DNA from: Jiangella anatolica
GTDB taxonomy: Bacteria > Actinomycetota > Actinomycetes > Jiangellales > Jiangellaceae
Direction of reading: 5' to 3'
Length of the DNA: 50,431 bases
NCBI RefSeq assembly: GCF_003236295.1
Contig: NZ_POTW01000045.1
Location: 1 to 50,431 of the forward strand
Below the pieces are notes generated by a model. That model did not search any database, was not told the DNA's origin, and saw nothing but the letters and a program-made list of their open reading frames with translations. The position numbers and the translations under genes are program-made. Each line of letters opens with the position of its first letter. The first letter of the stretch is position 1. Positions 1-50,431 of this stretch are shown here, piece by piece.

Positions 1-1
1 G

Positions 2-1087
2 GTGGGCGTCAGTGTGGTGAACCTGACCACCGGCGCCGCGGCCTACGAGTCCGCCGGCGCCGATCCGCACACGCCGGCCAGCACGCTGAAGATCCTCACC
101 GGCGCCGCTGCGCTGCACGCGCTCGGTCCCGGGCACACGTTCACCACCCGCGCCGTCAGCGGCCCCGACCCGTCGGCCGTCACGCTCGTGGGCGGCGGCG
201 ACCCGACGCTCACGGCGGGCGACGACCGCGCCGGCACCCGGCTGGCCGACCTCGCCGCGGCGACCGCGCAGGCGCTCACCGACGTCGACGTCACGACCAT
301 CACGCTCTCCTACGACGCGTCGCTGTTCACCGGCCCGGCCGTCGACCCGGACTGGAGCCCCGGCTACGTGCCGTCGGTCGTCTCGCCGACGTCCGCGCTC
401 GCCGTCGACATCGAGGACCGGCCGGACGACCCCGCGCTGGACGCGGCCGAGGCGTTCGCCGGCCTGCTCGGCGATCACGGCATCGCCGTCGACGGCGCCC
501 CGGCGCCGGCTCCCGCGCCCGCTGACGGCGCCGAGCTGGCCACCGTCGCGTCCGCCCCGCTCTCGACGATCGTCGAGGACATCCTGACCAGCAGCGACAA
601 CGACGGCGCCGAGGTGCTGGCCCGGCACGTGGCCCTTGCCGCCGACGTGCCCGGGACCTCTGCCGACGCCGGCCCGGCCGTCGTCGCGGCGCTCGCCGAG
701 CTGGGCCTGGACACGACCGGTGCGACGCTGCTCGACGGCAGCGGGCTGGCCCGCGGCAGCGCGGTGCCGGCCGGCCTGATCACGTCGGCGCTGGTGCTCG
801 CGGCCGGGCCGGACCACCCGGAGCTGCGCGCCGTCGTCACGGGGCTGCCGGTCGCGGCGTTCACCGGCACGCTCGGCGACCGGTTCGCCGACTCCGCCGC
901 CGCGGGCCTGGTCCGGGCCAAGACCGGCACGCTCACCGGCGTCAGCGCGCTGGCCGGGGTCGTCGTGGCCGCCGACGGTGTGGGGTACGCGTTCTCCGTG
1001 CTGGCCGACGACGTCGGCAACACGCTCGAGGCGCGGGCCGCGCTGGACGACGTCGCGGCCGCGTTGGCCGGCTGCGGCTGTGCCTAG
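2..1087 (+). CDS. D-alanyl-D-alanine carboxypeptidase/endopeptidase, PBP4 (DacB/S13) family, 5'-truncated by window edge
   Basis: Penicillin-binding hydrolase that trims D-Ala from peptidoglycan stem peptides outside the membrane. All three serine-transpeptidase motifs are visible: S27-x-x-K30 (in PASTLK), S198-D-N200 and K307-T-G (AKTGTLTG). The stretch between the first two, with VGGGDPTL, is typical of the large insert of class C PBP4-like enzymes. The signal peptide and N-terminus lie before the window, so the apparent GTG at base 2 is probably internal. In mycobacteria a dacB-like gene also precedes the DUF2342 gene and tilS, which supports the call. Stop is TAG at 1085-1087. Family certain; exact specificity is inferred. 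Confidence 0.85.
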   Translation: MGVSVVNLTTGAAAYESAGADPHTPASTLKILTGAAALHALGPGHTFTTRAVSGPDPSAVTLVGGGDPTLTAGDDRAGTRLADLAAATAQALTDVDVTTITLSYDASLFTGPAVDPDWSPGYVPSVVSPTSALAVDIEDRPDDPALDAAEAFAGLLGDHGIAVDGAPAPAPAPADGAELATVASAPLSTIVEDILTSSDNDGAEVLARHVALAADVPGTSADAGPAVVAALAELGLDTTGATLLDGSGLARGSAVPAGLITSALVLAAGPDHPELRAVVTGLPVAAFTGTLGDRFADSAAAGLVRAKTGTLTGVSALAGVVVAADGVGYAFSVLADDVGNTLEARAALDDVAAALAGCGCA

Positions 1088-1109
1088 GGTGCGTCTTCGT
1101 TCGGTGACG

Positions 1110-1122
1110 TAGCGTGGGGGAC
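1110..1122 (+). promoter_or_regulatory. Candidate -10 box for a leaderless DUF2342 mRNA
   Basis: TAGCGT at 1110-1115 is followed by 7 nt and then ATG at 1123, which would place the transcription start on or next to the start codon. There is no purine-rich Shine-Dalgarno at a normal distance. No good -35 box is seen. Confidence 0.4.
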
Positions 1123-2223
1123 ATGACGACCGCTGACGCCGCTCCCGAGATGGTCGACTGGGACCTCGCGGTCGCCACGGCGCAACGCCTGGCCGGGCCC
1201 GGGCCCGCCGTCACCGACGCCGAGGCCCGTTCGGCCGTCGCCGAGCTGCGTTCGCTCGCGAGCGAGGCGGAGGCGCACGTCAAGGGGTTCACCGGCCTGG
1301 ACGCCTCGCTGGGGTTCGCGCCGCTGATCGTGGTCGACCGGGGCAACTGGGCCCGCGCCAACGCGCAGAGCATGCGCACGATCATCGCGCCGCTGGAGCG
1401 CAAGCTGCAGAAGGGCCGCGAGCGCACCCCGTTCCAGCGGGTGGGCCCGAAGGTCACCGGGCTGCAGACCGGCGCGCTGCTGGCGTTCCTGGCCAGCAAG
1501 GTGCTCGGCCAGTTCGACCCGTTCTGGTCCGGCCGGCTGGGCGGTCCCGACGACGGCGCGCAGGGCCGGCTGCTGCTGGTCGCCCCGAACATCGTCCACG
1601 TCGAGCGCGAGCTCGGTGTCGACCCGCGCGACTTCCGGCTGTGGGTCACGCTGCACGAGGAGACGCACCGGGTGCAGTTCACCGCGGTGCCGTGGCTGCG
1701 CGACCACCTCGCCGCCGAGATCGAGGCGTTCGTCGAGGCCACCGACGTCGACCCGGGCGCGTTCCTGACCCGCGCCCGTGACGCCGTCCGCGCGCTGAGC
1801 GAGAGCGCCCGGTCCGGCGAGGGCGGCGGCTCCATCCTCGACCTCGTCCAGACCCCGGCGCAGAAGGCCGTCATCGACCGGGTGACGGCGTTCATGTCGC
1901 TGCTGGAGGGGCACGCCGACGTCGTCATGGACGGCGTCGGCCCGGGCGTGATCCCGTCGGTCGAGACGATCCGGCGCCGGTTCCAGCGCCGCCGCTACTC
2001 CTCGGTCGGCCTCGACCGGACGTTCCGCCGGCTGCTCGGCCTCGACGCCAAGATGCGCCAGTACCGCGACGGCGCCGCGTTCGTGAACGCCGTCGTCGAC
2101 CGGGTCGGCATGGCCGGCTTCAACCGCGTCTGGGAATCGGCGGCCACGCTGCCGACGAAGGACGAGATCGCCGACCCGGTCGCCTGGGTGCGCCGGGTGC
2201 ACGGCCTGCCGGCGCTCGGCTGA
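1123..2223 (+). CDS. Zinc-dependent metalloprotease-like protein (DUF2342)
   Basis: Member of the actinobacterial DUF2342 family, often labelled zincin-like or 'F420 biosynthesis associated'. A zinc-binding HExxH motif is present as [10 protein letters not shown], encoded near 1651-1680, followed by helices containing [10 protein letters not shown], whose Glu and His could supply a further ligand. The protein is 366 residues, soluble, with no signal peptide. ATG 1123 is chosen over GTG 1114 because a -10-like box overlaps the latter. It sits directly before tilS (10 nt gap) in an order conserved in mycobacteria. The real substrate is not known; protease activity is inferred from the motif only. 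Confidence 0.8.
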
Positions 2224-2233
2224 CCCTCCTCCC

Positions 2234-3286
2234 ATGGGGCACCCGCACCTCGACGTCCGGCGGGCGGTCCGCGCGGAGCTGGCCGATCTGCCGGACGGCG
2301 CGACGGTGCTGGTCGCCTGCTCCGGCGGCGCCGACTCGCTCTCCCTGGCCGCGGCGACGGCGTGGGTGGCGGCGCGGTCCGGCGGGGCGCTGCGCGCGGG
2401 CTCCGTCTGCGTCGACCACGGGCTGCAGCCGGGCTCGGCCGCGCGGGCCCGGTCGACGGCCGTTCTGCTGTGCGGGCTCGGCCTCGACCCCGTCGTCACG
2501 GTGCACGTCGACGCGGTCCGCGGGCCGGACGGGCCGGAGGGCAACGCGCGGGCGGCCCGGTACGCGGCGCTGACGGCCACGGCCGTCCGGGTGGACGCGG
2601 CGGCGGTGCTGCTCGGGCACACGCTGGACGACCAGGCCGAGACGGTGTTGCTGGGGCTGGCCCGCGGATCGGGGTCGCGGTCGTTGTCGGGCATGGCGGT
2701 CCGGACCGGCGTCTTCCGGCGGCCGCTGCTGGGGCTGCGCCGTTCCGTGGTGCGGGCCGCGCTACCGCCCGGGCTGACGCCATGGGAGGACCCGCACAAC
2801 GAGGACGCCGCCTACGCGCGGGCCCGGGTCCGGCACCGGGTGCTGCCCGTGCTGGAGGCCGAGCTGGGCCCGGGCGTGGCCGAGGCGCTGGCCCGCACCG
2901 CGGACCTCGCCCGCGCCGACGCCGACGCGCTCGACGCCCAGGCCGGCGCGTTCCTCGCCGGTGGCGCATCTCACTCCGCCAAAGTTGATCATGGAGAAAT
3001 GGGCCTTCCAGCCCCACGGGAACCCGGATTTCTCCATGATCAACAGGCGCGGGGTGACGCGCTGGTGGTCGCGGAGCTGGCGGCGCTGCCACGGGCCGTC
3101 CGGTGGCGGGTGCTGCGCCGGGCCGCGATCGCCGCGGGCAGTCCGCCCACCGACCTGACCGCCGCCCACGTCGCCGCCGTCGACACGCTCGTCACCGGCT
3201 GGCGGGGACAGGCCGGCATCGACCTCCCGGGCGGGCTGCGCGCCGTCCGCCGCGACGGCGAGGTGAGGTTCGCCTCCGCGCGGTGA
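2234..3286 (+). CDS. tilS: tRNA(Ile)-lysidine synthase TilS with an in-frame palindromic insertion
   Basis: Cytoplasmic enzyme that ligates lysine to C34 of the CAU-anticodon tRNA-Ile, using ATP. The PP-loop SGGADS spans residues 30-35 and the second conserved block [19 protein letters not shown] follows near residues 132-150. The protein is 350 residues, about the usual actinobacterial length plus a short insert: residues about 246-275 are encoded by a palindromic element (2984-3044) that reads through without a stop and separates the catalytic half from the C-terminal tRNA-binding part ([15 protein letters not shown]). It is followed after 29 nt by hpt, as in many Gram-positive bacteria. 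Catalytic residues are intact, so the enzyme is probably functional. Confidence 0.92.
2984..3044. repeat. Palindromic element inside tilS
   Basis: Perfect 17-bp inverted repeat: GTTGATCATGGAGAAAT at 2984-3000 and its reverse complement at 3028-3044, around a 27-nt spacer. Its A/T-rich arms contrast sharply with the surrounding coding sequence. It is translated in the tilS frame (KVDHGEMGL...GFLHDQQ). The reverse strand is also open here. It resembles small palindromic coding-sequence insertions such as those of Rickettsia in behaviour, not in sequence. No second copy was found in this window. Confidence 0.8.
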
Positions 3287-3315
3287 GCCGCGACGCGATG
3301 TGAAAGGCTGCGCCT

Positions 3316-3867
3316 GTGGATCCAGAACACGTGTCCGGCGACCTCGAGAAGATCCTGCTCACCGAGGAGGAGATCCAGGCCAAGCTGGCCGAGCTGGCGC
3401 AGCGGATCGAGCACGACTACGAGGGCCAGGACCTGCTGCTCGTCGGGGTGCTCAAGGGCGCGATCATGGTCATGGCCGACCTGTCCCGCCACCTCTCCCG
3501 GCACGTCGAGCAGGACTGGATGGCCATCTCGTCCTACGGCTCGGGCACCCGTTCCAGCGGCGTCGTGCGCATCGTCAAGGACCTCGACACCGACATCACC
3601 GACCGGCACGTGCTGGTCGTCGAGGACATCATCGACACCGGGCTGACGCTGTCCTGGCTGGTCTCGAACCTGCGCTCGCGCGGGCCGGCGTCGGTCGAGG
3701 TGTGCACGCTGCTGCGCAAGCCGGAGGCCGCGAAGACCGCCGTCGAGGTCCGGTATGTCGGCTACGACATCCCCAACGCGTTCGTCGTCGGCTACGGCCT
3801 GGACTACGCCGAGCGGTACCGCAACCTGCGCGTCGTCGGCACCCTCGCGCCACACGTGTACAGCTGA
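3316..3867 (+). CDS. hpt: Hypoxanthine(-guanine) phosphoribosyltransferase
   Basis: Purine-salvage enzyme converting hypoxanthine or guanine plus PRPP to IMP or GMP in the cytoplasm. The type I PRTase PRPP loop is [11 protein letters not shown] at residues 99-109, and the LLVGVLKGA block near residue 42 is the PPi loop. Length is 183 residues, normal for the family. The start is GTG 3316, preceded by GAAAGG at 3302-3307. It lies between tilS and ftsH, an arrangement shared widely in Gram-positive bacteria. The pur genes elsewhere in the window provide the de novo route to the same products. Confidence 0.95.
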
Positions 3868-3892
3868 TGTGACGGACCCGTCAGGACGCGCC

Positions 3893-3920
3893 GGGAACAC
3901 GGTGGCTCACCTGCGACGTT
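3893..3920 (+). promoter_or_regulatory. Candidate stress (ECF) sigma promoter upstream of ftsH
   Basis: GGGAAC at 3893-3898 and CGTT at 3917-3920 are separated by 18 nt, matching the GGAAC...GTT pattern of SigE/SigH/SigR-type promoters of actinobacteria. It would give ftsH a leader of about 150 nt. Two short palindromes flank it: TGACGG-AC-CCGTCA (3870-3883) and ATCGTC-G-GACGAT (3972-3984). Prediction from sequence only. Confidence 0.4.
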
Positions 3921-4044
3921 CTCAGCATGTACCAGACCTGCCGGAATGGTCGTGCTGGCGCCGCGCAAGGTATCGTCGGACGATCCGACACCTTCGGTGG
4001 ACATGCCGGGCGTTCGCGGCGTGTGCTGAAGCCAGCCGATCATC

Positions 4045-4074
4045 AGGAGGTACGAGGCCACCAGGCCTCGGATC
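4045..4074 (+). promoter_or_regulatory. ftsH ribosome-binding site separated from the ATG by a hairpin
   Basis: The only good Shine-Dalgarno, AGGAGG at 4045-4050, lies 24 nt before ATG 4075, too far for normal initiation. Between them is a perfect 7-bp hairpin, CGAGGCC-ACCA-GGCCTCG (4053-4070). With the hairpin folded, the effective spacing becomes 6 nt. There is no nearer in-frame start codon. Confidence 0.65.
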
Positions 4075-6096
<2,022 letters not shown>

Positions 6097-6100
6097 GGCT

Positions 6101-6700
6101 GTGAACGCGGAACCGGTACTGCCGCGACCGCCCGGGCGGTTCGACCACGCCCGGGCGGAGGCGGCCGTCCGCGAGCTACTGGTCGCCATCGGTGAGGACC
6201 CCGAGCGCGACGGCCTGCTCGACACCCCCGCGCGGGTCGCCCGGGCCTACGCCGAGATGTTCCGCGGCCTGCACCAGGACCCCGCCGACGTCCTCACCAC
6301 GACGTTCGAGCTCGGCCACGACGAGATGGTGCTGGTCAAGGACATCGAGCTGGCGTCGATGTGCGAGCACCACCTGGTGCCGTTCTACGGCTACGCCCAC
6401 GTCGGCTACATCCCCGGCCCGTCCGGCCGGATCGCCGGGCTGTCCAAGCTGGCCCGGCTGGTCGACGTCTACGCCAAGCGGCCGCAGGTTCAGGAGCGGC
6501 TCACGTCCCAAGTGGCGAACTCCCTGGTCGAGCTGCTCAAGCCGGCCGGCGTCATCGTCGTCATCGAGGCCGAGCACCTCTGCATGACGATGCGCGGCGT
6601 CCGCAAGCCCGGCGCTAAGACGCTCACCAGCGCCGTCCGCGGCCAGCTCCGCGACGCCACCACCCGGGCCGAGGCGATGAGCCTCATCATCGGGCGCTAG
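6101..6700 (+). CDS. folE: GTP cyclohydrolase I
   Basis: Cytoplasmic enzyme converting GTP to dihydroneopterin triphosphate, the first step of folate synthesis. The zinc-site motif MCEHHLVPF, the [10 protein letters not shown] segment and the [13 protein letters not shown] block (second zinc Cys) are all present; 199 residues is the usual length. The start is GTG 6101, 4 nt after the ftsH stop and without an obvious Shine-Dalgarno, so translation is probably coupled to ftsH. In mycobacteria folE is followed by folP, folB and folK; here the operon ends at folE, and a convergent LLM oxidoreductase gene follows. Confidence 0.96.
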
Positions 6701-6704
6701 GTGT

Positions 6705-6721
6705 CCCGCCTGAGCGGCGGG
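6705..6721. terminator. Hairpin between convergent folE and LLM oxidoreductase genes
   Basis: CCCGCC-TGAGC-GGCGGG, a perfect 6-bp stem with a 5-nt loop, 4 nt after the folE stop and 10 nt before the opposite gene's stop. No T-run, as is common in high-GC genomes; probably bidirectional. Confidence 0.5.
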
Positions 6722-6731
6722 GGATGCCGTC

Positions 6732-7511
6732 TCACCCCTTGTTGTGGCGGTCGCGCCAGGTGAGCCAGTCGGTGAGGGAGCCGAGGTCGTAGAGGGGGCC
6801 GGACGTGCTCAGCGTGAGCAGGGTGATGCCCGCCTCCACCAGTTCCTCGGCGGCCGCGCCGGGGCGGCCGCTGACCGCCGTCGAGCGCTCGATCTCGGCC
6901 GGGTCGCGGCCGACGGTCGCGCACCAGTCGTCGAGCACCTTGCTCTTGTGGCGCATCAGGTCGGCGTTGCCGAAGGCGTGCCAGATGGTGCCGTGCTCGG
7001 CGACGTGGCGCAGCGTCTTCTTCTCGCCGCCACCGCCGATGAGGATCGGGATGTCGCGCGTCGGCCGCGGGTTCAGCTTCGACCAGCGGTCCTTGATCCG
7101 GGGCAGCGCCTCGCCGAGCTCGTCCAGCCGGCTGCCGGCGGTGCCGAACTCGTAGCCGTACTCGTCGTAGTCGCGCCGGAACCAGCCGCCGCCGATGCCG
7201 AGGATCAGCCGGCCATCGCTGACGTGGTCGAGGGTGCGGGCCATGTCGGCCAGCAGCTCCGGGTTGCGGTAGCCGACGCTGCTCACCAGCGCGCCGATCT
7301 CCACCCGGGAGGTCTGCTCGGCCCAGGCGCCGAGCATGGTCCAGGCCTCGAAGTGCTTGCCGTCCGGCTCACCGCGCAGCGGGAAGAAGTGATCCCAGTT
7401 GAAGACGATGTCGACGCCGGCGTCCTCCGCCTCCGCGACGGCGCGGCGGATCTCCTTGTAGTCGGCATGCTGCGGCTGGATCTGGACACCGATACGGATC
7501 GGTCGGGACAT
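6732..7511 (-). CDS. LLM-class F420-dependent oxidoreductase
   Basis: Luciferase-like TIM-barrel oxidoreductase of the family that uses coenzyme F420 in actinobacteria. Recognisable blocks are RIGVQIQPQHADY at the N-terminus, DIVFNWDHFFPL, the LVSSVGYRNPELLADMARTLDHVS segment and GRLILGIGGGWFRRDYDEYG, the usual sequence around the cofactor pocket. It is 259 residues with no signal peptide. Start ATG 7511 has GAGG a few bases upstream. It is transcribed towards folE and alone, with the VOC gene 77 nt upstream on the same strand. Substrate cannot be predicted. Confidence 0.87.
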   Translation of the reverse strand: MSRPIRIGVQIQPQHADYKEIRRAVAEAEDAGVDIVFNWDHFFPLRGEPDGKHFEAWTMLGAWAEQTSRVEIGALVSSVGYRNPELLADMARTLDHVSDGRLILGIGGGWFRRDYDEYGYEFGTAGSRLDELGEALPRIKDRWSKLNPRPTRDIPILIGGGGEKKTLRHVAEHGTIWHAFGNADLMRHKSKVLDDWCATVGRDPAEIERSTAVSGRPGAAAEELVEAGITLLTLSTSGPLYDLGSLTDWLTWRDRHNKG

Positions 7512-7588
7512 GCGTGCCTCGTTCGTGTCGGGGACTGACCACTGGCGACAACCCCGCCGCGCCGTCGCGGCATTCCAGCGGCGCCGGA

Positions 7589-8281
7589 CTACGAGCCGGC
7601 GCGGCGGTATCCGTGCAGGTCGGACTGGACCTGGTTGACGAAGATCTGGCCGCCGTCGGGATCGGGCAGCCGGACGGTGAGCCCGTAGTTCTCGTCGATG
7701 ACGGACGGGGTCAGCCCGCGGGCGGTCAGGCGGGCGGCCAGCGCGCGGACGTCGCCGTCGTACTCGAACGACAGCTGGACCGACGGCCGGTCGGCGCCGT
7801 GCGCCGCCACCAGGCCACCGCCGGGCGCGACGAAGTCGACCCAGTCGCCCCTCCGCGACGCGATCCGCACCGTCAGCCCGAGCCGGTCCAGCACACCCGC
7901 CGCGCCCGCCACGTCCGGCGTGTACCAGAGCGGCAGCGGCGACAGCGCCGGGTCGGCACCGGCCGGTGCCTCGGCGGACGGGTGCTCATCGACGTGCAGC
8001 CGCAGGCCGTCCGGACCGATGACCTCCAGCCGGCCGCCGGCGGACACCGTCGCCAGGCCGTTGCGCTCGCACTCGGCGGCGACGGCGAGCAGGTCCGGCG
8101 CCTCGAAGCCCAGCTCGGCGCCGGGTGCGTCGGCGCGGACGATGGCCACCCGGCCCCGCCCGAGCGCGAGGTCGACGCGGTCGCCGTCGGTCCCGGTGAC
8201 GACGCCGCCGAGCGCCTCGACGGCCCGGACCCACACGCCGGCGTGCGGCGTGCGCCGGACCGGGCGGACGGTGAGCGTCAT
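7589..8281 (-). CDS. VOC (glyoxalase/bleomycin-resistance-fold) family protein
   Basis: 230-residue protein of two similar halves, each resembling a vicinal-oxygen-chelate module: the N-terminal half ends with [12 protein letters not shown] and the C-terminal half with [15 protein letters not shown], the typical 'DPDG...' closing strand. Likely binds or modifies a small molecule, but metal ligands are not clear and no substrate is proposed. Its ATG overlaps the stop of an upstream ribbon-helix-helix gene by 4 bp (TCAT at 8278-8281 on the plus strand), so the two are translationally coupled. Confidence 0.7.
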
Positions 8282-8433
8282 CGGGCATCCTCCTGCTCCG
8301 CGGCGGCGAGGTACTCCCGCAGCACCTTCTCGACGAACGCCGACAGGCTCAGCTCCTCGTCGATGCTGCGGTGCTTGGTGGCGCGGACGACGTCCGGCGG
8401 CAGGTAGACGTTGAACTGCACCTTGTCGGCCAT
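8278..8433 (-). CDS. Small ribbon-helix-helix (CopG-type) DNA-binding protein
   Basis: A 51-residue protein beginning [20 protein letters not shown]: a beta strand with alternating residues followed by two helices ([20 protein letters not shown]), the RHH/MetJ-Arc pattern. A longer reading frame starts at 8505, but ATG 8433 is preferred because the domain starts there and a -10-like box lies 7 nt upstream. It overlaps the downstream VOC gene by ATGA. It is probably the regulator of its own two-gene operon; an antitoxin role is possible but the partner is not toxin-like. Confidence 0.72.
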
Positions 8434-8446
8434 GGCTAGGATGCTA
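8434..8446 (-). promoter_or_regulatory. Candidate -10 box for leaderless RHH mRNA
   Basis: On the minus strand TAGCAT (8446-8441) is followed by 7 nt and ATG 8433. No Shine-Dalgarno is present, consistent with a leaderless transcript. Confidence 0.4.
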
Positions 8447-8465
8447 GCGGGCAGGCGAACAGACC

Positions 8466-8502
8466 GACCGCCCGGATGCCGCCGAAGCGGCTCCGGACGG
8501 TC
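8466..8502 (-). terminator. Strong hairpin downstream of the small membrane protein gene
   Basis: A 37-nt imperfect hairpin with 5-bp core GCCGC-CGAA-GCGGC extended by CCGGA/TCCGG and GACCG/CGGTC, with one bulge and one mismatch. It lies 32 nt past the stop at 8534 on the minus strand and before the RHH promoter, so it probably ends that transcript. Confidence 0.6.
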
Positions 8503-8533
8503 CAATGTGCGTTTCTCGCCGAGATACCGCGGC

Positions 8534-8677
8534 TCAGGTGAAGACGCTCACCCCGCCGGGGCCGACCAGCAGGCCGACGACGATCAGCACGATGCCCCAC
8601 AACATCTGGCCGCGTACGAGCGAGACGATGCCCGCGATCACGAGGATGACGGCCAGGATCCAGAGCACGAATTCCAT
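8534..8677 (-). CDS. Small GPGG-motif membrane protein
   Basis: A 47-residue protein starting [18 protein letters not shown] and ending [12 protein letters not shown]. Two hydrophobic segments (about residues 3-20 and 27-40) flank a short RGQML turn, and a GPGG motif lies near the C-terminus, as in a family of small actinobacterial membrane proteins of unknown function. The start at 8677 is supported by a strong AAGGAGG a few bases upstream on the minus strand. It is divergent from purB, and a hairpin terminator lies downstream. It is too short to appear in many automatic annotations. Confidence 0.75.
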
Positions 8678-8776
8678 GGTGCCTCCTTCTCTCATTCCCG
8701 ACCGGTTGGTGCCCGAATGGGCGATCTCCAAACGGGTGGTGCCGATCACCGCGCCGCCGTGCGGGAGAATGGACGT

Positions 8777-10210
8777 GTGCCCGACAAGCCCGTGATCCCC
8801 GACGTCCTCGCCGCTCGCTACGCCTCGCCCGAGCTGACCCGGCTGTGGTCGCAGCAGAACAAGATCGTGCTGGAGCGCCGGCTGTGGCTGGCCGTGCTGC
8901 AGGCCCAGCGCGACCTCGGCGTCGACGTCCCTGACGGCGTCGTCGAGGCGTACCGGTCCGTGCTGGAGGACGTCGACCTCGACGCCATCGCCGCGCGCGA
9001 GCGGGTGACCCGGCACGACGTCAAGGCGCGGATCGAGGAGTTCAACGCGCTGGCCGGCCACGAGCACGTCCACAAGGGCATGACCAGCCGCGACCTCACC
9101 GAGAACGTCGAGCAACTGCAGATCCGGCTGTCGCTGGAGCACGTCCGCGACCGCATCGTCGCCGTCCTCGTCCGGCTGGCCGCCCGGGCCGCCGAGCACG
9201 CCGAGACCGTCATGGCCGGGCGCAGCCACAACGTGCCCGCCCAGGCGACGACGCTGGGCAAGCGGTTCGCCTCGGCGGCCGACGAGCTGCTGGTGGCGTT
9301 CGACCGGATCGCCGAGCTGATCTCGCGGTATCCGTTGCGCGGCATCAAGGGCCCGGTCGGCACCGCACAGGACATGCTCGACCTGCTCGGTGGCGACGAC
9401 GTCCGGCTGGCGGAGCTGGAGCGGCGGATCGCCGGGCACCTCGGGTTCGAGCGGGTCCTCACCAGCGTCGGCCAGGTCTACCCGCGCTCGCTCGACCACG
9501 ACGTCGTGTCCGCGCTGGTCCAGGTGGCCGCCGGGCCGTCGTCGCTGGCCACCACGATCCGGCTGATGGCCGGCCAGGAGCTGGTCACCGAGGGGTTCCA
9601 GCCCGGGCAGGTCGGCTCCAGCGCGATGCCGCACAAGATGAACACCCGCTCCTGCGAACGGGTCAACGGACTGGCCGTCGTGCTCCGCGGCTATGCCTCG
9701 ATGGCGGCCGAGCTGGCCGGCGCCCAGTGGAACGAGGGTGACGTGTTCTGCTCGGTCGTGCGCCGGGTCGCGCTGCCGGACGCGTTCTTCGCGCTGGACG
9801 GCCTGTTCGAGACGTTCCTCACCGTCCTCGACGAGTTCGGCGCCTACCCCGCGGTCATCGCCCGTGAGCTGGACCGCTACCTGCCCTTCCTCGCCACCAC
9901 GTCGGTACTGATGGCCGCCGTCAAGGCCGGCGTCGGCCGCGAGACGGCGCACGAGGCGATCAAGGAGCACGCGGTCGCGGTGGCGCTGTCGATGCGGGAG
10001 CAGGCTGCTGCGCAGAACGACCTGTTCGAGCGGCTGGCCGGCGACTCGCGGCTGGGGCTGGACCGGGCGCACCTGGACTCGCTGGTCCGGTCGCCGCTGG
10101 AGTTCACCGGCGCCGCCCGTGCCCAGGTCGGCGCCGTCGTCGCCCGGGTCGAGGAGATCGCCGCCGCCCACCCGGTCGCGGCCGCCTACACCCCGTCGCC
10201 GATCCTCTGA
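8777..10210 (+). CDS. purB: Adenylosuccinate lyase
   Basis: Fumarate-lyase superfamily enzyme that cleaves SAICAR and adenylosuccinate in purine synthesis. The family signature is seen as VGSSAMPHKMNTRSCERVNGL, containing the catalytic serine loop; TSRDLTENVEQLQ and AGRSHNVPAQATTLGKR carry other active-site residues. It is 477 residues. GTG 8777 (PDKPVIPDVLAARYAS) is chosen because the sequence before it is not homologous-looking and a GAGAAT -10-like box sits 6 nt upstream. purB stands alone, away from purSQL and purF in this window. The transcript runs into tandem hairpins beginning 10 nt after the stop. Confidence 0.95.
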   Translation: MPDKPVIPDVLAARYASPELTRLWSQQNKIVLERRLWLAVLQAQRDLGVDVPDGVVEAYRSVLEDVDLDAIAARERVTRHDVKARIEEFNALAGHEHVHKGMTSRDLTENVEQLQIRLSLEHVRDRIVAVLVRLAARAAEHAETVMAGRSHNVPAQATTLGKRFASAADELLVAFDRIAELISRYPLRGIKGPVGTAQDMLDLLGGDDVRLAELERRIAGHLGFERVLTSVGQVYPRSLDHDVVSALVQVAAGPSSLATTIRLMAGQELVTEGFQPGQVGSSAMPHKMNTRSCERVNGLAVVLRGYASMAAELAGAQWNEGDVFCSVVRRVALPDAFFALDGLFETFLTVLDEFGAYPAVIARELDRYLPFLATTSVLMAAVKAGVGRETAHEAIKEHAVAVALSMREQAAAQNDLFERLAGDSRLGLDRAHLDSLVRSPLEFTGAARAQVGAVVARVEEIAAAHPVAAAYTPSPIL

Positions 10211-10382
10211 GCAGCAGAAACCCCGGCGCGGAATCACAGCAGAACGCACCGGGGCTTCCGGCCGGGATCGTCGGTGTTAGCGGCACCTCCCCCGGCGAAG
10301 GAGGCTCCGGCGCGGAACCACAGCAACGAAGAACGCGCCGGAGCCTGTGGCCGGGATCGTCGGTGTTAGCAGCACCTCCCCC
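10211..10382. repeat. Tandem hairpin-bearing repeat (two units of about 85-90 bp)
   Basis: Two consecutive units share the order hairpin, CCGGGATCGTCGGTGTTAGC, CACCTCCCCC. Unit 1 stem CCCCGGcGCG/CGCaCCGGGG (10221-10230 with 10245-10254); unit 2 stem GGCTCCGGCGCG/CGCGCCGGAGCC (10303-10314 with 10334-10345). A C-G pair in unit 1 is a T-A pair in unit 2, a compensatory change. The loops share CACAGCA. The first hairpin begins 10 nt after the purB stop and probably terminates purB, but the long conserved non-stem parts are not explained by that. On the minus strand each unit opens with GGGGGAGGTG followed by a short similar reading frame. Confidence 0.7.
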
Positions 10383-10546
10383 AGCCAGGACTAGCGTACG
10401 CCGTTGACCGCTTCATGACCATCTGTCAACCTGAGAACCTAACTACATACGGGATCCGCCCGCGTGTAGGTCATCGCAAGTCGATGGGCTACCGGGCGGG
10501 CTGTTAGCAGCGGTTTACCGGGTAGCCCCTGAAGAAGGGACGTTCG
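10383..10546 (+). promoter_or_regulatory. Gene-free leader region with hairpin before the 57-residue peptide gene
   Basis: Relatively A/T-rich up to about 10450. GGGCTACC (10486-10493) pairs with GGTAGCCC (10521-10528), an 8-bp stem enclosing CTGTTAGCAGC, a motif also found in both tandem repeat units (GTTAGC-GC). The hairpin ends just before the putative ribosome-binding site AAGGGA (10535-10540), so it could control translation. TTGACC at 10403-10408 could be a -35 box, without a convincing -10. Confidence 0.4.
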
Positions 10547-10720
10547 GTGAACCACAGCAACAGGCGAGGAACCGTGCTGGCGCGGCTGGAGACTGTCCGT
10601 GACCACACCAAGGTGCTCAGTGAGATCTCACGCCAGGTGGCGTCGATCTTCGCGAGCCTGGTGAGTGTGCTCCTCCTCCTGGGTGTTCCCCTGATGGAGC
10701 TCGTGTCGCTGCTGAGGTAG
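10547..10720 (+). CDS. Putative small membrane protein, 57 residues
   Basis: GTG 10547 to TAG 10720 encodes a peptide starting MNHSNRRGTVLARLETV, with a basic/amphipathic N-terminal half and one hydrophobic helix (VASIFASLVSVLLLLGVPLM, residues about 31-50). Third positions are mostly G/C as in real genes here, an AAGGGA sequence lies 6 nt upstream, and a hairpin follows 21 nt after the stop. The first 12 bases after the start codon region, AACCACAGCAAC, recur in the preceding repeat. No family is recognised; a type I toxin-like or regulatory membrane peptide is possible but unproven. Confidence 0.5.
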   Translation: MNHSNRRGTVLARLETVRDHTKVLSEISRQVASIFASLVSVLLLLGVPLMELVSLLR

Positions 10721-10741
10721 CGGGCGAATCTGCAGGGAGCG

Positions 10742-10769
10742 GACGGGGCTGGTGAGAACCGGCCCCGTC
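10742..10769 (+). terminator. Hairpin after the 57-residue peptide gene
   Basis: GACGGGGC (10742-10749) pairs with GCCCCGTC (10762-10769) around a 12-nt loop, 21 nt after the TAG at 10720. A second hairpin for the opposite strand follows. Confidence 0.55.
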
Positions 10770-10789
10770 GTGCGTCGCGGACGTGCCGT

Positions 10790-10817
10790 CGGGGGCGGCG
10801 CCGCGGCACCGCCCCCG
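10790..10817 (-). terminator. Hairpin after the subtilase gene
   Basis: CGGGGGCGG (10790-10798) and CCGCCCCCG (10809-10817) form a perfect 9-bp stem with a 10-nt loop, 15 nt beyond the subtilase stop on the minus strand. Confidence 0.6.
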
Positions 10818-10832
10818 GACGACGAGAACCTC

Positions 10833-13800
10833 CTACAGGTCGGGCCGGTCGGTCACGCGCAGTGCGTTGACGATCGGCAGCTGGTAGCCGAAGCGGTCGT
10901 GGAACTGGATGTTCAACGGGCCGCCCGGGTGCTCGACGGTGAACGTGTGCTGGTCCGCCCACAGGCCGCGGACCTCGGCGGCGACGTCGTGGTTGACCAG
11001 CACGTACGACTCGTTGACGCTGACGTCGAAGACGCGGCGTCCGGGCAGCATGTTGGCCTGGAATTCGGCGAACCCGAGCTCCACCTCGTACGTCCCGGCG
11101 GGCACGTTGTCGAACCGGTAGCCGAAGATGCCCGAGCGCCGGTCCTGGTAGAGCCGATCGTCGTCGGTGCCGCCGATCTGCCGGTTCGTCGACGAGACCT
11201 CGACCCGCTGGCCGGTCCAGCCCCACGACCCGGCGGTGTGCTTCTTGTCCGCCTGCCAGACATCCTGCGAGCCGTCGGTGTAGGCGGCGCCGCCCGCGTT
11301 GACACCCACCTGGTAGGCGGGCACCAGCAGCGAGACGGGGAGCTGGTGGTTCGGCACCCGCCCGGCGTCCGTGGCGATCGTCAGCGTCGCCTCGTGCAGC
11401 GCCGGCTCCAGGCCGGTGCTGTCCGCCGTGACCGTGACGGTCACCGACTCGCCCGGCGCGAGCGTCCCCGAGGACGGGTCCTCGGAGAGCCACGGCACGT
11501 CGCTGGCGTTCGGCACGCCCGAGTCGATGAGGTACGCCGTGTTGGTGAGCTGGCTGACGGCCCACAACTGGCCGGTGGTGTCCATCTCCAGGCCGGCGCC
11601 CGGCCCCTCGCCCTGCTCCGGGAACTCGATCGTCGAGATCGTGGCGCAGTCCGACGGGTCGATCTGGTAGATGAACGTGGTCAGCGAGCTGTTGACCATC
11701 CACAGCACGTCGGCCGTCGGGTTGTAGGCCAGGCCCGCGATCGACGCGTCCTCCGTCGAGCACTGGGCGAGGGTCGCGCCCGGGTCGTCGTGGGACTGGC
11801 CCGCGACGGTGTAGACGATGCCCTCGTTCCAGCCGCCGATGTAGAAGACGTCGTCGGCGGGGTTGTAGGCGAGGCCGCGCTGCGAGATCCCGTTCCACGG
11901 AGAGCCCGAGATGACGTACTGCTCGGTGCCGTCGGCGGTGTCGAAGCAGTGGATCGCGTTGTCGCCGCCGACGTTGACCTGGCACATCGCGCCGGTGCTG
12001 GAGTCCAGTGCCATGTCGCCGTTCCAGACGCCGCCCCAGTTGCCCGGGAACACCTCGCCCGGCTCGCCGGTCGTGGAGAACTGGTGGTTGGTGATGGAGT
12101 CCGGGTCGGACACCCAGACGTCGCCGTCGAAGCCGACGCCCCAGGCCACGGAGACGCCCTCGGTGTCCCACTGGGCGATGACGTCGCCGGGCGCGTTCGG
12201 CGCCATGTCCCGCGACGCGAGGTCGGCCAGCTGTTCCGCCGAGTACGTGCCGAGCGCGGTCCGGGCGTTCTCGTCGACCTTCGAGCTGCCCAGCAGCGCC
12301 GGCGTCGGCGCCGTCTGCCGGCCGGAGCCGCGGTCGACCTCGGTCGCCTCCCAGGTCAGGTCCGCCGAGCCGGCGTTGGTGATGGTCACCTCGCCGGAGC
12401 GGGTCTGGCCCTCGGTGATCGTCCAGGACAGGTCGTCGGACTCGACCACGGCGATGCCGGTGCGCAGCGCGAAGTCGATCGTGTTGACCTCACCGTCCTC
12501 GTTGATGATCACGTCGTCGGCGCCGGCCTCGTAGCCGGTGCTGCTCGCCTGCACCGCGTAGGCGCCGAAGAACAACTGCATCCGGTAGGCGCCGTTCTCG
12601 TCCGTGCTGGTCTGGCGGACGACGGTGCCGTCGGCCGCGACGGCGGCCACCGTCGCGCCCGCGACCGGGAGGCCGTCGTTGGCGTCGGTGACGGTGCCCT
12701 CGACGTAGCCGTTCGGCGGCAGCCCGAACGTGATCGCCGTGTCGTCGGACAGCGCGGCCTGGTTGAACGAGTACTGCAGGGCGTCGGTGCCGGCGGCGTT
12801 CTCGATGCCGACGGTGGCGCTGTTGCCGAGCTCCCGCGCCTGGGCCGGGTCGAGGTTCCGGTAGGCGAACGTGACGGTGCCGTCCTCGTAGAGCGTGACG
12901 CTGAAGTCCATCCGCTGGTCCGGCACGTCGTAGAACGCGACGTTGCGGTACTCGATGACGAACCCGCCGTCGACGGCGCCGGTGTAGACGCCGCCGTCGG
13001 CGTTGATCTCCAGGTCGTCCCAGAACGGGGCCAGCGTCGCGTTCGGCGCGGCCGCGTTGGGCAGCGCGGCGTTCGTGTAGTTGGTGACGGGCGCGAGGAG
13101 GTTCACGTGCCCGTTGGACGAGAGGTGCGCGGTGTCGTAGCTCTCGCCGTAGAACGGGAAGTCGAACGGCAGCGCGACCGACGCCGTCGACTCGTCGCCG
13201 GTCAGGGCCACCGGGGTGGTGCCCTCGACGTACTCCGAGGGGCCGGTGGTGCAGAAGTAGCCGTAGCCGTCGCTCCGCTTCGTCAGCGCGAAGTCCAGCG
13301 TCGACGGCCCGCCGACGGTCAGCGCCTGGGTGAGCGGCGCGTCGCAGCGGCCGCCGTCGGCGGTCAGCTCGTAGGAGCCGGCCGGGACCGCGGCGAACGA
13401 GTAGCGGCCGTCGGCGCCGGTGACGGCCGGCTCGACGGGTGCGCCCTCGATGGTGACGGTGGCACCCTCGACCGGCGTGCCGCCCGAGGTGACGGTGCCG
13501 CTGACGGGGTGGCTGTCGGCCGGCTCGAGCGCGACGTCGTGTGTCGTCGTGCCGTCGGCGGTGACGGTGGCCGTGCCGGTCGCGGTCAGGTAGCCGAACG
13601 CGGAGACCGTGACGTCGTAGTCGCCGGCGGTGAGCACCAGCGAGTAGCCGCCGTCGGCGCCGGTCGTGGTCGAGCGCGCGATCGGCCCGGCGACGGCGAC
13701 GGTGGCGCCCTCGACCGGTGCGCCGGCCGCGGTGACGGCGCCGGTCAGCGTGCCGGTCTGGCCCGTCGGCGCGGCCTCGAGCAGCGCGAGCGCGTCGAGT

Positions 13801-15215
13801 CGGCCCTCGCCCCAGACGTTGTTGTCGTCGGCCGTGCCGCCGCACTGCAGGTCCTCGACGTCGATCGCGGAGTCGTCGAGCAGCGCGCGGGTGCCCTCGA
13901 TGTCGCCGACCAGCGTCGGTGCGGCCGACCACAGCAGTGCGATGGCGCCCGCGGCGTGCGGCGCGGCCATCGACGTGCCGGAGAGCGAGCCGTAGCCGCC
14001 GCCGTTGACCGACGAGCGGACGTTCACGCCGGGCGCGGCGATGTTCGGCTTGATCTCGCCGTCCTGGCCGGGACCGCGGCTGGAGAAGTCGGCGATGGCG
14101 TTGTTCACGTCGTACGCGCCGACGGAGTAGTTGACGATCCGGCTGCCCGGCGACCCGCTGGTCTCGCAGGCGTCGCCGTTGTTGCCGTTGGACCAGACGC
14201 CGAAGATGCCGGCGTTCGCCCACTCGACGAGGATGTCCTCCATGAACGGGTCGTTCGACGGGACGATCGTGCCCCACGAGTTGTTGACGATGTGCGGGCG
14301 CATCGACACGTCGGGGTTCTCCCCGTTGAGGTCGGTGGGCGCGAGCATCCACTCGCCGGACGCGATGAGGTCGGCGTCGGAGCAGGAGTTGCAGCCGTTG
14401 GCGGCGATCCACGTCGCGCCGGGCGCGACGCCGATCTGGTTGGCGCCGTCGCTGCCGACCATGGTGCCCATCGTGTGGGTGCCGTGGGAGTTGCCGGCGC
14501 CGTCGAACGGTGCGTCGCTGGAGCCCGTGGCGTCGAACCAGTTGTAGTCGTGGTCGAACCCGGTCCCGGTGTTGCCGCGGTACTGGCCGACCAGCGCCGG
14601 GTGGTCGTAGTCGACGCCGCTGTCGATGTTGGCGACGACGATGCCCTCGCCCCGGGTGCCGAACTGCGACCAGACGTCGTCGGCGTTGATGTTCGCCACA
14701 CCCCACTCCAGCGCGTTCGTGCTCATGCCGCCGGACGGCTTGGCGTCGACCGGCTCGGGCAGCTCGTAGGTGCGCGGCGCCCTGATCTGCTCGACGCCGT
14801 CGAGCGCGGCGAGCTGCTCGGCCAGGGCGCGGCTGCCGTCCTGGACGAGGATCGCGTTGGTGATCCAGTGCGCCTCGTAGCCGACGCCGCGCTCGTCGAG
14901 GAGCTTGCGGGCGGTGGCCTGTGACTGGTCGGCGGCGGCCTTGAGCTGGTCGACCACGAACTGACCACGTTCGGTCCAGTCGTCGATGCCGGTCGCGGAC
15001 GTCGTGCGGGCGGACGAGCCGAAGCGGACCCAGAAGTCGGCGCTGTCCTTGACCGCGTCGGGGTCGAAGACGCCCGGCTCGATCTTCGACGCCGGCTGGA
15101 CGGGACGGCCGAACCCGGCCTGCGCGGGCGTGGCGGCGAGAACCGCCGACACCAGGGCGAAGACCGAGAGTACTGCGGCGAGATATCGCCGTCCTCGACG
15201 GTGGGCAGATGGCAT
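10833..15215 (-). CDS. Large secreted S8 (subtilisin-like) serine peptidase with carboxypeptidase-regulatory-like and malectin domains
   Basis: 1460-residue extracellular protease. A signal peptide (MPSAHRRGRRYLAAVL...ATPAQAG) is followed by a propeptide and the S8 domain with catalytic D198 (IDSGVDYDHP), H244 (NSHGTHTMG) and S415 (GTSMAAPHAAG). After this come two carboxypeptidase-regulatory-like beta modules (GAPVEGATVAVAG, GTPVEGATVTIEG), a beta-rich domain containing FDFPFYGESYDTAHLSSNG, a third regulatory-like module (GLPVAGATVAA), a region rich in WMVNSS/GGWNEG-type repeats that may be a propeller, a short Ig-like stretch and a C-terminal malectin-like carbohydrate-binding domain (YQVGVNAGG to VTDRPDL). 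ATG 15215 is chosen because AGGAGG lies 6 nt upstream and the signal peptide begins there; longer frames start at 15326. Probably degrades environmental protein, with the malectin domain binding glycans. Confidence 0.93.
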   Translation of the reverse strand: MPSAHRRGRRYLAAVLSVFALVSAVLAATPAQAGFGRPVQPASKIEPGVFDPDAVKDSADFWVRFGSSARTTSATGIDDWTERGQFVVDQLKAAADQSQATARKLLDERGVGYEAHWITNAILVQDGSRALAEQLAALDGVEQIRAPRTYELPEPVDAKPSGGMSTNALEWGVANINADDVWSQFGTRGEGIVVANIDSGVDYDHPALVGQYRGNTGTGFDHDYNWFDATGSSDAPFDGAGNSHGTHTMGTMVGSDGANQIGVAPGATWIAANGCNSCSDADLIASGEWMLAPTDLNGENPDVSMRPHIVNNSWGTIVPSNDPFMEDILVEWANAGIFGVWSNGNNGDACETSGSPGSRIVNYSVGAYDVNNAIADFSSRGPGQDGEIKPNIAAPGVNVRSSVNGGGYGSLSGTSMAAPHAAGAIALLWSAAPTLVGDIEGTRALLDDSAIDVEDLQCGGTADDNNVWGEGRLDALALLEAAPTGQTGTLTGAVTAAGAPVEGATVAVAGPIARSTTTGADGGYSLVLTAGDYDVTVSAFGYLTATGTATVTADGTTTHDVALEPADSHPVSGTVTSGGTPVEGATVTIEGAPVEPAVTGADGRYSFAAVPAGSYELTADGGRCDAPLTQALTVGGPSTLDFALTKRSDGYGYFCTTGPSEYVEGTTPVALTGDESTASVALPFDFPFYGESYDTAHLSSNGHVNLLAPVTNYTNAALPNAAAPNATLAPFWDDLEINADGGVYTGAVDGGFVIEYRNVAFYDVPDQRMDFSVTLYEDGTVTFAYRNLDPAQARELGNSATVGIENAAGTDALQYSFNQAALSDDTAITFGLPPNGYVEGTVTDANDGLPVAGATVAAVAADGTVVRQTSTDENGAYRMQLFFGAYAVQASSTGYEAGADDVIINEDGEVNTIDFALRTGIAVVESDDLSWTITEGQTRSGEVTITNAGSADLTWEATEVDRGSGRQTAPTPALLGSSKVDENARTALGTYSAEQLADLASRDMAPNAPGDVIAQWDTEGVSVAWGVGFDGDVWVSDPDSITNHQFSTTGEPGEVFPGNWGGVWNGDMALDSSTGAMCQVNVGGDNAIHCFDTADGTEQYVISGSPWNGISQRGLAYNPADDVFYIGGWNEGIVYTVAGQSHDDPGATLAQCSTEDASIAGLAYNPTADVLWMVNSSLTTFIYQIDPSDCATISTIEFPEQGEGPGAGLEMDTTGQLWAVSQLTNTAYLIDSGVPNASDVPWLSEDPSSGTLAPGESVTVTVTADSTGLEPALHEATLTIATDAGRVPNHQLPVSLLVPAYQVGVNAGGAAYTDGSQDVWQADKKHTAGSWGWTGQRVEVSSTNRQIGGTDDDRLYQDRRSGIFGYRFDNVPAGTYEVELGFAEFQANMLPGRRVFDVSVNESYVLVNHDVAAEVRGLWADQHTFTVEHPGGPLNIQFHDRFGYQLPIVNALRVTDRPDL

Positions 15216-15491
15216 GGGGGACCTCCTGTGCGGGCGCGGCACGGCGCAGAGGGGTGATGGGCGCCGTGCCCCACATGTCCGGAATGCGGTGCCGCCATCC
15301 TCGCTACGTCCGGCTACCGGCGACAAGGTCGGTGGAAGGGCAAGATCCGGGCCGTTGACGGGCGCTGTCAGGAGAATTGACTGCGGGATGGTCTGGATTT
15401 AACCGGAAATGTTCCGTAGGACATACCAAACCGTCGCGAAACCTGTCATGCTGCCAAGCAATCGGTGGGGCGATGTGCAGGGAGTTGATGC
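15216..15491. promoter_or_regulatory. Divergent promoter region, subtilase / winged-helix regulator
   Basis: A 276-nt gene-free stretch. On the plus strand TTGACT (15377-15382), 17 nt and TAACCG (15400-15405) is a possible promoter for the regulator. ATGTTCC-GTA-GGACAT (near 15409-15424) is an imperfect inverted repeat that might bind a regulator. Nothing stronger was seen. Confidence 0.3.
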
Positions 15492-16001
15492 GTGGTGTCC
15501 GCAGCGCCATACATTGAATCGATCACTCCGTATGTCATCTGTGTCGGGACCACGCTGGAGGACTCGACCGCGATCGCTCGGGCGATCGATCGGCGCGCGA
15601 TCGTGATGATCGCCCCGGACACCAAGGCCGCGCGCCGGCTGCTGGTGGCCGAGGACGGCGTGCCCGACAGCCCGGCCGGCGTGGAGGACCTGGAGACGCG
15701 CGTCATCGAGCGCGGCTGCCTGCGCGTCGATCTGGTGTCGCGGCAGGTCACCTGGGGCGACGTCGACATCGCGCTGAGCGCCCGGGAGTTCGACCTGCTG
15801 GCGACGCTGGCCGGCGAGGCCGGTCGGGTCTGGTCGTTCGAGGAGCTGACGTCGCGGATCTGGAAGACCCGCTACCGCGGTGACGCCGATCCGGTCGTCT
15901 CCGCGGTGAAACGGCTGCGCCGCCGGCTGGCGTCCGTGGTCGACGAACTGCGCGTCGTGTCGGTGCGGGGTATCGGCTTCCGGCTGGTCGTGCCGGACTG
16001 A
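15492..16001 (+). CDS. OmpR/PhoB-type winged-helix regulator with a degenerate N-terminal domain
   Basis: 169 residues. Residues about 85-168 form a typical OmpR/PhoB DNA-binding winged helix: LVSRQVTWGDVDIALSAREFDLLATLAGEAGRVWSFEELTSRIW, then DPVVSAVKRLRRRL and VSVRGIGFRLV. The first 80 residues are too short for a receiver domain and lack the acidic pocket and phosphorylatable Asp pattern, so it is not a standard response regulator. The start could be GTG 15492 or GTG 15495, with AGGGAG (about 15479-15484) upstream. It is divergent from the subtilase and could regulate it, though that is only a positional guess. Confidence 0.75.
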   Translation: MVSAAPYIESITPYVICVGTTLEDSTAIARAIDRRAIVMIAPDTKAARRLLVAEDGVPDSPAGVEDLETRVIERGCLRVDLVSRQVTWGDVDIALSAREFDLLATLAGEAGRVWSFEELTSRIWKTRYRGDADPVVSAVKRLRRRLASVVDELRVVSVRGIGFRLVVPD

Positions 16002-16110
16002 GGCGGCGGGTCCGGCCCGCGCAGGGTGTGGGCCGAACCCGCGGCCTCACGCGTTGACTGGGTATCCTGGGGCACGTTCCCGGTTCATCTGCCGCGCGAG
16101 GAGCGTGCCC

Positions 16111-16362
16111 GTGGCCCGCGTCGTTGTCGACGTCATGCTCAAACCCGAGATTCTCGACCCGCAGGGCAAGGCCGTGCAGGGCGCCTTCAGCCGGCTCGGC
16201 TTCGACGGTGTCGCCTCCGTCCGCCAGGGCAAGCGCTTCGAGATCGAGCTCGACGGCGAGGCGACGCCCGAGGCCGTCGCCGAGATCGAACGGGCCGCCG
16301 CGACGCTGCTGGCCAACCCGGTCATCGAGGACTTCACCGTGCACGTGGAGGCCGGCGTCTGA
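16111..16362 (+). CDS. purS: Phosphoribosylformylglycinamidine synthase subunit PurS
   Basis: Small structural subunit of the three-protein FGAM synthase, bridging PurQ and PurL. 83 residues: [34 protein letters not shown] opens the protein, as in known PurS, and the chain ends [14 protein letters not shown] 16111 is chosen because GAGGAG (16098-16103) lies 7 nt upstream and the family motif starts there; an upstream in-frame start at 16054 gives no homologous sequence. The stop overlaps the purQ ATG (TGATG). Confidence 0.95.
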
Positions 16363-17033
16363 TGCGCGTCGGCGTCGTCACGTTCCCCGGTTCCCTCGAC
16401 GACCGCGACGCCGCCCGGGCGGTCCGCGTCGCCGGCGGCGAGGCGGTCGCGCTCTGGCACGGCGACGCCGACCTGCGCGGCGTCGACGCTGTGGTGCTGC
16501 CGGGCGGCTTCTCCTACGGCGACTACCTGCGCTGCGGCGCCATCGCCCGGTTCGCCCCGGTCATGGAGCGGGTGGTCGACGCCGCCCGCGGCGGGCTGCC
16601 GGTGCTCGGCATCTGCAACGGCTTCCAGATCCTCTGCGAGTCGCACCTGCTGCCGGGCGCGCTGATCCGCAACGACCACCGCAAGTTCGTCTGCCGCGAC
16701 CAGCCGCTGCGGGTCGAGTCGGCGGCGACGGCGTGGACGTCGGGCTACGCGGCCGGCCAGGAGATCGTCATCCCGCTGAAGAACGGCGAGGGTGGCTACG
16801 TCGCCGACCAGCGCACGCTGGACGAGCTCGAGGGCGAGGGCCGGGTCGTCGTCCGCTATCTCGGCGACAACCCGAACGGCTCCTACCGCGACATCGCCGG
16901 CGTCGCCAACGCCCGCGGCAACGTCGTGGGCCTGATGCCGCACCCCGAGCACGCCGTCGAGGCGCTCACCGGGCCCGGCACCGACGGGCTCGGCTTCTTC
17001 ACCTCCGTGCTGGAAGGACTGGTCCGCGCGTGA
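16362..17033 (+). CDS. purQ: Phosphoribosylformylglycinamidine synthase glutaminase subunit PurQ
   Basis: Class I glutamine amidotransferase subunit providing ammonia for FGAM synthesis. 223 residues. The nucleophile Cys is in [11 protein letters not shown], the oxyanion strand in [12 protein letters not shown], and the His/Glu pair in [13 protein letters not shown] 16362 overlaps the purS stop as TGATG, and its own TGA overlaps the purL GTG as GTGA, so all three subunits are translationally coupled and can be made in fixed ratio. Confidence 0.97.
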
Positions 17034-19285
17034 CCATCGACACCGTCGAGCTGGCCGCGAAGACGCCCGACCAGCCGCAGCCCTGGGACGAGCTCGGCCT
17101 CAAGGAGGACGAGTACCAGCGCATCCGCGACATCCTCGGCCGCCGGCCTACCAACGCCGAGCTGGCCATGTACAGCGTCATGTGGTCCGAGCACTGCTCG
17201 TACAAGTCGTCCAAGGTGCACCTGCGCCAGTTCGGCGAGAAGGCGCCCGAGAGCGACGCGCTGCTGGTCGGCATCGGCCAGAACGCCGGCGTCGTCGACA
17301 TCGGCCACGGCTACGCGGTCACGTTCAAGATCGAGTCGCACAACCACCCGTCCTACGTCGAGCCGTACCAGGGCGCGGCGACGGGGGTCGGCGGCATCGT
17401 CCGCGACATCCTCGCGATGGGTGCGCGGCCGGTCGCCGTCATGGACTCGCTGCGGTTCGGCCCGCTGGACGCCGACGACACGCACCGGGTGCTGCCGGGC
17501 GTGGTGGCCGGCGTCGGCGGCTACGGCAACTGCCTGGGCCTGCCCAACATCGGCGGCGAGGTGGTCTTCGACCCGTCCTACGCGGCGAATCCGCTGGTCA
17601 ACGCGCTCTGCGTCGGCGTCATGAAGCACGAGGACATCCACCTGGCCAACGCCACCGGCGTCGGCAACAAGGTCGTGCTGTTCGGCGCCCGTACCGGCGG
17701 CGACGGCATCGGCGGCGCTTCGATCCTGGCCTCGGAGTCCTTCGATGACACGAAGCCGTCGAAGCGGCCGGCGGTCCAGGTCGGCGACCCGTTCATGGAG
17801 AAGGTCCTGATCGAGTGTTGCCTCGAGCTGTTCGAGGCGAAGGTCGTCGAGGCGATCCAGGACCTCGGCGCGGCCGGCATCTCCTGCGCGACGTCGGAGC
17901 TGGCCAGCAACGGCGACGGCGGCATGCACGTCCAGCTGGAGAAGGTGCTGCTGCGCGACCCCAGCCTGACGCCCGGCGAGATCATGATGTCGGAGTCGCA
18001 GGAACGCATGATGGGCATCGTCACGCCCGAGAACCTCGACGCGTTCCTCGCCATCACCGCGAAGTGGGACGTCGAGACCGCCGTCATCGGCGAGGTCACC
18101 GGCACCGGCCGGCTGATCATCGACTGGCATGGCGAGACCATCGCCGACGTCGACCCGCGCACGGTCGCGCACGACGGCCCGGTCTACGAGCGGCCGTTCG
18201 CGCGGCCGTCCTGGCAGGACTCGCTGCAGGCGGACGGCCCGGAGTCCCTGCCCCGCCCGTCGAGCGGTGACGAGCTGCGCGGCACCCTGCTGCGGCTGCT
18301 CGCGTCGCCGAACCTCACCTCCAAGGCGTGGATCACCGACCAGTACGACCGCTACGTGCTGGGCAACACCGTCCTGGCCCAGCCGGAGGATGCCGGCGTA
18401 CTCCGCATCGACGAGTCCACCGGCCTGGGCGTCGCGATCGCCACCGACGGCAACGGCCGCTACGCCAAGCTCGACCCGTACACCGGCGCGCAGCTGTCGC
18501 TGGCCGAGGCGTACCGCAACGTCGCCACCACCGGCGCCCGGCCGCTCGCCGTCACCGACGGGCTCAACTTCGGCTCGCCCGAGGACCCGGCCGTCATGTG
18601 GCAGTTCGCCGAGGCGATCCGCGGCCTGGCCGACGGCTGCCAGGCGCTCGGCACGCCGGTCACCGGCGGCAACGTGTCGCTGTACAACCAGACCGGCGAC
18701 GCCGCGATCTTGCCGACGGCGATCGTGGGTCTGCTGGGTGTGCTCGACGACGTGGGGCGCCGGACGCCGCAGGGCTTCCGCGAGTCCGGCCAGGTGATCT
18801 ACCTGCTCGGCGAGACCCGCGACGAGTTCGGCGGCTCGGAGTGGGCGTGGGCCGAGCACGGGCACCTCGGCGGGCGTCCGCCGTCGGTGGACCTGGCCGC
18901 CGAGCGCGAGCTGGCCGAGATCCTCGTCAACGCCTCACGCGACGGGCTGATCGACGCCGCGCACGACCTCTCCGACGGCGGGCTGGCGATCGCGCTGGCC
19001 GAGTCGGTGCTGCGGTACGGTGTCGGAGCGCGGGTGTGGGTGCCCGACGGCCTGGACCCGTTCGTGTTCCTGTTCTCCGAGTCGCAGGCCCGGGCGATCG
19101 TCGCGGTGCCGCGCTCGGAGGAGGTGCGCTTCACCGACATGTGCTCCGCGCGCCGTTTCTCGCACCAGCGCATCGGCGTCGTCGACGACGGCGGCGTGCT
19201 CGACTTGCAGGGACAGTTCAGCGTGCCGGTCGACGAGCTGCGGACGGCTCACGGTTCGACGCTGCCGTCGGCGTTCGAGGCCTGA
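17030..19285 (+). CDS. purL: Phosphoribosylformylglycinamidine synthase, synthetase subunit PurL (small type)
   Basis: Catalytic subunit converting FGAR and ATP to FGAM with ammonia from PurQ. 751 residues, the length of the small PurL that works with PurS and PurQ. Markers are [12 protein letters not shown] near the N-terminus, [23 protein letters not shown] and the C-terminal half repeat with [12 protein letters not shown] and [15 protein letters not shown] 17030 overlaps the purQ stop. The last 37 bases overlap the 3' end of the convergent MFS gene, leaving no room for a separate terminator between them. Confidence 0.97.
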
Positions 19286-20604
19286 GCCTTCGCCGCCTCG
19301 ATGCGGGCGTTGGTCAGCCGCGGCAGCGCGTACAGCACCATCAGCACGTGCGCGGCCGCGGCGACGAGGAACGGCAGCCGCAGCGCCCACTCGCGACTCA
19401 GCCAGACGTCGCCGGTGCTCACCAGCACGCCGCCGAGCAGCGTCCCCACCGAGATGGCGCCCCAGCCGAAGAACCGGTAGACGGAGTTGACCCGGCCGAG
19501 CAGATGGTCGGGGATGATGCTCTGCCGCATCGACACCGTGATGACGTTCCACAGCACGATGAAGAAGCCCTCGACGACGAGCACCGCGTAGACGACGTAC
19601 GGCGACGAGACCAGGCCGATCGCGCCGATGGTGGCGCCCAGCACGATCAGCGACACGAACAGCGACGTGCCGGGCCCGATGCGCGCGCTGACCCGGTGCG
19701 CGACCAGCGAGCCGAGCACCGCGCCGATCGCCGTCCCGGACAGCAGGATGCCGAACTCGGTCGCGTTGAGGTCCAGGATCTCCTGCGCCAGCAGCACGTA
19801 GATCGCCATGGCGGCGGCGTTCAGCCCGTTCGCGGCGCCGAGCAGGAAGGCCAGCGAGCGCAGCAGGTGGTGGTTCCACAGCCAGCGCACGCCCTCGCCG
19901 ATCTCGGTCCGCCAGTTGATCCGGCCGCTGGTGACCTTGCCCTTGGGTGCGAACTGCCCGGCCAGCATGAACACCAGCGCGGCCGCGATGGCGAACGTGC
20001 CTGCGTTGACGAAGAACGGCAGCGCGAATGCCAGCCCCAGCAGCAGTCCGGCCAGCGGAGGCCCGACGAAGTTGTTGACGACGACCTCGGCGCCCCACAT
20101 GCGCCCGTTCGCCTTCTCCAGCCGCTCCTTCGCGACGATGGACGGCAGCAGCGTCTGGGCGGTGTTGTCGCGCAGCACCTCGGCCATGCCCAGGAGGAAC
20201 GCCATCAGGTACAGCAGAGCCAGCAGGACGGCGCCGTTCTCGGGCACGTCGGCGGTGCCGCCGGCGATCTGGTCCGGCGTCGGCAGGTCGGACTGCCAGG
20301 CCAGCACGGCGAACGCGAACGCGCCCATGACGGCGAACCGGGCCACGTCCATCGACGCGACCAGCTTGCGGCGGTCGAGGCGGTCGGAGATGACGCCGGC
20401 CGGCAGCGAGAACAGCAGCCACGGCAGCCGCGTGGCCAACGTGACCAGGGCGATCTGCATCGGGTCGCGGGTGATGGCGGTGGCCAGCCAGGGGATCGCG
20501 ACCGCCGACAGCCCGTCGCCGAAGTTCGAGACGACCGACGCGCTCCACAGCTTCCAGTAGTTGCGGCCCAGCCCGGCCTTCGCGGGCGCCGCCGTCGTCG
20601 TCAC
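19249..20604 (-). CDS. MFS transporter, multidrug-efflux-like
   Basis: 451-residue integral membrane protein with about 12 hydrophobic segments. It begins after a short cytoplasmic tail with [27 protein letters not shown] and carries the MFS loop-2 type motif [12 protein letters not shown]. The style is that of the MFS_3 / macrolide-efflux (MefA-like) group. GTG 20604 overlaps the stop of the upstream ArsR-type regulator (GTGA), so the two form one operon. The stop lies inside purL on the opposite strand. Probable exporter under local repressor control; substrate unknown. Confidence 0.87.
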
Positions 20605-21194
20605 GATGCACCGTCCTTCGGCTCCGGCAGGTGCCCGCGCTGGGTCGGGAAGACGCCGACCAGGAGCCCGTAGGTCACCTCGCCGCCGCGCGGCTGCCGG
20701 ACGAACTCGTCCAGCAGCTCGATCAGCCGCTGCCGCCACTCCGCCGCCCGCTCGGCCGGGATGCGGGCGTAGCGCGCGTTGGTGATCATGGGCAGGTCGA
20801 GCAACTCGGCCGGGAGCTGCTGGATCTCGGTGACGGTCTCCGTGAGCACCCCCTTGGGCTCCAGCCCGATGCCGTCGAACGAGGCGCGGTCCCAGTCGTG
20901 GTACAGGAACACGCGGGCGGTGCGGCCGTAGTACCGGGCCTCGATCGCGCGCACCTGCTTGGTCCGCACGACGTGTACCAGGCCCGCGTACTCCAGCACC
21001 TTGAGGTGGTGGCCGACGGTGCCCTTCGGCTTGTCCAGCGCGACCGCCAGCTCCGTCGTCGTGGCGGCCCGCTCCAGCAGCAGGTGGACGATCCTCATCC
21101 GGGTCGCGTCGAACAACGCCCGGTACTGCGCCGGATCGGTGAGCTCGAGCTCGTCGGGGAGCTCGTAGTCGGGAACGGCGGACTGGTCTGCCAT
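20601..21194 (-). CDS. ArsR-type winged-helix transcriptional regulator
   Basis: 197 residues. The N-terminal third is a helix-turn-helix of ArsR/HTH_20 type: ATRMRIVHLLLERAATTTELAVALDKPKGTVGHHLKVLEYAGLVHVV. The C-terminal part (EARYYGRTARVF... and ITNARYARIPAERAAEWRQRLIELLDEF) resembles regulators that sit next to MFS pumps. ATG 21194 is preferred over TTG 21230 because an inverted-repeat operator occupies the intervening bases. There is only a weak GGGA before the ATG. It probably represses itself and the co-transcribed MFS gene and is released by the pump's substrate. Confidence 0.82.
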   Translation of the reverse strand: MADQSAVPDYELPDELELTDPAQYRALFDATRMRIVHLLLERAATTTELAVALDKPKGTVGHHLKVLEYAGLVHVVRTKQVRAIEARYYGRTARVFLYHDWDRASFDGIGLEPKGVLTETVTEIQQLPAELLDLPMITNARYARIPAERAAEWRQRLIELLDEFVRQPRGGEVTYGLLVGVFPTQRGHLPEPKDGAS

Positions 21195-21200
21195 TCCCGT

Positions 21201-21222
21201 ATGGTCGGCCGATCCCGACCAT
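21201..21222 (-). promoter_or_regulatory. Inverted-repeat operator at the ArsR/MFS operon
   Basis: ATGGTCGG (21201-21208) and CCGACCAT (21215-21222), a perfect 8-bp inverted repeat with 6-nt spacer, lies 7-28 bases upstream of the regulator's ATG. Position fits autorepression. Confidence 0.55.
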
Positions 21223-21312
21223 TCTGTCAAGCCGCATGCTGACTGCTCGACGCACTACGACTGAGTGGCGTCGCGTGACCCACGTGTCTAGTGTGGTCGC
21301 TGAGGTGATGGC

Positions 21313-21498
21313 ATGACGCCGGGACGCACCTGGAGCGTCGCCGAGGCGAAGACGCGGCTCAGCGACCTGCTGGCTGCCGTCGAGCGAGACGGCCCGCAGA
21401 CGATCAGCCGCCGCGGCCGTGCGGTCGCCGTCGTCGTCTCCGTTGACGAGTGGGAGCGGCACGAGTCGGGCGAAGACTTCGCGGACAGGTCGGAGTAG
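21313..21498 (+). CDS. Phd/YefM-type antitoxin-like protein
   Basis: 61 residues with the Phd/YefM pattern: WSVAEAKTRLSDLLAAVERDGPQTISRRGRAVAVVVSVDEWERH. In such proteins the N-terminal half dimerises and binds DNA and the C-terminal tail neutralises a toxin; here the tail (ESGEDFADRSE) is very short. ATG 21313 follows GAGGTGA (21302-21308). No RelE, Doc or PIN toxin is adjacent: the next gene, 9 nt downstream on the same strand, is an AAA ATPase. It is either an orphan antitoxin or part of an unusual pair. Confidence 0.8.
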   Translation: MTPGRTWSVAEAKTRLSDLLAAVERDGPQTISRRGRAVAVVVSVDEWERHESGEDFADRSE

Positions 21499-21507
21499 GG
21501 CCGGACC

Positions 21508-22668
21508 GTGCTGCGGACGATCGCCATCGCGAACTACCGGTCGCTGCGCGACATCGTCCTGCCGCTGACCGGCCTCGACGTCGTCATCGGGGCCAACGGC
21601 ACCGGGAAGTCGAGCTTGTACCGGGCGCTGCGGCTGCTGGCCGACTGCGCCAGGGGTGACGTCATCGCGTCGCTGGCCAGGGAGGGCGGCATGCCGTCGG
21701 TGACCTGGGCCGGCCCGCAGAAGATCAGCCGGGAGATGCGGTCAGGGGAGCGGCCGGTCCAGGGCACCCGCCGGACCGGGCCGGTCGACGTCCGGATGGG
21801 GTTCGCCGGCGACGACTTCGGCTACCTGATCGACCTGGGGCTGCCGCAACCCGGTGGCGGACCGACGTACTTCGGACTGGACCCGGAGATCAAGCGCGAG
21901 GCGATCTGGAGCGGGCCGGTGCTGCGTCCGGGCGCCTGGCTGGCCGACCGCCGCAACGAGATGGTGCGGGTGCGGGCCGGCGGCGAGTGGGAGCACCTGG
22001 CCCAGGGCCTGCGCACGTTCGAGAGCATGCTCAGCGAGGTCGCCGACCCGGTCCGGGCGCCGGAGCTGCTGACCGTCCGCGAGCAGGTGCGCAGCTGGCG
22101 CTTCTACGACCACTTCCGCACCGACGCCGACGCGCCGGCGCGGCAGACCCGGGTCGGCACCCGCACGCCGGTGCTGGCCGACGACGGCGCCGACCTGGCC
22201 GCCGCGCTGCAGACGATCCGCGAGGTCGGCGCGGTCGAGGCGCTGGACGCCGCCGTGGACCGCGCGTTCCCCGGCTCGCGGCTGGAGATCGTCCAGCTCG
22301 GCGACCGCCTGGACCTCGCGTTCCGCCAGCACGGCCTGCTCCGCCCGCTGGCCGGCGCGGAGCTGTCCGACGGCACCCTGCGCTTCCTGCTCTGGGCCGC
22401 CGCCCTGCTGGCGCCGCGCCCGCCTGCGCTGATGGTGCTGGACGAGCCCGAGGCGAGCCTGCACCCGCAGCTGCTGCCGGCGCTGGCCGAGCTGATCGCC
22501 GAGGCGCGCGAGCACACCCAGGTCATCGTCATCACCCACTCGACGCCGCTGGTCGAGCACCTGGGCGCCGCCGCGACGCGGGTCGAGCTGGTCAAGGACA
22601 CCGGCGAGACGTTCATCGACGGGCAGGGCCGGTTCGACCGGCCGGCCTGGAACTGGGGATCGCGCTGA
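21508..22668 (+). CDS. AAA family ATPase (AAA_21/COG4637-like)
   Basis: 386 residues. N-terminal RecF/OLD-like ATPase start IANYRSLRDIVLPLTGLDVVIGANGTGKSSL with Walker A at residues 28-35, ABC-like signature region (AELSDGTLRFLLWAAALL) and Walker B LMVLDEPEASLHPQ (D312, E313), then the switch histidine in VIVITHSTPLV. No TOPRIM or nuclease domain is fused. Such ATPases are found alone and also in defence systems with a separate effector. It starts 9 nt after the Phd-like gene with a GTG and no clear Shine-Dalgarno, so it is probably co-translated with it. Function unknown. Confidence 0.82.
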   Translation: MLRTIAIANYRSLRDIVLPLTGLDVVIGANGTGKSSLYRALRLLADCARGDVIASLAREGGMPSVTWAGPQKISREMRSGERPVQGTRRTGPVDVRMGFAGDDFGYLIDLGLPQPGGGPTYFGLDPEIKREAIWSGPVLRPGAWLADRRNEMVRVRAGGEWEHLAQGLRTFESMLSEVADPVRAPELLTVREQVRSWRFYDHFRTDADAPARQTRVGTRTPVLADDGADLAAALQTIREVGAVEALDAAVDRAFPGSRLEIVQLGDRLDLAFRQHGLLRPLAGAELSDGTLRFLLWAAALLAPRPPALMVLDEPEASLHPQLLPALAELIAEAREHTQVIVITHSTPLVEHLGAAATRVELVKDTGETFIDGQGRFDRPAWNWGSR

Positions 22669-22672
22669 CCGG

Positions 22673-22684
22673 TAGCCTGCCGGG
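22673..22684 (+). promoter_or_regulatory. Candidate -10 box for leaderless MDMPI-family mRNA
   Basis: TAGCCT at 22673-22678 is followed by 6 nt and GTG 22685; no Shine-Dalgarno is present. Confidence 0.35.
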
Positions 22685-23476
22685 GTGGCGAAGCGGATGG
22701 AACCGGCGGCGGTGTGGGCGGCGTACCGGAACGGCCACGACGCGGTGCGCGGCTGGCTGGCCGACCTGGCGCCGGAGCACTGGACCGGGCCGAGCGTGCT
22801 GCCCGGCTGGACCGTCGCCGACCTGGCGGCGCACATCGCGTTGGTGGCCGACTCGGTGACGGCGACGGCGGCGGCCCCGCGCGGGGTCGCCGCGCACTCG
22901 CTGGGCGAGTACCTGACGACGTACGCCCCGGTGGCCGGCGAGCTGTCCGAGCGGACGCTGGCCATCGCCCGCGCCGCCGAGTACGACAAGGACGGCATCC
23001 TCGCCGCGATCGACGAGCGGTTCGCGGCCGCGACGCACACCGTCGAGGAGCGCGGCATGGACGACGCCGTCCTGACGACCCGGCGGATCCCGGTCCGGCA
23101 GGCCGACTACCTGCTCACCCGCGTCATCGAGATCGCCATCCACGCCGACGACCTGGCCCGCTCGGTCCCGACCGTGCCGGCGCCCGCCGTACCCCGTGAC
23201 ACCATCCGGCTGGCCGTCCGCACCCTGCTCGACGTGCTGGCCGAGCGGGCACCGGGCCGCAGCGTCGAGGTGCGGGTCGCGCCGTATGCCGCCGTCCAGT
23301 GCATCGAGGGGCCGCGGCACACCCGCGGCACGCCGCCGAACACCGTCGACCTCACCCCGCCGCTGTGGCTGCGGCTGGCCGGTGGCCGGACCACCTGGGC
23401 CGACGAGGTCGCCGCCGGCGCCGTCCTGGCCAGCGGCCAGCGCGCCGACCTGTCCGCCTACCTGCCGCTGCTCTAG
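22685..23476 (+). CDS. Maleylpyruvate isomerase (mycothiol-dependent) family protein
   Basis: 263-residue DinB-fold protein. The N-terminal MDMPI domain shows LAPEHWTGPSVLPGWTVADLAAHIALVADSV with the metal-binding His in the AAHIA position, and HADDLARSV supplies a later His-Asp pair. The C-terminal part (VDLTPPLWLRLAGGRTTWADEVAAGAVLASGQRADLSAYLPLL) is an SCP2-like module usual in this family. It suggests a mycothiol-using actinobacterium. Its reaction cannot be assigned. The stop shares the palindrome CTAG (23473-23476) with the stop of the convergent anti-sigma gene. Confidence 0.8.
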   Translation: MAKRMEPAAVWAAYRNGHDAVRGWLADLAPEHWTGPSVLPGWTVADLAAHIALVADSVTATAAAPRGVAAHSLGEYLTTYAPVAGELSERTLAIARAAEYDKDGILAAIDERFAAATHTVEERGMDDAVLTTRRIPVRQADYLLTRVIEIAIHADDLARSVPTVPAPAVPRDTIRLAVRTLLDVLAERAPGRSVEVRVAPYAAVQCIEGPRHTRGTPPNTVDLTPPLWLRLAGGRTTWADEVAAGAVLASGQRADLSAYLPLL

Positions 23477-24261
23477 GACGCCCAGCCCGCGGCGAGGTGG
23501 GCCGTGTAGGTGACGCCGCCGGGACCGACGAGGTCGATCCGCTCGATGTCGTGGATGCGCGTGTCGACGCGGCCGCCGGACTCGCCCCCGGACGGGCCGA
23601 CCTCGTTCTCGGCCAGCTGCTCGGTCGATCCGTCCTCGGTCGTGACGGTCACCTCGTAGGTCCCCGGCTCCGCGGTGGCGCCGAGGACGGTGAACACCCA
23701 CGCCGGGTCGCCCTGGTAGAGGAACACGTGCCCGACCTGCTCGCCGGCGTCGTCGACGATCGGAGCCGCGTCGAAGTAGCGGCCGTTCGCGATCTCGAGC
23801 GTCTCGCGGTAGCCGGCCGCGAGGTCGCGGTCGTCGGACGTCGCCTGCCAGACCACGCCGGCGCCGATCACGCCGGCGATCCCGGCGATCACCGCGGCGA
23901 CGGCGTAGGGCAGCACACGGCGCCAGCGCCGCGGCCGCAGCGGGGTGACGACGGCGTCCGGCTCGTCCTCGGCGGGCGGGCCGGCCGGCGGGCCGGCCGA
24001 CGGGTCGGCCGGCGGCCGCTCGTCGGCCAGTGCCGCGATCCGGGCGAGGACGGCGCCCTCGAACCCGGCCGGCGGGTCGTGCTCCGGCGCGACCAGCAGC
24101 ACCTCGTCGGCGATCCGGGTCAGCTCCTCCAGCTCGCGGCGGCAGTCAGGGCACTCGGCCAGGTGCGCGAGCACGCGCGCGCGGTCCGGGCCGCTGGCGG
24201 CGCCGGTGGCCACCTCGGCCAGGGCGTCGGCGATATCGCCGCACCTCGTCGGATCAACCAT
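23473..24261 (-). CDS. Anti-sigma factor with zinc-finger (ZAS) domain
   Basis: 262 residues. The cytoplasmic N-terminus carries the ZAS zinc motif H33-x3-C37-x2-C40 (HLAECPDC) plus C7; a Pro/Gly/Ala-rich linker follows; one transmembrane helix (VLPYAVAAVIAGIAGVIGAGVVW, about residues 117-139) leads to an extracytoplasmic beta-rich domain ending with HDIERIDLVGPGGVTYTAHLAAGWAS. It overlaps the upstream sigma factor gene by 8 bp, the normal sign of a sigma/anti-sigma pair. It likely holds the sigma factor at the membrane until a signal acts on the outer domain. Confidence 0.87.
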   Translation of the reverse strand: MVDPTRCGDIADALAEVATGAASGPDRARVLAHLAECPDCRRELEELTRIADEVLLVAPEHDPPAGFEGAVLARIAALADERPPADPSAGPPAGPPAEDEPDAVVTPLRPRRWRRVLPYAVAAVIAGIAGVIGAGVVWQATSDDRDLAAGYRETLEIANGRYFDAAPIVDDAGEQVGHVFLYQGDPAWVFTVLGATAEPGTYEVTVTTEDGSTEQLAENEVGPSGGESGGRVDTRIHDIERIDLVGPGGVTYTAHLAAGWAS

Positions 24262-24790
24262 GACTCACCTCGAGCATCGCACGCAGCCGGGACAGTCCGG
24301 TCCGGATGCGCGTCTTGGCCGTACCGAGGGGGATCTGCTGCTGCTCACTGATCTCCCGTGCGGTGTAGCCGAAATGTACTGACAGCAGGACGGCCATCGC
24401 CTGCTCGCGGGGCAGTGCCCGTAGTGCGGTGGTGATGCGTTCGCTGTCGGCGACCCGGTCGGTGTCGTTCGTGGTGGAGATCAGCATCTCCGCGACGACG
24501 GCCGGCTCGACGGCGAGCTCCCGGCGCACCCGCAGCACGTCGATGGCGACGTTGCGGGTGATGGTCAGCAGCCACGTCGACGCCTGCGCCCGGCGGGCGT
24601 CGTAGTTGCCGGCGTGCCGCCATGCCCGGACGAACGCCTCCTGTGCCACCTCCTCCGCGATTGCGGGCACCCCGACGACCGACAACGCCAAGCCGTAGAC
24701 GCGCCCCTGATGACGCCGGACGAACGCGGCCATCGCGTCCGCGTCACCGGCGGCCATACCGGCGAGCAGGGCCTCGTCCGACACCCTCAC
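24254..24790 (-). CDS. ECF-family RNA polymerase sigma factor
   Basis: 178 residues: region 2 (MAAFVRRHQGRVYGLALSVVGVPAIAEEVAQEAFVRAWRHAGNYD...STWLLTITRNVAIDVLR) and region 4 (ALRALPREQAMAVLLSVHFGYTAREISEQQQIPLGTAKTRIRTGLSRLRAML) are complete. Resembles the SigK/SigL-type group that pairs with ZAS anti-sigma proteins. Start GTG 24790 is used; GTG 24784 is an alternative. A candidate autoregulated promoter lies just upstream. Targets are not known. Confidence 0.92.
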   Translation of the reverse strand: MRVSDEALLAGMAAGDADAMAAFVRRHQGRVYGLALSVVGVPAIAEEVAQEAFVRAWRHAGNYDARRAQASTWLLTITRNVAIDVLRVRRELAVEPAVVAEMLISTTNDTDRVADSERITTALRALPREQAMAVLLSVHFGYTAREISEQQQIPLGTAKTRIRTGLSRLRAMLEVSHG

Positions 24791-24797
24791 ATCCTCA

Positions 24798-24826
24798 TAT
24801 ACGCGTCGCGGCGGCGAATCGATTGG
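24798..24826 (-). promoter_or_regulatory. Candidate ECF promoter upstream of the sigma gene
   Basis: On the minus strand CCAATC (24826-24821), 17 nt, CGTATA (24803-24798), ending 7 nt before GTG 24790. The form fits ECF autoregulation but the consensus for this sigma is unknown. Confidence 0.3.
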
Positions 24827-24841
24827 ACCCGGACCGTGGCG

Positions 24842-25111
24842 TCAGTCACGCTCGTCCCCGGCGACGGCCTCGGTGTCGACGACGATCGGGCGCAGCCAGG
24901 CCCACAGCACGAACACTACGGCGACGGCCAGCAGGCCGGCGCCGGTCCACAGGTTGACGTTCACGCCGTCGGACTTCTCCAGGTCGGCGTCGCTGGTGCC
25001 GAACAGCCCCACGCCGAGCAGGATCGGCCCGAAGACGCCGAACAACGCGGCGATGACGACGCGGATGTCGAAGGCGCCGGCCCGGCGGGTCCGGGGTCCA
25101 CTCACGCTCAT
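24842..25111 (-). CDS. Small two-helix membrane protein downstream of the symporter
   Basis: 89 residues with two predicted membrane helices (IRVVIAALFGVFGPILLGVGLFG and GAGLLAVAVVFVLWAWL) joined by an acidic loop. ATG 25111 has GGAGG a few bases upstream and lies 13 nt after the stop of the sodium:solute symporter, so the two are co-transcribed. Small membrane partners next to SSS transporters are known (for example YhjB/DUF485-like proteins), but this one is not recognisably of that family. Probably an accessory or stabilising subunit. Confidence 0.7.
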   Translation of the reverse strand: MSVSGPRTRRAGAFDIRVVIAALFGVFGPILLGVGLFGTSDADLEKSDGVNVNLWTGAGLLAVAVVFVLWAWLRPIVVDTEAVAGDERD

Positions 25112-25124
25112 CAGCAGCCTCCGC

Positions 25125-26810
25125 TCAGAAGAAGACGATGTTCAGGACGATGATGAGGACGAGGGCGATGCCGGCCATCAGCCCCGGCCGCTGGTACCAG
25201 GCCTCGTTGCGGTCGCGCGGATCCTGCAGGTCCTCCTTCGGCGTCAGCCCGTACACCAGCCCGGTCAGCTGCGCCGCGGGCTTGGGTGCGGTGCGCAGGC
25301 TCACGACGACGCTGACGGCGATGTCGACGACGAACGCGGCGCCGGCGGCGAGGAACGCCGAGCCCTGACCCGGCAGGTCGATGACCCCGGTCTCGGAGAG
25401 CACGAACACCGTCACGGCCGACAGCGTTCCCGCCACCAGCCCGGTCCAACCGGCCGCGGCCGTCATCCGCTTCCAGAACATGCCGAGGATGAACGTGGCG
25501 AACAGCGGCGCGTTGAAGAACGAGAACAGCTGCTGCAGGTAGTCCATCAGGTTCGAGTAGCCGGCCGCGATGAACGCGGTGCCGATGGCCGCCCCCGTCG
25601 CGACGACCGTGATGGTGCGCCCGACCCGCAGGTAGTAGCCGTCCTCGCGGTCCTTCACGACGTAGCGCTGCCAGATGTCGTAGCTGAAGACGGTGTTGAA
25701 GGAGCTGATGTTCGCCGCCATGCCGGCCATGAACGACGCCAGCAGGCCGGCGATCGCGAGGCCGAGCATGCCGTTGGGCAGCAGGTCGCGCATCAGCAGC
25801 AGGATCGCGTCGTTGTAGTCGACTCCTTCGCCGGTGGACGGGTCCTGCTTGTACTGGGCCAGCTCCGGCACGATGACCGCGGCGATCATGCCGGGGATCA
25901 CCACGATGAACGGGATGAACATCTTCGGGAAGGCGCCGATGATCGGCGTGCGCCGGGCCGCGGACATGCTCTTCGACGCCATCGCCCGCTGCACCTCGAC
26001 GAAGTTCGTCGTCCAGTAGCCGAACGACAGCACGAACCCCAGCCCGAACACGATGCCGATCACCGAGAGGATGCTGGAGTCGAACCCGGCCAGCTCGTTG
26101 CCCGGCCACGCGCTCAGCTGCTCCGTCGATCCCGTCGCGTCACGGATGCCGTCGGTCAGCCCGTCCCAGCCGCCGACCCGGTTCAGGGCGACCAGTGTCA
26201 GCGGGAACAGCGCGGCGACGATGACGAAGAACTGCAGTACCTCGTTGTAGATCGCCGCGGACAGCCCGCCCAGCGTGATGTAGCTCAGCACGATGACCGC
26301 GGCGGCGACGATGGCGACCGGCCGCGGCCAGCCCAGCAGCGCGTCGACCAAGGTGGCGAGCAGGAACAGGTTGACGCCGGCGATCAGCACCTGCGCCAGC
26401 GCGAAGCTGATCGCGTTGACGAGGTGCGCGGTCGGGCCGAACCGGCGCAGCATGAACTCCGGCACGCTGCGCACCTTGGACCCGTAGTAGAACGGCATCA
26501 TCACGACGCCGAGGAACAGCATCGCCGGCACCGCGCCGATCCAGAAGTAGTGCATTGTCGGCATGCCGTACTGGGCGCCGTTCGCCGACATGCCGACGAT
26601 CTCGATCGCGCCGAGGTTCGCCGAGATGAACGCCAGCCCCGTCACCCACGCCGGCAGCGACCGGCCGGACAGGAAGAAGTCGAGGCTGTCGGACACCGCG
26701 TAGCGTGCCATCAGCCCGATGCCCAGCACGAACACGAAATAGACGGCGATGAGCGTGTAGTCCCAGAAGCCGGCGTCGAGCCGCAGACTCGCATCGGCGA
26801 GCAAGGTCAT
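25125..26810 (-). CDS. Sodium:solute symporter (SSS/SLC5 family)
   Basis: 561 residues with about 14 hydrophobic segments. Begins FWDYTLIAVYFVFVLGIGLMARYAVSDSLDFFLSGRSLPAWVTGLAFISANLGAIEIVGMSANGAQYGM, the typical first two helices with the sodium-site region, and contains VLSYITLGGLSAAIYNEVLQF. Similarity in style is to SGLT-like sugar/inositol transporters rather than proline or pantothenate carriers. ATG 26810 has GGAGG upstream. A promoter with an inverted repeat over its -35 suggests control. It is a candidate sugar importer for this region, but lies 10 kb from the rhamnose operon. Confidence 0.88.
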   Translation of the reverse strand: MTLLADASLRLDAGFWDYTLIAVYFVFVLGIGLMARYAVSDSLDFFLSGRSLPAWVTGLAFISANLGAIEIVGMSANGAQYGMPTMHYFWIGAVPAMLFLGVVMMPFYYGSKVRSVPEFMLRRFGPTAHLVNAISFALAQVLIAGVNLFLLATLVDALLGWPRPVAIVAAAVIVLSYITLGGLSAAIYNEVLQFFVIVAALFPLTLVALNRVGGWDGLTDGIRDATGSTEQLSAWPGNELAGFDSSILSVIGIVFGLGFVLSFGYWTTNFVEVQRAMASKSMSAARRTPIIGAFPKMFIPFIVVIPGMIAAVIVPELAQYKQDPSTGEGVDYNDAILLLMRDLLPNGMLGLAIAGLLASFMAGMAANISSFNTVFSYDIWQRYVVKDREDGYYLRVGRTITVVATGAAIGTAFIAAGYSNLMDYLQQLFSFFNAPLFATFILGMFWKRMTAAAGWTGLVAGTLSAVTVFVLSETGVIDLPGQGSAFLAAGAAFVVDIAVSVVVSLRTAPKPAAQLTGLVYGLTPKEDLQDPRDRNEAWYQRPGLMAGIALVLIIVLNIVFF

Positions 26811-26840
26811 CGCTACCTCCCGTGGCCGGAGCCATCGGTG

Positions 26841-26875
26841 ACCTTACCCGCGAGCACGAGTCACATTCAGTGTGA
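26841..26875 (-). promoter_or_regulatory. Promoter with overlapping inverted-repeat operator upstream of the symporter
   Basis: On the minus strand TGAATG (26869-26864), 17 nt, TAAGGT (26846-26841). The -35 is covered by TCACA-TTCAG-TGTGA (26861-26875), a perfect 5-bp inverted repeat. The half-site order is the reverse of a CRP site, so another regulator is more likely. Confidence 0.45.
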
Positions 26876-26903
26876 TGTCATGCGGCGTTCCGGACGCGGC
26901 CAG

Positions 26904-27524
26904 CTACCGCTTCCACTTCGGCGGCCGGGTGAACTGATGACCGCTCGCGGGATCGGCGACCACGTCGGGAAGCTGCGCCGCCCTGATTTTGGCCATGTTG
27001 ATCTGGAACGAGCTGGGCATGAGCCGTTTCAGCTCGGTGGAGTAGCGGCGCGGCGGGAACGCGGCGGCGAAGAAATTCGTCGCGGCCAGGCCGCGCGCGA
27101 CGTTGATGCCCGGCACGAGGTCGCTGTCCGCGCTGACGATGAGGGCAGAGGTAATCAGCCCGCGTGCGGTGTCGGCGACAAGTGTCGCTGCGATGTTGAC
27201 GTCGGTCTCCTTCTCCTCGTACTTGATCCGCTTCGCGCCACAGCCCTTGCAGGTGATCGTCTTGCGCTGGTGGCGCCCCTGGATGATCGAGATCACTCTG
27301 GGGTTCTGCGCCAGGAGTGCGGACTGGTACTCGCTTTGGCGGGACGCTGCGGCAGGCTCGTCGAGGACCGGGGCGGTGAAGTACTTGACCGCCTCCAGGT
27401 GACTTCGCGGCCGCAACGAGCGCGCCAGCGCCACGAGGTCGAGCCACAGCAGCCGGCAGCCTGCGGCGTCGTGCAGGCCGTGGTACATGTTGAATCCGTC
27501 GACGTAGACGATCAGCCTGTCCAT
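26904..27524 (-). CDS. NYN domain (PIN-like nuclease fold) protein
   Basis: 206 residues from ATG 27524 (a longer frame starts at 27602 but the domain begins at MDRLIVYVDGFNMYHGL). Acidic residues expected of a NYN/LabA-like metal site are visible: YVDGFN near the N-terminus, EKETDVNIA in the middle and VSADSDLVPG later. A CxxC pair (CKGCG) just before EKETD is shared by many relatives. The C-terminus (AKIRAAQLPDVVA) is also typical. Predicted cytoplasmic RNase; target unknown. It is divergent from an XRE regulator, with a candidate small RNA between them. Confidence 0.82.
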   Translation of the reverse strand: MDRLIVYVDGFNMYHGLHDAAGCRLLWLDLVALARSLRPRSHLEAVKYFTAPVLDEPAAASRQSEYQSALLAQNPRVISIIQGRHQRKTITCKGCGAKRIKYEEKETDVNIAATLVADTARGLITSALIVSADSDLVPGINVARGLAATNFFAAAFPPRRYSTELKRLMPSSFQINMAKIRAAQLPDVVADPASGHQFTRPPKWKR

Positions 27525-27595
27525 GACGTGGTTCTCCGCCCTGATCTGCCGCGATCGAGGCGGCTGGCTGGTTGATCGATCGGTGGGTCGTGGGT

Positions 27596-27625
27596 TGGAC
27601 ATCCGACGCCTGGTCGTTCTAAACT
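27596..27625 (+). promoter_or_regulatory. Promoter of the candidate small RNA
   Basis: TGGACA (27596-27601), 18 nt, TAAACT (27620-27625): five of six and four of six matches to the housekeeping consensus. Transcription would begin near 27632, with an intrinsic terminator about 55 nt further on. Confidence 0.55.
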
Positions 27626-27631
27626 CGACTC

Positions 27632-27692
27632 ACCACGCCGCAGCCGAAAGGCTGCTGGCTCAACGGCCTCTCTTCGAGAGGCCGTTTTTGTT
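27632..27692 (+). ncRNA. Candidate small RNA (or attenuated leader) of about 60 nt
   Basis: Two hairpins follow the promoter: GCAGCC-GAAA-GGCTGC with a GNRA-type tetraloop (about 27640-27656), then ACGGCCTCTC-TTC-GAGAGGCCGT (27663-27685) running into TTTTTGTTT, a textbook intrinsic terminator and the only T-tailed one recognised in this window. There is no convincing reading frame inside. Either an independent sRNA or an attenuator in the leader of the XRE gene, which begins 240 nt downstream. Confidence 0.6.
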
Positions 27693-27768
27693 TGTTCGCG
27701 ACGCCACTGGGACCCCCTGGTGTGGGCTAACGGGCCCCAGCGCTGTCCGCGACACTACCAGCATGGCT

Positions 27769-27796
27769 AATGTTGCGCAACGAGCGTCAATGTTGC
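27769..27796. promoter_or_regulatory. Candidate operator before the XRE regulator
   Basis: The 10-bp palindrome GTTGCGCAAC (27772-27781) overlaps the first of two direct repeats AATGTTGC (27769 and 27789), exactly 20 bp apart, about two helical turns. Suited to binding by the downstream XRE protein; inference only. Confidence 0.35.
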
Positions 27797-27880
27797 CTGG
27801 CGGACCTCGGCAGTCTTGCCAGAAGCTCGGTGCAATCTTGACGTTTCGGCTACGCTGGTCCTCGTGGGGGTGGCAGGTCG

Positions 27881-27923
27881 GGGCTCGCACCGAGCCCATG
27901 GTTGGCTCAGGCATCCTGAGGAG
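27881..27923 (+). promoter_or_regulatory. Two tight hairpins in the XRE gene leader, second covering the Shine-Dalgarno
   Basis: GGGCTCG-CAC-CGAGCCC (27881-27897) and CTCAGG-CAT-CCTGAG (27906-27920). The 3' arm of the second overlaps the ribosome-binding site GAGGAG (27918-27923) that serves GTG 27933, so folding would block translation. Confidence 0.5.
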
Positions 27924-27932
27924 AGCTCGAAG

Positions 27933-28841
27933 GTGACTGGCAGGAGTGCTCTAGGAGAGGCGGTTGCAGCCCGTCGCAAGGATCTTGGGCTGTCGCAGGT
28001 GCAGTTGGCGGCATTGAGCGGCGTGAGCCGTGGCACTGTCAGAAACCTCGAAGCTGGGATGTTCGATCCGAATCCTGGCACCTGGCGAGCTGTGCAGGGC
28101 GTTCTCGGCTGGGCCTCGGGCGCGAAGGAACTCCTGGAGGCCGGCCAGGATCCGATTGAACTCCTGCCAAGAGACGTACTGGCGATGATCCTCAGTCAGC
28201 TCGCCGAGCTCGAGGTCGAGGAGCGTGGGAACGAGTACGAGCCGATCATGGTCCAGTTCCGGAGCCTGATGTCTCGTGCCAATCGAGACGGAAAGTTCCC
28301 GAGGACAACCGTCAACGCGATCGCCGACTTCATTTACGAGTTTCCATGGTTGGAGTACGCAGAGCTGTTTGGGAACGAACTCATCCAGCCAGAGGACGGA
28401 GAACCCGCGGCGTACGCCTCCGAGGAGGAGATCGAGGCTGCGCAAGAGCGCGTCATCGGGCGGATTCAGGCGGCAATCAGGATCCAAGACCGAAAACGAC
28501 CAGCAGAACGCGTCGAGTCCACCTCAGGCGCGCTAGGCGCCAACCGTGCTTCGACCATTGACCCGGCAATCGACGCAGCAGCAGAGCCGGAGGAAGGATG
28601 GCTGGTGGAACGGAACGCCTGGGACCAGTTGTCCGAGGGGGTTAAAGATGTGCTCACAGATGGGCAGGTCATCGACTACGGCGCCTACGAACCCGAGGGA
28701 AGCGAGAACCTCGTTGTGGTCGCGTTGCTGGTGAAGAAGAGTACGGCCCCCTTGGGGCGCGGAGACCGACAGTACCTCTCGACCTCCTGGAACGACATCG
28801 CCGGGACGCTACACGCCGACCCGATCGAACAACAGCCCTAG
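27933..28841 (+). CDS. XRE-family helix-turn-helix regulator with unknown C-terminal domain
   Basis: 302 residues. Residues about 4-58 are an HTH_3 domain: ALGEAVAARRKDLGLSQVQLAALSGVSRGTVRNLEAGMFDPNPGTWRAVQGVLGW. The rest is not recognised: a middle part rich in Glu (EEEIEAAQERVIGRIQAA) and a C-terminal segment (NLVVVALLVKKSTAPLGRGDRQYLSTSWNDIAGTLHADP). Codon use is less GC-biased than its neighbours, pointing to recent acquisition. GTG 27933 is chosen for GAGGAG 9 nt upstream and the domain start. It is likely to regulate itself and perhaps the divergent NYN gene. Confidence 0.78.
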   Translation: MTGRSALGEAVAARRKDLGLSQVQLAALSGVSRGTVRNLEAGMFDPNPGTWRAVQGVLGWASGAKELLEAGQDPIELLPRDVLAMILSQLAELEVEERGNEYEPIMVQFRSLMSRANRDGKFPRTTVNAIADFIYEFPWLEYAELFGNELIQPEDGEPAAYASEEEIEAAQERVIGRIQAAIRIQDRKRPAERVESTSGALGANRASTIDPAIDAAAEPEEGWLVERNAWDQLSEGVKDVLTDGQVIDYGAYEPEGSENLVVVALLVKKSTAPLGRGDRQYLSTSWNDIAGTLHADPIEQQP

Positions 28842-28868
28842 CCCGACGCAGACGTCGAAGCTAGGCGG

Positions 28869-30224
28869 TCAGTGCCAGCCGGCCGGGTCGACGCCGCCGG
28901 GGACGTCGGCTCGGGGGTCGTACGGGGTGCGGGTGAAGATGAACGAGGCGAGGTCGAGGTGCCGGACGGACCCGTCAGGATCGCGGACGACGCGCAGGGG
29001 CTCGCCGGCGTAGTAGCCGTCCAGGCCGACCCAGCCGCCGGCGCCGTCGGGGCGGAAGCGGGACGCGCGGCCGGCGCCGTGCGCGGGGCCGAGCCGCAGC
29101 CAGCCGTCGTCCGTGGCCCGCAGCTCGAACGTCGTCGCGCCCCAGTACCAGTGGCCGACCAGCTCGAACAGCTCCGCCGGGACGGAGCCGACCCGCCAGA
29201 CCGGTGGCGTGCGCGGTTCGGCGGCGACGAACGCGTCGAGCAGGCGCGACGCGAAGTCGCGGGACAGCCCTGCGGTCGTGTTGGTGAGGACGACGACGCC
29301 GTCGCCGGTCTCGACGTCGACCCGCACCTCGGCGAGGAAGCCCGGCATCGAGCCGCCGTGGCCGGTGAACCGGCGGCCGCCGTCGTTCCACAGCTGGACG
29401 CCCAGGCCGTGCGCCGTGGTCCACGGCGCGCCCGGCACGTCGACGACGACCAGCGGGCGGCACATCTCGGCCAGCGTGTCGGCGGCCAGCAGGTCGTCGG
29501 TGCGCCCGCCGAGGAACGCCGCCCACCGGGCGAGGTCGCGCACCGTCGACCACAGTTGGCCGGCCGGCGCCATCGCGCCGCCGTCGTGCTCGGGCTCGGC
29601 CAGGACGACGTCGGCGAACGGGTGGACGGCCAGGCCGTGCGCGTGCGGCGCCACCGGCCGCGACGTCGTGCGGCCCATGCCCAGCGGCTCCAGCAGCTCC
29701 TCGGAGACGACCTTCGACCAGGACCGGCCGTGCAGCCGCCCGACCAGCTCGCCGAGTACGCCGTAGCCGACGTTGGAGTAGTGGAACAGCCGCCCGGCCG
29801 GGTGCCGCCTGCCCAGCTGCGTCGACAGCGACCGCCACGGCCCGCCCTCGGCGCGCTCCCACCACGGCCCGTCGGTCTCGGCCTGCAGCCCGGCGCCGTG
29901 CGACAGCAGCTGCGCGATCGTGACGTCGCCGATCGAGGTATCCGGCAGGTGCTTGTCCAGCGGGTCGCCGAGGTCCAGCCGGCCCGCGTCGCGCAGCCGC
30001 AGCACCGCGACCGCGACGAACGTCTTGGTGATCGAGCCCATCCGGTACTGCGTGTGCTCGTCGGCCTCGCGGCTGCCCTCGCGGCCGTCGATGGTGCCGC
30101 GCGCGCCGGACCAGACCAGCTCGCCGTCGCGGACGATGCCGGCGGCGACGGAGGGCAGCCGGCTGCCGGCCTGCTCCTCGGCGACGAGACGGGCGAGGTC
30201 GGTGGCGGTGGTGGGCCGGATCAC
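28869..30224 (-). CDS. Serine hydrolase, beta-lactamase / class C PBP family
   Basis: 451 residues. S64-x-x-K67 (GSITKTF), Y149-S-N151 (HYSNVGYG) and the third box in FTGHGGSMPGF mark the class C beta-lactamase fold; a C-terminal beta domain (GHWYWGATTFELRATDDG) follows. No signal peptide is seen, so it probably acts inside the cell as an esterase or peptidase rather than as a resistance enzyme. Start GTG 30224 lies 9 nt after the stop of the broken DDN reductase gene on the same strand, implying a shared transcript, possibly the tail of the rha operon. Confidence 0.87.
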   Translation of the reverse strand: MIRPTTATDLARLVAEEQAGSRLPSVAAGIVRDGELVWSGARGTIDGREGSREADEHTQYRMGSITKTFVAVAVLRLRDAGRLDLGDPLDKHLPDTSIGDVTIAQLLSHGAGLQAETDGPWWERAEGGPWRSLSTQLGRRHPAGRLFHYSNVGYGVLGELVGRLHGRSWSKVVSEELLEPLGMGRTTSRPVAPHAHGLAVHPFADVVLAEPEHDGGAMAPAGQLWSTVRDLARWAAFLGGRTDDLLAADTLAEMCRPLVVVDVPGAPWTTAHGLGVQLWNDGGRRFTGHGGSMPGFLAEVRVDVETGDGVVVLTNTTAGLSRDFASRLLDAFVAAEPRTPPVWRVGSVPAELFELVGHWYWGATTFELRATDDGWLRLGPAHGAGRASRFRPDGAGGWVGLDGYYAGEPLRVVRDPDGSVRHLDLASFIFTRTPYDPRADVPGGVDPAGWH

Positions 30225-30233
30225 GGGCCGAGC

Positions 30234-30690
30234 CTAACCGGACCGTGGCTCCAGGATCACCACCGCGGTCTCACCGGGCCGCCTGGCGGCGAGCTCGTCC
30301 AGCCCTTTGTCGATCGCCCGCCCCGTCTCCCACAGCCGGGTCCGCTCGGCGCCCTCGGCGGCGCGCCCCACGACGGCGAGCGACGCGCCGGCCAGTTCGA
30401 CCGTCGCCTCGGGCCTGCAGGTTGAGCCACCACGCCGGCTCCGGCGCGGCCCAGCCGTTCATCGCCAGTGTGACGAGGTTCGGCCCGTCCTCGACGTAGC
30501 CGAGGACCACCTTCCGCTCCCGTCCGGAGTGGCGGCCGACGGTGGTCAGCCGCAGCGTGCCCCACCGGCCCGGCTTCGGCCGCCACAGACCGAGCCGTCC
30601 GCGACTGATCCGGCAGAGACCGCGGTGCAGTGTCCAGAAGGTGCGGACGAACCAGCGTGGTGGAACCCGCGCAGGACGGTCGGCAGGCAT
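30234..30690 (-). pseudogene. Frameshifted deazaflavin-dependent (DDN-type) nitroreductase / F420H2-dependent reductase
   Basis: From ATG 30690 (GGGAGG upstream) the frame reads a DDN-family N-terminus: WGTLRLTTVGRHSG, ERKVVLGYVEDGPNLVTLAMNGW and PEPAWWLNLQA. It then loses the frame near 30410; in the next frame the family's C-terminus continues cleanly, EATVELAGASLAVVGRA through AVVILEPRSG, to TAG at 30236-30234. The junction CAGGCCCGAGG fits loss of one 5-bp GGCCC unit from a CAGGCC-CGGCCC-GAG original. Without the deletion it would be a 150-residue F420H2-dependent reductase. A sequencing error cannot be excluded. Confidence 0.75.
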
Positions 30691-30728
30691 CGGCGGATCC
30701 TCCCGGGCGGCGTCACGGGGTGGTGAGC

Positions 30729-32162
30729 TCACAGGCTAGCGGGCTCGTACCGTTTCACCGCCTGGGTGGATCGCAGCAGCTCCCGCAGCGCCCACCGGTC
30801 GCCGTCGACGGCGCCGTGGGCACGGGCCTGGACCAGCACGTTGCCCAGCGCGGTCGCCTCGACCGGGCCGGCCAGCACCGGCAGACCGCAGGCGTCGGCC
30901 GTCAACCGGCACAGCAGCTCGTTCCGGGCGCCGCCGCCGACCAGGTGGACGACGTCGACGGGGCGGCCGGACAGCTCCGAAGCGGCGCGGACGGTGCGCG
31001 CGTAGGCGGCGGCCAGGCTGTCGAGGATGCAGCGGACCAGCTCCGCCCGCGTCCCCGGCACGCGGGCGCCGTCCGCCCGCAGCACACCGGCGATGCGCGC
31101 GGGCATGTCGCCCGGCGGCAGGAAGACCGGGTCGTCGGGGTCGAAGACCGGGCCGCCGGCAGGCACGTCGGCGGCCGCGGCGAGCAGCGCGGGCAGGTCG
31201 GCCGGCGGGCCGGTACGCTCCCACGTCGCGATCGACTCGCTGAGCAGCCACAACCCCATGACGTTGCGCAGGTAGCGCACCGTGCCGTCGACTCCGCCCT
31301 CGTTGGTGAAGTTCGCCGCGCGCCCGGCTGGGGTCAGCACCGGAGCGTCCAGCTCGACGCCGACCAGCGACCACGTCCCGCAGGAGATGTAGGCGAACCG
31401 CTCGTCCGCGGCCGGGACCCCGACGACGGCGGACGCGGTGTCGTGGGAGCCGACGGCGGTCACGACGGCGGACGGGGCCAGGCCGGTCTCCTCGAGCACC
31501 GCCGGCAGCAGCGGACCGACGACGTCGCCGGGCCGGCGCAGCGCCGGGAACAGGTCGCGCGGCAACCCGAGCGCGTCGAACAGCGCCTTCGCCCAGTCGC
31601 CGGAACGCACGTCCAGCAGCCCGGTCGTCGACGCGTTGGTGACCTCGGTGCCGAGTGTGCCGGTCAGCCAGTACGTCAGCAGGTCCGGCACCAGCAGCGC
31701 GTGCGTGGCGCGGCCGAGACGGTCGGCCGGCTCGGCGGCCAACTGGTAGATCGTGTTGAACGGCAGGAACTGCAGCCCGGTGACGTCGTACAGCTCCCGC
31801 TCGCCGACCTTCGCGTGCACCGACGCCGCGGCGCCGGCCGTCCGCCCGTCGCGGTAGTGGTACGGGTTGCCCAGCAGCGCGCCGGACCCGTCGAGCAGGC
31901 CGTAGTCGACCGCCCACGAGTCGATGCCGACGCTGCTCAGCACCTCGCCGCCGACACAGGAGCGGGCCGCGTGACCGAGCCCGGCCAGCACGTCGCCGTA
32001 CAACCGCAGCACGTCCCAGTGCAGCCCGCCGGGCAGCCGCACCGGGACGTTCGGGAACCGGTGCACCTCGGTGAGGTCCAGCCGCTGCGGCCCGACCCGC
32101 GCCAGCATGACCCGGCCGCTGGAGGCACCCAGATCGACGGCGGCTGCGGTGAGGGTCGTCAC
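30729..32162 (-). CDS. rhaB: Rhamnulokinase (FGGY family)
   Basis: Phosphorylates L-rhamnulose at C1 with ATP. 477 residues. The ATP-phosphate motif AAVDLGASSGRVMLA opens the protein, SVGIDSWAVDYGLLDGSG is the usual RhaB block, and VHLVGGGARNELLCRLTADACGLPVLAGPVEATALGN is the FGGY C-terminal signature. The start GTG 32162 overlaps the stop of the upstream isomerase gene (GTGA). It is the last intact sugar gene of the operon and is followed by the frameshifted DDN gene. Confidence 0.93.
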   Translation of the reverse strand: MTTLTAAAVDLGASSGRVMLARVGPQRLDLTEVHRFPNVPVRLPGGLHWDVLRLYGDVLAGLGHAARSCVGGEVLSSVGIDSWAVDYGLLDGSGALLGNPYHYRDGRTAGAAASVHAKVGERELYDVTGLQFLPFNTIYQLAAEPADRLGRATHALLVPDLLTYWLTGTLGTEVTNASTTGLLDVRSGDWAKALFDALGLPRDLFPALRRPGDVVGPLLPAVLEETGLAPSAVVTAVGSHDTASAVVGVPAADERFAYISCGTWSLVGVELDAPVLTPAGRAANFTNEGGVDGTVRYLRNVMGLWLLSESIATWERTGPPADLPALLAAAADVPAGGPVFDPDDPVFLPPGDMPARIAGVLRADGARVPGTRAELVRCILDSLAAAYARTVRAASELSGRPVDVVHLVGGGARNELLCRLTADACGLPVLAGPVEATALGNVLVQARAHGAVDGDRWALRELLRSTQAVKRYEPASL

Positions 32163-33613
32163 CCGGTCACCTCGTGGAACTCGATCTCGAGCAGGTCGGC
32201 GACGGCACGCAGCTCATCGGCCCGGTGACCGGTGCCCAGGGCCCAGTGGTGGCCGATGCCGCTGGCGCTCCACTCGTCGGTCCACTCGCCGGGGTTGCGG
32301 CCGAAGTCGACCCGCGACGTGGTGTTGCCGATCTGCAGCAGCGGACCGGGGACCACCTCGCCCTCGGAGGCGAGGAACCGGAACGACCCGTCGCGCAGCT
32401 GGCCGATCCCGAAGGCGGTGACCGGGCCGTGCGCGACATCGAACTCGACCGACACGCCCCAGCCGCGCTTGCCGTGGAAGACGCCCAGGCCGCGCAGCAG
32501 CGGCCGCCGTGCGCTGATGGCCAGGTGGGCCGGGCCGTCGTGGCCCATCTCGACCACGTCGTCGACGAAGTCCAGCGCCTGGATCTCGGTGAACGACCCG
32601 CCCGCCCCCAGCCGGTCCATGATCAGCATCGCCAGCGACGTGCGCAGCTCGTACTCGCCGGCCGCCGGGATGCCACGGGCGGTCAGCAGGGAGGCGCCGA
32701 GGATCATGCCGGCCGCCACGCGCTCGTGCGCGTCGCCGTCCAGGCCGCGGTGGTAGTAGGCCAGGCTGTCCAGGGAGAAGTCATCGACCAGCCGGTCCAG
32801 CGCGACCGACACCGTCGCCCCCCAGCGGAAGTCCTCGTCGTCGACGGACGCGTCGAGCTCGAAGAGGTCGCGGGCCAGCGCCAGCCGGTCGTCCACCTCG
32901 GCGTCGGCGACCTGCTCGACCCGCACCCGCAGGTCGTCGATCTCGAGCACCTCGATGTGGCCGCCCAGCTGGGCCGGGACCAGGGTGAGATCCGTGGCGA
33001 CGTCGAGCATGCCCGGGTAGAGGTGGCCGAGCAGGCCGTGCCGGCCGTGCCGGAGCGCGCCGCGGACGCCGGCCGCGCGGACCCACCGGGCGATCTTCGT
33101 CCAGGCCCGCTCGTCCTCGACGTAGCCGGAGACGGACCGGAACGGGACGCCGCAGCGGCGGAACGCGTTGGCCATCTCGGGCAGCGGGCAGGCGCCGCAG
33201 TAGGCCAGCCACTGTCCGGTGTCGAACGTCGCGTGATCCATCCGCTCGGTGGGCTGCAGGTTGAGCAGCAGGACCGGTGCGCCGCTGCGCTGTGCCACCG
33301 GTACCAGCATGGTCGCGGTCATGTACGTGGTGAGGAACCCCACGATGAGGTCGCACCCGGCCGCCCGCAGCTTCTCCGCCGCGGCCGCCCCCTCCTGGGC
33401 GTCGGAGATGAACCCGGCATCGACCACCTCGCAGTCCAGCTGCCCGAGCCGCTCGGCCACCCGGCGGGCCGAGCGCTGCAGCTGCGGCAGCAGATCGGGA
33501 AACTGCGGCCAGTAGGCGCCGAGCCCACCGGCGACCAGGCCCACCTTCGTCGGGCGGGCCGGGATCCGCTGCAGGCCGGCGGCGGTCGACGGTGACGACG
33601 TTGTCTCGGTCAT
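32159..33613 (-). CDS. L-fucose/L-arabinose isomerase family protein
   Basis: 484 residues. N-terminal half LVAGGLGAYWPQFPDLLPQLQRSARRVAERLGQLDCEVVDAGF and FLTTYMTATMLVPVAQRSGAPVLLLNLQP is typical of the AraA/FucI fold; the C-terminal half contains AAGEYELRTSLAMLIMDRL, VVEMGHDGPAH and GIGHHWALGTGH, which plausibly supply the Glu and His metal ligands. It is distinct from the true L-rhamnose isomerase encoded in the same operon. It may isomerise another deoxy- or pentose sugar (L-fucose, L-arabinose, L-lyxose) fed into the same kinase and aldolase. ATG 33613 has AAAGGA upstream; overlaps rhaB by 4 bp. Confidence 0.8.
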   Translation of the reverse strand: MTETTSSPSTAAGLQRIPARPTKVGLVAGGLGAYWPQFPDLLPQLQRSARRVAERLGQLDCEVVDAGFISDAQEGAAAAEKLRAAGCDLIVGFLTTYMTATMLVPVAQRSGAPVLLLNLQPTERMDHATFDTGQWLAYCGACPLPEMANAFRRCGVPFRSVSGYVEDERAWTKIARWVRAAGVRGALRHGRHGLLGHLYPGMLDVATDLTLVPAQLGGHIEVLEIDDLRVRVEQVADAEVDDRLALARDLFELDASVDDEDFRWGATVSVALDRLVDDFSLDSLAYYHRGLDGDAHERVAAGMILGASLLTARGIPAAGEYELRTSLAMLIMDRLGAGGSFTEIQALDFVDDVVEMGHDGPAHLAISARRPLLRGLGVFHGKRGWGVSVEFDVAHGPVTAFGIGQLRDGSFRFLASEGEVVPGPLLQIGNTTSRVDFGRNPGEWTDEWSASGIGHHWALGTGHRADELRAVADLLEIEFHEVTG

Positions 33614-33628
33614 CGATCCGATCCTTTG

Positions 33629-35665
33629 CTAGCGGAGGAAGGCCGCCGCCACCCCGGCGTCGACGGGGATGTGCAGGCCGGTCGTGTGCGACAGCTCGCC
33701 GGCGGTGAGCGCGAAGACCGCGTTCGCGACGTGCTCGGGCAGCACCTCGCGCTTGAGCAGCGTGCGCTGGGCGTAGAACGCGCCGAGCTGGTCCTCCTCG
33801 ACGCCGTAGACGGCGGCCCGCTGCGCGCCCCAGCCGCCGGCGAAGATGCCCGAGCCGCGGACGACGCCGTCGGGGTTGACGCCGTTGACGCGGATGCCGT
33901 GCTCGCCGAGCTCGGCCGCGAGCAGCCGGACCTGGTGTGCCTGGTCGGCCTTGGTGGCGCCGTAGGCGACGTTGTTCGGCCCCGCGAACACGCCGTTCTT
34001 GCTGGCGATGTAGACGATGTCGCCGCCCAGCCCCTGCTTGATCATGACCCGGGCGCCCTCGCGGGAGACCAGGAACGAGCCACGGGCCATCACGTCGTGC
34101 TGCAGGTCCCAGTCGGCGGCGGACGTCTCCAGCAGCGGCTTCGAGATCGACAGGCCGGCGTTGTTGACCACGAGGTCGACGCCGCCGAAGGCCAGCATGG
34201 CCTGCTGGAACGCGGCGGCGATCTGGTCCTCCGACGTGACGTCGACGGTGACCGGCACCGCCACGTCCGTGCTCCCGATCCCCGCGGCGACCGAGGCGGC
34301 CGCGTCGCCGTTGAGGTCCGCGACGACGACGCAGGCGCCCTCGGCGGCCAGCCGCTCGGCGATCGCCTTGCCGATGCCCGACCCGGCGCCGGTGACCAGC
34401 GCGACCCGAGTGGCCAGCGGCTTCGGCTTGGGCATCCGCCGCAGCTTGGCCTCCTCCAGCGACCAGTACTCGATGCGGAACTTCTCGCTCTCCGGGATCG
34501 GCGCGTAGGTGGAGACCGCCTCCGCACCCCGCATGACGTTGATCGCGTTGACGTAGAACTCGCCGGCCACGCGGGCGGTCTGCTTGTCCTTGCCGAAGGA
34601 GAACATCCCGACGCCGGGCACCAGCACGATCGCCGGGTCCGCACCTCGCATCGCCGGGCTGTCCGGCGTGGCGTGGCGCTGGTAGTAGGCGGCGTACTCG
34701 TCGCGGTAGGCCGCGTGCAGCTCGCGCAGCCGGGCGACGGCGTCGTCGAGCAGCGCCGTGGCCGGTAGGTCCAGCACGAGCGGGCGCACCTTCGTGCGCA
34801 GGAAGTGGTCCGGGCACGACGTTCCCAGCTCGGCCAGCGCGCCGAGCTTCTCCCGCGACAGGAACTCCAGCACGACGTCGCTGTCGGTGAAGTGGCCGAC
34901 CTGCGGCTTGTCCGTCGAGGCCAGGCCGCGGATCACCGGAGCCAGCGTCGCGGCCCGGGCCCGCCGCTCGTCCGCCGGCAGCGCGCCGAACCCGTCGACG
35001 ACCGCGCCGAACGGCTCGGCCTTGCCGCGCTCGGCCAGGAACGACTCCGCGGTGCGGATCATCCACAGCGAGTTCGCCTCGCACTCGGCCGCGGTGGCGC
35101 CCCACGCGGTGATGCCGTGGCCGCCCAGCACGCAGCCCACCGCCTCCGGGTGGGCTGCCTTGATGGCGGCAATATCCATACCGAGCTGGAAGCCGGGCCG
35201 CCGCCACGGCACCCATACGACCTTCTCGCCGAAGCACTCCTTCGTCAGCGCCTCGCCGTCGGCCGCCGTCGCCAAGGCGATGCCGGAGTCCGGGTGCAGG
35301 TGGTCCACGTGCGCGGCGTCGACCAGCCCGTGCATCGCGGTGTCGATGGACGGCGCCGCACCGCCCGACCCGTGCAGGCAGTAGTCGAATGCCGCGACCA
35401 TCTCGTCCTCGTGGTCGACCCCCCGGTACACGTCGACCAGGGCGCGCATGCGGTCCAGCCGCAGCACCGCCAGCCCGCGCTCGGTCAGCGTGCCGAGGTC
35501 GCCGCCGGACCCCTTCACCCAGAGCAGCTCGACGTCGGCGCCGGTCACCGGGTCGATGCCGGTCCCCTTGGCCGATGTGTTGCCGCCGGCGTAGTTCGTG
35601 TTGCGCGGGTCCGACCCGAGCCGGTTGCTCCGCTCGATCAGCTCGGTGACGGTGGGGTGGGTCAT
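33629..35665 (-). CDS. Bifunctional rhamnulose-1-phosphate aldolase / short-chain dehydrogenase
   Basis: 678 residues. The N-terminal part (about 1-400) is a class II aldolase domain: NTNYAGGNTSAKGTGIDPVTG, VWVKGSGGDLGTL and HLHPDSGIALATAADG with zinc-binding histidines. The C-terminal part (about 420-678) is an SDR domain: VALVTGAGSGIGKAIAERL, VNNAGLS and the catalytic YGATKADQAHQ. The fused protein is known in actinobacteria and other bacteria: the aldolase splits L-rhamnulose-1-phosphate to DHAP and L-lactaldehyde, and the SDR oxidises the aldehyde to lactate. The ATG overlaps the rhaM stop (ATGA). Confidence 0.93.
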   Translation of the reverse strand: MTHPTVTELIERSNRLGSDPRNTNYAGGNTSAKGTGIDPVTGADVELLWVKGSGGDLGTLTERGLAVLRLDRMRALVDVYRGVDHEDEMVAAFDYCLHGSGGAAPSIDTAMHGLVDAAHVDHLHPDSGIALATAADGEALTKECFGEKVVWVPWRRPGFQLGMDIAAIKAAHPEAVGCVLGGHGITAWGATAAECEANSLWMIRTAESFLAERGKAEPFGAVVDGFGALPADERRARAATLAPVIRGLASTDKPQVGHFTDSDVVLEFLSREKLGALAELGTSCPDHFLRTKVRPLVLDLPATALLDDAVARLRELHAAYRDEYAAYYQRHATPDSPAMRGADPAIVLVPGVGMFSFGKDKQTARVAGEFYVNAINVMRGAEAVSTYAPIPESEKFRIEYWSLEEAKLRRMPKPKPLATRVALVTGAGSGIGKAIAERLAAEGACVVVADLNGDAAASVAAGIGSTDVAVPVTVDVTSEDQIAAAFQQAMLAFGGVDLVVNNAGLSISKPLLETSAADWDLQHDVMARGSFLVSREGARVMIKQGLGGDIVYIASKNGVFAGPNNVAYGATKADQAHQVRLLAAELGEHGIRVNGVNPDGVVRGSGIFAGGWGAQRAAVYGVEEDQLGAFYAQRTLLKREVLPEHVANAVFALTAGELSHTTGLHIPVDAGVAAAFLR

Positions 35666-36012
35666 CGTTCCTCATCTCGGGTGACGGCGGCCAGTTGGTC
35701 GTCGAGGTTGAACACTTCGTCGATGAGCCGCCAGTTCTCGTCCGGCCGGCCGCCGTCGGCGAACAGCAGCGCCATCTCCTCCTGCCAGCGGCGGTTGACG
35801 TCGGTGGCCTGCATGGCGGCCTGCGAGGCGGCGAGGTCGTCGGACTCGACGTACCCGATCAGCAGGCCGTCGTCACCGAGGAAGATCGAGTAGTGCCGCC
35901 AGCCGGTGTCGCGCAGCGCCCGCAGCATCTCCGGCCAGACCACCGCGTGCCGGCGACGGTACTCGTCCAGCCGGTCGATGCGGACCTGCGAGACGAAGCA
36001 GTACCGCGGCAC
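35662..36012 (-). CDS. rhaM: L-rhamnose mutarotase
   Basis: Interconverts alpha and beta anomers of L-rhamnose. 116 residues. Family features are FVSQVRIDRLDEYRRRHAVVWPEMLRALRDTGWRHYSIFL, with the catalytic-type histidine in YRRRHAVVWPEM, and the segment MQATDVNRRWQEEM. GTG 36012 begins 2 nt after the rhaI stop and the rhaM stop overlaps the aldolase ATG, so it is tightly embedded in the operon. It was read only as part of a longer frame on the minus strand because of its GTG start. Confidence 0.94.
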   Translation of the reverse strand: MPRYCFVSQVRIDRLDEYRRRHAVVWPEMLRALRDTGWRHYSIFLGDDGLLIGYVESDDLAASQAAMQATDVNRRWQEEMALLFADGGRPDENWRLIDEVFNLDDQLAAVTRDEER

Positions 36013-36014
36013 GG

Positions 36015-37181
36015 TCAGGCTCCCCAGCCGGCCTGAGCGCCGTCGGCTCGTTCCTCCGCGATCCGCTCGAAGTAGCCGGAGCGCTGGTAGGCGGCGATCG
36101 GGTCGGGGTCCAGGCCGTCGTCCTCGCGCAGCGACGCGAGCAGCGGGCGGACGTCGGTGTTGTAGGCGTCCATCAGCACCGCGTTGGCGCCGAGCACGTC
36201 GCCGTCGGCCTGCGCCTTGACCAGCGCGTCCGGGTCGACCAGCAGCGCCTTGGCCAGCGCCTCCTGGACGTTGAGCACCGAGCGGATCACCGCCGGGATC
36301 TTCGGCTCGATGTTGTGGCACTGGTCGAGCATGAAGTTGACCTTCGACTCGGGCCGGTGCGCGTCCTGGCTGACGATCTCGTGCAGGATGCGGAACAGCT
36401 GGAACGGGTCCGCGGCGCCGACCATGAGGTCGTCGTCGGCGTAGAACCGGGAGTTGAAGTCGAACGCGCCGAGCCGGCCGGCGCGCAGCAGCATCATGAC
36501 GATGAACTCGATGTTCGTGCCGGGCGCGTGGTGGCCGGTGTCGAGCACCACGCTCGCGCGGTCGCCGAGCGCGAGGCAGTGCGTCAGCGAGGTGCCCCAG
36601 TCGGGGATGTCGGTGGCGTAGAAGGCCGGCTCGAAGAACTTGTACTCGAGCAGGATGCGGTGCTCGTCGTCGAGGGCGGCGTAGATCGTCGCAAGCGACT
36701 CGGCCAGGCGCTCCTGGCGGTCGCGAAGCGAGTCCTGGCCGGGGTAGTTGAGTCCGTCGGCGAGCCAGATCTTCAGGTCCGTCGAGCCGGTGGCGTGCAG
36801 CACGTCGATGCACTGCAGGTGGTGCTGGACGGCCTTCGCCCGGACGGCGGCATCGGGGTTGGCCAGCGAGCCGAGCTTGTAGTCGTCGTCCTGGAAGACG
36901 TTGCTGTTGATCGCGCCGATCTCGACGCCGAGGTCGCGTGCGTGCGCGGCGAGCGCGGAGAAGTCGTCGACCAGGTCCCACGGAATGTGCAGCGAGACGC
37001 GCGGCGCGGCGCCGGTGTAGCGGTGCACCTGGGCGGCGTCGGCGATCTTCTCGAACGGGTCGCGCGGCACACCCGGCTGGCCGAAGACCTTGAACCGGGT
37101 GCCGGAGTTGGCGAACGCCCAGGACGCCGTCTCGACTCCGAGCGCGCGGATGGCCGCCTTCACATCGTCTTGGGTTCTCAT
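36015..37181 (-). CDS. rhaI: L-rhamnose isomerase (RhaI type)
   Basis: TIM-barrel isomerase converting L-rhamnose to L-rhamnulose. 388 residues. Metal-site residues are likely in EYKFFEPAFYATD, LDTGHHAPGTNIE and AFDFNSRFYADDDL; NFMLDQCHNIEPK follows. The sequence is of the Pseudomonas/Actinobacteria RhaI class rather than E. coli RhaA. ATG 37181 is chosen because GGAGG lies just upstream; a longer frame from 37229 would include the operator. First gene of the operon rhaI-rhaM-aldolase/SDR-isomerase-rhaB, with a LacI-type regulator divergent. Confidence 0.94.
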   Translation of the reverse strand: MRTQDDVKAAIRALGVETASWAFANSGTRFKVFGQPGVPRDPFEKIADAAQVHRYTGAAPRVSLHIPWDLVDDFSALAAHARDLGVEIGAINSNVFQDDDYKLGSLANPDAAVRAKAVQHHLQCIDVLHATGSTDLKIWLADGLNYPGQDSLRDRQERLAESLATIYAALDDEHRILLEYKFFEPAFYATDIPDWGTSLTHCLALGDRASVVLDTGHHAPGTNIEFIVMMLLRAGRLGAFDFNSRFYADDDLMVGAADPFQLFRILHEIVSQDAHRPESKVNFMLDQCHNIEPKIPAVIRSVLNVQEALAKALLVDPDALVKAQADGDVLGANAVLMDAYNTDVRPLLASLREDDGLDPDPIAAYQRSGYFERIAEERADGAQAGWGA

Positions 37182-37204
37182 GCGGTGCCTCCACGGGCGG
37201 GCGT

Positions 37205-37216
37205 TGAACCGATTCA
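37205..37216 (-). promoter_or_regulatory. LacI-type operator of the rha operon
   Basis: TGAACCGATTCA, a 12-bp near-perfect palindrome (one mismatched pair) with the central CG typical of LacI-family sites. On the minus strand it starts a few bases downstream of the expected transcription start of rhaI, an ideal position for repression by the divergent regulator. Confidence 0.7.
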
Positions 37217-37227
37217 GTCTTCCCGTC

Positions 37228-37257
37228 AACCTACGCGGTCCCGTCCTGGCGCGTCAA
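37228..37257 (-). promoter_or_regulatory. rhaI promoter
   Basis: On the minus strand TTGACG (37257-37252), 18 nt, TAGGTT (37233-37228). A second TTGACG overlaps the -10. The predicted start is followed at once by the operator and then GGAGG and ATG 37181. Confidence 0.65.
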
Positions 37258-37293
37258 CCGGCCCGGCCGCCGTCGTCGCCGCGGGCGAGCCGG

Positions 37294-37305
37294 TAAGCTG
37301 CGGCG
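37294..37305 (+). promoter_or_regulatory. Candidate -10 box for leaderless lacI-type regulator mRNA
   Basis: TAAGCT (37294-37299) is followed by 6 nt and ATG 37306, without a Shine-Dalgarno. Confidence 0.4.
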
Positions 37306-38310
37306 ATGGCTGCAGCACCGAACATCCGCGAGGTCGCGCTGCTGGCCGGCGTCTCCGTGGGCACCGTGTCGAACGTGCTCAACCGGCCGGAGCTGGTCGC
37401 CGAGCCGACCCGCGACCGCGTCAACGCCGCCATCGCCGAGCTGGGTTTCGTCCGCAACGACTCGGCCCGCCAGCTGCGGGTCGGCCGCAGCCGCACCCTC
37501 GGGCTGGTCGTGCTCGACGTCGCGAACCCGTTCTTCACCGACGTCGCCCGCGGGGTCGAGGACACCGCCAACCAGCACGGTCTCGCCGTCATCCTCTGCA
37601 ACACCGACGAGGACCCGGCCAAGGAGGCGTCGCACCTCGACCTGCTCGCGGAGATGCGGGTGCAGGGCGTGCTGATCAACCCGATCGACACCGACGGCCG
37701 GCTCACCGCACTGCGCGAGCGCGGCATCCCGGTGGTGCTGTTCGACCGGCTCGGCGACCCCGCGCTGGAGTGCTCGGTGGCGGTCGACGACACGCTCGGC
37801 GGGCGGCTCGCGGCGACCCACCTGATCGAGTCCGGGCACCGGTCGATCCTGTTCGTCGGCGGGCCGCGGTCGCTGCGTCAGGTGCAGGAGCGCTACGAGG
37901 GCGCGGCGGAGGTCGTCGCCGCCGACGGGTCGGCGGAGCTGACGGTGCTGCCGACGACGGCGCTCAACGTGGCGGCCGGGCGGGCGGCCGGTGACCAGAT
38001 CGCGGCGCGGGGCCGCGACACGCTGCCGTCGGCGGTGTTCTGCGCCAATGACCTGCTCGCGCTGGGCGTGCTGCAGGCGCTGACGCATGCCGGCCTGCGG
38101 GTGCCCGGCGACGTCGCGATCGTCGGCTACGACGACATCGACTTCGCGGCGGCCGCGGCCGTGCCGCTGTCGTCGGTGCGCCAGCCACGGCAGCAGCTGG
38201 GCCGGACGGCGGCCGAGCTGCTGCTCGCGGAGACGACCGAGGACGACCACGAGCACCGGCAGGTGGTGTTCGAGCCGGAGCTCGTGGTGCGGGAGTCCTC
38301 GACCCGCTGA
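37306..38310 (+). CDS. LacI-family transcriptional repressor of the rha operon
   Basis: 334 residues. LacI HTH at residues about 6-50: NIREVALLAGVSVGTVSNVLNRPELVAEPTRDRVNAAIAELGFVRN; then the hinge SARQLRVGRSRTLGL and a periplasmic-binding-protein-like effector domain (VILCNTDEDPAKEASHLDLLAEMRVQG, VAVDDTLGGRLAATHLIESGHR, FCANDLLALGVLQAL, VPGDVAIVGYDDIDFA). It is divergent from rhaI across 124 bp containing a matching palindromic operator, so L-rhamnose or rhamnulose is the likely inducer. Its stop is 6 nt from the stop of the next, convergent gene. Confidence 0.93.
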   Translation: MAAAPNIREVALLAGVSVGTVSNVLNRPELVAEPTRDRVNAAIAELGFVRNDSARQLRVGRSRTLGLVVLDVANPFFTDVARGVEDTANQHGLAVILCNTDEDPAKEASHLDLLAEMRVQGVLINPIDTDGRLTALRERGIPVVLFDRLGDPALECSVAVDDTLGGRLAATHLIESGHRSILFVGGPRSLRQVQERYEGAAEVVAADGSAELTVLPTTALNVAAGRAAGDQIAARGRDTLPSAVFCANDLLALGVLQALTHAGLRVPGDVAIVGYDDIDFAAAAAVPLSSVRQPRQQLGRTAAELLLAETTEDDHEHRQVVFEPELVVRESSTR

Positions 38311-38316
38311 CGCCGC

Positions 38317-39261
38317 CTACTCCTGGACGATCGCCTGGATCTCCGCGACCGGGATCGGCGTCGCCTGCCACGGGGTTTCGAACAACGCCGGCACGCCGTC
38401 GAGCTCCATGACCTCGCCGTTCAGCTCGAACCGGACCGTGTAGACGAGCCGCGCCTGGCCCTCGTAGGCCGGCTGCCCGTCGACGGTGACGCTGCCGTCG
38501 ACCGACGCGTGCGGGTACACGTACGTGCAGGCGTCGCTCTGCTCGACGGTGAACGGGCAGGTCAGCGTAGCCGAGCCGTCGCCGGGCTGAACCTCCAGCC
38601 GTTCCGGCGTCGCGATCGCCACCAGGCCGGCCGCCGACGTGCCGGTCAGCTCGCCGGCGTCGGCGCCCTCGGCCCAGTACCAGGTGTCGAGCGTGACGTA
38701 GGCACGCTGCGGCGGGTTGAACGCCAGCTGGAAGTCCGGTGCCACGAGCTGGCCGAAGGCCTGGATCGCCTCCTCCTCCCAGTTGATGACGTCTTCCGGC
38801 GGCTCCAGATACTCCGGCGGTCCGTATCTCACGAGTTCTTCTTCAGGCGGCTGGGTGTAGCACGTTGTCACTGAATAGATCGCGTCCTCGGATGTGCCCG
38901 GCGGCCGCTCCGGCCAGTCCTCGGGGTCCGGCGCCGACGGCGGCGGAGCATAGACATAGCAGCTCACCTCGGCGCTCTCGCAGTAGGACCAGTCGTAGTT
39001 GAAGATCTCCTCGCGGCCGAGGTAGCACTCCGGCTCCGCGTCGCCGCCTCCGCCCTCGTCGTCGCCGCCGCCCTCGTCCCCGCCACCACCCTCGTCGCCG
39101 TCGCAGACGTTGACGTAGTCCCACACGCCGGGGCTGATCTCGACCAGCTCCATGACGCATTCCTCGGCCGCCGCGGGCGTCACGTGCACCGCGGTGATGA
39201 CCATCGTCCCCACCACGGTGACGGCCGCCAGCAGCAGGCCGGTGAGCCGGCGGGTCAGCAT
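38317..39261 (-). CDS. Secreted protein with acidic Gly-rich spacer, unknown function
   Basis: 314 residues from ATG 39261. Signal peptide MLTRRLTGLLLAAVTVVGTMVITAVHVTPAAA, then a Cys-containing segment, a low-complexity run of GDEGGGG-type repeats (about residues 55-80), a Tyr/Pro/Glu-rich part with several cysteines (ECYLGREE, DWSYCES, TTCYTQPP) and a C-terminal domain beginning VTLDTWYWAEG with GDGSATLTCPF and CTYVYPHAS. That C-terminal pattern (W-x-W, GDG, C...CxYxY) is common in secreted actinobacterial proteins of unknown role. It overlaps the upstream lipoprotein gene by 7 bp. Confidence 0.72.
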   Translation of the reverse strand: MLTRRLTGLLLAAVTVVGTMVITAVHVTPAAAEECVMELVEISPGVWDYVNVCDGDEGGGGDEGGGDDEGGGGDAEPECYLGREEIFNYDWSYCESAEVSCYVYAPPPSAPDPEDWPERPPGTSEDAIYSVTTCYTQPPEEELVRYGPPEYLEPPEDVINWEEEAIQAFGQLVAPDFQLAFNPPQRAYVTLDTWYWAEGADAGELTGTSAAGLVAIATPERLEVQPGDGSATLTCPFTVEQSDACTYVYPHASVDGSVTVDGQPAYEGQARLVYTVRFELNGEVMELDGVPALFETPWQATPIPVAEIQAIVQE

Positions 39262-39839
39262 GAGATCTCGCCTTCGGGTTCGATGGGATCGCCGATCAGC
39301 CAGGCGCCGTCGAGCAGCAACGCCTGGAACGCGACCGGATAGACGGTGGGCTTGTCGGGGTTGACCGGCAGCGGCTCGCCGTTCTGCGTCCCCACCCATG
39401 CGCTGTCGTCGACGCACGAACTGACCGTCCCCCGCTCGCCGTCGATCGAAACCGTGGTGTCGTACACCCGCGGCTCGCCGGAGAACCGGATGCCCTCCTG
39501 CTCGTAGGTCTCGGCGGTGTTCAGGTGCAGCGCGATGGTGGACTCGGTCGCGACGCCGGCGAACGCCTCGGGGCTGGTCTCGGGCCCGTTGACCGACGCG
39601 ATCCGGGCGTCCCAGTAGGCCTCGTACGCGGCGAGGACGGCGGCCTCGGCGTCGGCGTCGGCGCCCGCGGCCGGGTCGCCGGACGGCTCGCCCGTGGGCG
39701 CGGCCGTCGGCGTGTCGTCGAGGCCGGCCGGCTCTTCGCCCGCCGACGAGCAGGCGGCGAGGGCCGTGACGGCGGCCAGGGCGGCCAGCGCGCGCGGCGC
39801 GATCGGGGACATCGTCCGGTGACGGCGGGTCCAGGTCAC
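39255..39839 (-). CDS. Putative lipoprotein with NTF2-like domain
   Basis: 194 residues from GTG 39839 (AAGG 8 nt upstream); ATG 39812 is an alternative. A lipobox ALAAC follows a hydrophobic stretch (LAALAAVTALAAC), then a Thr/Pro/Gly-rich linker (DDTPTAAPTGEPSGDPAAG) and a compact domain AVLAAYEAYWDARIASVNGPE...HLNTAETYEQEG...AFQALLLDGAWLIGDPIEPEGEISC resembling an NTF2-like fold. It is likely attached to the outer face of the membrane. It is co-transcribed with the secreted protein gene, which it overlaps; pairs of this sort recur in actinobacteria but are uncharacterised. Confidence 0.72.
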   Translation of the reverse strand: MTWTRRHRTMSPIAPRALAALAAVTALAACSSAGEEPAGLDDTPTAAPTGEPSGDPAAGADADAEAAVLAAYEAYWDARIASVNGPETSPEAFAGVATESTIALHLNTAETYEQEGIRFSGEPRVYDTTVSIDGERGTVSSCVDDSAWVGTQNGEPLPVNPDKPTVYPVAFQALLLDGAWLIGDPIEPEGEISC

Positions 39840-40010
39840 GACCCCGACCTTAACCGAACGGACCGACGGCGTGTCACGAATACATCTCGGCGCCGGGAGC
39901 TGTTGACGAGCGGCCGGGGTCGGGACAAGCCTGTGCCGTGGCGTATGCCGTCCGTTCACCCGGCGGAGGTAGCGTCGCCGCCGTCACATTGCCATGTAGG
40001 GGGTAGAAAT

Positions 40011-42356
40011 ATGCGCCTGACCAGGCGTTTCAACCGTGCCCTCGGCGCTGTCGCCGCCGTGGGCCTGGCCGGGGTCGGGCTCACCGCCGTACCGGCCGAG
40101 GCCGAGCCGGTGCCGATCGACATCCTCGCCACGAACGACTTCCACGGCCGGATCAGCGCGGACGGCCAGTCGGCCGGCGCCGCGGTCCTGGCCGGAGCGG
40201 TCGACCAGCTGCGAGCCGAGAACCCGAACACCGTCTTCGCCGCCGCCGGTGACCTCATCGGCGCGTCGACGTTCACCTCGTTCATCCAGCAGGACAACCC
40301 GACGATCGACGCGCTCAACGCGGCCGGGCTGCAGGTCAGCGCCGTCGGCAACCACGAGTTCGACCAGGGCTACTGCGACCTGATCGACCGCGTCATCCCG
40401 CGCGCGACGTGGGAGTACATCGGCGCCAACGTCGCGGTGCTCCCGGGCGCGGACACCGGCTGCGACACCGACACCGAGATCGCGCCGACCTGGACCGAGA
40501 CGTTCGGCGACGTCGAGGTCGGCTTCGTCGGCGCCGTCACCGAGCACCTGCCCGAGCTGGTCACCCCGAGCGGCATCGCCGCGCTGGAGGTCGGCGACAT
40601 CGTCGCCGCGACCAACGAGTCCGCCGCCGCGCTGAAGGCCGACGGCGCCGACATCGTCGTGCTGCTGGTGCACGAGGGCGCGCCGACCACCGCGTTCGAG
40701 GACGCCGTCGACCCGGGCAACGACTTCGGCGAGATCGTCAACGGCGTCAGCGCCGACGTGGACGCGATCGTCTCCGGGCACACCCACCTCGCCTACAACC
40801 ACAGCGTCGAGGTGCCGGAGTGGGTCGCCGAGGACCGCGACGTCACCACGCGCCCGGTCGTCAGCGCCGGCCAGTACGGCTTCAACCTCAACAAGATCCG
40901 GTTCTCGTACGACGCCGCGGCGAACGGCGGCGCGGGCGCGGTCGTGGATGTCGAGTCCTCGATCCTGCCGCTGACGGAGCGCGACGCCGACGGTGTCTGG
41001 CAGCCGCTGTATCCGGCCGATCAGGCGGTCGGCGAGATCGTCACCGCCGCCGAGGACGCGGCCGAGGAGCTCGGCGCGGCGTCGCTCGGCACCATCACCG
41101 GCGACCTCTTCCGGGCGGCGCAGAACCCGACCGCGGACAACCCGACGCCGGAGAACCGGGGCGGCGAGTCCACGCTCGGCAACTTCGTCGCCGACGTGCA
41201 GCTCGAGGCGGCCCAGGTGACCGACCCGGAGACGCAGATCGCGTTCATGAACCCGGGCGGCCTGCGCGCCGACATCACGTTCGGCAGCAGCGGCGAGGGC
41301 GACCCGGACGGCAACGTCACCTATCGCGAGGCGGCGATCGTCCAGCCGTTCGCGAACACGCTCGTCACCACCACGCTGACCGGCGACCAGCTGGCCCAGG
41401 TGCTGGAGGAGCAGTGGCAGCCGGCGGGCGCGTCGCGGCCGTTCCTCAAGCTGGGCGTCTCGGCCGGCTTCACCTACACCTACGACCCGGACGCGGCCGC
41501 GGGTGAGCGGATCACGACGATGGAGCTGGACGGCGCGCCGATCGACCCGGCCGGCCAGTACCGCGTCGTCGTCAACTCGTTCCTCGCCTCCGGCGGCGAC
41601 AACTTCGCCACGCTGGCCGAGGGCGCCGACTCCACCGACACCGGCCAGGTCGACCTGCAGGCGATGGTGAACTACCTGGCCGACAACTCGCCGGCCTCGC
41701 CCGACCTCGGGCAGCGCGCCGTGGGCGTCAACTGGGTCTCCGACCCCGACGCGGTGTACGCGCCGGGCGACGAGATCGCCGTCGACCTGTCGTCGCTGCT
41801 GTTCAGCCACGGCGAACCGGCCGACGCCACCGCGACGGTGACCCTCGGCGACACCGAGGTGGGCAAGGTCGACATCGACCCGGCGATCGTCGACACCACC
41901 GACGAGGTCGGCCGGGCGCAGGTCCGCGTCACCGTTCCGGAGGCGACGATGCCGGACACGACGGCCGCGGAGGAGACCGCCCTGGTGATCGAGCTGCCGG
42001 AGACCGGAACCACGGTCGCGCTGCCGGTGACGGTCGACTTCGGCGACGACCCCGGCACCGACGACGGGTCCGAGAACGGAGATGAGAACGGCGCCGAGAA
42101 CGGCGATGAGAACGGCGCCGACGACGGGACGGACGACGGCGCCGACGAGAGCGGCGACGAGAACGGGTCCGACGACGGCGCCGACGAGAACGGCGCGGAC
42201 GACGGGACCGAGGACGGCGACGAGCTGCCCGACACCGGTTCGTCCGGCGTGCTCTGGTGGGTCATCGGCGGCGTCGCCGTACTCGTGATCGGCGGCGCGC
42301 TGTTCGCCGTCTCGCGACGCAAGGGCAGCACCGGCGGCGGCGACCAGGCCGTCTGA
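40011..42356 (+). CDS. LPXTG-anchored bifunctional metallophosphatase/5'-nucleotidase
   Basis: 781 residues. Signal peptide (MRLTRRFNRALGAVAAVGLAGVGLTAVPAEA), metallophosphoesterase domain with metal motifs ILATNDFHGR, AAGDLIGAS, VGNHEFDQG, VLLVHEGA and VSGHTHLAYNH, then the 5'-nucleotidase C-terminal domain (NFVADVQLEAA, MNPGGLRADI, REAAIVQPFANTLVT, NSFLASGGDNF). An Ig-like stretch precedes an acidic spacer of Asp/Glu-Asn-Gly repeats (residues about 683-737), the sortase signal L739-P-D-T-G743, a membrane helix and RRK. It removes phosphate from nucleotides at the cell surface. ATG 40011 has GGGGGTAG upstream; a terminator follows the stop. Confidence 0.93.
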   Translation: MRLTRRFNRALGAVAAVGLAGVGLTAVPAEAEPVPIDILATNDFHGRISADGQSAGAAVLAGAVDQLRAENPNTVFAAAGDLIGASTFTSFIQQDNPTIDALNAAGLQVSAVGNHEFDQGYCDLIDRVIPRATWEYIGANVAVLPGADTGCDTDTEIAPTWTETFGDVEVGFVGAVTEHLPELVTPSGIAALEVGDIVAATNESAAALKADGADIVVLLVHEGAPTTAFEDAVDPGNDFGEIVNGVSADVDAIVSGHTHLAYNHSVEVPEWVAEDRDVTTRPVVSAGQYGFNLNKIRFSYDAAANGGAGAVVDVESSILPLTERDADGVWQPLYPADQAVGEIVTAAEDAAEELGAASLGTITGDLFRAAQNPTADNPTPENRGGESTLGNFVADVQLEAAQVTDPETQIAFMNPGGLRADITFGSSGEGDPDGNVTYREAAIVQPFANTLVTTTLTGDQLAQVLEEQWQPAGASRPFLKLGVSAGFTYTYDPDAAAGERITTMELDGAPIDPAGQYRVVVNSFLASGGDNFATLAEGADSTDTGQVDLQAMVNYLADNSPASPDLGQRAVGVNWVSDPDAVYAPGDEIAVDLSSLLFSHGEPADATATVTLGDTEVGKVDIDPAIVDTTDEVGRAQVRVTVPEATMPDTTAAEETALVIELPETGTTVALPVTVDFGDDPGTDDGSENGDENGAENGDENGADDGTDDGADESGDENGSDDGADENGADDGTEDGDELPDTGSSGVLWWVIGGVAVLVIGGALFAVSRRKGSTGGGDQAV

Positions 42357-42378
42357 GCACGGAGCACAGAGGAACGAC

Positions 42379-42413
42379 ACGTGGCGCCCCGCTCACCCGG
42401 CGGGGCGCCACGT
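42379..42413 (+). terminator. Terminator after the 5'-nucleotidase gene
   Basis: Perfect 14-bp stem, ACGTGGCGCCCCGC (42379-42392) with GCGGGGCGCCACGT (42400-42413), loop of 7 nt, 22 nt after the stop. No T-run. It lies 43 nt before the nuclease ATG. Confidence 0.75.
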
Positions 42414-42455
42414 CATCCCGAGGCCCCGATCCCTCGATCCCGAAAGGCGCCACCG

Positions 42456-45059
42456 ATGCACACCACCCGACGTCCTCTCCGCTGGCTGGCGGCGGTCGCG
42501 GCGGCCGGCCTGGCCGGCGCGACCCTGGCCGCGGCCCCCGTCCTCTCGGCCGGCGCGGCCGAGGGCGACCCGTTCATCAGTGAGATCCACTACGACAACG
42601 CCGGCGCCGACACCGGCGAGGCGATCGAGATCCAGGCCGCGGCCGGCACCGACCTGACCGGCTGGCAGATCGTCCTCTACAACGGCAACGGTGGCGCGTC
42701 CTACAACACCCGCCCGCTGTCCGGCGCGGTGCCGGCGGCCGGTGTCGTGGTCGCGGACTACCCGGTCGACGGTGTGCAGAACGGCTCGCCGGACGGGATC
42801 GCGCTGGTCCGCCCGGACAACACGGTCGCGGAGTTCCTCTCCTACGAGGGCCCGATGACCGCCACCAACGGCCCGGCCGCCGGGATGACCAGCGTCGACA
42901 TCGGTGTCTCCGAGGCCAGCTCGACGCCCATCGGGCAGTCGCTGCAGAAGGTCCAGGGCGCGTGGACCGGCCCGCTGGCGAGCACCTTCGGCGCGGTCAA
43001 CGGCGGGGGCGGCGACCCGGACCCGGATCCGGAGCCGGCCACGATCCCCGAGATCCAGGGCACCGGTGCGGCCTCCCCGCTCGCCGGCGCCGCGGTCGTC
43101 ACCAGCGGCGTCGTCACCGCCGTCTACCCGACCGGCGGGTTCGGCGGCTACTACCTGCAGACCGCCGGCAGCGGCGGCGACGGTCCGCGGACGGCGTCGG
43201 ACGCGGTGTTCGTCTTCTCGCCGTCGACGGTCGCGCAGGTGGAGATCGGCGACCACGTCCGCGTCACCGGCGAGGTCAGCGAGCACTTCGGGCTGACGGA
43301 GATCGAGGTCGCCGCCGACGGGCTGGAGCCGCTCGCCGAGCCGGCCGAGGCGGTGAAGCCGGTGCCGTTCACGCTGCCGGGCACCGACGCCGGCCGTGAG
43401 GCGTACGAGGGCATGCTGGTCCGCCCGGTGGAGGGCTTCGCCGTCTCCGACACGTTCCAGCTGGGTGGCTTCGGCAGCACCGCGTTCGGCTCCATCGGCC
43501 TGGGCTTCGGCGGCCCGCTGGTGCAGGAGACCGAGCACGCCGCGCCCGGCACGCCGGAGTACGACGCGGCGGTCGCGGCCAACGCGGCGCGCGCCGTCAC
43601 GCTCGACGACGGCCAGTCCAACCGGACGTCCACCAGCGCCATGGTCCCGTACCTCAGCAATGACGACCCGCCCCGCAGCGGCGCCGTCGCCACGTTCCAG
43701 GACGACGTGATCTTCGACTTCCGGTTCCAGTGGAACTTCCAGCCGACCGAGCCGGTCAACGGCCCGGCGCCGGACGTCGTCACGTTCGGCACCGGCAACA
43801 CCCGCGCCGCGAACGCCGCACCGCAGGACGTCGGCGGCGACCTGAAGATCTCCGCGTTCAACGTGCTCAACTACTTCACCACGCTCGGCGTCGCCGTGCC
43901 GGGCTGCGAGGCGTTCACCGACCGCGCCGGCACCCCGCTCACCGTCTCCGGCGGCTGCGACGCGCGCGGCGCGTGGGACGAGGTGAGCTTCGAGCGGCAG
44001 GAGGCGAAGATCGTCGCGGCCATCAACGGCCTCGGCGCCGACGTCGTCGGGCTGGAGGAGATCGAGAACTCGCTCAAGTTCGGCGAGGACCGTGACGAGG
44101 CCCTGGCCACGCTGGTCGACGCGCTCAACGAGGAGGCAGGCCCGGGCACCTGGGCGTACGTGCCGTCGCCGGCCCAGCTGCCGTCCGACGAGGACGTCAT
44201 CCGCACCGCGTTCATCTACCGGACGGAGGCGGTCGAGCCGGTGGGCGAGTCGGCCATTCTGATCGACCACCCGGCCTTCCACAACGCCCGCGAGCCGCTG
44301 GCGCAGGAGTTCCGGACCCTGTCCACCGGCTACGAGTTCACCACGATCGTCAACCACTTCAAGTCCAAGGGCGGCGACTGCGGCGACCTGCCGGAGGGCT
44401 GCTTCGACGCCGACCGCGTCGCGCAGGCGCAGGCCCTGGTCGCCTTCGCCGACGAGCGTGCGGCGGCGACGGGCACCGAGGACACGTTCCTGCTGGGCGA
44501 CTTCAACTCCTACAGCGCCGAGAACCCGATGCAGGTGCTGTACGACGCCGGCTACACCGACCTCAACAACGAGTACGCCGGCGAACACACCTACGTGTTC
44601 GACGGCAAGGTCGGCTCGCTGGACCACGAGCTGGCCAGCCCGTCGGTCATCGAGCAGGGCCTCGTGACAGGCGTCGACGTCTGGAACATCAACTCGGTGG
44701 AGTCGGTGCTGTTCGAGTACTCGCGGCACAACTACTTCGCCAGCGACCTGTTCCAGCCCGGCACGCCCTACCGGGCCAGCGACCACGACCCGGTCCTGAT
44801 CGGGGTCCAGACGCCGGTCACCTACGACGGCATCCGGTCCGTGGTGGAGCGCTACGCCGCCGACGGCACCATCAACCGGTCCCAGGCGGCGCAGCTGACC
44901 ACGCACCTGTCGACCGCGCAGCGGCTGGCCGAGCGTGGCCTGGCCGGGCCGGCCGGCGTCTCGCTGGACCGGTTCGTCGACGTCGCCGAGCGGATCGCCG
45001 ACGACGACGCCCGCGAGACGCTGCTCGCGGCCGCCGAAGCGCTGCGCGAGCAGCTGTAG
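42456..45059 (+). CDS. Secreted ExeM/NucH-family endonuclease with lamin-tail, OB-like, EEP and C-terminal FIMAH-like domains
   Basis: 867 residues. Signal peptide (MHTTRRPLRWLAAVAAAGLAGATLAAAPVLSAGAA), lamin-tail domain (FISEIHYDNAGADTGEAIEIQAA), an Asp-Pro-rich linker, an OB-like domain (IPEIQGTGAASPLAGAAVVTSGVVTAVYPTGGFGGYYLQ), then an endonuclease/exonuclease/phosphatase domain: KISAFNVLNYF, GLEEIEN, IVNHFKSKGGDC, LLGDFNSYSAENP and ASDHDPVLIGV carry the catalytic acids and histidine. The last 70 residues (VERYAADGTINRSQAAQLTTHLSTAQRL...) look like a FIMAH helical domain. It degrades extracellular DNA. GAAAGG precedes ATG 42456. It sits next to a surface nucleotidase. Confidence 0.92.
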   Translation: MHTTRRPLRWLAAVAAAGLAGATLAAAPVLSAGAAEGDPFISEIHYDNAGADTGEAIEIQAAAGTDLTGWQIVLYNGNGGASYNTRPLSGAVPAAGVVVADYPVDGVQNGSPDGIALVRPDNTVAEFLSYEGPMTATNGPAAGMTSVDIGVSEASSTPIGQSLQKVQGAWTGPLASTFGAVNGGGGDPDPDPEPATIPEIQGTGAASPLAGAAVVTSGVVTAVYPTGGFGGYYLQTAGSGGDGPRTASDAVFVFSPSTVAQVEIGDHVRVTGEVSEHFGLTEIEVAADGLEPLAEPAEAVKPVPFTLPGTDAGREAYEGMLVRPVEGFAVSDTFQLGGFGSTAFGSIGLGFGGPLVQETEHAAPGTPEYDAAVAANAARAVTLDDGQSNRTSTSAMVPYLSNDDPPRSGAVATFQDDVIFDFRFQWNFQPTEPVNGPAPDVVTFGTGNTRAANAAPQDVGGDLKISAFNVLNYFTTLGVAVPGCEAFTDRAGTPLTVSGGCDARGAWDEVSFERQEAKIVAAINGLGADVVGLEEIENSLKFGEDRDEALATLVDALNEEAGPGTWAYVPSPAQLPSDEDVIRTAFIYRTEAVEPVGESAILIDHPAFHNAREPLAQEFRTLSTGYEFTTIVNHFKSKGGDCGDLPEGCFDADRVAQAQALVAFADERAAATGTEDTFLLGDFNSYSAENPMQVLYDAGYTDLNNEYAGEHTYVFDGKVGSLDHELASPSVIEQGLVTGVDVWNINSVESVLFEYSRHNYFASDLFQPGTPYRASDHDPVLIGVQTPVTYDGIRSVVERYAADGTINRSQAAQLTTHLSTAQRLAERGLAGPAGVSLDRFVDVAERIADDDARETLLAAAEALREQL

Positions 45060-45113
45060 AGCGCCATCGCCGCTGGCCGGCCCGGCCGGCCCGGCCGCCG
45101 GACGACGACGGCT

Positions 45114-45161
45114 CGCTTCGTCACCTGATCGTTCTCCAGAAGTGGATCAGGTGACGAAGCG
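45114..45161. repeat. Perfect 17-bp inverted repeat between the nuclease and M20 peptidase genes
   Basis: CGCTTCGTCACCTGATC (45114-45130) and its reverse complement (45145-45161), 14-nt spacer GTTCTCCAGAAGTG that can fold on itself (TTCT-CC-AGAA). It lies 54 nt after the nuclease stop and could act as its terminator, but the arm length equals that of the tilS palindrome and both contain TGATC near the inner end of an arm. Confidence 0.7.
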
Positions 45162-45177
45162 GGACCGCCGGCCGGAC

Positions 45178-45213
45178 CTGACCGGTGGGCCGACGGCCCC
45201 TAGAGTGTCCGGC
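45178..45213 (+). promoter_or_regulatory. Promoter of the M20 peptidase gene, leaderless
   Basis: CTGACC (45178-45183), 17 nt, TAGAGT (45201-45206), then 7 nt to ATG 45214; no Shine-Dalgarno. Confidence 0.5.
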
Positions 45214-46548
45214 ATGACCGATCTCCGCGCCGCCGTCGAGGCCGTCCTCCCGTCCGTCCGCGCCGACCTCGAGCGGCTGGTGCGGATCCCGAGCATCAGC
45301 GCCGACCCGGCCCGGGCCGCCGACGTGCTGGCCAGCGCCGAGATGGTGGCCGAGCTGGCCCGCGGCGCCGGCGCCGCGCAGGCCGACGTCGTCAGCGTCG
45401 ACGGCGGCGCGCCCGCCGTGATCGCCAGTTGGCCCGCGCCGCCCGGCGCGCCCACCGTGCTGCTCTACGCGCACCACGACGTGCAGCCGACCGGCCCGGC
45501 CGGCCAGTGGACCAGCCCGCCGTTCGAGCCGACGGAGCGCGACGGCCGGCTGTACGGCCGCGGCACGTCCGACGACAAGGCCGGCGTCGCGATGCACCTG
45601 GCGGCGCTGCGCGCGTACGAGGGCCGCCCGCCGGTCGGCGTCGTGCTGTTCGTCGAGGGCGAGGAGGAGATCGGCTCGCCGACGTTCGGACCGTTCCTGC
45701 AGGCCTTCCGTGACCGGCTGGCCGCCGACGTCATCGTCGTCGCCGACTCCGCGAACTGGACCGCCGACATCCCGGCGCTGACCACCAGCCTGCGCGGCCT
45801 GGCCGACTGCACCGTCACCGTCCGGGTGCTCGAGCACGCCGTGCACTCAGGCGTGTTCGGCGGGCCGGTCATCGACGCGCTCACCGCGCTGACCCGGCTG
45901 CTGGCCACCCTGCACGACGAGAACGGCGATGTCGCGATCGCGGGCCTGGTCGCGGACCCGCCGGCCGACGTCGAGTACCCGGAGGAGCGCTACCGCGCCG
46001 AGGCGGCCCTGCTCGACGGCGTCGCGCTGGCCGGCACCGGCCCGCTGGCCGACCGGCTGTGGAGCCGGCCGGCCGTGTCGGTGCTGGCCATCGACGCGCC
46101 CGCGGTGGCCGACGCCGCGAACATCCTGCTGCACGAGGCCAGCGCGAAGGTGAGCCTGCGGCTGGCCGCGTCGCAGGACCCGAAGGCGGGGCTGAACGCG
46201 CTGGTCGAGCACCTGCGCGGGCATGCCGGCCCCGGTGTCCAGGTCGAGGTCACCGACGGCGCCGTGGGCGGCGGCTGCGTGCTGCCGACGTCCGGCCCGG
46301 CGTTCGAGGCCGCCGAGGCCGCGCTCACCGAGGCGTTCGGCGTCCCGTCCGTCCGGGCCGGCATGGGCGGCTCGATCCCGTTCATCGCCGAGTTCCAGGA
46401 GGCCTTCCCCGCCGCGACGGTGCTGGCGACCGGCGCCGGCGACCCCGAGACCCGGGCGCACGGACTGGACGAGAGCCTGCACCTGGGCATGTTCGCCAAG
46501 GCCTGCCTGGCCGAGGTGCTGCTCCTGGACAAGCTGTCGGCGAGCTGA
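45214..46548 (+). CDS. M20-family dipeptidase / metallopeptidase
   Basis: 444 residues. Metal ligands are in LLYAHHDVQP (His), GRGTSDDKAGVAMHL (bridging Asp) and LFVEGEEEIGSP (Glu, with the catalytic Glu beside it); the C-terminal catalytic domain resumes with GGSIPFIAEFQ and GAGDPETRAHGLDESLHLGMF (terminal His). The dimerisation domain starts near VRVLEHAVHSGVFGGPV. It is a cytoplasmic dizinc peptidase acting on dipeptides or similar amides. ATG 45214 is preceded by a -10 box with no leader. Its stop overlaps the DUF1697 ATG (TGATG). Confidence 0.92.
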   Translation: MTDLRAAVEAVLPSVRADLERLVRIPSISADPARAADVLASAEMVAELARGAGAAQADVVSVDGGAPAVIASWPAPPGAPTVLLYAHHDVQPTGPAGQWTSPPFEPTERDGRLYGRGTSDDKAGVAMHLAALRAYEGRPPVGVVLFVEGEEEIGSPTFGPFLQAFRDRLAADVIVVADSANWTADIPALTTSLRGLADCTVTVRVLEHAVHSGVFGGPVIDALTALTRLLATLHDENGDVAIAGLVADPPADVEYPEERYRAEAALLDGVALAGTGPLADRLWSRPAVSVLAIDAPAVADAANILLHEASAKVSLRLAASQDPKAGLNALVEHLRGHAGPGVQVEVTDGAVGGGCVLPTSGPAFEAAEAALTEAFGVPSVRAGMGGSIPFIAEFQEAFPAATVLATGAGDPETRAHGLDESLHLGMFAKACLAEVLLLDKLSAS

Positions 46549-47102
46549 TGTCCGGTCACGTCGCGCTGCTCCGCGGGATCAACGTCGGTGGCAGGAACAA
46601 GGTCGCGATGGCGGATCTGCGTGCGCTCGTCGAGGGGCTCGGGCACACCGGCGTGCGCACCTACATCAACAGCGGCAACGTCGTCTTCGCCGCCCCTGCG
46701 GGCGCGGGCCGGGACGAGCTGGAGACGTCGATCGAGGCGGCGATCAAGGCCGAGCTGGGCCTGGAGATCGCGGTGCTGGTCCGCACGCACGACGAGCTCG
46801 CCGCCGCCGCGGACGCGAACCCGTTCCCGGACGCCGAGCCGTCGCGGCTGCTGCTGAGCTTCCTGCGGACGGCGCCGGCGGCGGACGCGTACGCGGCGGC
46901 GGAGCGGAGCGAGTCCGGCGCCGACGAGTTCCGCGTCGACGGGACGACGGTCTACCTGCACGTTCCGGACGGCGCCGGCCGCAGCAAGCTGGCCGCGGCG
47001 CTGAGCAAGCCGTCGCTCGGCGTGGCGACGTCACGGAATCTGGCCACTGTCCGCACTCTGATACGACTGTCACAAGATGTGGGAAACGACGATTCGGACT
47101 GA
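46548..47102 (+). CDS. DUF1697 domain protein
   Basis: 184 residues, matching the DUF1697 pattern: VALLRGINVGGRNKVAMADLRALVEGLGHTGVRTYINSGNVVF near the N-terminus, a middle helix pair and the end segment TTVYLHVPDGAGRSKLAAAL...GVATSRNLATVRTLIRL. Function unknown in the family. Translationally coupled to the M20 peptidase by TGATG overlap, so a link to that enzyme is possible but unproven. Confidence 0.9.
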   Translation: MSGHVALLRGINVGGRNKVAMADLRALVEGLGHTGVRTYINSGNVVFAAPAGAGRDELETSIEAAIKAELGLEIAVLVRTHDELAAAADANPFPDAEPSRLLLSFLRTAPAADAYAAAERSESGADEFRVDGTTVYLHVPDGAGRSKLAAALSKPSLGVATSRNLATVRTLIRLSQDVGNDDSD

Positions 47103-47134
47103 ACGGCGTGCCCGGGCGCTGACAGACTGCGGAC

Positions 47135-47560
47135 ATGGAGAACGAGGCCATCCTGCTGCAGGTGCGCCACGGTGAGCTGGTCGGCGTCGGTTCATGGGTG
47201 TACGTGTGGCTGCGGCCGGGCACGGACCGTCCGGTGGTCTACGTCGGCAGCACGGGCGTGCCGCCGGTGGTGCGGATCTGGCTGCACCTGCACGACACCG
47301 ACCCCGAGGTCGGCCGCGTGACGGCCCGATATCCCGACGTCGCGCACGACCCGCTGGACGTGCTCGCGTTCCGGGTCCCGCCCCGGCTGGACCGCGCCGC
47401 GGTGAAGGCGGCGCTGGTCGACCGGCTGGAGACCCGCGGTCTGCTGTCCGACCGCTACTTCGGTGACCCGCCCGGCCTGCTCACCGCCAACGGCGCCGTC
47501 GGGCCCGCCGTCGAGTGGATGGCCGCCCAGGTGGCGGCACACGACGGCGACGGCGACTGA
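47135..47560 (+). CDS. GIY-YIG-like domain protein, unknown function
   Basis: 141 residues. The start of a GIY-YIG-type fold can be read in GSWVYVWLRPGTDRPVVYVGSTGVPPVVRIWLHLHD: two strands with Tyr pairs (VYVW, VYVGST) and a following helix with Arg. A Glu late in the protein (PAVEWMAAQ) could complete a site. It is shorter than UvrC or Slx1 relatives and stands alone; nuclease activity is inferred only. ATG 47135 has no clear Shine-Dalgarno; CAGACT 6 nt upstream may be a -10 box. Confidence 0.6.
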   Translation: MENEAILLQVRHGELVGVGSWVYVWLRPGTDRPVVYVGSTGVPPVVRIWLHLHDTDPEVGRVTARYPDVAHDPLDVLAFRVPPRLDRAAVKAALVDRLETRGLLSDRYFGDPPGLLTANGAVGPAVEWMAAQVAAHDGDGD

Positions 47561-47570
47561 TCCCGTCGGC

Positions 47571-48404
47571 TCAGGCGCGCCCGGCCAGCGCCCGCGCGAC
47601 CAGCTCGTCGGACAGTTCGCGCAGCCGTCGCCGGGCCTGCGGGTCCAGCGCCTGCGGGTTCGGCGCCGCCGCCATCGTCTGGTCGTAGTAGATGCCGCTG
47701 ACGTCGGCCAGGTCCGGGTCGGCGACCAGCCGCAGCGTCGCCTCGCCGCCGTCGTGCAGCGTGCTCAGCGGCGTCAGCTCGGCCTCGCGGACCATCGACG
47801 TCGCCATCAGCGTGGCCGGATGCAGCGCGTTCGCCGTGACGCCGGTGCCGCTCAGCTCGTCGGCGAGGTCGAGGGTGAACATGATCTGCGCGAGCTTGCT
47901 CTGCCGGTAGGCGCGGTAGCCGTCGTAGTCGTGGTCCAGCATCGGGTCGGCGAAGTCGATCGGCGCCTGGCCGATCGAGGTGACGTTGACGATGCGCGCG
48001 GGCGCCGCCGCGACCAGCGCCGGCAGCAGCCGCCGGGTGAGGTGGTAGCCGGACAGGTAGTTCACCGCGAACCGCAGCTCGACGCCGTCGGGGCTGAGCT
48101 CGCGCCCGGCGCCTGGTTCACCGAAGCCGACGCCGGCGTTGTTGACCAGCACGTCCAGGTCCGGGAACCGTTCCAGCACCTCGTCGGCCATCCGGTCGAC
48201 CTGGCCGAGGTCGGCGAGATCGGCGCGGACGACGCCGACGGGCTCGCGGCCGCCTTCGGCCCGGATCTGCCTGGCCGTCTCGTCCAGACGCGCCGGATTC
48301 CGGCCGTGCAGGACGACCCCGACGCCCGTCGTCGCCAGCCGCAGCGCCAGCCATCGGCCCAGGCCATCGGTGGCGCCGGTGATCAGTACCGTCGTGGGGC
48401 TCAT
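47571..48404 (-). CDS. Short-chain dehydrogenase/reductase (SDR) family protein
   Basis: 277 residues, classical SDR. NAD(P)-binding TGATDGLGRWLALRLA at residues 9-24, VLVNNAGVGFGEP, active-site Ser in IVNVTSIGQ and YRAYRQSKLAQIMF with the YxxxK pair. HGRNPARLDE just after the glycine loop suggests NADP(H) preference. Similar to the retinol-dehydrogenase-like SDR group common in actinobacteria. It ends 11 nt from the convergent GIY-YIG gene and is divergent from purF. Substrate unknown. Confidence 0.9.
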   Translation of the reverse strand: MSPTTVLITGATDGLGRWLALRLATTGVGVVLHGRNPARLDETARQIRAEGGREPVGVVRADLADLGQVDRMADEVLERFPDLDVLVNNAGVGFGEPGAGRELSPDGVELRFAVNYLSGYHLTRRLLPALVAAAPARIVNVTSIGQAPIDFADPMLDHDYDGYRAYRQSKLAQIMFTLDLADELSGTGVTANALHPATLMATSMVREAELTPLSTLHDGGEATLRLVADPDLADVSGIYYDQTMAAAPNPQALDPQARRRLRELSDELVARALAGRA

Positions 48405-48469
48405 GTTCTAAGGCAACCACCCGGCGCCCCGGAGTTCTTCCCTGCGCTCGCAATCGAGGTGCGGCTCCG

Positions 48470-48482
48470 TACACTGGGTGCC
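48470..48482 (+). promoter_or_regulatory. -10 box of a leaderless purF mRNA
   Basis: TACACT (48470-48475) is followed by 7 nt and GTG 48483. No Shine-Dalgarno and no clear -35 are visible. Confidence 0.5.
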
Positions 48483-50021
48483 GTGGCCCGGGGCGATGGA
48501 CGACTCACGCACGACATCAACCCACAGGAGAAGGGACCGCAGGACGCCTGCGGGATCTTCGGGGTGTGGGCACCCAATGAAGAGGTCGCCAAGCTCACCT
48601 ACTTCGGCCTGTATGCGTTGCAGCACCGCGGCCAGGAGTCCGCCGGCATCGCCGTCGGCAACGGTGAGCAGATCCTCGTCTACAAGGACATGGGCCTGGT
48701 CAGCCAGGTCTTCGACGAGTCGACGCTGAACACGCTGGTCGGCCACGTCGCCGTCGGGCACACGCGTTACTCCACGACCGGCGGCAGCCACTGGCAGAAC
48801 GCGCAGCCGACGCTCGGCGCCACGCCGGCCGGCACCGTCGCGCTGGCGCACAACGGCAACCTCACCAACACCGCCGAGCTGTTCGACCTGGTCACCGAGC
48901 GGGCCGGCGCGGCCAGCGGCGAGCTGCGCTACGGCAACACGACCGACACCGCGCTGATCACCGCGCTGATGGGCTCCTACGCCGACCGCACACTCGAGGA
49001 GAGCGCGATCGAGGTGCTGGCGCAGGCGCGCGGCGCGTTCTCGCTGGTGTTCTCCGACGAGTCGACGCTGTACGCGGCCCGCGACCCGCAGGGCGTGCGT
49101 CCGCTGGTCCTGGGCCGGCTGGAGCGCGGCTGGGTGGTGGCCAGCGAGACGGCGGCGCTGGACATCGTCGGCGCCTCGTTCGTCCGCGAGGTGGAGCCCG
49201 GCGAGCTGGTGGCGATCGACGCCGACGGGCTGCGCTCGCACCACTTCGCCCGGCCCGAGCCGAAGGGCTGCCTGTTCGAGTTCGTCTACCTCGCCCGCCC
49301 CGACACCCACATCTCCGGCCGCTCGGTGCACGAGACCCGGGTCGAGGTGGGCCGCCGGCTGGCCGCGGAGCACCCGGTCGGGGCCGACCTCGTCATCCCG
49401 GTGCCCGAGTCCGGCACCCCGGCCGCGGTCGGCTACGCCGAGGCGTCCGGCATCCCCTACGGCATGGGACTGGTCAAGAACGCCTACGTCGGCCGCACCT
49501 TCATCCAGCCGTCGCAGACCCTGCGCCAGCTGGGCATCCGGCTGAAGCTGAACCCGTTGCGCGAGATCGTCGCCGGCAAGCGGCTGGTCGTCGTCGACGA
49601 CTCGATCGTGCGCGGCAACACCCAGCGGGCCCTGGTGCGCATGCTGCGCGAGGCCGGCGCCGCCGAGGTGCACGTGCGCATCTCCAGCCCGCCGGTCAGC
49701 TGGCCGTGCTTCTACGGCATCGACTTCGCCACCCGCGCCGAGCTGATCGCGACCGGCCTGTCCACTGACGAGATCTGCCGCTCGATCGGCGCCGACTCGC
49801 TCGGCTACGTCGCGCTGGACGCGCTGATCGAGTCGACGACGGTGCCGAAGAACGACCTGTGCCGCGCCTGCTTCGACGGCGTCTACCCGATCGAGCCGCC
49901 GTCGCGGGCGGGCAAGGACGTGTTGGAGCAGGAGACGATCCCCGGTCTCGGAGATCCGTCCGACGGGCTGAACTCCCTGCTCAGCACGGGTGGAGCCGCC
50001 GATGCGCTGCAGCGTCCGTGA
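48483..50021 (+). CDS. purF: Amidophosphoribosyltransferase
   Basis: First committed enzyme of purine synthesis, making phosphoribosylamine from PRPP and glutamine. 512 residues. A 22-residue propeptide (VARGDGRLTHDINPQEKGPQDA) precedes the nucleophile C23 in CGIFGVW; glutaminase motifs ALQHRGQESAGIA and GHTRYSTTGGSHWQNAQPT and the PRPP loop LVVVDDSIVRGNT are intact. Four cysteines in the second half (WPCFYG, DEICRSIG, NDLCRACFDG) fit the iron-sulfur-containing type. GTG 48483 is the usual actinobacterial start. purM, often next, is not seen in the 400 bp that remain. Confidence 0.96.
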   Translation: MARGDGRLTHDINPQEKGPQDACGIFGVWAPNEEVAKLTYFGLYALQHRGQESAGIAVGNGEQILVYKDMGLVSQVFDESTLNTLVGHVAVGHTRYSTTGGSHWQNAQPTLGATPAGTVALAHNGNLTNTAELFDLVTERAGAASGELRYGNTTDTALITALMGSYADRTLEESAIEVLAQARGAFSLVFSDESTLYAARDPQGVRPLVLGRLERGWVVASETAALDIVGASFVREVEPGELVAIDADGLRSHHFARPEPKGCLFEFVYLARPDTHISGRSVHETRVEVGRRLAAEHPVGADLVIPVPESGTPAAVGYAEASGIPYGMGLVKNAYVGRTFIQPSQTLRQLGIRLKLNPLREIVAGKRLVVVDDSIVRGNTQRALVRMLREAGAAEVHVRISSPPVSWPCFYGIDFATRAELIATGLSTDEICRSIGADSLGYVALDALIESTTVPKNDLCRACFDGVYPIEPPSRAGKDVLEQETIPGLGDPSDGLNSLLSTGGAADALQRP

Positions 50022-50106
50022 GGCCGGGTTGTGACAAATAGCCCGAAATGTGGTTGCCTGCTCCTCGGTCACGAAACGGTCTCGAGCTGAGGATGGGGGA
50101 AAGGTA

Positions 50107-50431
50107 GTGTCGCGGTCCCGTCATGGACGGACTCGTCATCGACGCGCCAAGATGCCCGCGCTCACCCGCCTGTCCGCGCTGAGCCGGCTGCCCGGATCCG
50201 GCCGCCGCCGGCTCGCCCTGCTGGCCGCGCCGGTCGTGCTGGCCGGCGCCGCCGTCGCCGGTGTGACGCTCTGGCCCGACGGCGCCTCGGGCGACCTGGC
50301 CGCCAACGCGACCACGACGCTCGGCATCCCGGAGCGCGACCAGGAGGCCAGTCGCGGCGAGCCTCGGCCGACGCTGCCGGCGGTGACGCCGAACGCGGCG
50401 CCCACGCCCACGGCGACGCCCACCCCGACAC
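50107..50431 (+). CDS. Secreted or membrane-anchored protein, N-terminal part only (cut by window edge)
   Basis: GTG 50107 with GGGGGAAAGG upstream opens a frame that runs to the window end. An Arg-rich cytoplasmic start (MSRSRHGRTRHRRAK) is followed by a hydrophobic segment (RLALLAAPVVLAGAAVAGVTLW, about residues 35-57) and a Pro/Thr/Ala-rich linker that becomes PTPTATPTPT. This is the shape of an exported cell-wall protein with a wall-spanning linker, such as a peptidoglycan hydrolase, but the functional domain is beyond the window. Confidence 0.65.
   Translation, partial: MSRSRHGRTRHRRAKMPALTRLSALSRLPGSGRRRLALLAAPVVLAGAAVAGVTLWPDGASGDLAANATTTLGIPERDQEASRGEPRPTLPAVTPNAAPTPTATPTPT

Follow-up and report, generated by a model that had tools for sequence, protein, structure and literature searches.

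A short element in the 50,431-base window (the whole stretch of DNA that was analysed) is, judged by comparison with its relatives, a conserved two-hairpin RNA. It lies beside a gene for a NYN-domain protein of the PADLOC family HEC-09. An earlier note on this DNA had suggested a small RNA that has a promoter and a terminator of its own, and the comparison supports it as a candidate with a tie to the NYN gene. I found by computation a conserved RNA structure, a link of the RNA with one clade of NYN genes, conserved acidic residues in the NYN proteins, and defence genes near the module in some relatives. It is proposed, with a probability of roughly 0.57, that the RNA and the HEC-09 NYN protein form a two-part module whose working would resemble that of a type III toxin-antitoxin system, with the RNA as the antidote, although both the protein and the RNA belong to other families.

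The element and its conserved fold

As listed in Table 1, the parts of the element follow each other closely. The series of a promoter, a GNRA-type hairpin and a T-tailed terminator, claimed earlier, was confirmed: a 67-nt stretch folds with -36.9 kcal/mol (z -5.74, equalled by 0 of 200 shuffles), and the window copy is recovered with an E-value of 1.3e-11 by a covariance model from which it had been held out. Several details of the earlier description changed. The promoter (TGGACA-18-TAAACT, 27596-27625, plus strand) had been called good; it has 9 of 12 consensus matches and is the sole promoter-like site of its grade in the window, but shuffle means are 0.4, 0.4, and 0.3, and since about one such site is expected by chance, the window promoter by itself is no proof. 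From the promoter spacing only, the transcription start is placed at about 27631-27633, and the small RNA, if transcribed, would be about 60-65 nt in length. The terminator stem has 11 pairs, not 10. It is not the only terminator-like site, as had been thought; scans give eight in the window, a number equal to that in shuffles (2.3 + 3.2 + 2.5), but the seven others have just 5-8 pairs. The hairpin 1 loop is indeed of the GNRA type in the window (GAAA), but it varies among the relatives. A patch of lower GC was not borne out as a distinctive trait, since the GC content is 0.61 in the patch versus 0.58-0.59 at 28200-28499 within the XRE gene. A known Rfam family was rejected as the identity of the RNA: the Rfam 15 covariance models gave no match in the window at gathering thresholds and 0 matches at E ≤ 1 in the loci of five relatives. 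It is the fold and, above all, the comparisons with relatives that appear to be decisive for the element.

Table 1. Features of the element and the adjacent NYN gene in the window
Feature	Position	Strand	Evidence
Whole element: putative promoter, GAAA-capped hairpin and strong terminator	27596-27696	+	
-35 element TGGACA of the predicted small-RNA promoter	27596..27601	+	consensus scan
-10 element TAAACT	27620..27625	+	consensus scan; promoter support in relatives
Predicted small RNA: 5′ segment, two hairpins and U-rich tail	27632..27696	+	R1 match 27625-27695
Hairpin 1, GAAA loop, one bulged T	27637..27659	+	fold; pair changes in relatives
Hairpin 2, intrinsic terminator stem of 11 pairs, then TTTGTTTGTT	27662..27686	+	scan, fold
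Conserved ACG at the base of hairpin 2	27663-27665	+	alignment of relatives
U-rich terminator tail	27687..27696	+	sequence, scan
NYN-domain protein, 206 aa, PADLOC HEC-09; reads away from the small RNA	26904..27524	-	Pfam, PADLOC

The covariance model, R1, was made from an alignment of the 49 units of the clearest type, and the loci L009 and L039 were left out together with the window copy. R1 finds the window copy with 44.6 bits, while the second-best match in the window has 11.2 bits. The consensus order of the 49 units is ACCCC-GCC-hairpin 1-GGCCC-GACGCC-hairpin 2-GGCGUUUCUUUUU. It was revealed that compensatory two-sided changes occur at 12 of the 16 pairs, and at six of the seven consensus pairs of hairpin 1, while a C-G pair at the base of hairpin 2 is constant in all 49 relatives. 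Paired cells make up 95.1% of the alignment, versus 77.9% in shuffles and at most 51.8% when the alignment is slid, and 0 of 500 shuffles reach the alignment on any of five structure measures (only nested pairs were modelled). The information content per column comes to 1.56 bits at the base of hairpin 2, 1.46 bits in the 5′ ACCCC segment, and 1.22 bits in the linker, against 0.07 bits in the upstream flank. No guide-like hypervariable or spacer-like stretch was found in the RNA; the variation sits in the stem pairs and the loops. Since the co-directional RNAs described below align poorly (13 sequences with a mean column identity of 43% and a single invariant column), the covariation is established for the mainly divergent type only.

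Linkage to one clade of NYN genes

The start of the NYN gene at 27524 was preferred over 27602 on the basis of relatives. The protein matches Pfam NYN with an E-value of 1.2e-5 (26.3 bits, cut-off 24.2) and PADLOC HEC-09 (PDLC04163) with 4.3e-60 over the full profile (1-203 of 203), which was also matched by nine of the nine other members tested. No other Pfam family was matched at E ≤ 0.001 and no other PADLOC family at E ≤ 0.1. D9, N12, D108, D133, and D135 are invariant in 17 of 17 aligned NYN proteins. I take D9, D108, D133, and D135 to be the catalytic residues, in the pattern of an active NYN nuclease, and the window protein is a predicted RNase. Its AlphaFold model has a pLDDT of 94.2, and the closest solved fold among the matches listed is that of VPA0982 (Z 17.0, rmsd 2.7, 157 residues aligned), with the MARF1 NYN folds at Z 15.1 (rmsd 2.6, 147 aligned) and 14.6 (2.7, 148). 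VPA0982, the MARF1 NYN domains and LabA-like proteins have a similar fold at 10-13% identity. Residues 92 and 95 are the cysteines of a CxxC pair present in most members of the alignment of 17, a possible metal site; L055 and L057 have a longer cysteine-bearing insert, and L056 and L059 lack the pair.

Is the RNA found beside other genes of this kind? A DNA search of 99 genomes, including the window's own, gave matches at E ≤ 1 in 81 genomes, among which the window's own and G007 were clear. The one clear relative elsewhere (L009; 79% identity, E 8.8e-18) adjoins a NYN gene and is divergent from it, as in the window. In the remaining 79 genomes the best E-values are at least 0.0077, and two of these matches, L012 in G015 and L013 in G019, also adjoin NYN genes. 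Among 393 genomes of the class, 19 (23 loci) were found by protein search to have NYN relatives at E ≤ 1e-15, and reading of their flanks suggested a two-hairpin RNA with a terminator, mostly divergent, by nearly all of them. A scan of reference genomes with the alignment of the 17 NYN proteins confirmed 540 places, the best 80 of which belong, by record titles, to Actinomycetota, Chloroflexota, Planctomycetota, Pseudomonadota, Bacteroidota, Acidobacteriota, and others. The 23 class-search loci, the best 80 of the 540, and four plasmid loci make up a set of 107 NYN loci, or 87 clusters at 80% identity. Relatives at E ≤ 1e-5 are also present in 413 of 72,556 plasmid records and 3 of 50,697 phage records, and 65 were confirmed in viral contigs.

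At E ≤ 1e-3, R1 has a match in 78 of the 107 NYN loci, which are the 49 training loci and 29 of the 58 held out. Counted by protein clusters at 80% identity, the match is present in 63 of 87; training loci are absent from 40 clusters, and 16 of these have a match. In 76 of the 78 loci the RNA is at most 210 nt from the gene; in L103 the best RNA copy is 359 nt and the nearest copy 46 nt away, and in L080 the RNA is 2.3 kb away. As a control, 32 DNA-search loci away from NYN genes gave one R1 match, of 10.5 bits (E 0.65).

A model-free rule (two hairpins and a T-run, score of at least 42, within 300 nt upstream) was positive for 92 of 105 NYN genes versus 3 of 75 other ORFs in the same loci, the latter kept from 99 entered among 129 neighbours. 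The threshold of 42 was fixed after an earlier permissive scan of the 107 loci; that permissive rule flagged 105 of them with some spurious best matches, and its figure was not used. In the viral set, 59 of the 65 loci were entered, six with little upstream sequence or a partial match being left out, and 55 were kept. The rule was positive at 31 of these 55, independently of model building, and in 0 of 550 shuffles; 24 were under the threshold. Of the 49 more distant sources examined, which include 45 viral ones, R1 itself matches only two; this indicates that the viral and distant RNAs share architecture with R1 more than sequence.

Other NYN proteins in related genomes (19 loci) gave 0 of 19 both by the model-free rule and by R1. 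Since these loci are all negative and the tested RNA-linked members match HEC-09, the RNA is linked to one NYN clade, PADLOC HEC-09. The earlier note had made conservation beside NYN genes the test of its small RNA; such conservation is present in the HEC-09 clade, in the three sets counted above, but does not extend to NYN genes at large.

R1 misses 29 of the 107 loci. It finds the RNA at 17 of the 23 class-search loci, and a looser rule or inspection by eye found something at the other six (L055-L060): L055, L057, and L060 have a variant RNA upstream of the NYN gene, and L056, L058, and L059 have a two-hairpin element downstream of it. L059 (G000:C10:10320-10961) is a second, distant HEC-09 protein in the window's own genome (38% identical, HEC-09 5.1e-34); its downstream RNA, convergent with the gene, is a weak case, and a tRNA-Thr-like sequence was seen upstream by eye.

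Whole genomes were also scanned with R1. In the 393 genomes of the class, where the best 13 candidates per genome were scored, there are at least 25 matches at E ≤ 1e-3. Of the at least 19 matches at E ≤ 1.3e-8, 17 lie by a NYN gene (at least 175 aa aligned), one by a NYN remnant (L156), and one by a 38-aa NYN-like fragment of 13.5 bits (L148). L148 retains a neighbour gene that also flanks the intact locus L051, as though the nuclease gene had disappeared and left the RNA behind. Six weak matches (L164-L169, E 3.5e-6 to 7e-4) were rejected and taken as other terminators; no NYN was found there by profile at E ≤ 1e-2, except for a 16-bit match in L167.

A second scan, of the best 135 candidates per genome, covered 38 genomes picked for loci carrying the RNA, which is therefore present in 38 of 38 by construction. 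It gave four strong extra places and seven weak matches (E 1.8e-4 to 5.4e-4). Among the strong ones, L186 has a full NYN gene and L185 a partial one (72 bits), while no NYN was found within the 3.8-3.9 kb fetched around the RNA in L187 and L188. Orphan RNAs are few in number. The RNA of L187 (1517-1580) is a strong match of 65.9 bits, and a gene near it presumably resembles McrC. L188 and L189, from one Chloroflexota genome, have the RNA in similar stretches with no NYN gene close by. They also have neighbouring reading frames in common, and they seem to be copies of a single segment, repeated or mobile, to which the RNA belongs.

Proposed mode of action

In the favoured scheme, the promoter would yield an RNA of about 60 nt with two hairpins, the second of which would be the terminator. 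The RNA would bind the NYN protein and so hold the predicted RNase inactive; trimming of precursors that carry RNA units in tandem may be a further task of the protein. Loss of the short RNA, as when a phage shuts off host transcription, would free the longer-lived protein. It could then cut cellular or phage RNA, and the infection would be aborted. Transcription of the RNA, its binding to the protein, inhibition, release, the targets, and phage defence are all presumed in this scheme. A trans-acting RNA antidote is the most likely reading, as it would account jointly for the promoters, the extra copies, and the orphan RNAs, and for a tie to the NYN gene that leaves side and strand free. A bolder idea, possible though doubtful, is that HEC-09 is an undescribed RNA-protein immune particle; the RNA would be both sensor and safety catch, its loss or alteration by a phage would activate the NYN protein, and the particle would be nested in Hma-like systems as a failure alarm.

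Ten loci (L071, L074, L084, L085, L090, L094, L098, L099, L100, and L103) have two to four RNA units. In L071, L085, and L090 the units follow each other at intervals of about 60 nt, too short for a promoter in between, and in L103 at intervals of about 105 nt, with a promoter each. The L103 array (4655-5037) consists of four near-identical copies in tandem downstream of the NYN gene, each with a TTGACA promoter. Since the hairpin-1 stems vary from copy to copy in L071, L085, and L090, the copy number is not a matter of pure dosage. These varying stems would also suit the main rival reading, an unlikely one, in which the NYN nuclease depends on the RNA as a partner that would activate it, scaffold it, or direct it to a target, the complex being the active form. 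The tight linkage and the deep conservation of both RNA and NYN protein are consistent with such a partner, and the conserved ACCCC and ACG segments resemble contact sites. However, the RNA holds no guide-like hypervariable stretch, and the four L103 copies hardly differ. Moreover, RNAs are retained beside NYN remnants, and for this reason an antidote fits better than an activator.

The arrangement of the RNA and the gene is variable. Of the 78 R1 loci, 70 have the RNA upstream of the gene but on the other strand, 5 have it upstream on the gene's own strand, and 3 have it downstream on the opposite strand. Reading of the flanks placed it downstream and convergent in L045. Among the 31 rule-positive viral loci, 28 have the RNA upstream and co-directional with the gene; there the stem ends 9-38 nt before the NYN match in 25 and 50-88 nt before it in 3. 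Plasmids of Pseudomonas, Xanthomonas, and Methylobacterium have, by eye, the co-directional order promoter-RNA-terminator-NYN, although R1 finds none of these. As the orientation may be divergent, co-directional, or convergent, the RNA is no simple attenuator. The attenuator that the earlier note offered is also at odds with the window itself, where the RNA points away from the NYN gene.

The same arrangement bears on a further reading, which seems rather improbable: the RNA would be a regulatory target or decoy, which the NYN protein cuts or binds to sense how much of itself is present or how the cell is faring, with no toxin involved. The NYN proteins are predicted RNases, and the RNA, being upstream on the opposite strand in most R1 loci, might be controlled from one region together with the NYN gene. 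On the other hand, the variable placement and the 2.3-kb distance in L080 make it unlikely that control in cis is general, and no antisense match to the NYN start was found. Antisense (type I) pairing with the NYN mRNA was likewise rejected (mean z -0.17, with 1 of 43 loci below -1.64).

It is very improbable that the element is a plain terminator or insulator by the NYN gene with no role of its own. Hairpin 2 is a good intrinsic terminator, and the window promoter is no better than a site met by chance about once per 50 kb. Nevertheless, conservation extends to hairpin 1, the 5′ segment, and the linker, extra RNA copies occur, and the structure is rare by other ORFs and absent by other NYN genes, as counted above. 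In the relatives, 34 of 61 units have a promoter of at least 9/12 ahead of hairpin 1, while shuffles predict 3.8 (the upstream stretch was 72 nt for minus-strand references and 60 nt for the rest). That the RNA controls the XRE gene instead of the NYN gene is scarcely credible. The window has the XRE gene downstream of the RNA and in the same orientation, and HTH-type genes are annotated in five of the eight regions viewed, but the terminator of the RNA comes about 240 nt ahead of the likely XRE start (GTG 27933). The XRE gene was rejected as a partner, since none of the 106 NYN loci besides that of the window holds a relative of it at E ≤ 1e-3.

Known systems and neighbouring genes

As a pair of an RNase gene and a structured RNA, the module resembles the type III toxin-antitoxin systems ToxIN, CptIN, and TenpIN, and several RNA units in some loci add to the likeness. 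In the text available of PMC8860590, the RNA repeats of ToxIN precede the toxin gene with a terminator between them, and the three families are defined by protein sequence. Some relatives found here also have promoter, RNA, terminator, and nuclease in one direction. The window itself has one divergent unit in place of tandem repeats before the toxin, and it lacks the one-direction order with a terminator between RNA and toxin, an order present in 5 of the 78 R1 loci and 28 of the 31 rule-positive viral loci. The NYN/PIN-like protein is not ToxN by profile, a distinction drawn by profile and not by fold, and the RNA unit differs in having two nested hairpins that end in a terminator of their own. 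Another related case is AbiF of a Clostridioides difficile prophage, whose non-coding RNA RCd22 is an antitoxin acting via RNA-protein binding, as far as the available text of PMC12373285 goes; there, too, a phage-borne and widespread protein is described with a cognate non-coding RNA. AbiF is an Abi_2 protein, whereas the window protein is NYN only by Pfam at E ≤ 0.001. Because its protein belongs to neither family, the HEC-09 module is left outside the type III and AbiF classes. Among the other NYN proteins, whose 19 loci lack the RNA, the sole one run on PADLOC (L262) matches the LabA-like model and not HEC-09.

HEC stands for Hma-embedded candidate in the portions available of PMC12988326 and PMC10855318, and in the former the single-gene candidates were found by embedding, with the Hma-embedded candidates named alongside these. 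HEC-09 correlates with phage susceptibility in the available part of PMC12447246. The name fits the present results, for the module lies between HmaA and HmaB in L085, L101, and L104, while the PADLOC entry is a protein profile and the unit found here is a gene with an RNA. No description of an RNA beside NYN or HEC-09 was found in the open PMC literature; an earlier account may exist in preprints or subscription papers. If the favoured reading is true, the few RNases that come with a folded RNA would gain a member with an unrelated nuclease fold. If the RNA is an antidote or a needed partner, gene clones that lack it could be toxic or inactive, and phage tests could be misleading. The RNA also offers a handle for direct tests of the mode of action of a large orphan family.

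The neighbours of the module were compared with PADLOC at E ≤ 1e-5 for 29 of 129 proteins, chosen by hand from 24 loci, the first of which were picked for long adjacent ORFs. Defence-system matches were obtained for 14 of the 29 proteins, in 11 of the 24 chosen loci. Besides the three loci with Hma genes on either side, HmaB alone is present in L071, L099, and L110, and HmaA alone in L142. The further matches are a type IIG enzyme in L127, methyltransferases in L088 and L114, and a DRT in L138. The other 13 chosen loci, including all ten of one batch, gave no defence match among the neighbours scanned. In the window, the neighbours identified by Pfam are a sodium:solute symporter, a beta-lactamase-family protein, and a sugar kinase; no defence genes were found by Pfam, and PADLOC was run on the NYN and XRE proteins only. 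The XRE-type gene (27933-28841, plus strand) is likelier to start at the GTG at 27933 than at the mechanically listed TTG at 27816, and its protein has no Pfam match outside HTH at E ≤ 0.001.

Two minor observations may be added. The 3,461-bp E. coli plasmid NZ_CP091696.1 (L141) encodes a HEC-09 protein (6.1e-47), and the permissive rule places hairpin pairs on both sides of its gene, with no R1 match. At 23473-24790 of the window (minus strand), a Sigma-70 family factor adjoins a zinc-finger (zf-HC2) protein, which is the usual arrangement of a sigma factor and its anti-sigma factor.
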